Assembly (NCBI RefSeq): GCF_904846315.1 | Contig: NZ_CAJHAF010000001.1 | Coordinates: 1,240,001-1,304,000 of the forward strand | Length of the DNA: 64,000 bases | Direction of reading: 5' to 3' | From: Psychrobacter jeotgali | GTDB taxonomy: Bacteria; Pseudomonadota; Gammaproteobacteria; Pseudomonadales; Moraxellaceae | Shown: one piece after another, positions 1-64,000 of the stretch | How the letters are laid out: every line of letters starts with the position of its first letter | Position numbering within the stretch: position 1 is the stretch's first letter | Translations under genes and position numbers: made by a program | Notes under the pieces: model-generated | The model's database searches: none | What the model was told of the DNA's origin: nothing | Seen by the model: only the letters and a program-made list of their open reading frames with translations

Positions 1-306
1 GGCTTTAAACATGCAGAAGAAGATAAAAATGCGCGCTCATTAATAGAAACCAAAGTAGAAGCCGAACGTGAGCTCCTAGCATTACAATCCGCGCTTACTG
101 AGTTTGCAGCTTTGTTAGATGACGATGAAATACAACAGATGAGTCTGCAAATGCAAGCTCTACAAACCGCGCTTGAGAGCGACGATTTAACCCTTATCGA
201 AGCTAAACAAGTGGACTTAAAGCCGCATAGCGATGCTTTTGCTGCTCGTATTATGAACCAAAGTATTAAAACCAGTATGGCCGGTACTAGTGCCCAAGAT
301 TGGTAA
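1..306 (+). CDS. hscA: Fe-S cluster assembly chaperone HscA, C-terminal fragment
   Basis: This is the last 101 codons of a gene entering from the left edge, with its reading frame open from base 1 and stop TAA at 304-306. The visible part is an alpha-helical, Glu/Gln/Leu-rich segment beginning GFKHAEEDKNARSL. It matches the C-terminal lid of the Hsp70-type substrate-binding domain of HscA, the specialised chaperone that helps transfer clusters from the IscU scaffold. The ATPase domain and most of the substrate-binding domain lie outside the window. The gene is followed 90 bp later by an Isc-type ferredoxin, the usual hscB-hscA-fdx order, and this neighbour is the main reason for choosing HscA over DnaK. 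The fragment alone would be only moderately diagnostic. Confidence 0.85.
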   Translation, partial: GFKHAEEDKNARSLIETKVEAERELLALQSALTEFAALLDDDEIQQMSLQMQALQTALESDDLTLIEAKQVDLKPHSDAFAARIMNQSIKTSMAGTSAQDW

Positions 307-396
307 AATTACGACTGAAAAGATAATAGCGCTTTCTAATTTATAACTTTTTATATTCAAAACTTTCTGAAACAAATAGTAGCGGATAGAATAATT

Positions 397-735
397 ATGC
401 CAAAGATTACAGTACTACCCCATCATGAAATCTGTCCTGAAGGGACTGAAGTTGAGCTAGAGCCTGGTAGCAATTTATGTAAAGGGCTATTAGAAAAAGG
501 TATCAAAATTGAGCATGCCTGCGAGATGTCGAAAGCCTGTACCACTTGTCATGTTGTGGTGCGTAAAGGATTCGATAATTTGGATGAAATGGATGATATC
601 GAAGCGGATTTACTTGACCGTGCTTGGGGACTTGAGCCAGACTCACGCCTATCTTGTCAGGTAATGATTGAAGATGAAGACTTGACGATTGAGATACCTA
701 AATATACTTTAAACCATGCTAAAGAAAATCATTAA
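397..735 (+). CDS. fdx: Isc-type [2Fe-2S] ferredoxin
   Basis: A 112-residue adrenodoxin-type ferredoxin. Four cysteines are placed as the family requires: the CEMSKACTTC segment gives C-x5-C-x2-C at about residues 42, 48 and 51, and the fourth is in RLSCQV near residue 87. The protein is acidic and ends in a short family-typical tail (IPKYTLNHA). In the Isc system this ferredoxin supplies electrons for building iron-sulfur clusters on IscU with IscS. It starts at an ATG 90 bp after hscA and is probably the last gene of the isc operon, because a strong hairpin terminator follows at 768-802. The ribosome-binding site is weak, suggesting read-through from upstream. Confidence 0.95.
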   Translation: MPKITVLPHHEICPEGTEVELEPGSNLCKGLLEKGIKIEHACEMSKACTTCHVVVRKGFDNLDEMDDIEADLLDRAWGLEPDSRLSCQVMIEDEDLTIEIPKYTLNHAKENH

Positions 736-767
736 TCATGTGCTAAGTATCTTAGAGAAACTCTATT

Positions 768-802
768 AAAAAGCCAGCTATTGTAATAATAGCTGGCTTT
801 TT
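768..802. terminator. Bidirectional intrinsic terminator between fdx and the cyclase gene
   Basis: A perfect 15-bp inverted repeat (arm AAAAGCCAGCTATT, 5-nt loop) flanked by A-runs on the left and T-runs on the right. It can stop transcription from both fdx (+) and the convergent cyclase gene (-). Confidence 0.85.
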
Positions 803-830
803 AACGCCGTAGTAAACTCCACTATTTATA

Positions 831-2207
831 CTATTCAATGCCACTCTCTTCTTTATCGATACGTTCGAGTGCGAGACTTAAATGATTTTTGATTTCCTGA
901 TAGTCGTAATTTTTCATATCCTTAAAGTTTAGATGTAAATTAAATCCAGGCAAGGTATGATCCACCCACTTTGATAAACGTCCTTTATTCGCATCGGGAT
1001 CAAGCACTTGCCAAGCTTTTATCTCATTATCAAAACCTTTAAGCTGATAGCTACCTGCGTACTCACACTCATAGTCGTGACAGATATAATCATAGGTCGC
1101 TTGGCTGATTAATATATCACCTTTGCCAGCTATACTCTCCAGACGAGAGGCTAGATTGGCCTCTTTACCAATAATAGTATAGCTAAGACGATTATTACTA
1201 CCGAAATTACCAACATGGCAGTAGCCGGTAGTAATGCCGATGCGCACATACAACCCTTCAAACCCCATCAAGCGCCATTGCTGCTTCAAGCTGCGCATCT
1301 CACGGCGCATATCTATAGCCATCGCTACGCAATCCAGCGCATCCAGGCGCGCACCTTTGCTATCAGGCTCACCAAAGAAGCAAACCATACCATCACCGAT
1401 AAACTTATCCAGTACCGCACCATGCTTATTAGCAATGGTAGTCATGCAGCTCATATAAGTGTTTAGAATATCAGATAAATTATCAGCACTTAAACTGTCA
1501 GAAAGCTCTGTGAAGCCTGCAATATCAGAGAACATAATAGATAGCTTAGCGCGCTTATTAGCGACACTAACGGGATCATCAGACTTTATTATAGGCTGCC
1601 ACACTTGCGGTGGTACAAAGCGGGTTAATTTATTAATGACTGAGACCATAGTATCTAGCCGGCCAATGGTTTGCTTGGAGGCATTATCGTAGCTAATATA
1701 CTGGCGATATATATTTCCATATTGCCATAAGATCGCAACAATGCTCGCTGACAAAGTTATGGTTGGCAAAAACCCCTTATCACAGTCTATAGCGGCGCCG
1801 TTCAAGATGACACTAACATAGTAAAATACTATCATGGAGACCGCAGAAACTAGGATTAATTTAAATCGGTTTTCAGGAGCGCTAACAATCAGGCGTGCAC
1901 CTATTAATAGTCCTAGACTTAAAGAGATTATCGTACAAAACTGTACTGCACCAATGACTGTTGATAATAAAATTACCACTATATTGGAAGTCCAAAAGCT
2001 GGGCTGGCGGCGATAGTTATAAACTAAAATCATTAAACTGGGCAGAGTGATAATAATCAATAACGCCATTGAAGTGGGACTGAAATCAAAATGTAAAGCC
2101 ATTAGTACTACGGTAAGTAGTAGCACAAAAACTTCGGGATAGTCAAACTGATTACATTCATTACTATCTAACAAGACACGCTGTGGTATTTCGTCAGAAG
2201 ATGCCAT
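831..2207 (-). CDS. Membrane-anchored class III adenylate/guanylate cyclase (CyaB-like)
   Basis: A 458-residue protein. Residues about 24-165 contain five or six hydrophobic segments forming an N-terminal membrane sensor module similar in layout to MASE2. A linker follows, then a class III cyclase catalytic domain at about 220-400. Both metal-binding aspartates are present (FSDIAGFTEL, D228; FIGDGM, D272). The putative transition-state Asn351 and Arg355 lie in GKEANLASRLE. Lys268 and Thr344 at the purine-specifying positions favour ATP over GTP. Length and layout resemble the CyaB cyclase of pseudomonads, which makes cAMP for Vfr-type regulators; transfer of that role is inference. It is monocistronic and convergent with fdx. 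The start ATG has only a weak Shine-Dalgarno sequence. Confidence 0.85.
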   Translation of the reverse strand: MASSDEIPQRVLLDSNECNQFDYPEVFVLLLTVVLMALHFDFSPTSMALLIIITLPSLMILVYNYRRQPSFWTSNIVVILLSTVIGAVQFCTIISLSLGLLIGARLIVSAPENRFKLILVSAVSMIVFYYVSVILNGAAIDCDKGFLPTITLSASIVAILWQYGNIYRQYISYDNASKQTIGRLDTMVSVINKLTRFVPPQVWQPIIKSDDPVSVANKRAKLSIMFSDIAGFTELSDSLSADNLSDILNTYMSCMTTIANKHGAVLDKFIGDGMVCFFGEPDSKGARLDALDCVAMAIDMRREMRSLKQQWRLMGFEGLYVRIGITTGYCHVGNFGSNNRLSYTIIGKEANLASRLESIAGKGDILISQATYDYICHDYECEYAGSYQLKGFDNEIKAWQVLDPDANKGRLSKWVDHTLPGFNLHLNFKDMKNYDYQEIKNHLSLALERIDKEESGIE

Positions 2208-2343
2208 GTTCAGTATTCACTTTTATAAGAAAATCAGGAATAAGAAGTTTAGAATAAGCGTGGATGTAAAAATATATTAATAATTAAGTATTACTTATTT
2301 TAGGTATTATAAAACGATTTTTTTATAAAATGTAGGTTATTGA

Positions 2344-2415
2344 CTACAAAAAAAGCACCGCCCATCGCTCACTAATCTATTTAATGGATAGTAATGAGTA
2401 ATAAGCGCCGCTTTA
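2344..2415 (-). terminator. Possible imperfect terminator downstream of the HIT gene
   Basis: On the minus strand a long imperfect stem-loop (AAAGC pairs with GCTTT, with a further partly paired inner stem) ends in a run of seven T. It lies just after the HIT gene stop. Pairing is interrupted, so it is only a weak candidate. Confidence 0.35.
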
Positions 2416-2451
2416 GGTTCAATTGAAACTTAGTGTTTATTGAAGCTCGAT

Positions 2452-2883
2452 CTACATTTGCCAATCAAACGGCATTTGATGATGACCTCGTAATGCCATC
2501 ATTAGGGTTTGCTGCATTTGTGCTAATACCGCTTGGGTATAAGGGACAGCAGGAACTCCCCATACGGGCTTTGGCCACTGCATATCGTTTTGATAACGGA
2601 CAATATGATGAAAATGTAGCTGCGGGACTTGATTACCAAGCGCTGCCACATTCATTTTGTCAGCCTGAAAGGTTTTAGCTAACTGGCTGGATAACCAACT
2701 CGATTCACGCAAGAACTGTGCTTGATCGGCTTCGGATAACTCATAAAGCTCTTTGATACCAGAAACTCTCGGTACTAAAATCAGCCAAGGAAATTGACAA
2801 TCATTGATCAAACGACAGGTCGAAAGTGGAAAATCGCCCACCAAAAAACTATCGGCAGCAAGCTTGGGATGCAATTGGAACAT
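2452..2883 (-). CDS. HIT-family nucleotide-binding hydrolase
   Basis: A 143-residue single-domain histidine-triad protein. The signature is at residues 88-95 in the form QLHFHHIV, giving H90 and H92 plus H93, but Ile where the third triad histidine normally sits. The following NDMQWPKPVWG segment is typical of a proteobacterial HIT subgroup that commonly shows this variation. HIT proteins hydrolyse or transfer nucleotidyl groups from dinucleotide or AMP-conjugated substrates; the substrate here cannot be told from sequence. The start is an ATG. It lies between the cyclase gene and mfd on the same strand, with a 140-bp gap to mfd, and is probably transcribed alone or by read-through from mfd. 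Confidence 0.85.
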   Translation of the reverse strand: MFQLHPKLAADSFLVGDFPLSTCRLINDCQFPWLILVPRVSGIKELYELSEADQAQFLRESSWLSSQLAKTFQADKMNVAALGNQVPQLHFHHIVRYQNDMQWPKPVWGVPAVPYTQAVLAQMQQTLMMALRGHHQMPFDWQM

Positions 2884-3023
2884 AGTAACGGCTTCTCTTA
2901 TTATAAAATATGAATAAAATGGACTAATAGAGGCTATATATAATAAGTTATTTTATCAGGTATTCTGTCGATAAAATAGCAGCATTACCGATTAGCGCTC
3001 CCCCTTTAATCTTAAGCCTAATA

Positions 3024-6000
3024 TCACGCCGGCTCTGCTACGACATGCTCACTGAAGTAACTTAATAATTCTTGTATAGCATTCACGCGCTGTTGAGGTG
3101 TCGCAAGCTTATCGGTATTGTTATAACGAATACCCGAGGCGCCATTCATTCGATAATGCTGCCCATCTGCTTGAATCAATTTTATAATCGCCATCGCATC
3201 GACGGGAGTGTCTGGGGCAAACTCCACCGTCATATTATGACTACTGGCATCAATTTTATTAATCTGCAAAGGTTCAGCCAGCAGGCGTAGATTATGAATA
3301 GCAAATAGCTGTTTGGTTTGATCCGGTAGCGTGCCAAAACGGTCTATCATTTCGGTACGAATATCCGTAAGCGCTTCCTTATCATCGGCGTTGCTAATGC
3401 GTTTATAAAACAACAAACGTTGATGCACATCATGCAAATACTCTTCAGGTATCAACGCTGAGCTGTGTAAGTTAATCTCACTCGTAAGCGATAAAGGCGT
3501 ATTTAAATCCGGCTCTTTGCCCGCTTTGATGGCTTTGGTTGCCCGCTCTAGCATATCCATATATAAGCTAAAGCCGATAGCTTGCATGTTACCACTTTGC
3601 TGTTTACCCAATATCTCGCCGGCACCGCGAATCTCTAAATCTTCACTGGCTAGCATGAAGCCTGCGCCCAAGGTGTTGGCTCTCTGAATAGCATGCAAGC
3701 GCCGTTTGGCATCGCCTTTTAGACCTTTTAAAGAAGGTACTAATAGGTAGCAGTAAGCTTGATGATGGCTACGCCCTACTCGGCCGCGTAGCTGATGCAG
3801 CTGAGCTAAACCAAATTTATCGGCACGCTCAATGATAATAGTATTGGCATTCGGGATATCAATACCAGTTTCAATAATGGTTGAGCACACCAAAACATTG
3901 AACTTTTTATGGTAAAACTGCTGCATAACCTGTTCAAGCTGACGCTCTTGCATCTGTCCGTGAGCAACGCCTACCCGAGCCTCTGGTACTAGCTCCCGAA
4001 TGGTTTCCGCCATGCGCTCAATACTAGCCACGTCATTATGCAGCAGATACACTTGCCCGCCGCGTAATAGCTCACGCAGTATCGCCTCTTTCATCAAAGC
4101 ATCTGTTTTTTGCATCACAAAAGTCTTAATCGCTAGGCGACGGGCGGGCGGCGTGGCAATAATAGACATATCACGCATACCTGATAGCGCCATATTGAGC
4201 GTCCTTGGGATGGGCGTTGCCGTCATGGACATACTATCAACATTGGTCTGAATAGCTTTTATACGCTCTTTGTGACGCACTCCAAAGCGATGCTCTTCAT
4301 CAACAATCATCAGACCTAAATTAGCAAATTTAACATCTGGCTGTAATAATTTATGCGTGCCGATGACGATATCTACTTTGCCAGCAGCTAAATCCGTTAA
4401 CACTGTTTCTTGATGTTTTTTACCACCGAAACGTGACAGAGTCTCAATACGTACTGGCCAGTCCGCAAAACGGTCACGGAAGTTGTCTTCATGTTGTCCT
4501 GCCAGCAAGGTCGTGGGCACCAAAACTGCCACTTGATAGCCAGCGCTGACTGCAATAAAAGCAGCACGCATGGCCACTTCGGTTTTACCAAAGCCCACAT
4601 CGCCGCAAATCAGTCGATCCATTGGCTGATTCTGCTTCATATCATGGATGACGGCTTGAATAGCATTGGCCTGATCGGGAGTCTCTTCAAACGCAAATTG
4701 ACTGGCAAATAGCTCGTACTGAGAGATATCCATTTTAAAGTTAATACCGACTTTGGCTTCACGCCTTGCCTGCATATTAAGCAGCTCTGCCGCTACATCA
4801 TGAATCTGCTCGAGCGCCTTTTGCTTGGCTTTATCCCATTTGCCACTACCAATTTTATGCAGCGGTGCTAGCGCTGGATCGCCGCCACTATAGCGGCTAA
4901 TCATTTGCAAATTAGCCACCGGCACATAAATACTAGCATCGTCAGCGTACTTTAGATGAATGAACTCTTGCTCACCGTCGCCGACATCCAAGGTAATTAG
5001 ACCGTTATAGCGCCCGATACCGTGCTCAATGTGCACGACAGGACTGCCCTCAGTCATCTCAGTGACGCTCTTGACCAAAAACTCTTCTGAAACCCCGCCA
5101 CTTTGGCGACGACGACGGGTTTGTAGCACTTGACGACCAAATAGCTGAGTCTCGCTAATCATTACCAAGCGCTCAGGGATATAAACCCCGCGCTCAATAG
5201 GAGCCACGGTCAGTCCTACCTGTGGACGCTGGTTTTGATTGTGAATATGCTCTTTATTATGGGCTAAAAAGTCTCTGAAACTATCATAGGCTTGTATATC
5301 AATTTTGCCTTTGAATAGCTCAATCAAAATCTCACGGCGACCCGCCGTTTCGGCGACTACTAATACTGGCGTATTGCTCTGCATTTGAGTATCTAAAAAC
5401 CCTAACAGCTCAGATAGAGGCTCGGCTTTTTGATGATTAATAGCCAGCTGCGGCGGTTGCTGGGCGCTTAAAGTCACTAAGCCCTGAGGTTTGTGAGATT
5501 CTGAATCTCTATCAGACTTATCAGGATTTTTATTTTGATCTTTAGCGGTGTCTATTACAGTAAGCAACTCTTCGCGTGCACTCAATATTACTCGTGGATA
5601 ATGATTAAGCTGCTCGTTAAGCAGGTTCGCAGTTAGATATAACCACTCAGGGGCGACAATAGGTTTATCAATATCGTGCCGACGCTCTTCGTAGCGGCGC
5701 TGAATCTGTGACCAATAATCAACTTGACGCTCCCCAATCAGCTCATCGGTAATAAATAGAGCATTATCAGGCAAGTAAGCAAATAAACTGCTCTCTTGAC
5801 GCCAATCTTCTAAATCAAAAAACAGCGGCTGATAATACTCTAAACCGCTACTGGCAATGCCTGCCATCACATCTTTATGCAGCTCAAACTTACGGCTGCT
5901 GGTATTAGGAAACATCGCCGCAAAGTTCGTCCGAAAGGTTTCGCGGCCCTCATCTAGCGGAAACTCTTTAGCTGGCAATATCTGAAACTTTTTAATAGGT

Positions 6001-6737
6001 TTAGAGATATCAGGCAATTTATGTAATAGTGATAAAGACTCTGCTCCCATACTATTATCTTTGCCTGAGATCATATTTTTGAGATCGTCATCTGTCAGCG
6101 TACGCTGAGTCTGCGGATGAAAAAAGCGGATAGTTTCAATTTCATCATCGAATAAATCTAGGCGCAGCGGAAAAGGCTGCCCCATCGCAAAAATATCAAC
6201 AATGCTACCACGAACAGCAAACTCGCCGGGCTCAAAGACATTCTCAACCGCACGATAGCCCGCCTTTGCCAACAGCTCGCGCTGAGTATTGATATCGAAT
6301 CTATCCCCAACGCTCAAATCAAAATGCTGCCCGATAAGCCAGCTTGGCGGAGCGACCCGGTGCATCAGTGCCTGTATTGAAATCAGCAGCACACCTGATG
6401 ATGGCATATCGGTTAGCAGATTAATACGCTCGCTGACGATATCTTGATGCGGTGATAGCTCATCATAAGTTAGCGTCTCCCAATCTGGGAATACATAAGC
6501 ATCGACCCCGCAAAACGCCAGCTCAGTCTCTATTTGATTGAGCTGATTTTGATCGCGAGTCACAACGATTTTTAGCCGATCAGCGATTTCCCATAAAGGC
6601 GTCTTGACTAAGCTTGCCAGCCAAAGACTACTAACCGCACCGTGAACCGGTGCCAGCCAACGTTTTTGGGTGTCTTTAATAGGAAATAGTTGCTGGTTGA
6701 TAGGCGCAAACGCGTCAGTTAAAGCGGTGATAGGCAT
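3024..6737 (-). CDS. mfd: Transcription-repair coupling factor Mfd
   Basis: A protein of about 1237 residues, somewhat longer than E. coli Mfd (1148). The N-terminal UvrB-like part contains [15 protein letters not shown] and [13 protein letters not shown]. The RNA-polymerase-interacting domain is seen in GIGRYNGL and [10 protein letters not shown] RecG-like SF2 translocase follows, with Walker [16 protein letters not shown] box VDEEHRFGV, motif [14 protein letters not shown] and motif [11 protein letters not shown], then a C-terminal TRCF domain. Mfd removes RNA polymerase stalled at lesions and recruits UvrA. A low-complexity insertion of about 25 residues ([20 protein letters not shown]) lies in the N-terminal half. 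I chose the ATG at 6737; an in-frame TTG at 6752 adds five residues, and neither has a clear ribosome-binding site. Confidence 0.97.
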
Positions 6738-6828
6738 AGCAAATAGAATCAAAGTTAGAAGTCAGGGGACTATTATACGAACATTTTCGCCATTGACCAA
6801 AATTAATGCCGTAACGGTTTGTCACTGT

Positions 6829-6856
6829 TTGACAATAGTCAGTTATTTGTTACTAT
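6829..6856 (+). promoter_or_regulatory. Sigma70-like promoter, probably for the BCCT transporter
   Basis: TTGACA (6829-6834) is a consensus -35 box, separated by 16 bp from TACTAT (6851-6856), a 5/6 match to the -10 consensus. It points toward the transporter gene, about 390 bp downstream, implying a long untranslated leader. Confidence 0.5.
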
Positions 6857-7096
6857 AGCCTATTTTTTGGGCTATAACACTTTAATGCGCTTCTATTAAT
6901 AGATATTTTTAAATACTAATTAGCGTATCTCCCATCCTTTATATCTATTCGATCTTGGTGTCCTCTCAATTATTGTATGAGAAGCCGAGATTCTTAGACC
7001 GTTATTTCTTTAACTGTCATTTATTAAAACTCGCTTTTAATAACCCATTGTCTCTTGGTGCTTTTGGAATTTAACACTTTCAAAACTTGCTACTTT

Positions 7097-7128
7097 TAGA
7101 GTTGGTCTTGAGTAGAGTTGGTCTTGAG
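7097..7128. repeat. Perfect 16-bp tandem duplication in the BCCT leader
   Basis: TAGAGTTGGTCTTGAG occurs twice back to back with no mismatch, about 130 bp upstream of the transporter start. It could be a regulator-binding repeat or a recent slippage duplication. Confidence 0.7.
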
Positions 7129-7256
7129 GCAATCTCTAATCGGTATGGCCTTTTTAATTATTTGAAGCTTGTAGCTGCGAGAATTATTTGCTTTTAGTAA
7201 ATAAAAGACGCACAACAGCGTCCAGCACAGCTACCTCATCAGGAGATTCGTCACCT

Positions 7257-8891
7257 ATGAACGAGCACAGAAAAATCCCCAAACATCTTCTTGAAAAATT
7301 TCGTCGCCGCCTATATAGCACCGAACATCGAGTGGGCGACAATAATGTAAAGATATTAGGCTTAGACCTGCATCGACCTGTATTTTTTACTACCGCAATT
7401 GCTGTGGTTGGTTTTGTATTATTTGCTCTGCTATTACCTCAGACCGCTAATTTGTGGCTAAATGGAGCCAAAGATTGGGTGGTGAATGGTTTTGATTGGC
7501 TGTTCGTCAGTACTGCCAATATTATGGTTATATTTTGCTTAATACTGATCGTTTCTCCTTATGGCAGTATTCGGATTGGCGGTATTTATGCTAAGCCTGA
7601 TTTTAACCGGCGCTCCTGGCTTTCGATGTTGTTTGCTGCAGGAATGGGCATTGGCCTGATGTTTTGGAGTGTGGCAGAACCGCTAGCTTATGCTAGCGGC
7701 TGGGCAGGAACACCGCTTAATATTCAAGCAGACACCCCAGAGGCTTACCGTGCCGCCATGGGCGCAACTATGTATCACTGGGGTCTACATCCGTGGGCAA
7801 TTTATGCAGTTGTCGGGTTATCATTAGCATTATTTGCTTATAACTTTCGCTTTCCGCTTACTATGCGTTCGGTCTTTTATCCGCTGTTTAAAGAAAAAAC
7901 GTGGGGACTTCCTGGGCATATTATTGATATCTTGGCGGTTTTGGCTACTATCTTTGGTTTAGCTACTTCGTTAGGATTGGGCGCACAACAAGCAGCCAGT
8001 GGTCTTAACTACCTGTTTGGTTGGAACTTTGCTGGTAACTCGCTTGAGATTGTCATTATCATATCAGTCACTATTCTTGCCACATTTTCGGTGGCGCGCG
8101 GTTTAGACGGCGGAGTCAAGCTATTAAGTAATATCAATATGATGGTGGCTTTATTACTGCTTCTTTTTGTATTTTTTGTGGGTAATTCTTTTGGTCTGCT
8201 GGGGAAAATTGCTCAAACGACGGTCGATTATGCTACTTATATTCTGCCATTATCGAACCCAGTAGGCCGTAGCGATAACGAGTTTTTTCATGGCTGGACG
8301 GTGTTTTATTGGGCGTGGTGGATTAGCTGGTCACCGTTTGTAGGGATGTTTATTGCTCGTATCTCCAAAGGTCGTACCGTACGCGAGTTTATTACCTCAG
8401 TCATGTTAGCGCCTACTTTAGTCACTATCGTTTGGATGACTGTCTTTGGGCAGTCAGGGTTAAGCCAATATAAAAACCAAGTGGGCGAGTTGGCAGGCGG
8501 CGTTAGTAACGCCTCTTTAACGCTCTTTCAAATGCTCGAAAACTTGCCACTTGGCGCTATTACCTCATTAGTGGCGGTGGTTTTGGTTATGGTTTTCTTT
8601 ATAACCTCATCAGACTCAGGCTCGTTAGTGATTGATACCATTACCGCTGGAGGTAAACTTGAAGCATCAATAATGCAGCGTATATTTTGGGCAGTTGCTC
8701 AAGGTCTAATTGCTATTGCTTTACTTTATGGCGGCGGCGCCGAGGCACTTAAAACCATTCAGTCAGGTTCAGTAAGTACTGGTCTACCCTTTACCTCAAT
8801 ACTGATTGTTATGTGCGTGAGTCTGTGGCTGGGGCTGCGGCGGATTTATAAAGCCCGCGAACAAATGCTCTCGGAGCTGGAGAAATACTAG
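7257..8891 (+). CDS. BCCT-family betaine/choline/carnitine transporter
   Basis: A 544-residue integral membrane protein with about 12 hydrophobic segments. Family signatures are GMGIGLMFWSVAEPL near residues 130-145 and the aromatic, Trp-rich segment WTVFYWAWWISWSPFVGMF near 350-370, which forms the quaternary-ammonium site in BCCT carriers. FITSSDSGSLVIDT is also typical. These carriers import glycine betaine, choline or related compatible solutes, usually driven by Na+ or H+. The exact substrate cannot be assigned. I chose the ATG at 7257, preceded by AGGAG at 7241-7245; an upstream in-frame TTG at 7188 would add 23 polar residues and has no ribosome-binding site. It is monocistronic, ends at a shared terminator, and is a likely osmoprotection gene. 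Confidence 0.92.
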   Translation: MNEHRKIPKHLLEKFRRRLYSTEHRVGDNNVKILGLDLHRPVFFTTAIAVVGFVLFALLLPQTANLWLNGAKDWVVNGFDWLFVSTANIMVIFCLILIVSPYGSIRIGGIYAKPDFNRRSWLSMLFAAGMGIGLMFWSVAEPLAYASGWAGTPLNIQADTPEAYRAAMGATMYHWGLHPWAIYAVVGLSLALFAYNFRFPLTMRSVFYPLFKEKTWGLPGHIIDILAVLATIFGLATSLGLGAQQAASGLNYLFGWNFAGNSLEIVIIISVTILATFSVARGLDGGVKLLSNINMMVALLLLLFVFFVGNSFGLLGKIAQTTVDYATYILPLSNPVGRSDNEFFHGWTVFYWAWWISWSPFVGMFIARISKGRTVREFITSVMLAPTLVTIVWMTVFGQSGLSQYKNQVGELAGGVSNASLTLFQMLENLPLGAITSLVAVVLVMVFFITSSDSGSLVIDTITAGGKLEASIMQRIFWAVAQGLIAIALLYGGGAEALKTIQSGSVSTGLPFTSILIVMCVSLWLGLRRIYKAREQMLSELEKY

Positions 8892-8936
8892 TCTCAAAAC
8901 ATTAAAGCAAAAATTACTCAACTCTCAGTTATCTGA

Positions 8937-8974
8937 CAAAAAACCCCAATCTATTAACATAGACTGGGGTTTTG
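8937..8974. terminator. Bidirectional terminator between the BCCT gene and rraA
   Basis: An inverted repeat with ACCCCA and TCTAT arms separated by one mismatch, a short AT loop, and A- and T-runs on the outer sides. It lies between two convergent genes. Confidence 0.8.
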
Positions 8975-8997
8975 ATATTTTGAATGCTTACCCTATC

Positions 8998-9534
8998 TTA
9001 ATCGATCAAAGGTTTATCGCTAGCAATGATGCCGTTATTATCGGCATAAACGAACATTCCTGAGTTCAAAGTCAAATCACCAAAACTAATTTCAAGGTCA
9101 ATTTGCCCTTCATCACGGCGAGTTGATTTGCGCGGGATGCACCCCAATGCCATAACCCCAATATCCATCTGCGCCATATCGTCAACATCACGGACACAGC
9201 CGTAGACTATTACGCCCGCCCAGCCATTATCGATAGCGGATTGGGCAATCATATCACCGAGCAAGGCGCAGCGCATAGAACCGCCGCCATCAACCACCAG
9301 CACTTTGCCTTCCCCATTTTTATCTTTACCATCACTATTTAATAGCGCTTTGACTCGGCTATTATCTTCAAAGCATTTAACGGTTACAATCTCACCGCAG
9401 AACTTATCTTTAGCACCAAAACTATAAAACGATTTGCCTTCGATATTAGGTAAACAGACCTGCGATTCTGGGTTAGCATCCAATAAGTCACAAGTGACAA
9501 AATTCTCTTTGGTCATAGCTGTTGATTCTGACAT
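8998..9534 (-). CDS. rraA: RraA-family protein (regulator of ribonuclease E activity / aldolase fold)
   Basis: A 178-residue protein, slightly longer than E. coli RraA (161). It has the family core VVDGGGSMRCALLGDMIAQ near residues 80-98 followed by GVIVYGCVRDVDDM. RraA forms a trimeric ring that binds RNase E and slows RNA decay. Closely related proteins act as 4-hydroxy-4-methyl-2-oxoglutarate aldolases, and sequence alone cannot exclude that; the GD..R..D pattern needed for the aldolase site is partly visible. A strong ribosome-binding site (AAGGAGAG) precedes the ATG. It stands alone between terminated neighbours. Confidence 0.88.
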   Translation of the reverse strand: MSESTAMTKENFVTCDLLDANPESQVCLPNIEGKSFYSFGAKDKFCGEIVTVKCFEDNSRVKALLNSDGKDKNGEGKVLVVDGGGSMRCALLGDMIAQSAIDNGWAGVIVYGCVRDVDDMAQMDIGVMALGCIPRKSTRRDEGQIDLEISFGDLTLNSGMFVYADNNGIIASDKPLID

Positions 9535-9656
9535 GATTATACTCTCCTTGTTAATATTTTGATTATTGATTAGTAGTATTATGATTTTTTATAGCGTTAA
9601 TAACGCTTAGGCTATTTATAATTATAGATAAACGTTTTTAAAGGCTTGGTTTTATA

Positions 9657-10364
9657 TTAATGTTTTACCCGCGTCATCGCAAGCATCTGCTTATTCTCGA
9701 TTATAGTTGTGGTGCCCGTATTGGTTAATAACTCTGGACGATATTTACGGCGCTCATAACTGTCTTGTGCCGTCACTGCCATAGCTATGGCTACTCTTTT
9801 AGCGGAGATAGGATGTAATGGTAACGCTTCTGAGACTAGCGGTGAGATCATTTTAAAGGCTTTTTGGCTGATACTTTCAAGTGGTCGACCTTTATGTTTA
9901 CCTAAAAGCAAAGAAGGACGAAAGATAAATAACTGTGGGAAATTTAACGCCATAATAGACTGTTCCGTTTCAGCTTTTACGCGGTTATATAAGAACCGAC
10001 TGTCTTGATCAGCGTTGGCAGCCGATAGTAAATAGAAGTTTTCAACGCCGTTTTTATGACAAAGCTTTGCAAATTTTACATTATAATCATGATCGACTTT
10101 TCGAAATGCTTCATCGCTTCCTGCCTGCTTTTTGGTAGTGCCGAGACAGCTAAAAGCATCGGTATTATTATTGGCATTCACACTAGCAAATACTTCAGCT
10201 AAATTATCAAAATCACTAAGCTGATAAAAACGCATATAGGAATTGATATAACGTGGCGGTCGCCGAGCAATCACAATCAAAGTGTCATAAAGCTCGCTTA
10301 ACTGCTTAATGAGGCGTTGCCCAACCAATCCTGTGGCGCCGATTACAATTGCTTTTCGCTGCAT
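9657..10364 (-). CDS. NAD(P)-binding Rossmann-fold oxidoreductase (HTATIP2/YbjT-like)
   Basis: A 235-residue atypical short-chain dehydrogenase/epimerase. The N-terminus reads KAIVIGATGLVGQRL, the dinucleotide-binding GxTGxxG loop. A CLGTT segment lies in the middle, and YNRVKAETE near residues 130-140 supplies the Tyr-x3-Lys pair of the SDR active site. It resembles the HTATIP2/TIP30 branch of NAD(P)H-binding proteins, with the FRPSLLLG segment typical of that group. No specific substrate can be given. It lies 122 bp upstream of rraA on the same strand; no terminator is seen between them, so co-transcription is possible. Confidence 0.8.
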   Translation of the reverse strand: MQRKAIVIGATGLVGQRLIKQLSELYDTLIVIARRPPRYINSYMRFYQLSDFDNLAEVFASVNANNNTDAFSCLGTTKKQAGSDEAFRKVDHDYNVKFAKLCHKNGVENFYLLSAANADQDSRFLYNRVKAETEQSIMALNFPQLFIFRPSLLLGKHKGRPLESISQKAFKMISPLVSEALPLHPISAKRVAIAMAVTAQDSYERRKYRPELLTNTGTTTIIENKQMLAMTRVKH

Positions 10365-10913
10365 ATTTTACCTATCTTTTTTATCACTTATTATGAAATG
10401 TAGTCTTATGTCATTAGCAAGCTATATTAGCAAACTATTACTTTTTTCAAGCTCGCTCTTCTTAAGACTGCATCTGCCAAATATCGCCTTTATAAATTAT
10501 ACGACTTGAGTATCATACCTAAACTACCCGATAATAAACGCTATTGCTTTGCCTTAATTGTAAGAGATTTTGTCATAAAAGTGTTGATGTGCGCTTGTTA
10601 ATTATCAAGCAAGCTATTCTGTATGATGAAAGCTATGGATTGCATAGCCATTTCTTTACGCATTTTTACGCATTAACCATTAAATACATTGTTCTAAGCC
10701 CGATAATTTGTTAAGATAACCGGCTTTACAGGTTAAGGCTGTTTAATTATTCCAAACCGCCTTAATACTTGCGATGACTTACTTATAAATAACTTATTCG
10801 TATTTGGCATCGACATCATATTTGACGAGACGGCTGCTCGTCACCGATGATTGTTACACCCATTATTGCAATCAACATTCATATTTTATCTGTCTTTTAT
10901 AAAGGAGATACGC
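10365..10913. other. Intergenic region and leader upstream of rpsT
   Basis: 549 bp without a credible gene. It contains a small perfect hairpin (GCTATG / CATAGC, 10632-10648) followed by a pyrimidine-rich stretch, a possible weak plus-strand promoter near 10733 (TTTACA with TATTCC 17 bp on), and a GC-rich 6-bp hairpin (GACGAG / CTCGTC, 10824-10842) in the presumed rpsT leader. S20 synthesis is autoregulated in some bacteria, and a leader hairpin would fit, but this is inference. Confidence 0.5.
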
Positions 10914-11180
10914 GTGGCTAATACTGCACAAGCTCGTAAACGCGCCCGTCAAAACACCAAACGTCGTCAGAACTCTGCGTCACAACGCTCAATGGTTCGT
11001 ACTTATCTAAAGCGTGTTGATGCGGCAATCGAAGCAAAAGATTATGATGCAGCTACCGAAGCTTACAACAAAGCGGTACCTGTACTTGATCGTATGGCTG
11101 ACAAAGGCATTATTCATAAGAATAAAGCTGCTCGCCGTAAGAGCCGTTTAAACAAAACCATCAAAGGCTTACAAGCTTAA
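10914..11180 (+). CDS. rpsT: 30S ribosomal protein S20
   Basis: An 88-residue, strongly basic protein starting [19 protein letters not shown], the classic S20 N-terminus that binds 16S rRNA in the body of the small subunit. I chose the GTG at 10914 because it gives the family length and N-terminus and has a near-perfect ribosome-binding site (AAAGGAGA) 5 nt upstream. An in-frame start further upstream would add 21 hydrophobic residues foreign to the family. A non-ATG start is common for rpsT. The gene is monocistronic with its own terminator. Confidence 0.98.
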
Positions 11181-11208
11181 TATTGGTGTTGTAAACAACT
11201 GCTTAAAG

Positions 11209-11236
11209 AACCTTGTCCTGGTGGCAAGGTTTTTTT
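11209..11236 (+). terminator. Intrinsic terminator of rpsT
   Basis: Stem ACCTTG / CAAGGT with a 9-nt loop followed by seven T, starting about 30 bp after the rpsT stop. Confidence 0.85.
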
Positions 11237-11323
11237 GTGGGCAACTATATATAAGAAAAGCAAGTCTGTTATAGACCATCAGCAATAAATACGAATGCTT
11301 AAAAACATTAAGAGCTGAAAAAA

Positions 11324-12160
11324 CTAGGTCCACTTCACTTCAGGGGGCAATATAAGCTTGCTACCTTGGTCACTTGACGACTCATATCTATCAATCAAAG
11401 TCTTGATGGAACGAGTATAAACCTTACCACGCCAAACGAAATAAGCATTAGTCTCCCTAAAAGGTTTATCGTCAAACCATAAAAAAGACCCTTCCATCAT
11501 CTTTGGCCAATCATCCCAGTTAATCTCTTCTCGATCTAGCATGACTCCCAAGAATGCCGACAACAACGTATCATGGCTAACCGCTAGCATTAGATGACCT
11601 TGTTGCGGCTGGTTTTGATAAAACAGCGACAAAATATCTAAACCACCTTGATAAACGTTCTTCGTACCTGCAAGGTTGCCTTGTAAAAATCTATTGATAA
11701 AATTAAGCACCCCAATCTCTTTAAATACTTGATTGGCAAGCTCAGGCTCAGTCACCAAGCTGCCAGGCTCTACCAATAACGACTCATGAGTAATACTACG
11801 CTGTAGGCCAGCCCCTTCTTGCATCAGCTGTGCGGTGTCAATACAGCGACCTATAGGGCTTGATATGCTATCGACATCCATTGAGTACGGTAAATTACCC
11901 GCCAGCCAACGGCCCCAAGACCTCGCTAATACACGGCCTTTGGGTGTTAATGGTAACTGATAACTAGCAAAGCCCTGACCGTCCGAACGCTCCCGTAGAG
12001 AGTGTCTGGTGAACAAAATCAGGCGCTTATCTATAGGTAGTAAATCAACTGAAGAGATCATACTATCTGGCAGATGCGCAGGCGCAGATGATACACTTGA
12101 ATGGGGTGCTGATTTGTCAGAGCTGGTAGTAGCTTTTGAAGCATTAAAGGGTTTATTCAT
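11324..12160 (-). CDS. Histidine phosphatase superfamily protein
   Basis: A 278-residue protein with a Ser/Ala-rich, probably disordered N-terminus of about 38 residues. The catalytic motif follows at residues 52-57 as RHSLRE; the usual Gly after RH is Ser. A second arginine-containing region is seen in PIGRCIDTAQLMQEG. The C-terminal motif is SHDTLLSAFLG, a His-Asp pair that is more like branch 2 (acid phosphatase/phytase) than branch 1 phosphoglycerate mutases. The phosphohistidine chemistry is therefore likely intact but the substrate is unknown. There is no signal peptide, so it is probably cytoplasmic. It has a short N-terminal ATG region with weak ribosome-binding features and no functional partner nearby. 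Confidence 0.8.
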   Translation of the reverse strand: MNKPFNASKATTSSDKSAPHSSVSSAPAHLPDSMISSVDLLPIDKRLILFTRHSLRERSDGQGFASYQLPLTPKGRVLARSWGRWLAGNLPYSMDVDSISSPIGRCIDTAQLMQEGAGLQRSITHESLLVEPGSLVTEPELANQVFKEIGVLNFINRFLQGNLAGTKNVYQGGLDILSLFYQNQPQQGHLMLAVSHDTLLSAFLGVMLDREEINWDDWPKMMEGSFLWFDDKPFRETNAYFVWRGKVYTRSIKTLIDRYESSSDQGSKLILPPEVKWT

Positions 12161-12316
12161 GAGGGTTAGCGTAGCAGATTTTCTGTGAAGAGTGAACGAA
12201 ATATAAATATATTAGCGGCCAAACCAAAGTTCTTACTTACTATAAAGGATCTTTAATAAATCCCAGTATGATTTTTCATCATCATTTTATTCAAATTATT
12301 ATTAAAGCTTGCTTTG

Positions 12317-13114
12317 TTAACTAATATCAATAACTTTGTCCCACGCAAATGCTAACGCCGTGCTACTCACCTCGTTAGGATAAGCACGCGGATTTACCAG
12401 CACCCGAGTGTTATTAATTCGATAATCAAAAGCTTCATGAGTATGCCCATGTACCCATAATGTAGGTGCCCATGGCTCATGCATCCAAGCAGAAAAGTCG
12501 CTAACAAAAGCAGCATTACTAGGCAAGGTCGCAAATTTTTCAGATACGGATAATGGACTGATACTATGATGACTCATGACCACAACCTTTTTATCTAGCG
12601 CTTTAGCTTCAATCAGAGCTTGCTTAAGCCATTCGCGGTGCTCAGCATGTATCTGCATGGATACCTCAGGCGAGAATAGCTCACCGCCCGCATATATACG
12701 TTTATAGTCGCGCATAAAACGCTTGGCTACCATCATAGTATCCTCATTAGCTTGATACTGATAATCGGTCCACAACGTACAACCTAAAATACGCACCTCA
12801 CCAATATCAATGTGCTGACATTGTAAAAAGCGCACTCCTGTTTGGGTAGAGAAATCATAATTGTCCCAAGTAGCTAGCTTATGATCAAAATGCAGTACAT
12901 CTTCATTAAAGTACTCGTGATTGCCGGAGATAGTAATCAGTGGCACCTTTAATCGTGCCGCCTGCTCTTGTAACCATGGCATCCCATTGTCACTATTTGC
13001 CGTATCACCAGCCACTAAAATTACATCTGCATCAGTTTTTGGAATATGCCCCATCGGGTGTGATTGTCTGACATAACTGTCAATGTGTAAGTCACTTAAA
13101 ATCTGCAATTTCAT
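12317..13114 (-). CDS. Calcineurin-like metallophosphoesterase
   Basis: A 265-residue protein with every metallophosphoesterase motif: SDLHID (residues 7-12), GDTANSD, GNHEYF, a HHS segment (MSHHSISPL) and HGHTHEAFD. These coordinate the dinuclear metal centre. The substrate cannot be inferred; relatives range from nucleotidases to lipid-precursor phosphatases. The protein starts at the ATG at 13114, giving MKLQILSDLHID, the normal N-terminus of this family. An upstream in-frame GTG at 13129 would add five residues and has no ribosome-binding site. It stands alone between two gaps. Confidence 0.85.
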   Translation of the reverse strand: MKLQILSDLHIDSYVRQSHPMGHIPKTDADVILVAGDTANSDNGMPWLQEQAARLKVPLITISGNHEYFNEDVLHFDHKLATWDNYDFSTQTGVRFLQCQHIDIGEVRILGCTLWTDYQYQANEDTMMVAKRFMRDYKRIYAGGELFSPEVSMQIHAEHREWLKQALIEAKALDKKVVVMSHHSISPLSVSEKFATLPSNAAFVSDFSAWMHEPWAPTLWVHGHTHEAFDYRINNTRVLVNPRAYPNEVSSTALAFAWDKVIDIS

Positions 13115-13187
13115 ACGATTCAATACCACTAAAACATAGATGAATTAAAAGAATGTAGCCTTTATCTCGCTATTTTTTGCTATTTAA

Positions 13188-13332
13188 TATAGTGAACACA
13201 CTTTAAAATTGGTAAAGTACTGCTGGTATCAATTTTACGCAGCATCTGTCGGCGTAGGCACAGCACGCAAGTAAAATTAATACCAGCAGCACAGATTACA
13301 GAGTGTGCCTATTTTATTTAGAATTGACTATA
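13188..13332. repeat. MITE-like imperfect palindromic element
   Basis: A 145-bp AT-rich element between the metallophosphoesterase and pyrF genes. Its ends are near-matching inverted termini (TATAGTGAAC on the left, TATAGTCAAT on the right when read inward). Inside is a 22-nt inverted repeat, 13217-13238 and 13271-13292, matching at 20 of 22 positions around a 32-nt GC-richer centre. Further symmetric CACACT / AGTGTG blocks lie outside these arms. It encodes no protein. The structure suggests a miniature inverted-repeat element or a large structured RNA, but only one copy is present in this window. Confidence 0.6.
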
Positions 13333-13341
13333 GTAAAAAAT

Positions 13342-13372
13342 AAAAGAGACAACAGCTAAGTTGTCTCTTTTA
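13342..13372. terminator. Terminator downstream of pyrF
   Basis: A perfect 11-bp inverted repeat (AAAGAGACAAC and its complement, 6-nt loop) with flanking A- and T-runs, 44 bp past the pyrF stop on the minus strand. It directly abuts the MITE-like element. Confidence 0.8.
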
Positions 13373-13415
13373 TTATAATTTCAAGTAAAAATAACTATAA
13401 GGTACTTAAACTAAA

Positions 13416-14120
13416 TTATAAAATACCTTGTAATATTTTTTCTAACTTAGCCGTTGGATTAGCTGCTTGCGTGATTGAGCGACCAATAACCAAATAGTCT
13501 GAGCCATTACTTAGTGCTTGTTGCGGAGTGCAGATTCTATGCTGATCATCTGCATTATCCTCCGCCAATCGTATACCCGGAGTTACTAGCTTGAAGTCTT
13601 TTCCGCACAACTTCTTAAGTGCCTGAGCTTCTTGCGCTGAACAAACTACTCCATCAAGATCGGCTTGCTTGGTCAGTTGCGCTAAACGCTGTACCTGAGT
13701 CTCTAACTCTCCAGCGACCCCGATTTGCGCCAGCGCATCAGGACTCATAGAGGTCAAAACCGTCACAGCGATGAGTAAGGTTTGATAATCGTTGTCTAAT
13801 AAGCGCTGCTTCGCTAATGACATTGCGTCGTAGCCTGCACTGGCATGGACATTAACCATCCAAACGCCCATGTCCGCTGCTGCTAACACGGCTTGAGCCG
13901 TTGTATTAGGAATATCATGAAATTTTAAGTCTAAAAAAACTTCAAAACCGCGTTGATGTAACGCCGTTATAATAGCAGGACCACAGCGGGTGAATAACTC
14001 TTTACCTACTTTTAATCGACATAAGGTAGGGTCTAGCTGGTCAGCCAAAGTAAGTGCTGTGCCCATATCGGCGTTATCTAGGGCGACAATAATAGGCGAT
14101 GTTATTAAAAAATCACTCAT
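13416..14120 (-). CDS. pyrF: Orotidine 5'-phosphate decarboxylase
   Basis: A 234-residue TIM-barrel enzyme making UMP, the last step of de novo pyrimidine synthesis. The catalytic signature [10 protein letters not shown] is at residues 64-73 and contains the Lys and Asp of the DxKxxD tetrad. Asp15 in ALDNAD and Lys in RLKVGKELF complete the site. The C-terminal phosphate-binding loop is seen in [10 protein letters not shown]. Length is typical. It follows lapA by 73 bp on the same strand and ends before a strong terminator, so it is probably the last gene of an ihfB-lapA-pyrF transcript. Confidence 0.97.
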
Positions 14121-14193
14121 GGTTTAGTTACTTTTTAGATGAATGTTTACTAAGTTATCAATTAAATTTAGCCGTAATAAGCTGTTAAATGAG

Positions 14194-14601
14194 CTATTCT
14201 CGTTTACGCTTAGTCAACGTAGCAGTTTCAATAGGATCAGTGCTGGCTTCATCATGCACATTACTGGCTGTCGCTCCATATACCGCTTCTTCTACCGTCG
14301 GAGCATTGGCTTGACGATCAATAACTACATTGGCCTGCGCCACCTGCTCTTGTAAATTCTTATTTAACTTTTGCAAGCGTGATATTTCCCATTTATTCTG
14401 TAAAACCCGGAATATCAATAAAGATAAAAGCATACCAATGATGATACCTAAAGTCATACAAAGTATTAATAACAGCCCCAAATTCATAGCTGGTGCTTGA
14501 GAGAAAAGCAGGTTAACGCCGATTTCGGTATTGTTTGCTAATACCAAACCCAAAGCATAAGCAAAGCTCAAAAACAGTAGGACGAACAGTATGAAGCGCA
14601 T
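14194..14601 (-). CDS. lapA: LapA-family (DUF1049) inner-membrane protein
   Basis: A 135-residue protein with two N-terminal membrane segments (about residues 4-22 and 40-64) and a coiled-coil-like cytoplasmic part starting WEISRLQKLNKNLQEQ. The tail is polar. This is the lipopolysaccharide assembly protein A domain layout; in E. coli LapA works with LapB to set LpxC stability and hence LPS amount. E. coli also places lapA next to pyrF. No lapB is present here, so a strict functional equivalence is inferred. The E. coli protein is shorter (about 102 residues); the extra length is in the C-terminal tail. Confidence 0.8.
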   Translation of the reverse strand: MRFILFVLLFLSFAYALGLVLANNTEIGVNLLFSQAPAMNLGLLLILCMTLGIIIGMLLSLLIFRVLQNKWEISRLQKLNKNLQEQVAQANVVIDRQANAPTVEEAVYGATASNVHDEASTDPIETATLTKRKRE

Positions 14602-14837
14602 AAGGTAACCTCAGTTGTCAATAATATTGACAGTCTAATACTAATCTACCCAATTGAATACTAACGGCAAATATAGTTTAACTTTTATGATATTAACAAT
14701 CATACGTAGCATCTAACACTATAGCAGAGTACTCAGTCGAGCAAGCGGACTGGGATAGTCTATTCCAACTTATAAGCAAGTATAGCTGAGTATTTAGTTA
14801 CCCATATAATTGTTTATATAACTGTTTATGTAGCTCA

Positions 14838-15140
14838 CTATAGGGCTACTTTTTCGTTAACCGCCTCACGTAATGCTTTACCTGGTTTAAAGTGTGGAAT
14901 AGCTTTAGCGGGTACTGGCACGCTTTCTCCAGTCTTAGGATTACGACCTATACGAGCACGGCGGTGATGCAAGCAAAAGCTTCCAAACCCCCGCACTTCC
15001 ACTCTACCATCGTTTACCAAGGTATCCACCATTAAGTCTAATATTTCACGCACGGCATCATCGACAATAGTTTCAGTTATGGTATCGCAATTGGAACTCA
15101 AATTATTAATGAAATCGGATTTATTGATTGCTTGCTGCAT
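14838..15140 (-). CDS. ihfB: Integration host factor subunit beta
   Basis: A 100-residue HU/IHF-family DNA-bending protein. The signature VEVRGFGSFCLHHRRARIGRNPKTG lies at about residues 47-71 and contains the beta arms; the Pro of RNPKTG intercalates in DNA. The N-terminal helix reads NKSDFINNL. Features favouring IHF-beta over HU are the RGFGSF and HHRRAR segments and the position directly downstream of rpsA, a conserved rpsA-ihfB order. It pairs with IhfA, encoded elsewhere. A terminator in the 235-bp gap after rpsA indicates a separate promoter as well. Confidence 0.95.
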   Translation of the reverse strand: MQQAINKSDFINNLSSNCDTITETIVDDAVREILDLMVDTLVNDGRVEVRGFGSFCLHHRRARIGRNPKTGESVPVPAKAIPHFKPGKALREAVNEKVAL

Positions 15141-15320
15141 TATTACGCTTGCCTTATCAAATTTGTGATTATGGTCTTTAACGATTTGGTATTAGTTTAC
15201 ATTCTGTTACTCAAGGTTGCAAACAATAGCGGAACTTACTGTCAATAAAAATGTTGTTTAGCGAGCTCATTATACTATTTAATTTACTCATATCATTTAA
15301 AGCCAAACTATAATCATAAA

Positions 15321-15344
15321 AAAAAGCGACCGAAGTCGCTTTTT
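15321..15344 (-). terminator. Intrinsic terminator of rpsA with UUCG loop
   Basis: On the minus strand the hairpin is AAAAAGCGAC-TTCG-GTCGCTTTTT followed by more T. The stable UUCG tetraloop and T-run make it a classic terminator, 32 bp past the rpsA stop. Confidence 0.9.
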
Positions 15345-15375
15345 CATTATATCATTAAATAATACAAAGAGTTAC

Positions 15376-17064
15376 TTACTGCATTTGCTCTTTGATCAAA
15401 TCACCAATTGTTTTTGGCTGGGCATCAGAGCCAGAAGCGGCTTGTGGTGCATTGCTACCCAAGTCTTTAATAGCTTGACGCTCTTCGGCTTCATCTTTCG
15501 CTTTGATAGACAAGCTAATGTTACGAGTTTTGCGATCTACACTGATGATTTTCGCTTCAACGTCATCACCAACGCTCAAGTGCTTAGTAGCATCTTCAAC
15601 GCGGTCACGTTGAATCTCAGAAGCGCGTAGATAGGCTTCAACTTCGTCAGCAAGTTCAATAGTTGCGCCTTTAGCATCAACGTCTTTCACTTTACCATTA
15701 ACGATAGCACCGCGGTCATTAGCGACTAAGTATTCGTTAAATGGATCTGAGCTTAACTGCTTGATACCTAAGCTGATACGATTTGCTTCTGCATCTACAG
15801 ACAATACCATAGCTTCTACGGTGTCGCCTTTATTATAGTTGCGGATAGCTTCTTCGCCAGTTTCATTCCAAGAGATATCAGATAAGTGCACTAGACCATC
15901 GATACCGCCATCTAGACCGATAAAGATACCGAAATCAGTGATTGATTTGATAGTACCTTCAATCTTATCACCGCGCTCATGCTTTTTATCGAACTCTTCC
16001 CATGGGTTAGGTAGAGTTTGTTTGATACCTAAGCTAATACGGCGACGCTCTTCATCGATGTCAAGAATCATGACATTGACTTCATCACCTACTTGTACAA
16101 CTTTTGAAGGGTGGATATTTTTATTGGTATGATCCATCTCTGATACGTGTACTAGACCTTCGATACCTTCAGAGATTTCAGCAAAACAACCATAATCTGT
16201 CAAGTTGGTTACACGAGCTTGGACAATACTACCTACTGGATAAGTACCGGCAACGTTATCCCAAGGATCAGTACCAAGCTGTTTTAGACCTAAGCTTACA
16301 CGATTGCGCTCACGATCAAACTTCAATACTTTAACTTTTAGGTCTTGACCTACTTCAACCACCTCAGATGGGTGCTTAATACGGCGCCATGCCATATCAG
16401 TAATGTGTAGTAGACCATCGATACCACCAAGATCTACGAACGCACCGTAATCAGTTAGATTTTTTACGATGCCTTCGATCTCGATACCTTCTTCAAGCTT
16501 ATTCAATAACTCTTCACGTTCAGCTGAGTTTTCAGCTTCCATAACGGCACGGCGGCTAACCACAACGTTGTTACGCTTTTGATCAAGTTTGATAACTTTG
16601 AATTCTAACTCTTTACCTTCTAGATGCGTAGTATCACGAATCGGACGTACATCTACCAATGAGCCTGGTAAGAACGCGCGTACTGAACCCACGTCTACAG
16701 TGAAACCGCCTTTTACTTTGCTTGAAATAATACCTTTTACAATCTCATCATTATCATAGATTTTTTCAAGGACATTCCAGGTCTCAACGCGTTTGGCTTT
16801 TTCGCGTGACAGCAGGGTCTGACCCATACCGTTATCAACCGCTTCAACCACCACGTCGACACTATCGCCAACTTCAACTTCAAGTTCGCCTTCTTCGCTT
16901 AAAAACTCTTCACGAGCGACGATACCTTCAGATTTAAGACCGGTATCAACTGTGATCCAATCATTATCAATGGCCACAACAGCACCTGTAATAACCGAGC
17001 CACGCTCGATGTCCAGACCCTGTTCTTCAATGCTCGCTTCAAATAGTTCAGCAAATGATTCCAT
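15376..17064 (-). CDS. rpsA: 30S ribosomal protein S1
   Basis: A 562-residue protein built from six S1 OB-fold repeats. Repeats 1 and 2 (N-terminal half, ribosome binding) are more divergent; repeats 3 to 6 show recurrent phrases such as [31 protein letters not shown] and RISLGIKQ. S1 brings structured mRNA to the 30S subunit. Length and order match the family (E. coli 557). The ribosome-binding site is AAAGG about 9 nt before the ATG. Its 341-bp leader up to cmk has small inverted repeats and could host S1 autoregulation, known in other bacteria, but no specific element is recognised. Confidence 0.98.
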
Positions 17065-17405
17065 TATTTCTACCTTTGTATAGCCGTAGCCTGTCCAGCA
17101 CAGTACGGATCAAATTTATGATTATATAAGATGAGATACTGGTTTTATATCTTATGTAACCATATAAAAAAACAGTTGTTGCTAATAATCTATAGCTTTT
17201 AGCCTGCTATTTATTTGAAATGAGACTAAGTTTCAATGAGACCAAGCTCTATTCAGCTATGTTCAATCAAATTGCTAGTAACAACTGACTTGTTCTATTC
17301 ACTGTAATTTTATACTAAAACCTACCAATTAGATATTTTTTTCATTCATAATTGGTTATATTCTATTTTAAACCCTTATTTTCGCTAGTTATTTAAAAGA
17401 CACGC
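17065..17405. other. rpsA leader region between cmk and rpsA
   Basis: 341 bp without a gene. It contains a 7-bp inverted repeat (ATAAGAT / ATCTTAT, 17126-17155) near the rpsA start and a short direct repeat (AATGAGAC twice, near 17220-17245). No classical terminator follows cmk, so cmk-rpsA co-transcription is possible together with an rpsA promoter in this region. Confidence 0.45.
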
Positions 17406-18155
17406 TTAAAAACAAATACCATGCTGCTGACAATGGATTTTGATACGCTCATACACTTGGTCAGCATTCAGCTCTGAGCTATCTATAAGATAGGCATCCT
17501 CTGCTGGCTTTGAAGGGGCAGTTTTCCGATTTTCGTCACGATCATCACGGGTCTTAATAGTAGCCAATATCGCTTCATAATCAGCTTGCTGACCTGCCTT
17601 GGTAAGCTGGGTAACCCGGCGCTCAGCGCGTGCTTTGGCACTGGCTGTCAAAAATACTTTTATATCAGCATCAGGAAAAACTACCGTACCCATATCTCGG
17701 CCATCAGCTACTAGCCCTGAGTGCATAGCCATCTCCCGCTGCAGCGTCAATAGGGCTGCACGTACCTTTGGAAACACGGCTATACGAGAGGCATAGCCCC
17801 CAACGGTCTCATTACGTACTTGCTCACCAACCAAACCACCATTAACGATAATATCAATGCGGCCGGACTCTACATTAGGCTCAAAAACAATCTGTAAATT
17901 CTGAGTGAGAGCCAATACTGCTGACTCATCAATCGCTTGTTCGGTGTCTGCAGTAATTAGCCCTGCTTCAAACGCCTTGAGACCTACAATGCGATATAAA
18001 GCACCTGAATCCAATAGCTGATAACCTAAGACCTGGGCTAGTCGCCATGCTGCTGTGCCCTTGCCGGCACCGCTAGGACCATCAATGCAGATAACAGGAT
18101 AACGCTTGGCTCTAGTTTGATTATTATCTTGGTTATCCGATAAAGAGACAGTCAT
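17406..18155 (-). CDS. cmk: Cytidylate kinase
   Basis: A 249-residue P-loop kinase that phosphorylates CMP and dCMP. Walker A is GPSGAGKGTAAWRLA near residues 26-40. The CMP-binding insert characteristic of bacterial Cmk is present, as are GRDMGTVVFPDADIKVFLTA and the lid arginines in RDDRDENR. I chose the ATG at 18155, with a purine-rich GTGAG upstream; an in-frame GTG at 18164 would add three residues. It precedes rpsA on the same strand, a widely conserved pair. Confidence 0.96.
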   Translation of the reverse strand: MTVSLSDNQDNNQTRAKRYPVICIDGPSGAGKGTAAWRLAQVLGYQLLDSGALYRIVGLKAFEAGLITADTEQAIDESAVLALTQNLQIVFEPNVESGRIDIIVNGGLVGEQVRNETVGGYASRIAVFPKVRAALLTLQREMAMHSGLVADGRDMGTVVFPDADIKVFLTASAKARAERRVTQLTKAGQQADYEAILATIKTRDDRDENRKTAPSKPAEDAYLIDSSELNADQVYERIKIHCQQHGICF

Positions 18156-18345
18156 AATACTCACTTAACAGCAGGCTGTTGATAGGCAAAAATTCATTAC
18201 TTATCAAGTATTTAGCAAAAATCCGCAATATTCACGGCCAAATAGTGCGCTATTATAACAAAAAACCAGCGCCTTCTCTAGCATAAAACCCGTAACTTAC
18301 TTAATCTTACTGTTAGTAAAAATATGGCTTTTATAAATAATAAAA

Positions 18346-18903
18346 TCAAGTATTAACAGTCTTTTTTAACTTCGCCCATTGTCGACGATTTTTGAAAAAC
18401 TGTTTCAGTAACTGACTACTCTGCTCGGCATATAAACCACTATAAACCTGAATATTATGATTATAAAACGATTGCTCAGGTAAATTCATTTGGCTACCGA
18501 CCATACCAGCACGCGGTTCATTGGCGGCATAAATAAGTCTATCCACACGAGCATGGATCAAAGCGCCAATGCACATAGTACAAGGTTCCAAGGTAACATA
18601 TAAAGTAGTCTGCAAAGGCAAACGGTAATTCTGTAGGCGCAGGCAAGCATCCCTTAATGCCACAATCTCGGCGTGAGCAGTAGCATCGTGGCGTCCAATT
18701 GGTTCATTAAACCCTTCACCAATGATTTTTTGTTCATGAACCAATACTGCACCTACAGGCACTTCCCCATTATTAGCGCCAAGCCGAGCTAAAGATAAGG
18801 CTCTCTCCATCCACTTCGCGTCTGATAGCGACCATAACTTGCTATCGGCTAGACTCTCTGGCGGTGGTGATAATTGCAGCTTCATATATTGACTATTTAA
18901 CAT
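18346..18903 (-). CDS. tadA: tRNA-specific adenosine deaminase TadA
   Basis: A 185-residue zinc deaminase that converts A34 to inosine in tRNA-Arg(ACG). The zinc site is complete: HAE in TAHAEIVAL carries the ligand His and the catalytic Glu, and PCTMC in EPCTMCIGAL supplies two Cys. The N-terminal 28 residues before WMERALSLA are longer than in E. coli. The ATG directly follows the stop codon of ung with no gap, so the two are translationally adjacent and almost certainly one transcript. An alternative ATG at 18885 would shorten it by six residues. Confidence 0.95.
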   Translation of the reverse strand: MLNSQYMKLQLSPPPESLADSKLWSLSDAKWMERALSLARLGANNGEVPVGAVLVHEQKIIGEGFNEPIGRHDATAHAEIVALRDACLRLQNYRLPLQTTLYVTLEPCTMCIGALIHARVDRLIYAANEPRAGMVGSQMNLPEQSFYNHNIQVYSGLYAEQSSQLLKQFFKNRRQWAKLKKTVNT

Positions 18904-19653
18904 CTATTGCGGCAACTGCCAATCAATCGGAGTTTGTCCATGTTGCGCCAAATAATCGTTAGTTTTCGAGAACGGCTTGGAGCCAAAGAACCCACCACGA
19001 TTGGCGGCAAGTGGTGACGGATGCACCGCAGTCAAAATCAGATGCTTATCGGTATTGATATACTTACCCTTTTTCTGTGCTTTACTGCCCCATAAAATAA
19101 AAACCGTATGCTCAGTCTGCTCATTGACCACATCAATGACCGCATCAGTAAATTGCTCCCAGCCTTTATTCTGATGGCTATTAGGCTCACTTTCTCTTAC
19201 GGTCAAAGAGCTATTAAGCAATAACACTCCTTGTTTAGCCCAATGGGTCAAATCGCCATGGGCTGAATACTGGGTACCAATATCATCAGCCATCTCTTTG
19301 AGCACATTATTAAGTGAAGGTGGCTTTGGAATGGTTTTAGGTACTGAAAATGACAGTCCCATCGCCTGACCTGGGCCATGATAAGGGTCTTGACCTAAAA
19401 TCACTACTTTTACTTTTGATAATGGGGTTAAATTTAAAGCGTTAAAGATTAAAGGCGCAGGAGGATAAATGCTAGCGCTCGACTGATAGGCTTGCTTTAG
19501 AAACTCGCGCAGATTATCCATATTATCAGAGGTTAGCTCTTCTTCTAAAGCCCTCTTCCAGTCCTCAGGAAGGCGAACCTTATCTAGAATTGCTTTTTTT
19601 TCGGCGGCGGTTTTTGTGGTTTTTTGATCCGCTTGCTCATCGAATAGTGCCAT
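18904..19653 (-). CDS. ung: Uracil-DNA glycosylase (family 1)
   Basis: A 249-residue enzyme that removes uracil from DNA. The water-activating motif GQDPYHGPGQAMGLSFSV lies near residues 86-103, LLNSSLTVRE is the middle motif, and HPSPLAAN near 210 is the minor-groove loop with the catalytic His. A charged N-terminal extension of about 20 residues (DEQADQKTTKTAAEKK) is present. It is the first gene of a two-gene unit with tadA. Confidence 0.97.
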   Translation of the reverse strand: MALFDEQADQKTTKTAAEKKAILDKVRLPEDWKRALEEELTSDNMDNLREFLKQAYQSSASIYPPAPLIFNALNLTPLSKVKVVILGQDPYHGPGQAMGLSFSVPKTIPKPPSLNNVLKEMADDIGTQYSAHGDLTHWAKQGVLLLNSSLTVRESEPNSHQNKGWEQFTDAVIDVVNEQTEHTVFILWGSKAQKKGKYINTDKHLILTAVHPSPLAANRGGFFGSKPFSKTNDYLAQHGQTPIDWQLPQ

Positions 19654-19822
19654 AGATGCTTGCCTATTTTAGTTATTTTGACAGTAATAAATACGCTTTA
19701 ATTTTATAAAAGCTAGGATTATGCTAATGGTAGCAAAAAATTGGCAGTTATTGCGTTATAAAATTTAACGGTTATAAGAAGAAATTTTTACCTTTTAACA
19801 GTAGTTCAATAATTACCATAAA

Positions 19823-19854
19823 AAAACGGCTACCCCAGTAAGGATAACCGTTTT
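19823..19854 (-). terminator. Intrinsic terminator of clpA
   Basis: On the minus strand a 13-bp stem (AAAACGGTTATCC pairing with GGGTAGCCGTTTT, with G-U pairs) and a T-run. The wobble pairs form only in the minus-strand transcript, which fixes the direction. Confidence 0.8.
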
Positions 19855-19875
19855 CGTCTCAATAAAGTACAGTAA

Positions 19876-22428
19876 TTAGCTCGCTAGCGACTCAGAATCC
19901 GGGTGTGGTTCGTGAGTCTCAACCACTGTTAAAATGATGCGGCTATCAGCGGAGCCTTTATCACTTTTACTAGTGCTAACAGAGGATTTTTGCAAATCTA
20001 CTGCCTCTTCTTCAGACTCCAAAGTGACATGAACCACGCCGCCATTGACCAAATCACCAAATAAAATCATATTTGCTAATGGCTTTTTGATTTCGTCTTG
20101 AATCAAACGCTGCATCGGACGAGCACCCATTAGGCGATCATAGCCTTTATCCGCAAGATAATCACGTACCTCATCATCAATCTCTAAAGTCACTTGCTTG
20201 TCATCGAGCTGAGCTTGTAATTCAACCAAGAACTTATCAACGACTGACACTACTACCGAAGTATCTAGAGGATTAAACTGGATAATCGCATCTAAACGGT
20301 TACGGAATTCAGGCGTAAAGACCCGTTTCAAGGCTTCGGTATTATCACGGCTGTGATCTTGCTCAGTGAAACCCATCGAGGAGCGACTGATGTTTTCTGC
20401 ACCCACGTTAGTGGTCATGATGATAATCACTTGTTTAAAGATAGCGACCCGGCCGTTATTATCAGTCAGCGTACCATGATCCATAACCTGTAATAGCAAG
20501 TTAAAGACATCAGGATGAGCTTTTTCAATCTCATCCAGCAATAACACACAATGCGGATTTTGATTGATTTTTTCAGTAAGCAGACCACCTTGATCATAAC
20601 CTACATAGCCAGGAGGCGCACCAATCAAGCGTGAGGCGGTATGAGCTTCCATATATTCAGACATATCGAAACGTACCAGCTCAACCCCTAATAGATTCGC
20701 TAACTGACGCGATACTTCGGTTTTACCTACCCCTGTTGGGCCTGCAAACATGAAGGAACCAATAGGCTTATCCGGCTCTTTTAGACCAGCACGAGATAGC
20801 TTAATAGCATCTGCTAGGGTGGCAATAGCTTCATCTTGTCCAAACACTAGGCGTTTGAGATCCCGATCTAAGTGCTCAAGGATACTCTTATCATCGCTTG
20901 ACACGGCTTTGGGCGGAATACGCGCTAGCTTTGCAACGATAGCTTCAATGTCTGCTACACTGATCTTCATTGGCGCCTTTTTCTTGTCAGCGGCAAGGAA
21001 TTCATCGGTATTTTCAGAATCATCAATTGCTTTAGAGGCTGATTGCTGCTGGGTTCCAGTAGCTTTTTCACTCTCAGCAGTATCATCAATACTCGCTTCG
21101 ATATCTTCGAAACCTTCTTCATCAATATCTTTGTTAAGATCAGCAAGTAAGCTTTCTTCTGCATTGATATCATCCGCATCTGGGATAACCCCTAGACGCT
21201 TGTAAGCTCCTGCTTCATCTATAATATCAATAGCTTTGTCTGGTAGAAAACGCTCATGCAAATGCTTAGCAGACAACTCTACCGCACTGACTAAAGCTTC
21301 ATCACTATATTCTACATTATGGAACTCTTCATAGCGTGGTTTTAGACCACGTAATATATCGATGCTTTCTTCGATAGTAGGCTCTTTTACATCTATTTTT
21401 TGGAAGCGACGCGAAAGTGCATGGTCTTTTTCAAACACTTGGCGATACTCTGTAAAGGTAGTCGACCCTATACAGCGCAGCTCACCATTGGCAAGAGCTG
21501 GTTTGATTAGGTTTGAGACATCCATGTTACTACTCATAGATGAGCCTGCACCAATAATCATGTGAATCTCATCGATAAACAAGATGGCATTAGGCTTGTT
21601 TTTTAGCGCCTCAAGTAGCGACTTCATACGCTTTTCAAAATCACCACGGTACTTAGTACCTGCAATCAAAGCACCAATATCTAAACTATAAATCACACAG
21701 CCACTAAGAGGTTTGGGTGCTTTATCATTGATAATTAACCAAGCTAAACCTTCAGCAATAGAGGTTTTACCCACCCCAGGCTCGCCTACTAACAAAGGGT
21801 TATTTTTGCGGCGGCGACACAATACTTGAGCCGTACGCTCAATCTCAGGAGCACGGCCGACCAGTGGATCGGTTTTACCTTCAGCAGCACGCTGGTTGAG
21901 GTTACTAGCAAATTCCACTAGGGGATCTTTACTGGTTTTCTCTGACCCAGCACGGCGCTCGCCGGTCATAGAGGCACGCGGCTCAGATGGCTCACCTTTA
22001 TCTTGACCATGAGATAAGTATTGAGTGAGCTCAAGGCGGCTAATACCTTGCTTTTTGAGCAAGTAAACCGCATAAGTATCATGCTCTGAAAACATAGAGA
22101 CCAGAATATCTGAACCTTCAACCAAACGGCCACCACCAATAGACTGCACATGGAAAATAGCTCGTTGCAGAATACGATCAAAGCTTTGAGTAGGCTGTGG
22201 AGACTGCTCAATATCTGGATCTACCGTTGGTGTATGCTTATTAATATAAGCTTCAAGCTCTGTACGCAAGCTTGATACGTTGGCATTACAAGCAGTAAGC
22301 GTATTAACCGCATGAGTATTTTCAAGCAAGGCTAATAATAGATGTTCAACAGTGAGATACTCATGCGACTTTTGGCGCGCGAGTGTCATTGCTAAACGCA
22401 AAGAGACTTCAAGATGACGACTTAACAT
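19876..22428 (-). CDS. clpA: ATP-dependent Clp protease ATP-binding subunit ClpA
   Basis: An 850-residue AAA+ unfoldase, about 90 longer than E. coli ClpA. The N-domain (about 1-145) binds ClpS. D1 has Walker A GEPGVGKTSIAEGLA and Walker B ILFIDEIHMIIGAG. D2 has Walker A GPTGVGKTEVSRQLA and Walker B VLLLDEIEKAHPD. Unlike ClpB there is no long coiled-coil middle domain. The extra length is mainly an acidic, Ser/Asp/Glu-rich insertion at about residues 414-484, exactly in the D1-D2 linker, between KRLG and APMKISVADIE. A polar C-terminal tail adds more. The protein delivers substrates to ClpP. A good ribosome-binding site (TAGGA) precedes the ATG. clpS lies upstream on the same strand but 831 bp away. 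Confidence 0.96.
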   Translation of the reverse strand: MLSRHLEVSLRLAMTLARQKSHEYLTVEHLLLALLENTHAVNTLTACNANVSSLRTELEAYINKHTPTVDPDIEQSPQPTQSFDRILQRAIFHVQSIGGGRLVEGSDILVSMFSEHDTYAVYLLKKQGISRLELTQYLSHGQDKGEPSEPRASMTGERRAGSEKTSKDPLVEFASNLNQRAAEGKTDPLVGRAPEIERTAQVLCRRRKNNPLLVGEPGVGKTSIAEGLAWLIINDKAPKPLSGCVIYSLDIGALIAGTKYRGDFEKRMKSLLEALKNKPNAILFIDEIHMIIGAGSSMSSNMDVSNLIKPALANGELRCIGSTTFTEYRQVFEKDHALSRRFQKIDVKEPTIEESIDILRGLKPRYEEFHNVEYSDEALVSAVELSAKHLHERFLPDKAIDIIDEAGAYKRLGVIPDADDINAEESLLADLNKDIDEEGFEDIEASIDDTAESEKATGTQQQSASKAIDDSENTDEFLAADKKKAPMKISVADIEAIVAKLARIPPKAVSSDDKSILEHLDRDLKRLVFGQDEAIATLADAIKLSRAGLKEPDKPIGSFMFAGPTGVGKTEVSRQLANLLGVELVRFDMSEYMEAHTASRLIGAPPGYVGYDQGGLLTEKINQNPHCVLLLDEIEKAHPDVFNLLLQVMDHGTLTDNNGRVAIFKQVIIIMTTNVGAENISRSSMGFTEQDHSRDNTEALKRVFTPEFRNRLDAIIQFNPLDTSVVVSVVDKFLVELQAQLDDKQVTLEIDDEVRDYLADKGYDRLMGARPMQRLIQDEIKKPLANMILFGDLVNGGVVHVTLESEEEAVDLQKSSVSTSKSDKGSADSRIILTVVETHEPHPDSESLAS

Positions 22429-23259
22429 AACGAATTCCTACGGTTGTTCAAATCTTTATAATTTAATTAAGCTCTTAGGGACTAAATCAGGGCAAGAGAA
22501 CCATTGTTCAAGAGCAGTGCTTAGACCTAAGATATATTTATTTATAGCCGATAACGATTAATAGTTGTGAGGTGAGCAATAATGGCTGTATTAATAATAA
22601 TTTTAGTAGAGGCTATCACGGCTAAGGCTATTACCCTTTTCTTCATATCAACACGATAAGCTGACATAGTCAATAAATTAACCACTATTAAAGTGTATCA
22701 AGGCTTATGTTTTTTTAAGTCTCATCACCACCAAACTGCTTTTTGAGCAACTTCATTGTGACTATACTCATCGCAATGAGTTTTAGATAGGATTAGTGGA
22801 TGAGTACTAACAGTAAGTTTAATTTGAGAGAATATGATTAAAAATCAATAAAGAGCTATAAAAGAGCTCAGTTGATAATAAAAAGAAAGTCAGCGGCATA
22901 TTAACTTAATAAGCCCTAATAATATGAATAGAATAAGAAGGTAATCAAAGCGATTTTAGTTATTAGTACAACATAAACAATCACTTACACTGATAGATAT
23001 ATAAGGTTGATTAAGATAAAAATCAAGTGATAATGGACGATTAATTGAGGAAATAACAGACAACTTAGCCATGACCCCCAACAGGATATGGCCAAACTTA
23101 AAGCGATCGGTATAAATGATCTAAAAAAGAAGTATGAGGTATAAATTACGAGGTAAAATACGCTTAATATTATTATTGAGAGCAATATTTGAAAGATAAT
23201 CTTGGCAAATAACGTTTAGATATTAGCTAAAATAATAGCTAGATTTTATCTAGCCTATT
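22429..23259. other. Long AT-rich spacer between clpS and clpA
   Basis: 831 bp. An in-frame stretch on the minus strand (22985-23185) would encode a hydrophobic 66-residue peptide from a TTG, but it has no ribosome-binding site and looks like AT-rich noise. A 6-bp palindromic hairpin (GCTAGA / TCTAGC, 23240-23256) just after clpS could be a weak terminator. I see no mobile-element remnant or RNA gene. Confidence 0.5.
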
Positions 23260-23670
23260 TTACTCGCCTTGATGAGGTTCAATCTGGGTCAATAAAGGGT
23301 AACCTTCACGATGCGCAAGACTATTAACCTTTTTCGCTTTGGTCTCGGCAATATCTTTGGGATAAATACCAGCGATACCTTTGCTGTTATTGTGAATGGT
23401 TAACATAATTTTAACTGCTTCATCAATATTATGGCGAAACTCCGACTGTAAGACGTACACTACAAATTCCATCGGCGTATAATTATCATTGTACATAACC
23501 ACGGCATACATAGGTGGTTTGGCTACTTCAGGCTCTGCGACTAATACATCGGCTTCCGGCGCCGTATCAGCATCGGTATCATTATCTTGCGCACGATGTA
23601 CGGCTGGCATACTTGGAAAGTGCCAGTCTAAAACAGCAGGTTCAGTAACGGTAAATAAAGGTTTTATCAT
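23260..23670 (-). CDS. clpS: ClpS adaptor protein
   Basis: A 136-residue adaptor that binds the ClpA N-domain and delivers N-end-rule substrates. The core matches ClpS: MYNDNYTPMEFVV (the usual NDD reads NDN), MLTIHNNSKGIAGIYPKDIAETKAKKVN with the His of the N-degron pocket, and a C-terminal HREGYPLL. The N-terminal extension of about 45 residues is long and acidic (QDNDTDADTAPEAD); in other species the ClpS N-terminal tail threads into ClpA and inhibits it, so length may matter. It lies upstream of clpA but is separated by 831 bp. Confidence 0.95.
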   Translation of the reverse strand: MIKPLFTVTEPAVLDWHFPSMPAVHRAQDNDTDADTAPEADVLVAEPEVAKPPMYAVVMYNDNYTPMEFVVYVLQSEFRHNIDEAVKIMLTIHNNSKGIAGIYPKDIAETKAKKVNSLAHREGYPLLTQIEPHQGE

Positions 23671-23740
23671 AACAATATTTTCAAAAATTTAATTTTAAGG
23701 AGAGACTAATTCTAATAAATGAGGCTTATAGCACTGATTA

Positions 23741-24712
23741 TCAAGAATTGTCTTTTTTGGTATTGGTAAGCGTATCACCAGTAATAGGACTTTGATCAAC
23801 TTCGGGTAGATCTAAAAGCGAGAGCGGCATACTATCAACCATGTCACCTAGCTCCCAATCGTATAGTTGTTCGACTTGTTCATTACCTGACTCTAAGACC
23901 AACTTCATTTGTAACGGCTTGAAGCCTTCAGGCATAACAAAACGGCCGCGAATACGCTCTATTCCATTGATAGAATAGCGTGCTGGCTCTAGGGGCACTT
24001 CTACTAGATTATCATCATCAAGCAAGGTTAAGGTTGCAGTCATACTTTTGGCTTGCCCATCCTGGCTAAGCATAGCTACATCGAAACCATATTCGAAGGC
24101 ATTCTCGGGCAAAGGTTCAATTTTTGCTCCTAATACTTGTAAGGGCATGCCTCCTTGCTCACTAATAGTTTGAGTATATAGCTCATTAAGCTGGCTTACT
24201 TGTTTATTTTCGATATCAAGTGCTTGCTGATTCTGGCGCAGATCATCTAAGGTCGTCAAGCTAATGGCAAGTTCTTGCTTAGCGGTAGCTGCTTTATTAC
24301 TCAGCACCTTATTTTTTAAACGCAAGGACTCAAGCTCTTCTAAAGCTTGAGTACTATTATCAAGAGTTTGTCTGGTCTCAGCTTCTAGCGAGTGATAACC
24401 GTGTTGATGACCCAGCTTATAACCAAATAGCAAGCCAACTACAATCGTCACTAGCACAGTCACTACAAATAATACTAATAGCCCCGTCGTTGCCCCTTTT
24501 TGATGAGCACCTAACTGGGCACTATCTGCATGAATATTATCGGCATAAATACTGTGACTATTGGAGCTATCCCGATCAAAGCTACTATGACAGAGGCCAT
24601 TAGGAACCCTATCAACCTGCTCTAAAATTTGCTTTGAATCAACCAGCACAACAACCTGACACGATGAACGTGATGGCTGCGAGTGCAAGTGGGAGGCAGT
24701 CTTAACACGCAT
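23741..24712 (-). CDS. Single-pass membrane protein with coiled coil (DUF6776-like)
   Basis: A 323-residue protein. Residues about 1-75 are polar; one strong membrane segment follows (VLFVVTVLVTIVVGLLFGY, about 80-100), then a coiled coil (ETRQTLDNSTQALEELESLR to about 175) and a beta-rich C-terminal domain with repeated hydrophobic strands (MTATLTLLDDDNLVEVPLE). This bitopic, coiled-coil layout and the position after argC match a conserved gammaproteobacterial family I associate with DUF6776. Function is unknown. In pseudomonads the related gene also sits near argC, beside a bactofilin gene, which is not present here. The N-terminal polar extension may mean a later start is used. Confidence 0.6.
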   Translation of the reverse strand: MRVKTASHLHSQPSRSSCQVVVLVDSKQILEQVDRVPNGLCHSSFDRDSSNSHSIYADNIHADSAQLGAHQKGATTGLLVLFVVTVLVTIVVGLLFGYKLGHQHGYHSLEAETRQTLDNSTQALEELESLRLKNKVLSNKAATAKQELAISLTTLDDLRQNQQALDIENKQVSQLNELYTQTISEQGGMPLQVLGAKIEPLPENAFEYGFDVAMLSQDGQAKSMTATLTLLDDDNLVEVPLEPARYSINGIERIRGRFVMPEGFKPLQMKLVLESGNEQVEQLYDWELGDMVDSMPLSLLDLPEVDQSPITGDTLTNTKKDNS

Positions 24713-24966
24713 GTAAGTAGCATCTCTTAACGGTGGAGGGCGTCGTATTATAACGGAATTTAGATTTAATACCTAGCACAGCGCTGTAAGCGAAATAATC
24801 AGTTAGTAATGAACCTGTGATAATTATAAAAACCTTACCACTTGTTTGCTTCTATTACCCTCATAAAATAGGCAACAGTGCCATAAGCTAAAGCGCTGAT
24901 ATCAAAGAACGGAAACTAAAGCAAAATCAGAGGCACAGAAGTTAAAGCGCAGTAAGTTAGGATAAA

Positions 24967-25004
24967 TTAATCAAGGAACCATTAATCAACGCTCAGTTAA
25001 TCAA
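24967..25004. repeat. Three TTAATCAA direct repeats at 15-bp period
   Basis: TTAATCAA occurs at 24967-24974, 24982-24989 and 24997-25004, spaced exactly 15 bp. The last copy overlaps the argC stop codon. The spacers are only partly similar. Confidence 0.5.
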
Positions 25005-26068
25005 GGCACGATTGGAGCAAAGTTTAAACCAAGTGTTTCATCAAGACCAAACATGACATTCATGTTTTGAACCGCTTGTCCCGCTGCTCCTTTGACCAAA
25101 TTATCCTGTACTACCAGTACGGTAAGCTCGCTACGCTCATTATTCTGATGCACTGCTATACGTAAACGATTGCTAGCACGTACACTACGAGTATCAGGAT
25201 AAATACCTGCTGGCAAGACATCAATGAACGCTTCTTGATGATAGCTATCTTCAAACGTGCTTTGCCAGTCGATCGCTTTACCCGCTTCTGTCAGCTCCAA
25301 ATGAATACTGCTAAACATGCCGCGAATCATCGGCACCAAATGCGGTAAAAAGCGTACACGATGGCTAAATTGACTGCTAAGTAGCTGCTCTATGCCTTGC
25401 TCAATTTCAGGTAAATGACGATGACCAGTCACCCCATAAGCATTAAAATTATCTGTAGTTTCAGCATAGTTTAAGGCAAGTTTTGCCTGGCGCCCCGCTC
25501 CCGAAACTCCCGACTTGGCATCAATGACAATACGCGGCTCGATCAGACGCTCTGCCTGTACATTCTCCAGCTCAATAATAGGCTTTAAACCTAAAATAGC
25601 GGTTGTTGGATAGCAGCCAGGGTTACCGACTACTAGTGCCTCTGATAGCTTATCTCGGTTAATTTCAGGTAAACCATAGACAGCGGTTTTTAGTAAATCA
25701 GGACAAGCATGTGGCTGCTGATACCAGTGCTCAAAATCAGCCAGCGACTGCAAACGAAAATCAGCCGCCAGATCCACGACTTTAACCCCAGCTTGGGTTA
25801 AAGCTTCAGCTTGCTGCATTGCCACGCCATGCGGTGTCGCAAAAAACACCACATCGCACTTTTGCAGAGCTGTCAGTGTCTCATCGCCTAAATCACTAAA
25901 AACTAAATCAGAGATACCGCGTAAGCTTGGAAATATTTCATCAGCGCGGCGGCCCGCTTCACTTCGTGAGGTTAATAAGTCAATAGACACCTCAGGATGA
26001 GAGGATAATAAGCGAATAAGCTCAATACCGGTATAGCCGGTACCACCGACAATAGCTGCTGAAATCAT
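25001..26068 (-). CDS. argC: N-acetyl-gamma-glutamyl-phosphate reductase
   Basis: A 355-residue NADPH-dependent enzyme of arginine biosynthesis. The N-terminal Rossmann loop is GGTGYTGIELIRLL; the catalytic Cys is in VGNPGCYPTTAILGL near residue 150; a downstream histidine lies in GVTGHRHLPEIEQG. Length is typical of the long form (about 345). A clear ribosome-binding site (AAGGA) precedes the ATG. It follows hemE by 67 bp, so hemE-argC are probably co-transcribed. Confidence 0.97.
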   Translation of the reverse strand: MISAAIVGGTGYTGIELIRLLSSHPEVSIDLLTSRSEAGRRADEIFPSLRGISDLVFSDLGDETLTALQKCDVVFFATPHGVAMQQAEALTQAGVKVVDLAADFRLQSLADFEHWYQQPHACPDLLKTAVYGLPEINRDKLSEALVVGNPGCYPTTAILGLKPIIELENVQAERLIEPRIVIDAKSGVSGAGRQAKLALNYAETTDNFNAYGVTGHRHLPEIEQGIEQLLSSQFSHRVRFLPHLVPMIRGMFSSIHLELTEAGKAIDWQSTFEDSYHQEAFIDVLPAGIYPDTRSVRASNRLRIAVHQNNERSELTVLVVQDNLVKGAAGQAVQNMNVMFGLDETLGLNFAPIVP

Positions 26069-26135
26069 AAGACATCCTTTTACTAAAGTTACTCAAGTCA
26101 TTTTTTAACAGTTGTACTATTAAATCTGATAGCCT

Positions 26136-27272
26136 TTAAATTTGATAGTCATGCACGGCATCGATAAATACCTTGGCGTTATCAGGGTTAACCCACTGAG
26201 TAATACCATGGCCTAAGTTAGCCACATAACCAGTTTTGTCCCCACACGCATAAGCGTTATCCAGCATGAATTTGACTTCAGCACGAATAGTTTCTGGTGA
26301 ACCATATAAAGTAGCAGGATCCAAATTACCTTGGATGGCTTTATTACGCTGCAATTTCTTATGCTGCTTAGTCAATTGACGCTGACTTTCAGTCAATATT
26401 TGACGCGCACGGTCAAGTGGCATAGTCCAATCAAGTCCCAAAGCATCTGCTTCACTATCCGCTTGAATGTCAAGCCACAATCCGCCACCTTTGGTAAACA
26501 AAATAACTGGAACATCAGGATGACGTGCTTTCAACTCAGACACAATACGCTTATTATAATTGTGAGAGAAATCTATAAACTGGCGATGAGCCAACGCTCC
26601 GCCCCAGCTATCAAATATCTGTACTGCTTGGGCACCTGCGATAATTTGGGCATCAAGATAGTCCACAACAGTGGTAGCCAGTTTATCTAACAGCAAATGC
26701 AGTAATTCAGGCTGACTATAAAGCATGCCTTTGGTATAACGATAGTCTTTTGAGCTACCCCCTTCAATCATATAAGTGGCTAGCGTCCAAGGGCTACCTG
26801 AGAAACCAAATAACGGTACTAGCCCATTAAGCTCTTTACGAATACTGGTAACAGCACGCATCACATAGTCTAAAGAATCGTTAACATCCAAGGTAGGTAG
26901 ACGCTCAATATCAGAGCGCTCACGTATGACCTGTTTGAATTTTGGACCTTCACCGGTCTCAAAATATAGCCCTTGTCCCATAGCATCAGGAATAGTTAGG
27001 ATATCACTAAATAAGATAGCCGCGTCTAAGTCCATCCGGCGTAATGGCTGCATAGTGACTTCAGTCGCCCGAGCCGTATCTCTACATAAACTCATAAAAT
27101 CACCGGCTTCAGCGCGAGTGGCTTTATACTCAGGTAAATAACGCCCAGCTTGGCGCATCATCCAGACTGGGGTGGTATCAACAGGCTCAAAGCGTAATGC
27201 CCGCAGTAGTCTATCGTTCTTTAAAGGCGCAAATTGTTGCTGAGTTGAATTATTATCGTTTGAAGTGCTCAT
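26136..27272 (-). CDS. hemE: Uroporphyrinogen decarboxylase
   Basis: A 378-residue enzyme that removes four carboxylates from uroporphyrinogen III in heme synthesis. The N-terminal signature [15 protein letters not shown] at about residues 36-50 carries the substrate-binding Arg pair; [17 protein letters not shown] and the C-terminal [16 protein letters not shown] are also typical. I chose the ATG at 27272, with GGAG eight bases upstream; a TTG two codons earlier is in frame. About 20 residues longer than E. coli HemE, from a polar N-terminal tail. Confidence 0.97.
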
Positions 27273-27278
27273 GCACAA

Positions 27279-27593
27279 ATCTCCAAAATGCTACAATATT
27301 AATTATTGTCATGGTTAAGAATAGGAATGAATTAAATACTAAGAATAAATAGAAGAATCTTTTATAAATAGGATTTAAATAAAAAATCTTATAAAAGAAT
27401 ATAGTTATAAATACCACAAATTAATGCCATAAAAAGTGAATTATTATGGCATTAATAAGTTGCTAAGCCTTAAAAAATAGACTTTAAAGCATAAATCAAA
27501 AGGTAAAATAGCTAGGGTGGCTAATGAATACAAGCTTAACCAATAAACCATAAGATTTATAGGCCAGCTATGTATAGCTTTTATAGCCAGTCA
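27279..27593. other. Intergenic region between proB and hemE
   Basis: 315 bp, AT-rich, no gene. The only strong feature is a perfect 12-bp inverted repeat (TTAATGCCATAA and complement, 27421-27455, 11-nt loop). It lacks a T-run on either strand, so it is either a weak terminator for proB or a protein-binding palindrome upstream of hemE. Confidence 0.5.
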
Positions 27594-28766
27594 TTACATA
27601 GACAGGGCTAAGTTATCGCGGTGCACCATAACTACCCGCTCTTCTTTCCCGCCTAAGATTCTATCAAAATGCTCAGTCCGCTCTCGAGCCACGCGGCGAG
27701 CATCATAGGATGAAAAGTTCATTTGTCCTACTGCTAAACGCTCACCGGTATCATGATGGACAATCTCTACCACGTCACCTTCATCAAAGTCGCCACGCAC
27801 TTCCACTACGCCAACGGGTAATAAGCTCTTGTTATGTTCAGTTAGTGCTTTGGCAGCACCCGCATCCACAATCAAAGTCCCTGCCATCCGTAAATGCGCA
27901 GCTAACCACTGTTTACGTGCGATAATCTTATCAGCATCATTGGTAGTTAATAACGTACCCACTGCTTCACCTGAAACCACACGCGTAATAACGTTTTCAA
28001 TAGCGCCACTAACAATGACCGTTGGGCAACCACCCATAGCTGCTAGACGTCCTGCACGGATCTTAGTCAACATACCGCCGCGGCCAAGCTTACCGCCATC
28101 ACCGGCGATATCAAATAAATAGTCAGCCATAGCTCGCTCTTGACGGATCATTCTAGCATCTGGATTATCACGTGGATTATCTGTAAATACGCCTTGTTGA
28201 TCGGTCAAGATGATATATAAATCCGCATTGACCATGGCCGCTGCCATCGCACCCAAAGTATCGTTGTCACCGAACTTGATTTCATCAACAGTAATGGTGT
28301 CGTTTTCATTAATTACTGGTAGAACCCGCCAATCGAGCAATTGAGTCAATGCGCCAGTCGTATTCAAGTAACGGCGACGATTAGACAAATCATCATGAGT
28401 TAATAACAGCTGTGCACTTTGTACGCCGTGCTGGATAAGCGCTGACCACCAAGTTTCGATTAAGCCCATTTGTCCAATGGAAGCACAAGCTTGAAGGGCT
28501 GCCAGCTTTTTGGGACGCTCATCTAAGTTCATCCTTACTACGCCCTCAGCTACCGCCCCTGAGGACACCAACAACACTTCCATGCCTTCATTGTGTAGCC
28601 GAGCAATCTGTTTTGCCCATTCGTAAATGGCAGTTCGATCAAGTCCACGACCATTATTGGTTAATAAGGATGAGCCAATCTTGACAATAACACGTCGAAT
28701 ATCAAAGTTACGTGTCTGCTTGATAAACCTTGCTTCTTCGGTCGTACTTGCTATGTCAACTGCCAT
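27594..28766 (-). CDS. proB: Glutamate 5-kinase
   Basis: A 390-residue enzyme of the first step in proline synthesis. The amino acid kinase domain covers about residues 22-275 (VIVKIGSSLLTN, LLVSSGAVAEGV, PVINENDTITVDEIKFGDND, GKLGRGGMLTKIRAG). A C-terminal PUA domain follows (GTLIVDAGAAKALTEH to GVVEVRGDFDEGDVV). Strong ribosome-binding site (AGGAG). It lies just downstream of obgE, a conserved pair in pseudomonads and relatives. Proline feedback normally acts on the kinase domain. Confidence 0.97.
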   Translation of the reverse strand: MAVDIASTTEEARFIKQTRNFDIRRVIVKIGSSLLTNNGRGLDRTAIYEWAKQIARLHNEGMEVLLVSSGAVAEGVVRMNLDERPKKLAALQACASIGQMGLIETWWSALIQHGVQSAQLLLTHDDLSNRRRYLNTTGALTQLLDWRVLPVINENDTITVDEIKFGDNDTLGAMAAAMVNADLYIILTDQQGVFTDNPRDNPDARMIRQERAMADYLFDIAGDGGKLGRGGMLTKIRAGRLAAMGGCPTVIVSGAIENVITRVVSGEAVGTLLTTNDADKIIARKQWLAAHLRMAGTLIVDAGAAKALTEHNKSLLPVGVVEVRGDFDEGDVVEIVHHDTGERLAVGQMNFSSYDARRVARERTEHFDRILGGKEERVVMVHRDNLALSM

Positions 28767-28947
28767 AATAACTCCTGTCTGTTACGGGGATTAGTCTACA
28801 TTTAAAAAAACCAATAATAGGTCAAACAAAGAAGAAGTAAAAGTGTCGTCCATTCTTTTTCTTTGTTTAAACCAAAACATATTTCAAGACAAAAAATGAT
28901 GATATGCCACTATAGCTCACCAGGTTAAACTGGTTTATATATCGGCA

Positions 28948-30183
<1,236 letters not shown>

Positions 30184-30288
30184 TTAATTTACAATCTGGC
30201 TTATAACCTAACGATCTAGGTTAAAGTCAACGACTGCTTTTATGTTTGTACTTTTAGGTTTACTTTAAATAATAGACAAATAATAATT

Positions 30289-30324
30289 CGTTCATGCTCT
30301 GTTTATCGTTCATACTCTGTTTAT
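30289..30324. repeat. 18-bp tandem duplication upstream of obgE
   Basis: CGTTCATGCTCTGTTTAT is followed directly by a copy differing at one base (17/18 identity), about 115 bp upstream of the obgE start. Confidence 0.6.
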
Positions 30325-30530
30325 ATAATAGAGTTAGCCCTAAAATCAGTTGCGCATGCCTTAACTTGACTTTGGGCTGTGGCTACCATAAAACAAGCCT
30401 GCTATGAATTCAAATCTCATTCTGACTAATTAGGCGTTTATACCTATTATAAAGACATTCGTATATTTTTATAGCTATAAGCATGACTATTAGAGTATTA
30501 GTAGTATATTCATAGTTATTATAACAACAA

Positions 30531-30559
30531 CACCCGATAATCGAATAGACTATCGGGTG
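30531..30559 (-). terminator. Probable terminator of the GAPDH gene
   Basis: A 9-bp perfect stem (CACCCGATA / TATCGGGTG, 11-nt loop). On the minus strand it is followed by a T-rich tail (TTGTTGTTAT), 114 bp past the gap stop. Confidence 0.6.
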
Positions 30560-30672
30560 CCGTATTTTATATTAATAAGCGCTAAATAAGGTGGCTAATA
30601 TAATTATAAACGAAATTTACTCACAAAAACTTATCTCTACGAGTCATTATAATATATCTACTTTATTTAAGC

Positions 30673-32118
30673 TTATGCTGGTATTTGCTTATAACTAATA
30701 CCAGCCATTTGGGTCGCTAGGCGCAATACCTGAGTACTATAACCTACTTCATTATCATACCAGATGTAAACAGTAGCATGGTTATCGGTAACGATTGTGG
30801 CCTGTGCATCGACAATTCCCACATGCTTAGTACCAACAAAATCAGTCGACACCGCTTCGGTTGAATCAGTATAAGCGATTTGTGACTGCCAAGTACTGCT
30901 ATTGGCCATTTCACGTAAAAACTCGTTTAAGGCGTCTTCACTTTTAGGGGCGGTTTTTAGATTTAAGTTCAAAATTGCTAAGCTTACGTTCGGAGTCGGG
31001 ACGCGAATAGCATTTCCGGTTAATTTTCCACTTAACTCTGGTAACGCTTTGCCAACAGCCTTAGCTGCTCCAGTGCTAGTAATAACCATATTGAGCACCG
31101 CACTACGACCACGGCGATCGGCTTTATGATAATTATCAATCAGGTTTTGATCATTGGTAAATGAGTGAATAGTTTCGACATGACCATTTTCGATACCGTA
31201 TTCATCATTTAGCACTTTAAGCGTGGGCGTAATAGCATTGGTCGTACAACTAGCCGCACTAACGATGGTATCTTCACCAACAGTATCGTTATTGACCCCG
31301 TAGACGACGTTTTTAATCTCGCCGCCAGCAGGAGCGGTTAACAGTACCTTTTGCACCCCTTTAGCTTGCAAATGCTTGCCAAGACCCGCTTCATCTTTCC
31401 AGATGCCGGTATTATCAATAACGAGAGCATTATCGATACCGTAGCTGGTGTAATCAATCTCGCTTGGGTCATTAGCATAAATGACTTGTACAAAGCGGCC
31501 ATTGATAAGGATACCATTATTATCATTATCGACGCTGACGCTACCTAAAAAGCTACCATGGATAGAATCGCGCTCTAGTAATGATGCACGTTTCTCCAAA
31601 TCACCTGCTGGCGCTGGACGCACTACAATCGCTTTTAATTGTAAACCTTTGGCGCTCGAGGCTTGAGAAAGTAGTAAACGAGTTAAGATACGGCCGATAC
31701 GACCAAAACCGTATAAAACCACGTCAGTCGCTTCATTTGCGCTATCGCTGTCAGCACTAACCGCTTGTAGTGCTTGTTCGATATCACTGTTATTAGCTAT
31801 TAGCTGACCGGCATCCACGTTTGCTGCTTGGATATTGTCGTTTGCTAGCAATTTATTCGCTAACGCTAAAGTGTCAGCGACAGCAATAGACTTGCTATTC
31901 GGATGACGAGTAGCGGCTTTTTGATGCAGCGCTAGTATTTGTGCTACTGAAGTCGTATTTAAAGACTCACCGAATAAAGTAACTTGTACATCGCGCTCAT
32001 TGTATAGTTTATTTAATAGCCCCATCAGCTCAATAGCTTGCTGTTCTTGATTATTATATTGGCTTAGGTGGTCTTGTTGTAATTGGCGGAGGGTATCAGC
32101 TTGGCTCACAAAGGACAT
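30673..32118 (-). CDS. gap: Glyceraldehyde-3-phosphate dehydrogenase, long form
   Basis: A 481-residue enzyme. The GAPDH core starts near residue 132 (VVLYGFGRIGRILTRLLL). The catalytic cysteine is in SAASCTTNAITP near residue 290, and the catalytic His in ETIHSFTNDQNL. The N-terminal 130 residues, helical and with no Rossmann motif, are an extension absent from the standard 330-residue enzyme but found in a long-form GAPDH of Pseudomonas-like bacteria, where a homologue lies beside mfd. It may act mainly in gluconeogenesis, since this group often lacks full glycolysis; that is inference. AAGG abuts the ATG directly, an unusual ribosome-binding-site spacing. Confidence 0.93.
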   Translation of the reverse strand: MSFVSQADTLRQLQQDHLSQYNNQEQQAIELMGLLNKLYNERDVQVTLFGESLNTTSVAQILALHQKAATRHPNSKSIAVADTLALANKLLANDNIQAANVDAGQLIANNSDIEQALQAVSADSDSANEATDVVLYGFGRIGRILTRLLLSQASSAKGLQLKAIVVRPAPAGDLEKRASLLERDSIHGSFLGSVSVDNDNNGILINGRFVQVIYANDPSEIDYTSYGIDNALVIDNTGIWKDEAGLGKHLQAKGVQKVLLTAPAGGEIKNVVYGVNNDTVGEDTIVSAASCTTNAITPTLKVLNDEYGIENGHVETIHSFTNDQNLIDNYHKADRRGRSAVLNMVITSTGAAKAVGKALPELSGKLTGNAIRVPTPNVSLAILNLNLKTAPKSEDALNEFLREMANSSTWQSQIAYTDSTEAVSTDFVGTKHVGIVDAQATIVTDNHATVYIWYDNEVGYSTQVLRLATQMAGISYKQIPA

Positions 32119-32372
32119 CCTTATGGTCAGTAAAAAATGAATGAAAGATAATAAAACCTAAAGCAGAAAGTTATCGTTGTTGCTACGATTTGATCGGTTA
32201 GATTTTAGCCCAAAATGCCTAATTTTGCTAGTGATAACCATTATAGTTATCCTTTGACAAAGATTAAGCAACACTATTGAAAATAGCTGACGAGTATAAA
32301 GTCTAATGCTATAAAATATCGGGCCTTATACCATCAATACTTTATACCGTGCTTAGGACCAAGCCATTCGCG

Positions 32373-33569
32373 CTATGGAACCAGTTTGACCGTTTGATTA
32401 GCATGTGGAGTTAATTTAAACTCTTTTAAATCATAACCTTGCTGCTGGGCAATCTGACGATATCTAGCATAAGTCTGCTGATCAATATTAGGCGAGCGTG
32501 CTAATAGCCATAAATACTCTAAATCAGGGGTTCCCACCAATGCCGTCTGATAATCGTTATCACGCGCCAGTACCCAATAATCTGCCCGCCCGACCGGTAG
32601 CCAGCGAACCCATGAAGGTAAAAAGGTCACTTTTAGCTTGCTACCAGTCTCATCGACCGCTTTGGCCTGTCCATTAGCTTCAATGATAGAGCCATCTTCA
32701 GTAGCGCATTTATTAACCACAGTAACGTCTGAACTGTTAGCTTTAGGAGTATAAGTGGCGGTCACATCACTGGCGCAGTTACGTTGGAAATACATAGGTA
32801 AGCGCCCTATTTCATACCAAGTGCCACTATACTTTGCCAAATCAACATTATCGACGGTGGTAGGTTTGGTCGCCGATTTGTGTATGATTGAAGAAGGCGG
32901 TATGGTTATTTTTGCTGAAGTCTTCGCAGCGGGCGTTGCCCCTTTGGTAGGCATATTAGGAGTGGCTGCATAAGCAGAGAACGCCGCTAAAGGTATGATA
33001 ATAGCCAAGGCGATTGCGGTATGTTTCAATAGTCCGTTCATAAAAACTCGTTCCGGAACTTCATTATCAGGAAGTTGCTCATAGGCTTGCATAGGCCTTA
33101 ATACCTTATTAAATGTATTTATTTGATCATTGGTGTTTATTTGGCTTTGAAAGTTATCTTTTTGCAGACTATCTTTGAAAGCTGCGCTTATCTGCTTATT
33201 GTTATCAGGTTTATCTAATTCTGCTTTTTTCTGCTCATAGTAAGCATCATTCGTTGTTCTATTGAGGACATCGTTGTCGATAGCATCATAATCCATAAAG
33301 CCATCGTCTTTCGCTACTGTACCAATTTTTTTCGCTTTTTTATAGCCACTACTTATAGACTGAAAATCATTATTATGCGACTGCTGAGCGTCACCGTCTT
33401 GACTTATAGCGCTTTCATTATGATTATTATAGTTATTTATGGAGACATAACTATCCATAGAAGTACAGTTAGAGCTCGGATAATAAATATCCGATCTAAT
33501 AGGCGTTTTGGACTGAGAACCGACTGCCTGCACGTCAAATAGAACTGACTGAGGGTTTTTGGTTTTCAT
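32373..33569 (-). CDS. Lipocalin (Blc-like) with long N-terminal extension
   Basis: A 398-codon frame. The C-terminal part (about residue 225 on) is a bacterial lipocalin: DLAKYSGTWYEIGRLP is the GxW motif, and LPSWVRWLPVGRADYWVLARD and LLARSPNIDQQTY are conserved Blc segments. A hydrophobic, signal-like stretch AIALAIIIPLAAFSAYAA lies at 185-202. If translation starts at the ATG at 33041 (residue 177, purine-rich GGAACGAG upstream) the product is a normal secreted lipocalin of 222 residues. The frame, however, stays open for 176 codons further to an ATG at 33569, giving an Asn/Asp/Gln/Lys-rich, disordered segment that looks coding. Then the protein would be a type II membrane protein. No lipobox cysteine is seen. 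Confidence 0.75.
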   Translation of the reverse strand: MKTKNPQSVLFDVQAVGSQSKTPIRSDIYYPSSNCTSMDSYVSINNYNNHNESAISQDGDAQQSHNNDFQSISSGYKKAKKIGTVAKDDGFMDYDAIDNDVLNRTTNDAYYEQKKAELDKPDNNKQISAAFKDSLQKDNFQSQINTNDQINTFNKVLRPMQAYEQLPDNEVPERVFMNGLLKHTAIALAIIIPLAAFSAYAATPNMPTKGATPAAKTSAKITIPPSSIIHKSATKPTTVDNVDLAKYSGTWYEIGRLPMYFQRNCASDVTATYTPKANSSDVTVVNKCATEDGSIIEANGQAKAVDETGSKLKVTFLPSWVRWLPVGRADYWVLARDNDYQTALVGTPDLEYLWLLARSPNIDQQTYARYRQIAQQQGYDLKEFKLTPHANQTVKLVP

Positions 33570-33883
33570 AATAATACCATTAAAGTAATAAATGATTGAT
33601 TATTGGAGTGCGTAAATAGACCGGCTCTGCTGGATGGTAATATTAATAGATTTCCATCGTCAATTAATCTACCGGACCATCAAACACTTTATTAATTTAT
33701 AAAATATATTAACGCCCCTAGTACCTATAAAAAAGAGGAGCCGTGTGTATAAAAGCAACGGTTTGTAAATAGATATACTATTAACGGCAGTTCTAGACAC
33801 ATACCTATAGACACAGTTACTAACTGGCAAAATACTATAAAATCAATAGTTTATAACCACCACTAAAGCTCTCCGAAGCCTAT
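33570..33883. other. Gap between the Nudix and lipocalin genes
   Basis: 314 bp. No gene, no clear terminator for the Nudix gene and no convincing promoter motif. A short direct repeat (TAGACACA twice, near 33794-33813) is the only visible structure. Confidence 0.4.
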
Positions 33884-34366
33884 TTACTGCTGGTGTTGTA
33901 GCCAAGCCAAAATAGATTTATTGGCTGCTGGAAGTGGATAATGTTCTGCGACTAAATCAAGCTTATCGACCCAAACCAAAGCTTGTCCTTCTAATCCGTA
34001 ATGCCGATCACGATTTTGCTCATATTGCCCAGCATTCAGTGCTATCTGATAGACCTGCAAGCATACTTTCTTATCACCATAATCATGATTGAGCTCACCT
34101 AACTTTACAGTTCTATTTTGACCGATATCAATACCTGTCTCTTCTTTAACTTCCCTTACTAACGCCTCTAGTCCTGACTCCTTAGCGTCAATCTTACCTC
34201 CAATAAACTCGTAAAGATCACCTTGATGCTGAGTGTTATCACGATAACCTAATAAATACTGATTTTGATAGTGGATTACTCCTACAGCCACCTTAATTAG
34301 TGTTGAGTTTTCATTTTGTGTTTGACGAATAGTTTCATAACTTAAGGATGGTAAAGGTTTATGCAT
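33884..34366 (-). CDS. Nudix hydrolase (MutT-like)
   Basis: A 160-residue Nudix-fold protein. The Nudix box is complete, G-x5-E-x7-REVKEETGI at about residues 57-79. The N-terminal strand reads KVAVGVIHYQNQYLLGYR and the C-terminal ALVWVDKLDLVAEHYPLP is typical of MutT/8-oxo-dGTP-type enzymes acting on small nucleotides. The exact substrate is not determinable. ATG start with a weak ribosome-binding site. Divergent from hemP across a 236-bp region. Confidence 0.87.
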   Translation of the reverse strand: MHKPLPSLSYETIRQTQNENSTLIKVAVGVIHYQNQYLLGYRDNTQHQGDLYEFIGGKIDAKESGLEALVREVKEETGIDIGQNRTVKLGELNHDYGDKKVCLQVYQIALNAGQYEQNRDRHYGLEGQALVWVDKLDLVAEHYPLPAANKSILAWLQHQQ

Positions 34367-34471
34367 TTCTTATCTCAAATTTTAAATAGTTGAAAGTGTT
34401 TTCTACCTATTATGCCCCTACAAGGGTTACATAGGTTTACATAATGACTATGATTTATTTTATCAATATGC

Positions 34472-34507
34472 TTGCAATAACTACAAATGTAAATGATAAT
34501 TATTATC
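34472..34507 (+). promoter_or_regulatory. hemP promoter with overlapping Fur box
   Basis: TTGCAA (34472-34477) and GATAAT (34495-34500), 17 bp apart, form a good sigma70 promoter. ATGATAATTATTATC (34493-34507) is a 14/15 match to the right part of the 19-bp Fur consensus and 16/19 over 34489-34507. The operator covers the -10 box, as expected for iron-dependent repression by Fur. Confidence 0.8.
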
Positions 34508-34602
34508 GTTAACAATACTTAATTAACGATGTATAGTGCTTTTTTTTAGCACTGCTCGTTATTCTCATTGGTATTTAGCCATCACTTCAGAAGGAATTTA
34601 TT

Positions 34603-34761
34603 ATGATCATCTCTCGTTATTTAAACTACCGAGACAATCGCCTACCTACTTTACAGTCTCAGCACTTATTTGCCCTCACTAAAGAGGTACGTATCGAACA
34701 TGAAGGCGAAGAATATCGTCTACGCTTAACTCGCAATAATCGCTTGATTTTAACTAAATAG
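34603..34761 (+). CDS. hemP: Hemin uptake protein HemP
   Basis: A 52-residue protein starting MIISRYLNYRDNRLPTL and ending with EYRLRLTRNNRLILTK, the compact beta-strand HemP signature. HemP proteins occur next to heme-uptake genes and are iron-regulated; in some species HemP acts as an activator of heme-receptor expression. Here no receptor or ABC genes adjoin, so it is an orphan. The ribosome-binding site is AAGGA, 6 nt before the ATG. The Fur box and promoter lie about 95 bp upstream, and a terminator follows at 34812, so this is a one-gene iron-regulated unit. Confidence 0.88.
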   Translation: MIISRYLNYRDNRLPTLQSQHLFALTKEVRIEHEGEEYRLRLTRNNRLILTK

Positions 34762-34811
34762 CTCATTGACTACCTAACCAGCAGTTTTACTATTAGCAGT
34801 TAATATCGCAT

Positions 34812-34842
34812 AAAAAACGCCTTTATCTAAAAGGCGTTTTTT
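34812..34842. terminator. Bidirectional terminator between hemP and tamB
   Basis: A perfect 13-bp stem (AAAAAACGCCTTT and complement, 4-nt loop). It serves both hemP (+) and tamB (-), which converge here. Confidence 0.9.
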
Positions 34843-34854
34843 ATAGCAGTGAAC

Positions 34855-37800
34855 TTAGAACTGCCAACTGTAGACCACGTCGGCGGCATTCTCGGCAGCA
34901 GATGTCGCTTCAATATAGAGCCGGCGAGTTAGCTGATAACGAATAGATAAACTATCCTCGGCATTAAATACGCCTACTCCGTAACGAATATATAGGTCAG
35001 GCGTAATATATCCGGTCACGTTAACGTTAGTATCTTCGCTATTACCAGAAGCGTCCACGGTTAGGCTTTGCAAGCCAAAAGCTTCTCCAATTTGATTGGT
35101 CAAGCTACGAGTACCGCTCAAACCAAAGTTAAGTCCAGCGGCCGCTAAGTTGTTAGTAACCTGGGATTTAAAACCTTGCTCACTCACCTGGGTCGCACTG
35201 CCATTATTAAGACGGCCAGTAACTAGCGCATTCATAGCTTGCTGCTGAGTCAGTCCTGCATTATTGAATACTACAATGTTCGGATTCTCAGTATCGCCCG
35301 TCACTCGTAAACCGACTGTTTTACCATCAATAGTTTTGACCGCTTCGATACTTAGATCGGGCTTCATAACGTCACCATTGAAACGTATCTGACCGTAATT
35401 TAACTCCAGACTCTGTCCAAACGCATCGATATTAGTACGACGTGCTACTTGAATCACTCCTTTGGCACGCATTACCCCTTGACCATTTTGATTAATATTT
35501 AGAGCCCCTGCTAAAGGAATTACTGCGCCAAAGCCGCGGAAATTGATATCATTACCTAAGTCGATACCAATATCCGCATTGATAGACCAAGGTCTTGATA
35601 TGGCTAGTACTTCGTCAATATTCCCAATCAAACGTCTATCAATCACTACCGCATCTTGAGTTTGAGTAATAACGTCTTCACTAGCTTCTGGCGGACGAAT
35701 GGTGGCTGTTGGCACACTAATGGCCCCTTCAATATTGACATAACGGTCATTTGGTCGCACGATAATATCAATATCAGGATTAATGGTGGCAGTCAATAAT
35801 GGTGGCTGCGTTAATACCAAACGCTCGCCCACAATACTAAACTTGGCTTGTAAGTCTTGCTGCCAATTGACGCTACCGGTCAAGTCAGCTGTGCCAGTTC
35901 CACTATTAAAAGTGCCGTCAATAGTCGCTTGAGTACCGCGAATTTTGGCATCAACATTAATATTGGTGAAGTTAACCGGTAAATCTAATATGGCCACCCT
36001 GCCGTTAACAAGCTCCACGTCACCATAAAACTGCGGCTTGGTTAAAGTACCCCCCAGACCACCTGCCATAGTAATATTGCCCTCAAGGGCCCGCATACCT
36101 GGGAAAAAAGGTTTAAAGATAGCTAAGTTCAGCTCATTAAGTACTAGCGCCCCCGATATCGGTTTGGGGGTCTTGTAGGGATCAACAACGACTTCAGCAT
36201 AACCGCGGGCATCTCGGCCGGTATCAATATCTGTACGCAACTTAAGGCCTTCGGGGACTGACATCGCAATCAGTGATACCCGCTTGTAAGGTAGGCTTAC
36301 TGGTGCAGTATCACCATCCTGTATCAGCCCAATTTTGCCATTGTCCGAATACAAAGTCGTATTGATAGTAGGCGGTTTGCCGCGCTGCCAGCCTATGATT
36401 GCTTTACCATTGATCTTGGCTTGCCAATCAATATCATTGGGCAAAAATACTGAAAGTAGTGAGGTGTCTACTGCTTGTAGGGCTAAATTGACTTGCCCAG
36501 AAGCAGCTGAAGCAATTAGATTTTCACGCAGACATAGCTTGCCTGTCTGGTCAGCCGCTTGCCAACAATGAGCGGCTAGCTGAACTTTTAAATCACTACT
36601 ATTAGCGTTCTGCGTTTGCGGCAGATCAACAATGAGCTGCGCAGGCTGTAACTGATTTAAGGTAGCATATTGAGATTTAACCCGACCTTTTCCGATAGAG
36701 CCTGACCAACTAAGCTGATCTCGATTAAAGCCCCCTTTGAGCCTTGCTGAGATATCAAGCTGTTCATTGGCTACCGCAATATTCAACACATGAGCTTGCT
36801 CAGTACCATTAAATGAAGCATTAACACGCTCAAAGCTCTGTCCTGCTGCATCTAACCCTTCAGCACTGATGATTAGCTGGCTGGGGCTATTAGCTAAATT
36901 GACCACCTTACCGCGTATTCGCCCTTGACGTAAAATGAATCCAAGTAATGCAATGCGTTCACCGACCAAATCGATATAAATAGTTGGCAATGACTGCCCT
37001 GCTGGCTGCGATAAGGTGGCACCGCCTGTCACTTTACCCGCTAGATTATCTGAAAGTTGATCGAGACTGGTAATATTCACTTTTGCTTGTAGCTGTTTAG
37101 CATTGCCATTAGCAGTTAAATAGTTATCACCCCAGCGTATGACTAGATTATTAGCATTTAGGCTTTCGATAAGTGCATTAACCTGCTGATATTGCGCTTC
37201 AGCGTCTTGGGACTGCAAACGTTTAAAATAGCTAGCCAAATCTTTAGGTAGATTTAGTTTAGCAGTCAAACTGCCTTTGGCACTCAAAGGCTGACCTTTT
37301 AAATCGCCCTTTAGATTGATTTGTTTCAAATTGATAATTTGCTGGGTCTCAGTCCAGCGTCCATCAGTATCGATAGTACCAGTAATAACACTTGGCGTAT
37401 CTTTGATAAAGTACCCTAAATTAAAGCGATCCATAACGGCGCTAATATCCCATGCAATACCTCGGCGTACATCAACGGTACCTTTAGCATCGATGCTGCC
37501 CGCAGCCCCTACATGACGAAAGCGCTGCACTCGAATCAATTGTGCATCACCACTAGCATCAATAGTAAGCCTACCCGCAGGCAGCTGCTCAGCATCAAGA
37601 ACACCATCAAAATTAACCGCAAAGCGCTGCAGGATGCCACTAGCATTAGGACTATTCTTGGGAGCTGGTTGCCATTGACCACTAGTGTTTAAATCACCAG
37701 TAATAATGGCGGGGTTGTCGGGTAAGAAATAACCCAGATCAAACTTATCAAAGCGACCAGTGACCGTCCAACCTATGTCTTTACGTAGGTCAATCACCCC

Positions 37801-39852
37801 TTTAACATCGACAGCGCCGGCTTCGCCTGCATAGTTCAATTGGCGTACATTGATCAGTTTTGGGGTGCCAGCGGCATTAATCGACAATCGGCCGTCCGGC
37901 ACATCTTTGGTATCGACTCGGCCATTAAAACGGGCATCAAATACCGATAACTCGCCTCCAATCATATCGACGCTCGCATCACCACTACCGGTAATGCCGA
38001 TAGCACGATCCGCTTGCGTGGCATCAAGCTGAGCTTGCAAGTCCGTATTATTGATTGTAATAATATGACGCTGACCTTTTATACCATTTTTGCTGATATT
38101 AAGTAGACGGCCGCGCCCACTAATCTGCCCAGTCAAACGCTCAAGCGGCAGATCACTACGATATTGTTTGGGCAATAGACCATTGGTACGCGCATCTATT
38201 TGCCACGTAAGTGGGCGCTGCTTAGTAGCCAGCTGTATTTGACCACTGCCTATTAAATCGCCCACTACCCCTTTGTAATTCAAACGATTGATATTAATAA
38301 GATTATTGACTTTACGTAAGCGCACATCGTAATTACCCTTTGGTGCTGCATTGAGCTCGTTGATCAGCGCATTGGCATCAACGGACAGACGTGAACCACG
38401 TACAATCACATCAGCTTGCCCGCGAGGGCTATCGATATTACCGATATTGGGCACATTGCGACGAGTCAGATTCTGCCATTTAGCATCAATATACCAAGGT
38501 GCCGCTTGGCTTGATTTTGGAGAGGTCTTGCCGCGCATGATATTAGCGTTTACATGCTCGCCATCACGTTGACGCAAATCAGCATCCATTTGCAAATTGC
38601 CGGCGCTATTTTTTTGCTGATAATGAAATGAGAGTCGGCCATTAAGCTTCTCCGGCGCATAAGCCTTGTAATCATCGTATTGATTAGGAATAGCACGGCG
38701 GATATCAAAATTAGTCCCTACGGCTCGCACCTTTGCATCAAAACTGTCTTGCCAATCGAGGATACCTTGCAGTAGCAGGTCGCCTGCAGGGACGTTAGCC
38801 TCTAAGCGATCAATACGTAGCTGACTGTTGGCAATAATCCCGCGCCCTTGATAATGTCCTGAAGGAATATCTTTGGCAGTAAGCTCGGCATTAATACGTA
38901 GACGAATCTCAGATATCACCCCAGTAGCAGTAGCTATACCGTCTTTTAGATGAATGTTTTGGGCATCGGCATACGGAATGAGCACATCGTCCCACTCAAG
39001 CTTGGCTCTGAACGGCGCATTATCATCCAGTCCTTGTACGACAAACTCGCCACGCACATCACCTTCGTTATAACGGCTACTTACTTTGCCTACAGTACGT
39101 TTGAGGCTACCGGTTGCGTTAACATCAAGCGGATCTATATAAGCCTTTTCTAAAGCGCTGACTTCAACAATAGCTGAAGCGTCTAATGGATAGTCACCTT
39201 GTAAATCAATTTCTCCTTTGAGCGCACTCACCTTTACGATATCGGCATAACGCAAACTGCCCCGGCCAACCGTTACTAAGCTGCCTACCCAAGTCAAATC
39301 ACGAGCAGCAATATTATGAATGATGACAGGCTCTTTGGTTACCTGCTTATAAACGATGGTTTTTATTTTTGCTTGATCAAAACGTAGATTAATAGGTAGT
39401 TTGAGGGTTCTGTAATCAAACGGCTCACCTGTAGGTGGTTTTTTATTGATAATTTCAATGCGCTGGATATCAGCATCACGTAAGTGTACTTCTTTAGAGA
39501 ATATGGCCCGCCAGCCTATTTTGACATAAGCCTTATCAACCAGTATTTCAAGATCTTGGTTGGCTTCTATATCAATATCAGTGACCCAGATTCCATCACG
39601 TAAATTACCGTCACCATACTTAAACTCGATCCCGGTCTCCGCACTTATCTTTTCTAATAAGAACTTGGTGCCTGATTCTGTACCGGCCATATAAAAGAAT
39701 ATCGCAAACATAATCAGTAATACGACAACCACGAATATCAGTAGCTTGAATAAAAAAGACAGCGGATACCAGCGGCGTACCCGCTGGGCATCTCTTTGTG
39801 CTGGATCTTCATCCGATGGATCTTGAGGAGGCGGGGTATTATTAGTCAACAT
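34855..39852 (-). CDS. tamB: Translocation and assembly module subunit TamB
   Basis: A protein of about 1665 residues (E. coli 1259). One N-terminal inner-membrane anchor (FLLFKLLIFVVVVLLIMFAIFF region, about 30-55) is followed by a long run of repeating beta-strands with GxxD-type turns, the periplasm-spanning AsmA-like groove. The conserved TamB C-terminal domain is seen in LELNYGQIRFNGD, GLRVTGDTENPNIVV, VTGRLNNG and GYITPDLYIRYGVGVF. TamB works with TamA and related AsmA proteins in outer-membrane assembly and phospholipid transport. Repeated phrases (LGYFLPDNPAIITG and LGYFIKDTPSVITG, about 700-830) show an internal duplication. I chose the ATG at 39852; a TTG three codons earlier is possible. 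It follows tamA by 54 bp. Confidence 0.95.
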   Translation of the reverse strand: MLTNNTPPPQDPSDEDPAQRDAQRVRRWYPLSFLFKLLIFVVVVLLIMFAIFFYMAGTESGTKFLLEKISAETGIEFKYGDGNLRDGIWVTDIDIEANQDLEILVDKAYVKIGWRAIFSKEVHLRDADIQRIEIINKKPPTGEPFDYRTLKLPINLRFDQAKIKTIVYKQVTKEPVIIHNIAARDLTWVGSLVTVGRGSLRYADIVKVSALKGEIDLQGDYPLDASAIVEVSALEKAYIDPLDVNATGSLKRTVGKVSSRYNEGDVRGEFVVQGLDDNAPFRAKLEWDDVLIPYADAQNIHLKDGIATATGVISEIRLRINAELTAKDIPSGHYQGRGIIANSQLRIDRLEANVPAGDLLLQGILDWQDSFDAKVRAVGTNFDIRRAIPNQYDDYKAYAPEKLNGRLSFHYQQKNSAGNLQMDADLRQRDGEHVNANIMRGKTSPKSSQAAPWYIDAKWQNLTRRNVPNIGNIDSPRGQADVIVRGSRLSVDANALINELNAAPKGNYDVRLRKVNNLININRLNYKGVVGDLIGSGQIQLATKQRPLTWQIDARTNGLLPKQYRSDLPLERLTGQISGRGRLLNISKNGIKGQRHIITINNTDLQAQLDATQADRAIGITGSGDASVDMIGGELSVFDARFNGRVDTKDVPDGRLSINAAGTPKLINVRQLNYAGEAGAVDVKGVIDLRKDIGWTVTGRFDKFDLGYFLPDNPAIITGDLNTSGQWQPAPKNSPNASGILQRFAVNFDGVLDAEQLPAGRLTIDASGDAQLIRVQRFRHVGAAGSIDAKGTVDVRRGIAWDISAVMDRFNLGYFIKDTPSVITGTIDTDGRWTETQQIINLKQINLKGDLKGQPLSAKGSLTAKLNLPKDLASYFKRLQSQDAEAQYQQVNALIESLNANNLVIRWGDNYLTANGNAKQLQAKVNITSLDQLSDNLAGKVTGGATLSQPAGQSLPTIYIDLVGERIALLGFILRQGRIRGKVVNLANSPSQLIISAEGLDAAGQSFERVNASFNGTEQAHVLNIAVANEQLDISARLKGGFNRDQLSWSGSIGKGRVKSQYATLNQLQPAQLIVDLPQTQNANSSDLKVQLAAHCWQAADQTGKLCLRENLIASAASGQVNLALQAVDTSLLSVFLPNDIDWQAKINGKAIIGWQRGKPPTINTTLYSDNGKIGLIQDGDTAPVSLPYKRVSLIAMSVPEGLKLRTDIDTGRDARGYAEVVVDPYKTPKPISGALVLNELNLAIFKPFFPGMRALEGNITMAGGLGGTLTKPQFYGDVELVNGRVAILDLPVNFTNINVDAKIRGTQATIDGTFNSGTGTADLTGSVNWQQDLQAKFSIVGERLVLTQPPLLTATINPDIDIIVRPNDRYVNIEGAISVPTATIRPPEASEDVITQTQDAVVIDRRLIGNIDEVLAISRPWSINADIGIDLGNDINFRGFGAVIPLAGALNINQNGQGVMRAKGVIQVARRTNIDAFGQSLELNYGQIRFNGDVMKPDLSIEAVKTIDGKTVGLRVTGDTENPNIVVFNNAGLTQQQAMNALVTGRLNNGSATQVSEQGFKSQVTNNLAAAGLNFGLSGTRSLTNQIGEAFGLQSLTVDASGNSEDTNVNVTGYITPDLYIRYGVGVFNAEDSLSIRYQLTRRLYIEATSAAENAADVVYSWQF

Positions 39853-39906
39853 GACACTCAATTACATTTAGAAAAGACAAGCACCAAAAAGCAAAGTGCA
39901 GTTTAT

Positions 39907-42900
39907 TTATAACGGCGAACCAATAAAGAAGTGCAGTCTAACCGGAATACTGTCCTCTGTCACGCCAGCAGCAACATCGACGCGTACCACGCCCACAGGC
40001 GAAGCCCAGCGAATACCCACTCCCACACCAACCTTAGTTTCGGTATCAAAGTTTTTATCATAAGCATTACCGACGTCAGTAAATAGCGCCCCACGAAAAC
40101 CCGGACGGAACTCATAGTTATACTCGGCACTACCTACTGCCAGCACTTGTCCGCCCGTTAGATAGCCCTTTTCTAAGGGAGAGAGACTTTCATAATCATA
40201 GCCGCGGATACTTTGGTCACCACCTGCAAAAAAGCGCAGTTTATAAGGGACTTCATAGAAATCATCGGCCCAAATATAACCTGTATTAAAGCGCCCAAGA
40301 ACCTGATGTTTATTATCTTCACCAAAGCTATAGATACCACTGATCCCAGCATGAATGATAGCCATATCAGTATCACTAAGCACTTGCTCTGAGCCCACTT
40401 CGACCCCGTAATACTGACGCATACCGCGAGTGGGATTAATAGCATTATCAGTATCGGTCTTACTTACACCATAACCGAAGAGTAGCGCTTTTTGTTGAGG
40501 CTTTCCTGAAGTAAACTCTACTGGTAAGTCCTCTAAAGCCGCTTCATCGACGCCTGTTTCAAGCTCATCTACGCGGGCGCGCACGAAGTAGCTACGATCC
40601 CAGCCGCTTTCTTTACGAATATTACGAGCCAGCGCCGCTTTTAAAGTTTTAGTCGATAAATCAAAGTTACCTTCACCTTGATCAATCACCTCTTCCTCAT
40701 AAGTCAAACGGGTCTCTAATTTATCATTAAGGGGATGCTTCCATGGTCTACTACCATAAACCGTCGCATTTTTTCTAATTCTTGATAACTCTACCTCAGC
40801 ACCGGCTTGATAACCTTTTTTGTTGATCAAGTTATAATCAATTCGACCAGTGACACGGATATCAGTGTCGGTGCCATAACCGATACCAACCTGAGCATCG
40901 CGGGGCTTGTCGGCGCCAATATAAACGTATAACGGTACTTTTTTGCTCTCTTGAACCTGTTCAGGGGTTTTGCGGCCTGCCAGTGTGGGTGGCACAAAGT
41001 CCTCATCAGCAGTGATAGGCTCGTCGTCAGGGAATATCTTTTTGGCAACATTACTAATGGAGTTACTAATCTTACCTAAAATACTGTCAACTTCTTCAGT
41101 CTGCTCATCGAGTACCCGATTGTTTGGTAAACGGCTTAAACGTTCCGCTTTCTGTTTAATAGCCGCTAGTTTTTCGCTGGTCTCTTCATCAACTGTAAAT
41201 TCAATCGGTGCTACATCCTCTGCATCAGTATTATCTACAGTGACATTATTTTCATCCGGTTCACTATCTGGCTCATTACTCTGGTTATTATTATCAGCAG
41301 TGATAGACTCTGCCTGTTGAGACTCACCGATTGGCCTATTATCTTGCGCACCATTCTCATTAACATCGTCATCTATAGTACTGCCATCTTCAGCGGTAGG
41401 CGGGGCATTATCAAACGCTAAAGTTCCTCTTTCATTGCTCTCATCGGGCGGCAAAACCGCCTCAACGTTGACTATATTAAAATAGCGCGTTGCTGATAGA
41501 CTATTACTAAACTTGGTAATAGCAGGCCGATAAAAAGGATCGCCAGCATCAAAATCAAACAGTTGTTTTAATAAAGACATCTCGACTGGCAGCTTTTCAG
41601 GATCTCGGGTAAGCGTGCCTGTATCCTCGTCATAAGTAAAGAAGACCACGTCATCAAAGTCGTAACGCTCTCCAGTCTCGTAAACTAAGGAGATATCAGC
41701 GGTATTGTCCGGTAAAATAATATCGACTGATTTATCTAACCAATACTGATCAAAGTAACCATAGGTGTTACTTAAGGCTTCTAATGCCGCCTTGCTATTC
41801 TTATAGACTCGATGATTAAAAATCTCATCCTCTTTGGGTGGTAGACTGGCTTCAAGCTCTTGGAATTCAGCTTGTTCACTACCTTCGCCGCGGACATTCA
41901 CAAATCGGCTCTCAACTCGTACAGGCTCACCGAGCTTCTCAATAATGACATCAATAGAGTCAGCATTAGGCTGACGCAGACGTAGCGTCACATCATAATA
42001 ACCAACGGCGCGGGCTGCATCTAATGCCGTTTGGCGCAGACGTGGTAGCGCTGCAGTAAAATCAACCACCGACTCAACGCTAATATCATCGAGCGCCGCT
42101 TTTATATTATTAATCGGTTGAATGTCTTTATCAGCTTTAACGAGTTGCGGTCTTAGACTAGGGTCAATACTAGCCGCATTACCGCTACCCTGTTGGAGAT
42201 AAACTGTGGTATCAATACGTGGTAGCGCGGCCTCACCCCCATTAAAAAACCTATTATATAAACGCTTAAAAATACCACCGTTATTACGAGCCTTAGGCTT
42301 ATCAGTAGAGGCCTGCGCCATACCACTAGCAAGCGCTTGGGTTTCAGTTGAGGCCTCATAGTCCGGTAAATAATCATCTGGATTTAAATCGTTGGCCTGC
42401 GCACTACTTTTGTCTATCTCACTCTCAGTTGGCGCTCTACCAGCACTAACCTGTGCTCTGATTTCGTCCGCATTGTCATCCCTACCAGTTACAGTATCAC
42501 GCTCCTGCTGGGCTAGAACTTGCGAGGGATCTTGTTGGCTACTACTCACTCCACTACTGACAGCATCACTCACCTGAATCGGCCGCGATGTAGGTTCATC
42601 TTCAACAACGTTGGTGTTCGTTTGAGCGTTTTCACTTTGATTACGTCCTAACGTATCAAGGTTAGTCGGCGCTGGTAAATTCGCCGCATCTAGACTAGTG
42701 TCTAACCCAATAGGAGCCTGTTGACTATCCAAAGTGGCAATCGGGTTGTCAAAATCAGCTGAATCGCCTTCTAGACTTTCTTCATTATTAAAAATAGCAA
42801 GCTCACGTTCAATCTGTTCAGGCGTCATCATCTGATACCCTTGCTGCTGCAAAGTTAATGCTTGCTGCAAAGAATCATCAGGCAAACGATTACTATCTAC

Positions 42901-43401
42901 ATCACTGCTACTAGAAGTATAGTTAGACTCTTCGAATTTATCGTTATACGTATCGGCATTTTTTGCAGGCTCTTGATTAGATTTATCTGCATCTTTTTGG
43001 TTGTAGCTTTCCCACACTGATGGGTCAATCAATCCTTGTTCAATCGCTTTTTTGAAACGCAGCGCCTCTAACGCTGCCTCCATTTGCTGGTCAGATTGAT
43101 TATCATTATTAGTGTTATTGGCAATCTGGCGTTGAGATAAGTTACTAGACGCACTTTCAGCAGCTAAAGTGGGCGTGATACCCAGTCCAAATAAGGTACT
43201 GGCTATAGCAGTACAAAGTGCAGAACGTGCAAAATAGGTACGAGCATGAGACGATGAGTATGAAGCAGCTACAGGCAGCTTATTTGTAGGGCAATCTCGC
43301 CATTCTCGATGAGGCAACTGACAACCTTTGTTTGGTTGTGACTGACACGCTACAGCAGGCGATTGCTGTGATGAATTTGATGTCTGGTAGCTCATGGTCA
43401 T
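39907..43401 (-). CDS. tamA: TamA/BamA-family outer-membrane protein with large acidic insertions
   Basis: An 1164-residue Omp85 protein, twice the usual TamA length (E. coli 577). An N-terminal signal is suggested by ALCTAIASTLFGLGITPTLAAE at about 61-82 after a long polar lead. Residues about 85-380 are low-complexity, Gln/Asn/Asp/Ser-rich. POTRA domains follow from about 400 (AARAVGYYDVTLRLRQ, GYFDQYWLDKSVDIILP). A second acidic stretch (about 655-815) interrupts the last POTRA, before VPLYVYIGADKPRDAQVGIGY. The C-terminal barrel has the Omp85 motif RFFAGGDQSIRGYDYESL and ends HFFIGSPL. Linked to tamB downstream (54 bp). It is assumed to pair with TamB to assemble outer-membrane proteins. 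Confidence 0.9.
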   Translation of the reverse strand: MTMSYQTSNSSQQSPAVACQSQPNKGCQLPHREWRDCPTNKLPVAASYSSSHARTYFARSALCTAIASTLFGLGITPTLAAESASSNLSQRQIANNTNNDNQSDQQMEAALEALRFKKAIEQGLIDPSVWESYNQKDADKSNQEPAKNADTYNDKFEESNYTSSSSDVDSNRLPDDSLQQALTLQQQGYQMMTPEQIERELAIFNNEESLEGDSADFDNPIATLDSQQAPIGLDTSLDAANLPAPTNLDTLGRNQSENAQTNTNVVEDEPTSRPIQVSDAVSSGVSSSQQDPSQVLAQQERDTVTGRDDNADEIRAQVSAGRAPTESEIDKSSAQANDLNPDDYLPDYEASTETQALASGMAQASTDKPKARNNGGIFKRLYNRFFNGGEAALPRIDTTVYLQQGSGNAASIDPSLRPQLVKADKDIQPINNIKAALDDISVESVVDFTAALPRLRQTALDAARAVGYYDVTLRLRQPNADSIDVIIEKLGEPVRVESRFVNVRGEGSEQAEFQELEASLPPKEDEIFNHRVYKNSKAALEALSNTYGYFDQYWLDKSVDIILPDNTADISLVYETGERYDFDDVVFFTYDEDTGTLTRDPEKLPVEMSLLKQLFDFDAGDPFYRPAITKFSNSLSATRYFNIVNVEAVLPPDESNERGTLAFDNAPPTAEDGSTIDDDVNENGAQDNRPIGESQQAESITADNNNQSNEPDSEPDENNVTVDNTDAEDVAPIEFTVDEETSEKLAAIKQKAERLSRLPNNRVLDEQTEEVDSILGKISNSISNVAKKIFPDDEPITADEDFVPPTLAGRKTPEQVQESKKVPLYVYIGADKPRDAQVGIGYGTDTDIRVTGRIDYNLINKKGYQAGAEVELSRIRKNATVYGSRPWKHPLNDKLETRLTYEEEVIDQGEGNFDLSTKTLKAALARNIRKESGWDRSYFVRARVDELETGVDEAALEDLPVEFTSGKPQQKALLFGYGVSKTDTDNAINPTRGMRQYYGVEVGSEQVLSDTDMAIIHAGISGIYSFGEDNKHQVLGRFNTGYIWADDFYEVPYKLRFFAGGDQSIRGYDYESLSPLEKGYLTGGQVLAVGSAEYNYEFRPGFRGALFTDVGNAYDKNFDTETKVGVGVGIRWASPVGVVRVDVAAGVTEDSIPVRLHFFIGSPL

Positions 43402-43774
43402 TTATACTTTATCCCCTCACACGGTAGCAACATGCTTATTACTGCTCGAGTTATCTTTGCCATCACTTTAATTTACCGGTGAATATACTGGTTAATACTC
43501 GACTGATATTTATGCTGATTAGTCGTAAAATTTACAAATCATAACTGAGTTAATTATAGATTCATAGCATTTGGCGCATGTATTTGTGACACAGCCTTGC
43601 TATTATACGGCCTAACAATCATCAATACTATCGAAAAACCCTCTTATATTTAGATAAGTTTTTGATAGTATTGATGATTATCAGATCAAGAGTATGATAT
43701 AAAGCTTTATGGCTTATCAACGGTTACCGATCTCTGTCAACTTCAAACGTAGCCCGCCGCTTGTAGGAGCTCAC
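43402..43774. other. Divergent region between tamA and the MFS gene
   Basis: 373 bp. It contains a near-perfect 22-bp inverted repeat (43617-43679) and presumably both promoters. No gene is evident. Confidence 0.5.
43617..43679. repeat. 22-bp inverted repeat upstream of the MFS gene
   Basis: AATCATCAATACTATC at 43617 pairs with GATAGTATTGATGATT ending at 43679, extended by AAAAAC / GTTTTT next to the loop with a single-base bulge. The spacer is 18 nt. It could be an operator or a transcribed hairpin; no T-run follows. Confidence 0.65.
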
Positions 43775-45106
43775 ATGGCAAACCAGTTTCAATTATTTAA
43801 GCGTCGACGCTTTAGCGCTATGTTTTTTACCCAGTTTTTGGGTGCGTTCAATGACAATATTTTTAAGCAAGCGCTTATATTGGTTTTGACTTATACCGCT
43901 GCCAGCCAAATAGGTATCGAGGTTAGCATCCTAAACAACTTGGCTGCTATGCTATTCATTTTGCCCTATTTTTTATTTTCAGCTTTAGCAGGACAAATTG
44001 CCGACAAGTTCGAAAAATCCCAATTGACACGCTTTATTAAACTGCTAGAGCTGGTGATTATGATCATTGCGGCAGTAGGCTTTGTGTTTGAATGGTATAC
44101 CTTGCTATTTGTCGCTTTGTTTTTGATGGGAACCCACTCTACCTTTTTTGGGCCTATTAAATACGCTTATCTACCTCAGGCTATGAGAGAGGATGAGCTG
44201 GTAGGAGCTAATGGTCTATTTCAAATGGGTACTTCGCTAGCCATTTTACTGGGAATGATCATCGCAGGGGTGTTGACCCAATTGCCGCAGTCGCTATATT
44301 GGATCAGTGCTTCGGTACTAATTGTCGCTATCTTGGGATATTTGTCGGCACGATTTATACCCAATATGCCCGCCATGCAGCCTAACCTAAATATTAATTG
44401 GAATATTTTTACTACTAGCATGGCCACGGTACGCTATTTGTACTCCTTACCTTTTTTATTTTTTATCGTGCTAGGTAATAGCTGGTTTTGGTTTTATGGG
44501 GCAACGTTTTTAACCCAAACCCCAGAGTTTAGTAAAGTCATTTTACAAGGTGATGAATCAGTGGTTATTTTCCTACTGACTTTGTTCTCAGTCGGGGTGT
44601 CGATCGGCTCTTTATTATGCAAAAGCTTGACCAAAAATCAGGTGAGTTTACGCCTATTACCCTTTGGTATTGCAGGTCTGAGTATCTTTGCCATTGACTT
44701 ATACTTTTCGCTCTCAGGGTTAAACATCAATCTTGATACTGATACCTTGATGGGTATCGGTGAGCTATTTAGCATTCGTGGTAGCTGGCGGGTGTTTTTT
44801 GATTTGTTCTTTTTAGGGTTTAGCGGTGGCCTGTATATCGTACCGTTATATGCGTCTATGCAAGCTTATGCGCCTAAAAGTCATCGCGCACGTATTGTTG
44901 GCGCTAACAATATTTTCAATGCTATATTTATGGTCACCTCAGCCATCTTCGCTATCTTAATGCTGAACGCCTTAAAGTTAAGCTTACCGCAATTGTTTTT
45001 GGTTACCGGTGTGCTCAATATTTTATTTGGGTTATTTTTATATCTAAAGCTCAATAAACATATCAAACAAGCCGTCATTCAAACTCGTGATGAGCCTATT
45101 AATTAA
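43775..45106 (+). CDS. MFS transporter, LplT-like
   Basis: A 443-residue protein with about 12 membrane segments. The N-terminus FFTQFLGAFNDNIFKQALILVLTY is characteristic of the lysophospholipid-transporter branch of the major facilitator superfamily, which in other bacteria is fused or linked to acyltransferase/acyl-ACP synthetase (Aas). Here no acyltransferase adjoins, so the substrate is only suggested by family. I chose the ATG at 43775 because AGGAG lies 6 nt upstream; the in-frame ATG at 43709 would add 22 polar residues before the membrane region. A 153-bp gap separates it from coq7. Confidence 0.82.
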   Translation: MANQFQLFKRRRFSAMFFTQFLGAFNDNIFKQALILVLTYTAASQIGIEVSILNNLAAMLFILPYFLFSALAGQIADKFEKSQLTRFIKLLELVIMIIAAVGFVFEWYTLLFVALFLMGTHSTFFGPIKYAYLPQAMREDELVGANGLFQMGTSLAILLGMIIAGVLTQLPQSLYWISASVLIVAILGYLSARFIPNMPAMQPNLNINWNIFTTSMATVRYLYSLPFLFFIVLGNSWFWFYGATFLTQTPEFSKVILQGDESVVIFLLTLFSVGVSIGSLLCKSLTKNQVSLRLLPFGIAGLSIFAIDLYFSLSGLNINLDTDTLMGIGELFSIRGSWRVFFDLFFLGFSGGLYIVPLYASMQAYAPKSHRARIVGANNIFNAIFMVTSAIFAILMLNALKLSLPQLFLVTGVLNILFGLFLYLKLNKHIKQAVIQTRDEPIN

Positions 45107-45259
45107 AATAAAGAGTCTAAAAATAAAAGTACTGACCGACCCCTTATAGTAATAAATTGCCTTATAGCATACAATCGATGAGGTATAAGTAAATCGTAGT
45201 ATTAATCCCCCTGCATTAGATAACATTTGCGTTAAATGACATTGTTCTAGGAGTTAATT

Positions 45260-45904
45260 ATGGCACTACAACCCTTATCCAAGATTGACCATTTACTACT
45301 CGGTGTCGATAAAGCACTGCGAGCGGTGGTTCCTCACTCAAATCCCAGCACTCGCCCCTTACCGGTCAGCGATGATAAGATTCCTGAATTGAGTATCACT
45401 GAATCTCGCCATGTTGCAGGGCTGATGCGTATTAATCATACTGGCGAGGTTTGCGCTCAGGGTCTCTATCACGGCCAAGCCCTTACTGCAAAAAATGACG
45501 ATGTAAGACAAGCCATGCAGCAATCTGCAGAAGAAGAAGTGGATCATCTGGTTTGGTGTGAGACTCGCCTTGATGAGCTGGGCAGCCATCCTAGTATCTT
45601 TACCCCACTGTGGTATGGCATGTCTTTTGCTCTAGGCGCAGTAGCAGGCGCAATCTCTAACGAGTTTAGTTTGGGATTCGTCGCCGAAACAGAAGCGCAA
45701 GTCAGTGAGCATCTACAAGACCATATCGGTCAATTGCCAGCACAAGATAAACGCTCCAAAGAAATACTGGCACAAATGGATATTGAAGAGCTGCACCATC
45801 GTAAGTTGGCGTTAGAAAACGGAGGCGCAGCACTCTCGCCATTAGTACGTCATACCATGCGCTGGATGGCCAATCGCATGAAAGCTACCGCTTACCATTT
45901 ATAA
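45260..45904 (+). CDS. coq7: Demethoxyubiquinone hydroxylase Coq7 (di-iron monooxygenase)
   Basis: A 214-residue di-iron enzyme. Iron ligands are visible in NHTGEVCAQGLYHGQ (Glu), EEEVDHLVWCETRL (Glu and His) and QMDIEELHHRKLA (Glu and His) with a further Glu in VAETEAQVSEHL. It hydroxylates 2-polyprenyl-3-methyl-6-methoxy-1,4-benzoquinone, a late step of ubiquinone synthesis that uses O2. Strong ribosome-binding site (AGGAG). This enzyme replaces UbiF in many Pseudomonadales. Confidence 0.95.
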   Translation: MALQPLSKIDHLLLGVDKALRAVVPHSNPSTRPLPVSDDKIPELSITESRHVAGLMRINHTGEVCAQGLYHGQALTAKNDDVRQAMQQSAEEEVDHLVWCETRLDELGSHPSIFTPLWYGMSFALGAVAGAISNEFSLGFVAETEAQVSEHLQDHIGQLPAQDKRSKEILAQMDIEELHHRKLALENGGAALSPLVRHTMRWMANRMKATAYHL

Positions 45905-46145
45905 TTAAAAACATAAGTAGTCGGTATTAGAGTAGGTTTAACATTTGACTAAATGATAGCTAAGCGTAGTACTTTTAACAATCCAACTATTGAGCACTCT
46001 TATATTAGTTTGCTACGGTATAGCTACTTTTGGGATTGGTTTTGTGCTTAGCGGTTACGTTACTGCTATCTTTTTACAGCCTACAACCCGCTTCTTTTAT
46101 TTATAAAAAATATTCGCTATAGACAGATATAAGGTGCTTTATTTT

Positions 46146-47198
46146 ATGAACCACTCAATCAGTTATAAATTTGCCGCTTTAGCAGCAGCAAGTACTATGA
46201 TGCTAGCCACTTCGGCTATAGCAGCAACGGATACTACGGCTAGCCCTGATACCACTACCGCTAGTGCGCCAAGTGCTATTGATTCAAGCCAGCGTGTCAT
46301 TCGCCGAGCTCAGCCAAGAACTGGTGCCAGTGCTGATACAGCCAATACCGACACCACTCGTGCAAGTACTGCTACGGCACAGTCCACGCCAGCCAATGTT
46401 AGACCGGCGGTATCCTCTGCAGCAGTTAATACCTCTCCCATTGAATCGACTCCAATCACCACCACCCGTGTTTATGAACGTGGTCCTGTTGTAGATACTG
46501 GGGTTGATATCAGTCAAGGTCAGCTTGCGAATGTGCCTACTCCGCAGCTCAGCGTCTCTGATGTAACTTTTGTGCCGACCATCGTGATTAATCAGACCAA
46601 AGGACCTAACTCTGATCAGCTCGATGTCAGTCTGTTGGATGATTTTATTGAGGATGTTTCACCAAACGTCCGTCACTATCCGCCAAACTTTCCTAACCGC
46701 TCTCAGCGTCACTATACTCGTGAAAAAATTAAGATTTTGACCAAATGGATTGAGCCTTATGCCAGTGCGCCAAACGCTTCTTTTGATGTGTTAGTCCGAG
46801 CAGCTAAGCTTAATGGTATGGGTCGTAACTTGGATTTAGGCTCAGACTTTGCGGTACGTGCGGGACAATATATCGATCGTGCGATAAAAACTGATCCTGA
46901 CAGCGGTGAAGCCAACTTTTTATATGGCATGATGCTCTCAGAAGGCGGCGGCTTTAAAGAAGGTGAAAAATACTTGACCCGCGCCGTAGCCTTGGGCTAT
47001 ACCGAAGCTGAGCAAAGCTTGGCACAGTCAGATCTATTGAGCGATCGCCGTAGCGAGGCTTTAGATCGTCTACGTCGTCTACAGCAAAGAGCCCCAAATG
47101 ATGCTATTATTCGTCAGCAAATAAAACTAATCGAAGATGGCAAGTATTATATTTGGGATATTCCAGCTCCTGACATTAATGTCAAACCAACCATCTAA
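46146..47198 (+). CDS. Secreted protein of unknown function with repeat-like C-terminus
   Basis: A 350-residue protein. A clear signal peptide (MNHSISYKFAALAAASTMMLATSAIAA) with cleavage after AIAA is followed by a Thr/Ala/Ser-rich low-complexity linker to about residue 125. The C-terminal half (about 200-330) is helical, with TPR/Sel1-like patterns (AGQYIDRAIKTDPDSGEANFLYGMMLSEGG). I do not recognise a named family. The start is the ATG at 46146 with AAGGTG upstream; a GTG at 46134 is less likely. It precedes the lipase gene but a strong terminator lies between. Confidence 0.65.
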   Translation: MNHSISYKFAALAAASTMMLATSAIAATDTTASPDTTTASAPSAIDSSQRVIRRAQPRTGASADTANTDTTRASTATAQSTPANVRPAVSSAAVNTSPIESTPITTTRVYERGPVVDTGVDISQGQLANVPTPQLSVSDVTFVPTIVINQTKGPNSDQLDVSLLDDFIEDVSPNVRHYPPNFPNRSQRHYTREKIKILTKWIEPYASAPNASFDVLVRAAKLNGMGRNLDLGSDFAVRAGQYIDRAIKTDPDSGEANFLYGMMLSEGGGFKEGEKYLTRAVALGYTEAEQSLAQSDLLSDRRSEALDRLRRLQQRAPNDAIIRQQIKLIEDGKYYIWDIPAPDINVKPTI

Positions 47199-47293
47199 TT
47201 CTAGTATCAGATAGGCAGTGGCTTGATTAAAACTTTTATTAATTGATAAAAAGCTTCAAGTCAATTGCCATCACTTAACTCAATAGATTCTAG

Positions 47294-47345
47294 AAAAAGC
47301 GTGCGCTTTTTATTGATATAGTCAATAATAAAGCGCACGCTTTTT
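47294..47345. terminator. Strong terminator after the secreted protein gene
   Basis: A 16-bp perfect outer stem (AAAAAGCGTGCGCTTT and complement) plus an inner 6-bp TATTGA / TCAATA stem, with T-run on the right and A-run on the left. It is functional in either direction. Confidence 0.9.
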
Positions 47346-47445
47346 GCGTTAGTTTAGCATTAGCGCTGTTTGTTAATTTTATTGACTGGCTCTTGAAAGC
47401 CTGCCATATAGCTTTGTTTAATTAAAATAATTAAGGCCTTTTATT

Positions 47446-49929
47446 ATGTATGCTAGCCTTGTCGCAACTACTCCGATGCCACGCCGTAAGCTAACAATAC
47501 TAAACTTAGCACTGATAGTAGGAGTTATATTGTTACCTGCTTGTAGCACGGTCTCAGTCAGCCAGTTGTCACCAGAAAAGGCTATTAGCTTGCAGCGTGG
47601 CAATCTGGTGTCAAGTAACAAGCTCAGTAGTAATACCGCCTCAAGTTTACTTTCTGCTGGGCTTAATCAGCAAGCCTGCATGCAACATTTCGATCTATGT
47701 TTAGAGCAATTAAGCGACAGTATACTAGATAGCAAATATCGTCCCCGACTGGCCGCTTTTGCTGAGCTCCATTATGGTAAAGCGCTTCAGCTAGCGGATT
47801 CGCAAGACTGCCGTAATGCGCTGGCGCGGCCACCGATAGATCCTTATTATGCTAACGCTCCCTTGAGCCCTGAACAAGAAACTACGCAGAAAAAAAATAC
47901 CGCTACTTGTCTCAACACCTATCAGGAAAGGCTTTTTGATGCGGTAAAACTCAGCTATGCTTATCTGTTTTATGATCAGTTAGACCATGATTTCGCCGAT
48001 GCTGATAATGAACTAGCTCAATCAGTAGAATATCACCGTATTCCAAACGATATCGATATCCAGACTCAAGATATCTATAATGCCGCTAGTAATGATATTA
48101 TTACCCGGTTGTATAAATCTAGAGACAACTTGCATGAGTTGATAGAGGATGCTGATGTAAAATACTTACCCATTATAAGTGCGGCAGCCGATACGAATAG
48201 ATCTGCTACCATATCCAATCAAGCACCGCTCAAAGGAGATTTAACCGATCAAGTCAAAGTCATGACTATGAATTTAAATAATTATGATTTAAATGTCTAT
48301 CTGCCTAATGAAAACAACTATCTACAAAATGCTCGTGACCAAAAATCTGCCTTGGCAGACCTAACCTCCACTTATGAGATGCGACTCTCAGGACTTAATA
48401 CTATCAGTCAGCGTCCCGGTCTAGGCGTCAAATTGGTCGCTTCGCTAGATGACCGATATACCACTACAGTCCGTCAATTACTTGCCTCTTCCTTATCTGG
48501 TAGGTTGACCAAAGATGAAAGTCAACTTAGCCCCGAGGGTCATATAGATGATAGCACCCCAACCTCTCGTATTTACCCTACAGGTCACTTATTAATTACT
48601 GGTCTCATCAAGCCTACTGGGAAAGGTGTCCTTGAAGTACTAAACAGCAAGCAGCTCAATATCCACCTTTACAACCCTTATCGTACCAACAGCGTACCTA
48701 TATTAGACGATGACTATCCACTCGCAGCTAACTTTTCGGCAGGTTACGGTCTATGGTTGGCAGAAAATCAGCTCAGTGGTGTGGGCTATCTCAATCTGCT
48801 AGCTCGCAAGCAAGAAGCGAATTTGCCCAAATTATTTATGTTAGAGCCCTATGATCCCGATAAACGGGTGCTTATTATGATTCATGGCTTAGCTTCCAGC
48901 CCTGCTACTTGGGTTAACTTAACCAACGATATCTTAAGTGATGACAAACTGCGTGAGAACTACCAAGTTTGGCAAATATTCTATCCTACTAATTTACCTA
49001 TATTAGAAAACCGCTACGAGATTCAAAAGCTGCTGACTACTGCATATCAGCAAACCGATCCTCAAGGACAGAATCGAGCCAGTAGCAATAGCGTTATTAT
49101 CGGCCATAGCATGGGAGCGGTCATAGCTCGTATGATGCTCTCAGACGACAATTTAGAAGATGATATAGAAAGACTTGATGAGCAGAATTTACTTTCCTAT
49201 AGCGAGAAAAAGCAAATCATTGACGTACTCAAGCAAGCTTTTGGGGAAGAAAAGCTAAACAACCGTTTTGAGCTCCAAACTTTACCGCAAGTTGATACTG
49301 CTGTATTTTTATCCGCACCCTTTCGAGGTACCGACTACGCTGATCGCTGGTTTACACGTGCGCTGCGCCGCATCATTCATATTCCTGTAGGTTTGGTAAA
49401 AACAGTCACCGATAACTTAGCCACTATCTTTACTCAGGGCGATTTGACACAGAACCCTTTGGGAGCACTATACCTAGAAAACGGTGCCAGCCAGCTCAGT
49501 GACAAATCCTCATTTATTCAATTGACTAAAGATATCAATATAAATGAACGCATTACTTATCATTCGATCATTGCCAGCAATGATGATGATATCACCAGAG
49601 GTCTAGCACAGATGCAACCAGGCGGCGGCAAAATTGATTTATCACAAGCGCCGCAAAAAGATGATAATAATAGTGCTAACTCAACACCGAGACAATCAGA
49701 CCGTACAAACTCAGTACAGCGACAACCACTAGTTGCTGCGGTTACAGTCAATGAGGATATCAGCCAAGCACTCACTGAACGTCTATCCGATGGTATTGTC
49801 CCCTATACTAGTGCTCATCTCGACGGTGCCGCATCTGAAACTATTATCAGTGGCGGTCATAGTGTTCAAGAGAACCCACAAACTATCCTAACCTTACGGC
49901 GAATTTTACGTCAACAATTGCAGCAATAA
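47446..49929 (+). CDS. Large lipoprotein with C-terminal alpha/beta-hydrolase (lipase/esterase)
   Basis: An 827-residue lipoprotein. The lipobox LPAC places the acylated Cys at residue 33. The N-terminal 470 residues have no recognised domain and are alpha-rich, with a Tyr/Asn-rich middle. The hydrolase domain covers about 475-825: oxyanion segment MIHGLASSPATWVN, nucleophile elbow IIGHSMGAVIARM, the acid DGIVPYTS and the His in SGGHSVQENP. An insertion with a polar, Ser/Arg-rich stretch lies before the acid. It is probably an outer-membrane-associated esterase. I chose the ATG at 47446 (AAGG upstream); a second ATG at 47476 would give a more usual signal length. Confidence 0.8.
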   Translation: MYASLVATTPMPRRKLTILNLALIVGVILLPACSTVSVSQLSPEKAISLQRGNLVSSNKLSSNTASSLLSAGLNQQACMQHFDLCLEQLSDSILDSKYRPRLAAFAELHYGKALQLADSQDCRNALARPPIDPYYANAPLSPEQETTQKKNTATCLNTYQERLFDAVKLSYAYLFYDQLDHDFADADNELAQSVEYHRIPNDIDIQTQDIYNAASNDIITRLYKSRDNLHELIEDADVKYLPIISAAADTNRSATISNQAPLKGDLTDQVKVMTMNLNNYDLNVYLPNENNYLQNARDQKSALADLTSTYEMRLSGLNTISQRPGLGVKLVASLDDRYTTTVRQLLASSLSGRLTKDESQLSPEGHIDDSTPTSRIYPTGHLLITGLIKPTGKGVLEVLNSKQLNIHLYNPYRTNSVPILDDDYPLAANFSAGYGLWLAENQLSGVGYLNLLARKQEANLPKLFMLEPYDPDKRVLIMIHGLASSPATWVNLTNDILSDDKLRENYQVWQIFYPTNLPILENRYEIQKLLTTAYQQTDPQGQNRASSNSVIIGHSMGAVIARMMLSDDNLEDDIERLDEQNLLSYSEKKQIIDVLKQAFGEEKLNNRFELQTLPQVDTAVFLSAPFRGTDYADRWFTRALRRIIHIPVGLVKTVTDNLATIFTQGDLTQNPLGALYLENGASQLSDKSSFIQLTKDININERITYHSIIASNDDDITRGLAQMQPGGGKIDLSQAPQKDDNNSANSTPRQSDRTNSVQRQPLVAAVTVNEDISQALTERLSDGIVPYTSAHLDGAASETIISGGHSVQENPQTILTLRRILRQQLQQ

Positions 49930-50432
49930 ACCCTCTCAAACATTCAATACTTGTGCCTATATTTGCACTTAAGCTTAGTATCTAATCCTATCTTAGATGT
50001 GTTTTCACACTTAAGATAGGATACCCGCCCTATGTAAAACCAAATATTGTCCGTTAATTTATGTTGGCTATATTTATTTTCAAGATATAACTTATGACTA
50101 CTACGTAGTTGCGAGAATGAGTTATTTCTTGCGTGTCATGAAGCATAAGCGCATAATAAATCCATAAAAAAATACAGTAACACCTTGATTTGACGAGTAA
50201 ATACCCCTTTAGCCTATAAGGTTATAAGTTATTAACTCTGATTAAAAAGTATTATTAATATCATATTTTAAACCTACTTTTTAACTCAATCATATCCATT
50301 CATAATAGTTACTGTCCAAAATAAACTCAGGTTTATATCTCAACTTAAAAAACTGACAAACTAATGCAGACCATTATGCAAGCGTATCACGGAAGCTAAC
50401 GCTACTTTGCTCACAAATAAGGGTAAGCGCTT
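49930..50432. other. Intergenic region upstream of cioA
   Basis: 503 bp. It holds a 16-bp hairpin without T-run (49985-50022) and a self-complementary segment at 50091-50149 (ATGAC pairs with GTCAT, enclosing a TACTACGTAG palindrome and a GCGAGAA / TTCTTGC arm). No coding sequence. Oxidase promoters probably lie in the last 150 bp. Confidence 0.45.
49985..50022. repeat. Perfect hairpin after the lipase gene, no T-run
   Basis: ATCCTATCTTA and its complement flank TGTG-TTTT-CACA with a two-base mismatch. It is strong enough to protect or end transcripts but lacks a following T-run on either strand. Confidence 0.55.
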
Positions 50433-51941
50433 ATGTTCGCTACATTTATAGTCGATCAACTGGATGCGCTGATGCTGGCGCGTATTCAGTTCGCCTTTGT
50501 AATCTCATTTCATATTGTTTTTCCCGCATTTTCTATCGGTTTAGCCAGCTTTTTAACTGTACTTGAGTTTCGCTGGCTTAGAACGGGAGAACCTATCTAC
50601 GCTGAAGTTTATAAGCACTGGGTGAAGATATTCGCTGTAGTCTTTGGCTTAGGCGTGGTATCTGGGGTAGTAATGTCCTACCAGTTCGGCACCAATTGGG
50701 CGGTGTTTTCAGACAAAGCCGGCAACGTCTTAGGCCCACTCCTCGCCTACGAAGTATTAACAGCGTTTTTCTTAGAGGCATCATTCTTAGGAATTATGCT
50801 ATTTGGCTGGGGACGAGTAAGCAAGCGCATGCACTTTGCATCGACCGCCATTGTCGCTATCGGTACGCTAATCTCAGGCTTTTGGATTTTGGCTGCCAAT
50901 AGTTTTATGCAAACTCCGCAAGGCTTTATGATGGGTGCCGATGGCCTGCTTTATCCCACCAACTGGATTGAGATTATTTTTAATCCCTCATTCCCCTATC
51001 GCTACGCCCACATGATGACCGCCGCCTTCTTGACCACAGCTTTTGTCATCGGCGGTATCGGTGCTTACTACCTTCAATCGAAACGTCACACCGAACACCG
51101 CCAGCATGGCCGAGTGATGCTAGGTATGGCAATGATCATGGCAATATTCGTCGCCCCGATGCAGGTACTCATTGGTGATATGCATGGTCTAAATACCCTT
51201 GAGCATCAGCCAGCCAAGGTAGCAGCAATGGAAGGGCTTTGGGAGGATGAGCGCGGTGCGCCATTAGTACTATTTGCAATTCCAGACCAACAGGCACAAA
51301 AAAACCATTACGAGATCAAAATACCTTACGTATCAGGCTTAATCTTAACCCATTCATTAGATGGTGAGGTCAAGGGGCTGAAGAACTGGGCTCCAGAAGA
51401 CCAACCCTATGTGCCCATCGTATTTTGGTCATTTCGCATCATGGTAGCCATTGGCACGTTAATGGTGTTAGTGGGATTATTTAGTGCCTACAAGTACTTT
51501 AAAAAGCAGCAATTTAATCCTGAAAGTAAATGGTTCCACCGAGCATGGATGATGATGACGCCGCTAGGTTTCATTGCGCTCCTCGCAGGTTGGTTTGTTA
51601 CGGAAACAGGACGTCAACCCTATACGGTTTATGAAGTCATTCGGACAGGGGAAAGCATGTCGCCGCTTGCCGCACAGCAAGTCGCCACCACGCTAATCGG
51701 TTTTATTGTGCTGTATATCTTTGTGTTTGGTGCGGGGAGCTTTTATATCTTGCGCTTGATTGCTCAAGGGCCAAAACCGTATGAAGATCCTGCTGATGAT
51801 AACTTTTATGAGCACTCTATAACTGAGGGTCAAGGACGGACGTTAAGCGGTGACAATAATCCTGCAAAGCATACGAAAGAAGGTCAGTCGCAGGATTTAG
51901 ACAGTCCAGAAAATGACCAAAATGACGGAGGGCTGCGCTAA
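50433..51941 (+). CDS. cioA: Cytochrome bd-type (cyanide-insensitive) quinol oxidase subunit I
   Basis: A 502-residue membrane protein. The N-terminal His near residue 25 in ISFHIVFPAFSIG is the usual heme b595 ligand. Further bd-oxidase features are FFLEASFLGIMLFGWGRV, the quinol region around GLILTHSLDGEVKGLKNW and ETGRQPYTVYEVIRT. A short Q-loop and the YTVYEV form indicate the CioA subfamily rather than E. coli-type CydA. The stop codon overlaps the start of the next gene by one base (TAATG), so the two subunits are coupled. Confidence 0.93.
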   Translation: MFATFIVDQLDALMLARIQFAFVISFHIVFPAFSIGLASFLTVLEFRWLRTGEPIYAEVYKHWVKIFAVVFGLGVVSGVVMSYQFGTNWAVFSDKAGNVLGPLLAYEVLTAFFLEASFLGIMLFGWGRVSKRMHFASTAIVAIGTLISGFWILAANSFMQTPQGFMMGADGLLYPTNWIEIIFNPSFPYRYAHMMTAAFLTTAFVIGGIGAYYLQSKRHTEHRQHGRVMLGMAMIMAIFVAPMQVLIGDMHGLNTLEHQPAKVAAMEGLWEDERGAPLVLFAIPDQQAQKNHYEIKIPYVSGLILTHSLDGEVKGLKNWAPEDQPYVPIVFWSFRIMVAIGTLMVLVGLFSAYKYFKKQQFNPESKWFHRAWMMMTPLGFIALLAGWFVTETGRQPYTVYEVIRTGESMSPLAAQQVATTLIGFIVLYIFVFGAGSFYILRLIAQGPKPYEDPADDNFYEHSITEGQGRTLSGDNNPAKHTKEGQSQDLDSPENDQNDGGLR

Positions 51942-52957
51942 TGTTTAATTTCGGCGATGTCTTAGATTTACCCCTGATTTGGGGCGGCTTGATCGCTTTA
52001 TCGGTCTTTATCTATGTTCTGCTCGACGGGTTTGATTTGGGCTGTGGTATTTTATTTCCCTTTGCAGGCTCCGATAAAAACCGTAGCCGTATTATGAACT
52101 CTATTGCCCCCTTTTGGGATGGTAATGAGACTTGGTTGGTACTGGGTGGTGGGGGCTTATTCGCCGCCTTTCCAGTAGCTTATGGCATTATTATGACCGG
52201 TCTGTATTTGCCGGTAACTTTGATGTTATTTGGTTTGATCATGCGCGGCGTGGCTTTTGAGTTTCGCTTTAAAGCCTCTTCTCGTCGTCATGTATGGGAT
52301 ACCTTCTTTTTTGTTGGATCAATCGTTGCTACCTTTTCACAAGGTATTATGCTGGGCACTTTGATACAAGGGATAGAGGCCAGTAATCGTCTTTATACCG
52401 GTGGCCCTTTTGATTGGTTATCTCCTTTTTCCATCATGTGCGGTTTTGCCTTACTGATTGGTTATGCGCTGTTAGGCTCCACCTGGCTTATCATTAAAAC
52501 TGAGCATAAATTACAAGTGTGGGCACGTAAAGTCTCTAGCTGGATGTTATCGGCGTTGTTATTGGCGATGGTAGTAGTCACGATATCGATGTATTTCTCA
52601 GATATTGAGGCGCTGGTAGGCTGGTTCAGCTTCCCTGGACTACTTTATTTGGCACCCATGCCTATTATCGTGCTGTTATTATTCTTTGTGATGCGTAAAG
52701 ACTTAAACACCGAGCGTGAGTATCGTCCTTTTTTATTGACTGTCGCTTTGTTTTTGATGGGATATATTGGGGTTTGTTTTGCGATATTCCCTTATATCGT
52801 ACCGTATCAGATGACTATTTATGAAGCGGCCGCCGCTGATACTTCTTTATCCTTTATGTTGATTGGTGCGCTGATTATGCTGCCGATTATCTTAAGTTAT
52901 ACCGCTTTTGCTTATTACACCTTTAAAGGTAAGTCTGATCATAATCCTATGTATTAA
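51941..52957 (+). CDS. cioB: Cytochrome bd-type quinol oxidase subunit II
   Basis: A 338-residue membrane protein with about eight segments. Typical features are LIWGGLIALSVFIYVLLDGFDLG at the N-terminus, FWDGNETWLVLGGGGLFAAFP and RGVAFEFRFK. It overlaps cioA by one base and forms the oxidase with it. Length is slightly shorter than E. coli CydB (379). Confidence 0.93.
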   Translation: MFNFGDVLDLPLIWGGLIALSVFIYVLLDGFDLGCGILFPFAGSDKNRSRIMNSIAPFWDGNETWLVLGGGGLFAAFPVAYGIIMTGLYLPVTLMLFGLIMRGVAFEFRFKASSRRHVWDTFFFVGSIVATFSQGIMLGTLIQGIEASNRLYTGGPFDWLSPFSIMCGFALLIGYALLGSTWLIIKTEHKLQVWARKVSSWMLSALLLAMVVVTISMYFSDIEALVGWFSFPGLLYLAPMPIIVLLLFFVMRKDLNTEREYRPFLLTVALFLMGYIGVCFAIFPYIVPYQMTIYEAAAADTSLSFMLIGALIMLPIILSYTAFAYYTFKGKSDHNPMY

Positions 52958-53042
52958 AAGAGATATAAATCAGCTTTATTTCAGAAAATATATGAGATAT
53001 AGGCGGTGATAATAGCGGATGAGGAGCTAACGAGGAAGTTTT

Positions 53043-53159
53043 ATGAAAAAGCTCAGTAAAAAACAATCTCAGTGGGCTTGGTTTATAGGCTTGTATCTAG
53101 CGGGTTTGTTGGTGATATTTACTATTGCCCAATTGATCAAGCTAGCCATGGGCGTGTAA
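53043..53159 (+). CDS. Small membrane protein, CydX-like (DUF2474-type)
   Basis: A 38-residue protein, MKKLSKKQSQWAWFIGLY at the start, then one membrane helix (AGLLVIFTIAQLIKLAM). It has a basic N-terminus and lies 85 bp downstream of cioB on the same strand, the position of the small oxidase subunit (CydX or the DUF2474 family) in bd-oxidase operons. A Shine-Dalgarno-like AGGAAG lies just upstream of the ATG. A terminator follows, so it closes the operon. Too short for ordinary ORF calling; membership is inferred from size, hydrophobicity and position. Confidence 0.75.
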   Translation: MKKLSKKQSQWAWFIGLYLAGLLVIFTIAQLIKLAMGV

Positions 53160-53189
53160 TTTTATCGCTATAATCTTGGTAATAAAAAC

Positions 53190-53225
53190 AGCGCCGTGCT
53201 AAATCATAAGCACAGCGCTCTTTTT
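53190..53225. terminator. Bidirectional terminator after the oxidase operon
   Basis: 11-bp stem (AGCGCCGTGCT and AGCACAGCGCT, one mismatch) with T5 on the right and A-rich flank on the left. It separates the oxidase operon from the convergent murU. Confidence 0.8.
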
Positions 53226-53267
53226 GTCAAAAACTTTGGTTTTAGTTTTAAGTATCAGTGGTCAACT

Positions 53268-53996
53268 TCAAGCGCCTTGATGATTGCTGGTACCTTTATT
53301 GTCAATAAAATTATTTATCTGAGTCAAGCGCTCAGGCGTACCGACATCTATCCAATTATCAGTAATCACCTCAGCAGTGATTTGAAACTTCAGCATCGCC
53401 TGCTTAAGCAGTGGCGCAAGGGCGGCAGGTTGACCTGTAACCAGTCCATCAACCAAACTCGGCGACATCACACTAATCCCAGCAAAGGTATATTTATCGG
53501 CATCAGCAATCGGCTGTTCACTAGCGAGCCCATTATTGATAGCAAAGTCGCCGCCACTATTATGCTCAGGATTATCAATAAGCAACAGGTGCGCGCGCTG
53601 ATCATTCCCTAATTGATAGTCAACCAATTGGCTGAAATCATAACTGCTCCATATATCAGAGTTGATGAGAATAAACGGCGCATCTTGTAATTTACCCGTT
53701 TGCAATGCCTGAAAAATCCCCCCAGCAGTCTCAAGCGGCTCTTCGGCTTCAACTGACCAATGTATAGTTACCCCATACTCTGAACCATCCCCTAAAGCAT
53801 CCATTAACTTATCTGCCAGCCAAGAAGCGTTAATCGTAATGTCAGTAATGCCAGCGGCTTGCAGAGCTTTAATATGCCAAACAATCAAGGGTTGTCCGCC
53901 CACTTCGACCAAAGGTTTTGGGGTCTCAAGCGTTAATGGGCGTAAACGAGTCCCTTTGCCCGCTGCCAAGATCATCGCTTGCGTTATTGCACTCAT
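53268..53996 (-). CDS. murU: N-acetylmuramate 1-phosphate uridylyltransferase (MurU-like)
   Basis: A 242-residue nucleotidyltransferase. The N-terminal signature MILAAGKGTRLRPLTLETPKPLVEVGG near residues 8-34 holds the nucleotide-binding loop. Asp in NSDIW near 113 is the metal ligand. It follows amgK by 59 bp on the same strand, with a strong AGGAG site. In Pseudomonas the amgK-murU pair makes UDP-MurNAc from recycled MurNAc, bypassing de novo synthesis and conferring fosfomycin tolerance; the same role is inferred. Distinguishing it from other sugar-1-phosphate transferases relies on this pairing. Confidence 0.87.
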   Translation of the reverse strand: MSAITQAMILAAGKGTRLRPLTLETPKPLVEVGGQPLIVWHIKALQAAGITDITINASWLADKLMDALGDGSEYGVTIHWSVEAEEPLETAGGIFQALQTGKLQDAPFILINSDIWSSYDFSQLVDYQLGNDQRAHLLLIDNPEHNSGGDFAINNGLASEQPIADADKYTFAGISVMSPSLVDGLVTGQPAALAPLLKQAMLKFQITAEVITDNWIDVGTPERLTQINNFIDNKGTSNHQGA

Positions 53997-54055
53997 GGTG
54001 GCTCCTGCTCATCTAATTAGATTTAATTTTAGGATAAAGGTTAGATTCAGGCTTT

Positions 54056-55168
54056 TTAGAGAAATTTAATTTTATAGCCAACCATAGCCTGCGTTTGTAG
54101 CCAGTTATAAAATGGCTGTATGGCTTGTTTAAGCTCTGCACTACCCTGCTCGCTAAGCCAATCAAGCTCAAGGATTAAATCGCCCATAACCTTTGGAATA
54201 TCAGCCAAATAACGGTCTTTGCCATCACGCTGTAACAAGCGAATAAAAATACCTAGCACTTTTAAATGGCGCTGAACGCCCATGATGTTGACATCCTTTA
54301 TAAACTGTTCAATGCTATCAGCGCTAGCTAGCCCAGCTTGCTGCTGCATTTGCCAAAAGTCATTCATCCACTGCACAACCTGCGCCTCTGGCCACTCGGC
54401 ATAAGCATCTCGTATTAGTGATACCAGATCATAGCTATAAGCCCCAATAACGGCATCTTGAAAGTCAATCACCCCTAAAGCTGAATGATCGTTCTGATCT
54501 TGCATGAGATTACGACTGTGATAATCTCGGTGCACAATCACCGCTGGCTGAGCCAAAATAGCGGTTATCAAAGCTGACTTCAGATTGCTCCAAATATTTT
54601 CATCGAGATTGGCACCAATGAAAGGAACGAACCAATCACGGAATAAATCCATTTCTCGGTTAAGCGTATGAGCATCATAATCGGGCAACTGGTGCTGGAT
54701 TCGAGCAGTCTCAACCGGTATTTTTTGTAGGGCTATTAGGGTTTGCATAGCTAACTGATAATAATCATTTACTTGCTCAGTATTAGCATCAACCAATAAA
54801 TGAGCAAACTCCGTCGTACCAAAATCTTGTAATACTAAAAACCCTTGGCGAATATCTTGCGCTATCAGCTCTGGTACATTAATAGCGGGTGCCATTAGCT
54901 TAGCGACATTGATAAATTGCTGCATGGCCTCTTGTTCATCAGCAGAATCCATGACAATATAGCGCGCCGGCGCCCCCTGACTACCTGTTAGTTGCAAACG
55001 GTGATACTGACGAGCGCTGGCATCGCCAGGCAAGCTATGAAGAGTAGAGTCTTGCCCAACAAAGACCTGATTTAGCCATTGCTGTAATTGTTGGTGCCGT
55101 GTTTTGTGGGTTGCAGAGGCTGTCACAGTATTAAGGGAATCGTCGGTCATGTCAGTCATAGTAGTCAT
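54056..55168 (-). CDS. amgK: N-acetylmuramate/N-acetylglucosamine kinase (AmgK-like)
   Basis: A 370-residue aminoglycoside-phosphotransferase-fold kinase. The catalytic loop reads VIVHRDYHSRNLM (HRDxxxxN) and the metal-binding segment VIDFQDAVIG. The N-terminal half has a glycine-poor nucleotide loop (LPGDASARQYHRL). It is upstream of murU and divergent from lptD-surA, the same arrangement as in pseudomonads, where AmgK phosphorylates MurNAc and GlcNAc at C1 during cell-wall recycling. Confidence 0.88.
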   Translation of the reverse strand: MTTMTDMTDDSLNTVTASATHKTRHQQLQQWLNQVFVGQDSTLHSLPGDASARQYHRLQLTGSQGAPARYIVMDSADEQEAMQQFINVAKLMAPAINVPELIAQDIRQGFLVLQDFGTTEFAHLLVDANTEQVNDYYQLAMQTLIALQKIPVETARIQHQLPDYDAHTLNREMDLFRDWFVPFIGANLDENIWSNLKSALITAILAQPAVIVHRDYHSRNLMQDQNDHSALGVIDFQDAVIGAYSYDLVSLIRDAYAEWPEAQVVQWMNDFWQMQQQAGLASADSIEQFIKDVNIMGVQRHLKVLGIFIRLLQRDGKDRYLADIPKVMGDLILELDWLSEQGSAELKQAIQPFYNWLQTQAMVGYKIKFL

Positions 55169-55554
55169 AGAAGATGTCGTAAGTTAATAATTAAGATGAA
55201 AAGAGATGTATAAATAAGGCTGTCTAGAATCAGCCAAAACAATCGACTCAACGGAAAATTTAGCAGTTATTGGAACAAATACTTGCTAAAATGACCCTTA
55301 ATCCGTGGCTATCAAGTGTTTTTATAAACTTTTATAACCTCAGATGACGATTGAATCACTGTTATTTTATAGTATTATTTAGGTTTTATAAGCATTTATA
55401 TAAGAAACGCCTTGCTAGACTATAAAATTTGGTGAATAGTGTAGCTGATTTGATTTTTTTTGACTATCATAAGTCGTCAAGATATGTAGCTTAGAAAGTA
55501 AGTGCTTAGCCATTCACTCGTTACCGTAACCCAATAGGCTCTACAATCATAGGT
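55169..55554. other. Divergent region between amgK and lptD
   Basis: 386 bp, AT-rich, no gene. It must hold promoters for both operons. A TAAAAT box near 55287 follows GGAACA near 55275, but the spacing fits neither sigma70 nor sigmaE cleanly, so I do not assign one. Confidence 0.4.
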
Positions 55555-58500
55555 GTGCCCTTGTTATATTCTCCGCTTTACCAAAGCATTCGCATGATTT
55601 TATTTGGTGCCTTGAGCTTAACTGGCTTGACCGTCAGTGCAGCTACTATCGACGATGATAACCTTAATGCGGCGGCACTCGTTGCTGATAGCCCCACTAT
55701 CGTTGATACTCAAGCTGAATTTAATAACACCTCCTATACTGATAGCACCTATTACAGTGAGTCTGTTGCCCCTAGAGTTTTAGCTGACGACAATCATTTA
55801 GTTACCAACGATTCATCAATTGCTAACAGTCAGTCAGTTGACGATGAAGACTACGTTAATCAAGCCATTACCATAACGCCTATTACCGACAACAGTGACG
55901 ATATCACGGCGAGCAACACGGCTGGTTTTGATGAGCAATATCCTACAGAGGATAATGATAGTAACGATACTATAGCTAAAGAAGCCGTTGCCGAAGATTC
56001 AATCGACCAACAACAAGCAGCTGATGGTAAGCGCTTAAAAGCTGAAGATGAAAGTATTCAACAAAGCCTAGTACGTTTAGCCGAATTCTATGAGTTGCGT
56101 CCTGATACTGATGTATCTGAGCTTCGCTCTAAAAATGATAAAAATATAGCTATCGATGCTCAAGACAGCCTACAAAAAGATCCCCAAACCATTCAAAAGC
56201 TAGGTAATAATTTAAACTTAGTCCCGCGCACAGTAGATAGCTCCCAACGCTGCGAAGGTCAGTGGGTATATCCTACTCGCAATCCAAATTATCAGCGCGC
56301 TGTCGATGAAGCCAATGCTACTAACGACCAGATGACTGAGCGCTTGAAGACTACTAATGCTCAGGCGGCTTTATTTGCAGAAGCTGATTATGGTTATTAT
56401 GACAATATCGACTATGCTGAGTTGTCAGGTAATGTCATTGTCGACCAAGGTAACCAGCACATAGAAGCCGATAAGGTGCTCATAAATAGAGCCACTGGAG
56501 TGGCAGGTGCTCAAGGTAACGTTATGTTTACCGACCAAGCTGTCGGTAATGGTCAAAGCCGAGCTACGGCAGATAAGCGCGGCGCCGAAGATGAGATGAG
56601 CTCGACCGAAGCTGTTTCTCAAGGGGGGCTAATTGGGGTAGCCGACAGCTTAGCTTACAATACAGAAAGTGGGCAAGCGACTGCTCATGGCGTGGCTTAT
56701 GCCAGCGTACCCATGCAATCACATGGCTATGCTAAGCGTTTGAACCGTCCTAATGAGAGCCAGTATGAGCTTGATGAGGTGATGTTTACCACCTGCCCAC
56801 CTACTGATCGTAAATGGCAATTAGAAGCAAAAAGTATCGATTTAAATACTGATACGGGCCGCGGTGAAGCCCGCAATACCACATTCCGTATCGCTGACGT
56901 TCCAGTATTTTACTTGCCTTATTTCAACTTTCCTATCGATGAGCGCCGTAGCAGTGGATTCTTAGTACCAAGTGCTAGTATCGGCAGTGAGAGTGGCTTG
57001 GAAGTCGATGTCCCTTATTATCTAAACTTAGCGCCCAATTATGATGCGACCCTGAACACTCGTATCTATACCAGCCGAAACCCTATGATTTCAGGTGAGT
57101 TTCGCTATCTAACTGAAGAGTATGGTGGCGGTATTCTTAACGGTTCTTATTTGCCGAATGATAAAGAATATAATGATGAGGACCGAAGCAGTCTTTTCTA
57201 TGATCATTACTGGTCATCTAATAGTATTCCACGCCTAAGCGGTGATGCTAAATATAGCTACGTCTCTGATGCGGATTATCTTAATGATTTCGATACGTTA
57301 GGGCTATCAAGTAATACCGTGAATTTACCTAGACGGGCACGCCTTAACTACTATAATGACTATGTTACAGGAGAGCTTAAGGTTGAAACTTTCCAAACCT
57401 TGGACGCCTTTACCAATACTGGCGAGGCTTTACAAGATAAAGATAAGCCTTACTCACGTTTGCCACAACTTAGTCTCAACTATCGTCTGCCTTGGCTAAA
57501 TAGCTTTGATATCACTGGTACTCATGACTCAGCTTATTTTAAGAAATCTATAGATGATGGCTCAGAAAATGAGAAAAGTGGTGTACGTGTTTATAATAAA
57601 CTAAGCGCCTCCTACCCATTAGAGAAACCATGGGGCTATATCAAACCAAAAGTAAGCTTACAGCATTTATATACTTCATACGATGAAGACAGTTTAGAAG
57701 ATAATTTACTGAGTAAAGAGGATGGCAGTCAGTCCGTATTCGTACCTCAAGCTAGTATCGATGCAGGCTTGAACTTATACCAAGCTGGTTCACCTTTCGG
57801 TGCTTTTGATAACAGTTTAGGCGGCTATCAACTGCTTAGTCCACGCCTGAAATACACTTACTCGCCCTATGAAGATCAAAATGATATTCCAAACTTCAAT
57901 ACTCGTATTGCGTCGATCAATTATGAGCAGCTGTTTTCAGACAGTTGGTTTTTAGGAAAGGATCGTCTGCAGGACTTACATGCCTTTACTGCTGGCCTTA
58001 ATTATAGTTACATCGATGCAACGGGCGTGACACGTTTTGATGGTAACATCGCAGAGCAGTATTATATTGATGATGGCCGAGTGACTTTAGAGGACCAAAC
58101 GCCAGTATTTAGTGATTCTTCGTCAGGCCTAGTGTGGGATGCTAGCGCTCAACCTTATAATAATGTTTGGGTTGATGTCAGTGGTGCCTTTACTAACAGT
58201 TATGATCTAAACTATATCACAACTGAGCTACGTTACCAGCCAACCGATAATAGCTTATTTAATGTAGGCTTCGTCAAGCGTCAACGCGATAGAAACACCA
58301 ATCAGTTGCCGTTATCAGCGTTAACAGCGTCTACCATTTTCCCTATAAGTAATAACTGGCGTATATTAGCCCAAGGTCAATACGATCATCGGCGTAATAA
58401 AATGTTGGATGCGCTTGTTGGGGTTGACTATGAGGATTGCTGCTTTGGTTTTGCCGTCTATGGGCGCCGTTATTATAACGATTTAAATATCCAAGATGAA

Positions 58501-58626
58501 CCTACTCAAGCTATTATGGCTGAGATTAGGCTAAATGGCTTAGGTGGTGGTAGTGGACGCTTAACCCGTTTATTATCAGAGAAGGTATTGGGGTTTGAGC
58601 CTGTACAGAGCGCGTGGAAAGACTAG
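55555..58626 (+). CDS. lptD: LPS-assembly outer-membrane protein LptD
   Basis: A 1023-residue protein (E. coli 784). A signal peptide (MILFGALSLTGLTVSAA region) is followed by an unusual acidic, Ser/Asn/Asp-rich stretch to about residue 165. The OstA/LptA-like jellyroll comes next (ADYGYYDNIDYAELSGNVIV, HIEADKVLINRATG), then the barrel. Cysteines in QRCEGQW, FTTCPPT and the C-terminal EDCCFG are those that form the interdomain disulfides. The start is unclear: GTG at 55555 abuts AGG, TTG at 55561 has AGGTG 5 nt upstream, and an ATG at 55594 also keeps the signal peptide. It is followed by surA, as in other gammaproteobacteria. Confidence 0.95.
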   Translation: MPLLYSPLYQSIRMILFGALSLTGLTVSAATIDDDNLNAAALVADSPTIVDTQAEFNNTSYTDSTYYSESVAPRVLADDNHLVTNDSSIANSQSVDDEDYVNQAITITPITDNSDDITASNTAGFDEQYPTEDNDSNDTIAKEAVAEDSIDQQQAADGKRLKAEDESIQQSLVRLAEFYELRPDTDVSELRSKNDKNIAIDAQDSLQKDPQTIQKLGNNLNLVPRTVDSSQRCEGQWVYPTRNPNYQRAVDEANATNDQMTERLKTTNAQAALFAEADYGYYDNIDYAELSGNVIVDQGNQHIEADKVLINRATGVAGAQGNVMFTDQAVGNGQSRATADKRGAEDEMSSTEAVSQGGLIGVADSLAYNTESGQATAHGVAYASVPMQSHGYAKRLNRPNESQYELDEVMFTTCPPTDRKWQLEAKSIDLNTDTGRGEARNTTFRIADVPVFYLPYFNFPIDERRSSGFLVPSASIGSESGLEVDVPYYLNLAPNYDATLNTRIYTSRNPMISGEFRYLTEEYGGGILNGSYLPNDKEYNDEDRSSLFYDHYWSSNSIPRLSGDAKYSYVSDADYLNDFDTLGLSSNTVNLPRRARLNYYNDYVTGELKVETFQTLDAFTNTGEALQDKDKPYSRLPQLSLNYRLPWLNSFDITGTHDSAYFKKSIDDGSENEKSGVRVYNKLSASYPLEKPWGYIKPKVSLQHLYTSYDEDSLEDNLLSKEDGSQSVFVPQASIDAGLNLYQAGSPFGAFDNSLGGYQLLSPRLKYTYSPYEDQNDIPNFNTRIASINYEQLFSDSWFLGKDRLQDLHAFTAGLNYSYIDATGVTRFDGNIAEQYYIDDGRVTLEDQTPVFSDSSSGLVWDASAQPYNNVWVDVSGAFTNSYDLNYITTELRYQPTDNSLFNVGFVKRQRDRNTNQLPLSALTASTIFPISNNWRILAQGQYDHRRNKMLDALVGVDYEDCCFGFAVYGRRYYNDLNIQDEPTQAIMAEIRLNGLGGGSGRLTRLLSEKVLGFEPVQSAWKD

Positions 58627-58852
58627 AAAGTACCAATCATCGAAGAGTTAACGCAGCAGCTTATATAGTAAGTAATCCAGTTGATAATATACTAATGGCT
58701 AGCTTAACCTTAACCAAGCAAACCAGTTAAGAAATAATACCAAGTTCAATATTGAAACAATGGTTTAACCTTTTTATATAATATAGACAGTTTTATTGAG
58801 TGGATATGTTAATCCAAGAATATCCAGTGCAATGACATTGACGAGGAGCATC

Positions 58853-60253
58853 ATGAGATTTTTTTCTTTACGCAAGACCAGCCGTGCGGTAGTATTTTCT
58901 GGCATGAGCGCTGCTCTTTTGCTAAGTATCAACGCCCAAGCAGCCACAGTCGATGCTACTAATGCAAGTAATGCCCAGCCTGCTACTAACCAACAGAGCA
59001 GCCCTCGTCTAAACTCGGCGAACAGTACTGATGGCATCATCGCTTTAGTTAATGATAACGTGATTCTAAAAAGCGACTTAATTAATGCTATTGCTCAGAC
59101 TCAAGCACGAGCACAAGCCACTGGTGAATCCATACCCAATTCTGCGCAGCTGCAATCTGAGGTATTAAATGCTTTAGTTCTACGCGAACTGCAATTGTCA
59201 TTGATTAACCGTGTTGGACTTCGACCTGATGAGGCGGCGATTAATCAACGCCTTACTCAAATCGCTCAAGCCGAAGGACTCAACAGCATCTCAGAGCTAC
59301 AGCAGCGCTTAGACGCTTCGCAGCCAGGCAGCTATGCAGCGTTACGAGCCAGCCTTATAGAGGATGCGGCGATTCAATCTTTACAGCAGCGTCAAATTAG
59401 TAGCCGGGTTCGCATTACCGAGCAAGATATCGATGCATTTTTAGCATCGCCTGAAGCCAAACGTCTTAACCAAAATGAATACCAAACGATTCATATTCGT
59501 ATTCCTTATTTAGATGATTATAATCGTTTGTCACAAGCACAACGTGATGAAGCATTAAAGATTGCGCAGACTCTACGTACCCGTTTACAGCAACCCAACG
59601 TAGATGTCGACACTGCTATTGCAGAAGCTCAAAGCAACTATCCTATAGAAATTCAAGGTGGTGATATGGGCTTTCATAAAGCCGCTTCTTTACCCACTGA
59701 GCTTGCCAGTGAAATCACTAAACTTGAGGTAGGAGCCGTAAGTGCGCCACTTGTAACACCTCAGGGTATCGATATTGTTAAACTCGCTGATAAAAAATCT
59801 GATGATAAAACTATCATTCCGCAGTGGAACACCCGTCATATCTTAGTTAAGGTCGATGAGATTCAAACTGACGCCCTGGCTGAACAAAAGATCAATGATC
59901 TATACGAACAGCTACGTCAAGGCGCTGACTTTAAAGCGTTAGCTTCTACTTATTCAGATGACCCAGGCTCAGCGGGCCGCGGTGGTGATCTGGGCTGGGT
60001 CAGTGATGGTGATATGATTGGGCCATTTGAAGCGGTTATGAAAACGACAACCGTTGGTGACTACTCTACTCCTTTTAAAACCCAGTTCGGCTGGCATATC
60101 CTAAAAGTTGAAGGCCAACGTCAACAAGATGTTACCAATGAATACCGTCGCAATATGGCTCGTCAAGCTTTGTATCAACGTTTAGCGCCTCAAGCCCGTG
60201 AAGACTGGCTACAAGAGCTACGTGCTGGTGCTTATATACAAGTATTTGAATAA
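58853..60253 (+). CDS. surA: Periplasmic chaperone/peptidyl-prolyl isomerase SurA
   Basis: A 466-residue periplasmic protein. The signal peptide is MRFFSLRKTSRAVVFSGM to about residue 36 (AQAA). The SurA N-domain (IIALVNDNVILKSDLINAI) is followed by two parvulin domains. The first (TIHIRIPYLD to VKLADKK) is divergent and the second (NTRHILVKVDE to GWHILKVEG) is well conserved. It escorts outer-membrane proteins such as LptD to Bam. Start ATG 58853 with GAGGAG upstream; an in-frame start at 58796 would add 19 residues. A TATAAT box at 58777 suggests its own promoter as well as lptD read-through. Confidence 0.95.
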   Translation: MRFFSLRKTSRAVVFSGMSAALLLSINAQAATVDATNASNAQPATNQQSSPRLNSANSTDGIIALVNDNVILKSDLINAIAQTQARAQATGESIPNSAQLQSEVLNALVLRELQLSLINRVGLRPDEAAINQRLTQIAQAEGLNSISELQQRLDASQPGSYAALRASLIEDAAIQSLQQRQISSRVRITEQDIDAFLASPEAKRLNQNEYQTIHIRIPYLDDYNRLSQAQRDEALKIAQTLRTRLQQPNVDVDTAIAEAQSNYPIEIQGGDMGFHKAASLPTELASEITKLEVGAVSAPLVTPQGIDIVKLADKKSDDKTIIPQWNTRHILVKVDEIQTDALAEQKINDLYEQLRQGADFKALASTYSDDPGSAGRGGDLGWVSDGDMIGPFEAVMKTTTVGDYSTPFKTQFGWHILKVEGQRQQDVTNEYRRNMARQALYQRLAPQAREDWLQELRAGAYIQVFE

Positions 60254-60435
60254 GATGCTTACTTTTAGCTAACGATATAGATCGCACAGAGTAAAAATCT
60301 TTAAATCTTAATGAATAACAAAAAGGTATGAGCAAGCGCTTATGCCTTTTTTATTTAGTGGTGCCCCACCCGTAAACAAGTTACTTAATTAAGAAAAAAC
60401 ACCTATACAACTATGAATATTTATTATTAAGCAAT

Positions 60436-60601
60436 AAAAAACCCCGAACTTTGGGCGATTAGTTCGGGGCCATGAGCTTGCGTTTTATTATTATTCTCTT
60501 CCTTGCTGACTTATCCCAAGTCATAACAGCAACTTATTACAGTGGGCTGACCTGTATATTCGTGCTGCTGTCTCAGCACCGTATCCTTACCTCTCCTTGT
60601 G
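60436..60601 (-). ncRNA. Predicted Rsm/Csr-type small regulatory RNA
   Basis: A minus-strand transcript of about 166 nt is predicted from a sigma70-like promoter to a terminator. It contains four GGA motifs: ACAAGGAG and TAAGGATAC near the 5' end, TTGGGAT in the loop of a perfect 5-bp hairpin (GACTT / AAGTC, 60508-60522) and CAAGGAAG next to it. Another stem-loop (GTGCTG / CAGCAC, 60562-60579) separates them. Multiple GGA motifs in and between hairpins are the mark of RNAs that sequester CsrA/RsmA. A GacA-type box lies upstream. There is no open reading frame of note. The start is estimated from the -10 box. The call rests on architecture, since primary sequence conservation in this class is low. 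Confidence 0.72.
60442..60469 (-). terminator. Intrinsic terminator of the predicted sRNA
   Basis: A 9-bp perfect stem (CCCCGAACT / AGTTCGGGG, 10-nt loop). On the minus strand it is followed by six or more T (60435-60441). The direction excludes surA as its user. Confidence 0.9.
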
Positions 60602-60607
60602 CTGATA

Positions 60608-60637
60608 ATAGTATTTTATGCCAATCCTCTAAAGCAA
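60608..60637 (-). promoter_or_regulatory. Sigma70-like promoter of the sRNA
   Basis: On the minus strand TTGCTT (60632-60637) and TACTAT (60608-60613), 18 bp apart. Transcription would start near 60601. Confidence 0.55.
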
Positions 60638-60662
60638 ACTAGAAGCTAAAAACTCTATTTAT

Positions 60663-60680
60663 TGTAAGCTTTTGCTTACA
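60663..60680 (-). promoter_or_regulatory. GacA-type upstream activating sequence
   Basis: TGTAAG-N6-CTTACA, an exact match to the 18-bp GacA box of pseudomonads, extended to 10-bp arms (TATTGTAAGC). It is centred about 70 bp upstream of the predicted sRNA start and 25 bp from the -35 box, the usual arrangement for GacA-activated rsm genes. Confidence 0.8.
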
Positions 60681-60711
60681 ATATTCTGTAGTAGCTAGCT
60701 TTATACTAGAC

Positions 60712-61830
60712 TTAGTTTTCTTCTGCATGTTCTTTTGAGACTTTTTTACCTTCTTCTTTACCTGCTTTTATTTTATGCTCAGATTCCTTCATATCTTCTG
60801 CATCAGTGGTAGGCGCATTTTGCTCTTGTTTGGGAGCTTCTTCTGGCTCATATTGCAACGTCGTTAATACTGGAAAATGGTCAGAGCCAATAGAGGGTAG
60901 ACGCTGGATATCTACTACGGTAAAGCAAGCACTATGAAAAATGTGATCAAGGGCCCAGCGTAAAAAAGGATACTTTACATGGAAGGTATTAATAAAATGG
61001 CGCCCAATACGTGGATCAAGCAGCCCTGAGATACGTTGAAAACGGCGGGTAGTCTTTGACCAAGCCACGTCATTGAGATCCCCTGCTAGTATGGCGGTTT
61101 GATTATTATCTTTAATATGACGACCAACCATTAATAACTCGGCATCACGAGTAGTAGATTTGTCGGCTTCCGTTGGGCTGGGCGGCATTGGATGCAAACA
61201 GTATAACCAGATGATACGCCCACCTTGTAAGCGTATCTGCGTATGAATAGAGGGAATATCATCGATCATCAGATATTTGACTTCCGGCTCTATCAACTCA
61301 AGCTTAGAATACAGATGCATACCATAAAGGTTATCCAGCGGCACTTTTACGCTATAAGGATAGTCAGGTTCTATCTCCTTGAGCGCCGTCTCCCATTTTT
61401 TATCTGATTCAAGAGTGATTAAGACATCAGGCTGTTTCTGCTGGACTAAGCTCACCAGCTTATGAGTCTCATCATTAGGTGTTAATACATTTGACACTAT
61501 AATTTTTAATTGATGAGCTTTACCTTCAGGTTTGTCTTTAGCTTGCTTAACTTCTTTTTTCCATAACTTTGTATAAGGTAGTACCATTCTTAGCTGGAAT
61601 GCTAAAGCCACGCTTAATAGCAAAAATAACAACCCTTGCCCTATCTGCCATTCTGACCAAAAAAACAGCATGACGAACCAAGCAACAAGCCCTAGTACTA
61701 AGATTTGAATCCGCGGAAACTCCACCCCACGTACCCACCAGTTATCAAGCGGTAACCAACCCCAAACCGTTAGAAAGGTAATCAGCGCTGCTAGTCCCTG
61801 TACGCCATAATATAGCAAAGATAAATCCAT
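60712..61830 (-). CDS. Membrane-anchored endonuclease/exonuclease/phosphatase-family protein
   Basis: A 372-residue protein with three hydrophobic N-terminal segments (about 5-80), then an EEP hydrolase domain (about 108-330): VSNVLTPNDE, TLESDKKWE, LYCLHPMPP, ILAGDLNDVAWS and a C-terminal RWALDHIFHS and GSDHFPVL with the catalytic His. Catalytic Asp/His/Asn positions are intact. The C-terminal 45 residues are Lys/Glu-rich. The substrate is unknown; relatives include nucleases, phosphatases and sphingomyelinase-like enzymes. It ends 32 bp before the GacA box on the same strand, and read-through into the sRNA is possible. Confidence 0.82.
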   Translation of the reverse strand: MDLSLLYYGVQGLAALITFLTVWGWLPLDNWWVRGVEFPRIQILVLGLVAWFVMLFFWSEWQIGQGLLFLLLSVALAFQLRMVLPYTKLWKKEVKQAKDKPEGKAHQLKIIVSNVLTPNDETHKLVSLVQQKQPDVLITLESDKKWETALKEIEPDYPYSVKVPLDNLYGMHLYSKLELIEPEVKYLMIDDIPSIHTQIRLQGGRIIWLYCLHPMPPSPTEADKSTTRDAELLMVGRHIKDNNQTAILAGDLNDVAWSKTTRRFQRISGLLDPRIGRHFINTFHVKYPFLRWALDHIFHSACFTVVDIQRLPSIGSDHFPVLTTLQYEPEEAPKQEQNAPTTDAEDMKESEHKIKAGKEEGKKVSKEHAEEN

Positions 61831-62208
61831 AATATTTGTTAATCACTTATTAGATTGATAGTTATATCAGCAACTAGATATTTAGTTGATTTAATGAATT
61901 AATCCTACAAGCTCTCATTCAATCTGACGCCTTTATGCTTACTTTAGCATCTCATAATACAATCGCATACTATCGGTAATCAATTAATGTGCTCACAGCA
62001 TAAAACGTTACAATTTTCTATTGCTTAAAGCTGCATTCTGCTAGGGCTGGATAGATTTTAAACTCATAATAGATATAAAGGATAATACCTAAAAGCAATT
62101 AAATTTATCTAAAATCCCTTGCTTTTTAGTGTTATTCACGGCATTGTTAACGGTTGACAGTTCAAATTGACTGAAGCAAAAAATAACTGCAAAAGAGGAT
62201 TGGTTTTC
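61831..62208. other. Divergent region between the EEP gene and asd
   Basis: 378 bp without a gene. No lysine riboswitch or other known leader is recognised ahead of asd. A TTGACA at 62155 has no matching -10 box at the right distance. Confidence 0.4.
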
Positions 62209-63342
62209 ATGAGTAATTTAACAGTAGGCTTAGTCGGCTGGCGTGGTATGGTAGGATCAGTGCTGATGCAACGGATGATAGAGGAAAAAGACTTCGCTGG
62301 TATTACGCCGGTGTTTTTTTCGACCAGTAATGCAGGTGGCGACGCTCCGAAATTCGATGGTATTGAGCCCAGTAAACTTAAAGATGCTCATGATATTGAA
62401 GCACTGGCAACTTGTGATGTCATTATTACCTGTCAAGGTGGCGACTATACCCAGAAAGTACATCAGCCGCTACGTGATGGTGGCTGGGAAGGTTACTGGA
62501 TAGATGCGGCAAGTACGCTAAGAATGGATGAAGATAGTATTATTATTTTAGATCCAGTCAATCGTAACGTTATCGATCAAGCGCTAGCTGACGGCAAAAA
62601 AGATTTTATCGGTGGTAACTGTACGGTTTCGCTCATGATGATGGCCATTGGTGAGCTCTTCAATAAAGGCTGGGTTGAGTGGGTCAGCGCCATGACCTAT
62701 CAAGCAGCTAGTGGCTCAGGTGCCAATAACATGCGCGAGCTAATCGAAGGCATGGGTGTGTTGCGTGACGCCGTCGCAGATGAGCTGGCTGACCCTGCCA
62801 GCGCTATTCTAGATATCGATAAGAAAATTGCTCAGACTCAGCGCTCGGATGACTTTCCTAAACAATACTTCGGTGTACCATTAGCTGGTAGCTTGATTCC
62901 TTATATCGACGCGCAGTTGGAAAACAAGCAATCTCGTGAAGAATGGAAAGGCGGTGTCGAAACCAATAAAATCCTTGGCAACTCTGAAGCAAACAGCATT
63001 CCCATTGATGGTATGTGTGTACGTGTGGGAGCGATGCGTTGTCATGCGCAAGGGTTAACTATTAAACTCAAAAAAGATATTCCACTAGAAGAAATCGAAG
63101 CGGCTCTTAAAAATAGCGGCAATCAGTGGCTTGATGTGGTTGAAGATGATAAAGAGGCAACCATGAACCGTCTAACACCAGTAGCCGTTACCGGTACATT
63201 AACGGTTGCACTTGGACGTTTGCGCAAGCTCAAAATGGGCGGCGAGTATTTAGGAGCATTCACGGTCGGTGACCAGTTACTCTGGGGTGCAGCAGAACCG
63301 CTACGCCGGATGCTAAATATTATCCGCGAGCAAAACAGCTAA
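62209..63342 (+). CDS. asd: Aspartate-semialdehyde dehydrogenase
   Basis: A 377-residue enzyme. The NADP-binding loop [17 protein letters not shown] is at the N-terminus and the catalytic Cys is in [11 protein letters not shown] near residue 135. [11 protein letters not shown] and the [14 protein letters not shown] segment with the catalytic His are typical of the gammaproteobacterial (E. coli-type) branch. It feeds lysine, threonine, methionine and diaminopimelate synthesis. I chose the ATG at 62209, preceded by AGAGGA; an upstream in-frame start at 62167 would add 14 residues. Monocistronic. Confidence 0.97.
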
Positions 63343-63364
63343 AAGTTCTGATTAACTTTAATAT

Positions 63365-63392
63365 AAAAAAGACAGCCTAGGCTGTCTTTTTT
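63365..63392. terminator. Bidirectional terminator between asd and the SOUL gene
   Basis: A complete 28-bp palindrome (AAAAAAGACAGC, 4-nt CTAG loop, complement). Confidence 0.9.
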
Positions 63393-63415
63393 ATACGCTA
63401 TATTTGTCTAATAAA

Positions 63416-64000
63416 TTACTGATACTGAATCATAACTTCATTACGACGCAAGAACGGTAGCGTCCATGGCGGATTATATCTTGCCAGTTCAGGATTACCT
63501 ATAATATCTAGCTTTTGGCTTTGTCTCTGCATCCAAGTTTTCAGCGCTTCTGTTTTGGCTTCTACTTTTTCGCTGCCAGCTAATCCTGAAAACTTGATCA
63601 CGCCATAAGTCTGCGCAGGAACCTCAATAATAGTCACTTCAGCGTTATTGGGTTTTGGTAAAGTCTGCATCGTATATTGACTAGGCATAACAAAGCGTAC
63701 ACGCCATTTATCGTCTTGTTGCTGCATATTCACTGGAGCAGTCATAGCTATTTTCTGTGAGACACTTTGGTCAGCTTGCTGCATCTTGACCGGTGCTGTC
63801 ATACTAATTTTGCTACTATCACCATTATCGGCGGTATTGTTACCAAAAATATAGTTTGCTAAGGTTTTAAAACCTTGACGACTGGCAGAGTCTTGATCGC
63901 CTGTAACCCAAGTTTGAGCGACCAACTGCGCATCATAACGACGTAGCTCAAAATCATTATCCTGCAATAAAATCGTATAATTAGGCTCTTCAACGGCCAT
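63416..64000 (-). CDS. SOUL-family heme-binding protein, partial at the right edge
   Basis: The visible frame has 194 codons and reaches the window edge. The protein starts or continues with MAVEEPNYTILLQDNDFELR, and SOUL features follow: FELRRYDAQLVAQT, and two copies of a KI.MTAPV.MQQ phrase about 30 residues apart, the conserved SOUL MTAPV segment being duplicated. It ends TLPFLRRNEVMIQYQ. The ATG at 63998-64000 could be internal: bacterial SOUL proteins often carry a signal peptide before a similar A-EEPxY start, so the true start probably lies beyond the window. Function in bacteria is unclear; some members bind heme. Confidence 0.85.
   Translation of the reverse strand: MAVEEPNYTILLQDNDFELRRYDAQLVAQTWVTGDQDSASRQGFKTLANYIFGNNTADNGDSSKISMTAPVKMQQADQSVSQKIAMTAPVNMQQQDDKWRVRFVMPSQYTMQTLPKPNNAEVTIIEVPAQTYGVIKFSGLAGSEKVEAKTEALKTWMQRQSQKLDIIGNPELARYNPPWTLPFLRRNEVMIQYQ

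Follow-up and report, generated by a model that had tools for sequence, protein, structure and literature searches.

A candidate GacA-controlled Rsm-type small RNA conserved downstream of an EEP-family gene in Psychrobacter

The minus strand of positions 60683-60434 in the 64,000-nucleotide stretch of the Psychrobacter jeotgali genome analysed here (the window) very probably encodes a non-coding small RNA of the Rsm/Csr type that is activated by GacA and titrates CsrA; its transcription, activation by GacA, titration of CsrA and contact with Hfq are each predicted from the sequence and its relatives. The unit is intergenic, lies between surA and an EEP-family gene (Table 1), where an earlier note on this DNA had placed it, and reads along the minus strand as palindrome, linker, -10 hexamer, RNA, GC-rich stem and T-run. 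The conserved box, GGA motifs and terminator, together with csrA and gacA in the same genome, support the proposal of that note that this genus, a member of the Moraxellaceae, has an Rsm-type sRNA of its own here, for which control by GacA and binding to CsrA would be expected. As it is conserved across the genus and absent from Rfam, the RNA would represent a solid new example of a well-known class of regulators.

In the proposed mechanism, GacA phosphorylated by a GacS/BarA-like kinase would bind the palindrome 75 nt upstream of the RNA and turn on a promoter with a TAnAAT -10 hexamer. The resulting RNA of ~172 nt would offer four AGGA/GGGA sites to CsrA dimers, two in the loop of the 5' hairpin, one in a further hairpin loop and one single-stranded, titrating CsrA off its target mRNAs and releasing the CsrA-controlled mRNAs. 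The genome would encode three RNAs of this kind, the one in the window included.

Table 1. Features of the candidate RNA unit and its neighbouring genes in the window
Feature	Position	Strand	Evidence
EEP-family (PF03372) gene, located upstream in the same orientation; serves as conserved synteny anchor	60712..61830	-	
GacA/UvrY box (putative), inverted repeat with 10-bp arms; start 75 nt before RNA start	60660..60683	-	sequence and relatives
Linker, conserved, box to promoter; family consensus AAATAaGGTcTTTaGCcTCTAg	60639..60660	-	relatives
-10 hexamer TAAAAT, conserved	60613..60618	-	comparison with relatives
Rsm-type small RNA (putative), ~172 nt; predicted start at or near 60605	60434..60605	-	fold, covariance model, relatives
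5' hairpin; loop holds GGA1 (60594-60596) and GGA2 (60584-60586)	60573..60605	-	fold, covariation
Second hairpin, enclosing a sub-hairpin; GUCAGCCCA in loop; pairs with compensatory changes	60525..60572	-	covariation
GGA3 hairpin TGACTT-GGGAT-AAGTCA; GGA at 60514-60516	60507..60523	-	fold, covariation
GGA4, single-stranded (AAGGAAG)	60500..60502	-	fold
(ARN)n / AAN-repeat stretch, conserved; possible Hfq distal-face site	60483..60495	-	sequence, relatives
Intrinsic terminator, GC-rich stem and T-run; loop AATCGCCCAA	60434..60471	-	sequence, relatives, covariation
surA, convergent neighbour	58796..60253	+	

A putative GacA/UvrY palindrome is located upstream of the RNA's own promoter. The arms of this inverted repeat (TATTGTAAGC/GCTTACAATA, 10 bp each) enclose an 18-bp core (TGTAAGCAAAAGCTTACA, 60663-60680) which, as described in the earlier note, is an exact TGTAAG-N6-CTTACA. 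This exact sequence was matched once within the 64-kb window, and base composition gives a chance expectation of 0.006 per window and 0.3 per genome. The available text of two publications gives the same sequence as the UvrY/GacA site (PMC4682653, PMC4950607), in agreement with the previous reading of the palindrome as a GacA site. The conserved linker between box and promoter is possibly contacted by a second activator or by IHF. Relatives keep the -10 hexamer as TAnAAT, with one exception seen (L212); no conserved -35 was apparent when their promoter regions were compared, and a generic promoter scan yielded no excess over shuffled sequences (2 vs 1.9). The letters of the previously proposed TTGCTT/TACTAT promoter are indeed present, but TACTAT does not hold as the -10, since the hexamer that relatives keep as TAnAAT is TAAAAT here (60618-60613) and TACTAT lies ~5 nt too far downstream.

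The predicted fold of the RNA is a bit more stable than that of shuffled sequences (z -2.18; 5/200 shuffles equally good), and its 5' stem shows a compensatory change from A-U to G-C in P. jeotgali. It contains the four GGA motifs described previously, including the one in the loop of a perfect hairpin, and these conserved triplets, located in loops or single strands, are predicted to be mostly unpaired (probability 0.79-1.0). Their number is not above chance (4 vs a shuffle mean of 3.7), so that their significance lies in their conservation. The Rho-independent terminator, recognized previously by its T-run, has a loop of 10, exceeding the limit of 8 of the terminator scan, which therefore did not list it. 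An intramolecular pairing between CCCUA of the terminator loop and UAGG of the GGA3 hairpin was considered and rejected; it fits the commonest sequences and fails in L077, L211 and L215.

The region was identified by DNA search in 20 of 38 relatives (own genome included; E 1.1e-14 or better), which correspond to 20 of the 25 same-genus genomes, the other five giving only weak matches. A covariance model (R1) built from these 20 matches was run on 159 family genomes and detected the RNA in four genomes of genus g20 and in all but one of the 46 Psychrobacter genomes listed (45 of 46); the order of the list suggests that none of the 85 further misses, which fall outside it, belongs to Psychrobacter. 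G148, the only listed genome of the genus that R1 missed, contains a single exact box, which heads an L002-type RNA (see below). Of twenty weaker or outlying R1 matches examined, 11 show a box whose distance to the RNA start is exactly 75 nt and one (L093) a degenerate box at that place, and eight (L078-L085, from genus g28 and including a second match in G111) were judged false because no box lies upstream. An order-wide R1 search with stricter filters matched 3 of 145 genomes, all of this genus.

The EEP gene provided a second route to the locus, yielding 74 loci (73 from Psychrobacter and one from Methylobacillus), of which one Psychrobacter locus was too short and 72 were judged. An RNA start and a box at the expected place follow the EEP gene in 70 of these 72, and the unit is absent directly downstream of it in L221 (P. 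pygoscelis) and L222; this locus count and the R1 genome count share many genomes and are not independent. Among the 70 loci the box lies at exactly 75 nt in 63 and at 76 nt in 2 according to a script, with the remainder assigned by inspection and recount. At least four GGA triplets occur in the first 165 nt at 67 of the 70 loci, and two or three at the other three. The check across Psychrobacter suggested in the earlier note thus finds box, GGA motifs and terminator all retained.

Conservation and covariation were quantified on 47 loci (42 distinct sequences), keeping out short antisense and other weak matches (81 matches in all); since the alignment also excludes nine true but divergent relatives (L074-L077, L086-L090), these values apply to the genus core. 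The GGA triplets are kept in 95-98% of the 42 distinct RNAs, whereas triplets overall average 73% (p 0.0007 by permutation). Furthermore, 97.4% of the cells in the alignment of these 42 sequences pair, and two-sided changes were found in 21 of 39 pairs, compared with 5.9 in shuffles and 3-7 in slid-partner controls, although these pair counts favour structure because the alignment was fitted to the model.

The best-conserved 8-mer of the RNA is not a GGA site; it belongs to the terminator (consensus GCCCTAGG, read as GCCCAAAG in this genome), which suggests a role for something besides CsrA. GCCC occurs within the last 40 nt of all 42 distinct RNAs and at least twice in 40 of them. The copy in the terminator corresponds to window positions 60451-60460, and among R1 relatives the motif often recurs in the middle hairpin. 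ARN repeats of 4 or more, a possible Hfq distal-face site (in the window, the AAN-repeat stretch of Table 1), are found in 37 of the 42 RNAs compared with about 3% of shuffles, and hfq is present in the genome. These features, for which RgsA offers a precedent (PMC2375449, available text), could point to a GacA-controlled sRNA that acts mainly by Hfq-dependent base-pairing via its C-rich GCCC loops, and not as a CsrA sponge. We regard this as improbable, given that the four GGA triplets are conserved and mostly unpaired, that genus g22 has at this locus an RNA with nine GGA and no GCCC, and that the box is an rsmXYZ-type one, absent from RgsA as far as it is described there. Since the sponge role leaves the conserved GCCC loop and the ARN tract unexplained, we hypothesize, as a possible though doubtful extension, a dual-function RNA combining a minimal four-site CsrA sponge with base-pairing via the GCCC loops of the terminator and middle hairpin, aided by Hfq bound to the conserved ARN tract. 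On this view, a GGA-rich sponge of the sort that genus g22 still has at this locus would have lost GGA sites in the Psychrobacter lineage while acquiring a loop for pairing. If so, one Gac-controlled transcript would drive both CsrA titration and direct targeting of mRNAs.

For the CsrA-titrating RNA preferred here, csrA, gacA and a gacS-like gene are found in one genome, the latter two on the strength of best models below cut-off. CsrA (82 aa, C1:1215019) carries the HREE motif; of 102 good family genomes, 101 encode CsrA. Among NCBIfam models, GacA/UvrY fits the GacA-like regulator (C1:162784-163416) best, with 245.8 bits, short of the cut-off of 280 and followed by the next model at 158; the presence of both csrA and gacA, listed for checking in the earlier note, is accepted on this basis. 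The GacA/UvrY model also matches below its cut-off in 12 of 14 control genomes. A GacA orthologue is present in 28 of the 29 family genomes tested and missing in G038, which also lacks an exact box. Furthermore, the genome encodes a hybrid kinase of 1204 aa next to a gene presumably representing cysM, and in Pseudomonas cysM lies beside gacS. The Pfam family PF09984, tried as a GacS marker, had no match in the genome and the sensor domain of the kinase was not recognized, so the BarA model was used in its place; this is the best model for the kinase, with 511 bits against a cut-off of 890. The Moraxellaceae sensor domain has been described as a separate branch (PMC8639471, available text).

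Three exact boxes are present in the whole genome, and the two outside the window each head a GGA-bearing, terminated RNA. The RNA at L002 (C1:2611782; L002 1501-1990) contains 11 GGA in 274 nt (p 0.006) and that at L003 (C1:2803076; L003 1501-1880) 7 GGA in 204 nt, a number that is not significant (p 0.09); the ends of both were set by eye, and neither has an Rfam match at gathering score. Together with the RNA of the window they likely form an RsmX/Y/Z-like trio, as judged from these sequence features. Of 38 relatives, 22 contain L002-type DNA, and all 22 are Psychrobacter. A presumed Prc-like protease gene lies next to L003 and likewise next to one box RNA of genus g20. The related pattern GTAAGCN4GCTTAC was found in 50 of 50 genus genomes (154 sites, 1-5 each; none in the reversed control); not all of these sites are sRNA boxes, an example being the fourth site in this genome. 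A recurring GTAAGCCCGAGCTTAC site (C1:301792 in the own genome, also in some relatives) differs in its centre from the sRNA boxes. In some Psychrobacter genomes, two or three GacA-type boxes lie within about 1-2.6 kb (G137 C1:420275-422847, G023 C19:20597-22067, G005 C111:17436-18432), which suggests tandem copies of putative box-driven sRNAs.

Exact boxes were identified in 16 of 26 family genomes, one of them Psychrobacter (27 boxes in all), against four single matches of the reversed control, each in a different genome. GacA is nevertheless encoded by nine of the ten genomes that lack an exact box, which counts against a simple story. When one box locus per genome was considered, at least 6 GGA within 330 nt on one side were found in 9 of the 16. 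The same EEP gene is followed in genus g22 by a box and a nine-GGA RNA (L154 and L155, starting around 1573), identifying this RNA as the positional counterpart of that in the window; one of its GGA sits in the terminator loop, and the genus is not among the R1 matches listed for the family genomes. A possible counterpart, as judged by its layout, occurs in genus g28 (L149, L152, L153), where a box precedes a terminated RNA of similar kind that has few GGA, AAN repeats and a hairpin resembling GCAAGGAATGC.

It could be argued that the palindrome belongs to another regulator and that the RNA is an unrelated conserved sRNA carrying GGA by chance. Binding of GacA at the box is a prediction from its sequence, in many species the site reads CGTAAG..CTTACG or TGTAAG..CTTACG and so deviates slightly from the consensus in print, and three exact boxes of other genera (L150, L151, L156) have no evident GGA-rich RNA alongside. 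We nevertheless consider this very unlikely, as every exact box of this genome heads a GGA-bearing terminated RNA, GGA-rich flanks recur at the family box loci counted above and GacA is conserved in the family. The EEP gene directly upstream on the same strand and a 21-codon ORF read by eye in this genome might speak for a non-RNA feature, such as a spacer, a gene for a small protein or the 3' end of the EEP mRNA. Scarcely any credence is given to this reading, because the unit has its own conserved -10 and box, covariation supports an RNA, about 1.3 kb separate the EEP gene from an intact box-RNA unit in L173, and the ORF is broken by ACT-TAG after its ATG in 29 of the 42 distinct RNAs, the longest closed ORF varying between 4 and 31 aa.

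In Psychrobacter, the Gac-Csr pathway would thus have its RNA arm in this RNA, which is likely one of three box-driven RNAs in the genome. Together with the box-headed, GGA-rich RNAs of other genera, it offers a route to annotate such RNAs in Moraxellaceae and to trace the gain and loss of CsrA sites. Searches of the open-licence literature turned up no description of this Psychrobacter RNA.

Rfam contains models for RsmX, RsmY, RsmZ and CsrB. In the window, no Rfam covariance model matched at gathering score, and the nine matches obtained at E up to 10 include no Rsm/Csr family, consistent with the low similarity to known Rsm RNAs anticipated in the earlier note. The weak matches (MIR1878, SurA sRNA, GibS and others) lie far below their gathering scores and were rejected, MIR1878 merely spanning the palindrome. 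Likewise, when 17 sources were scanned, no Rfam match at gathering score fell on an sRNA locus.

Acinetobacter belongs to the same family as Psychrobacter, and RsmA-regulating sRNAs have been predicted in strain ADP1 (Fakhry et al. 2017), to which the RNA of the window can be likened by their description in the available text (PMC5568370). Likewise by description, the Csr sRNA Pf1 of the polar gammaproteobacterium Pseudoalteromonas fuliginea shares a GacA-like box and GGA motifs but has 21 GGA (PMC9927453, available text). RgsA of Pseudomonas is GacA-dependent, as is proposed for the RNA of the window, although its control by Gac is apparently indirect; according to the available text it has one GGA, an RpoS promoter and no rsm-type palindrome, and does not relieve RsmA repression (PMC2375449). 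Four conserved GGA and a true palindrome would therefore place the Psychrobacter RNA on the Rsm side and not on the RgsA side.

RsmX/RsmZ and CsrB/CsrC combine a GGA-based sponge logic with a terminator, as does the layout predicted here. They also share TGTAAG-N6-CTTACA (PMC4682653, available text), but the RNA of the window has fewer GGA and a different sequence, and the L002 RNA with its 11 GGA is nearer to them. Its four GGA are likewise below the 6-10 given for the Rsm RNAs of Pseudomonas brassicacearum in the available text of PMC7911923. In general layout, the RNA of the window is closest to RsmY of Pseudomonas (P. aeruginosa, P. fluorescens), which is also short with multiple GGA. As described in the available text, rsmY has its GacA box at -75 as well (PMC4950607), and in P. 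aeruginosa Hfq reportedly stabilizes RsmY (PMC7911923), for which the conserved ARN stretch would be the counterpart. The Psychrobacter RNA differs from RsmY in having four GGA instead of seven, a conserved GCCC terminator loop and no match to the Rsm families of Rfam.
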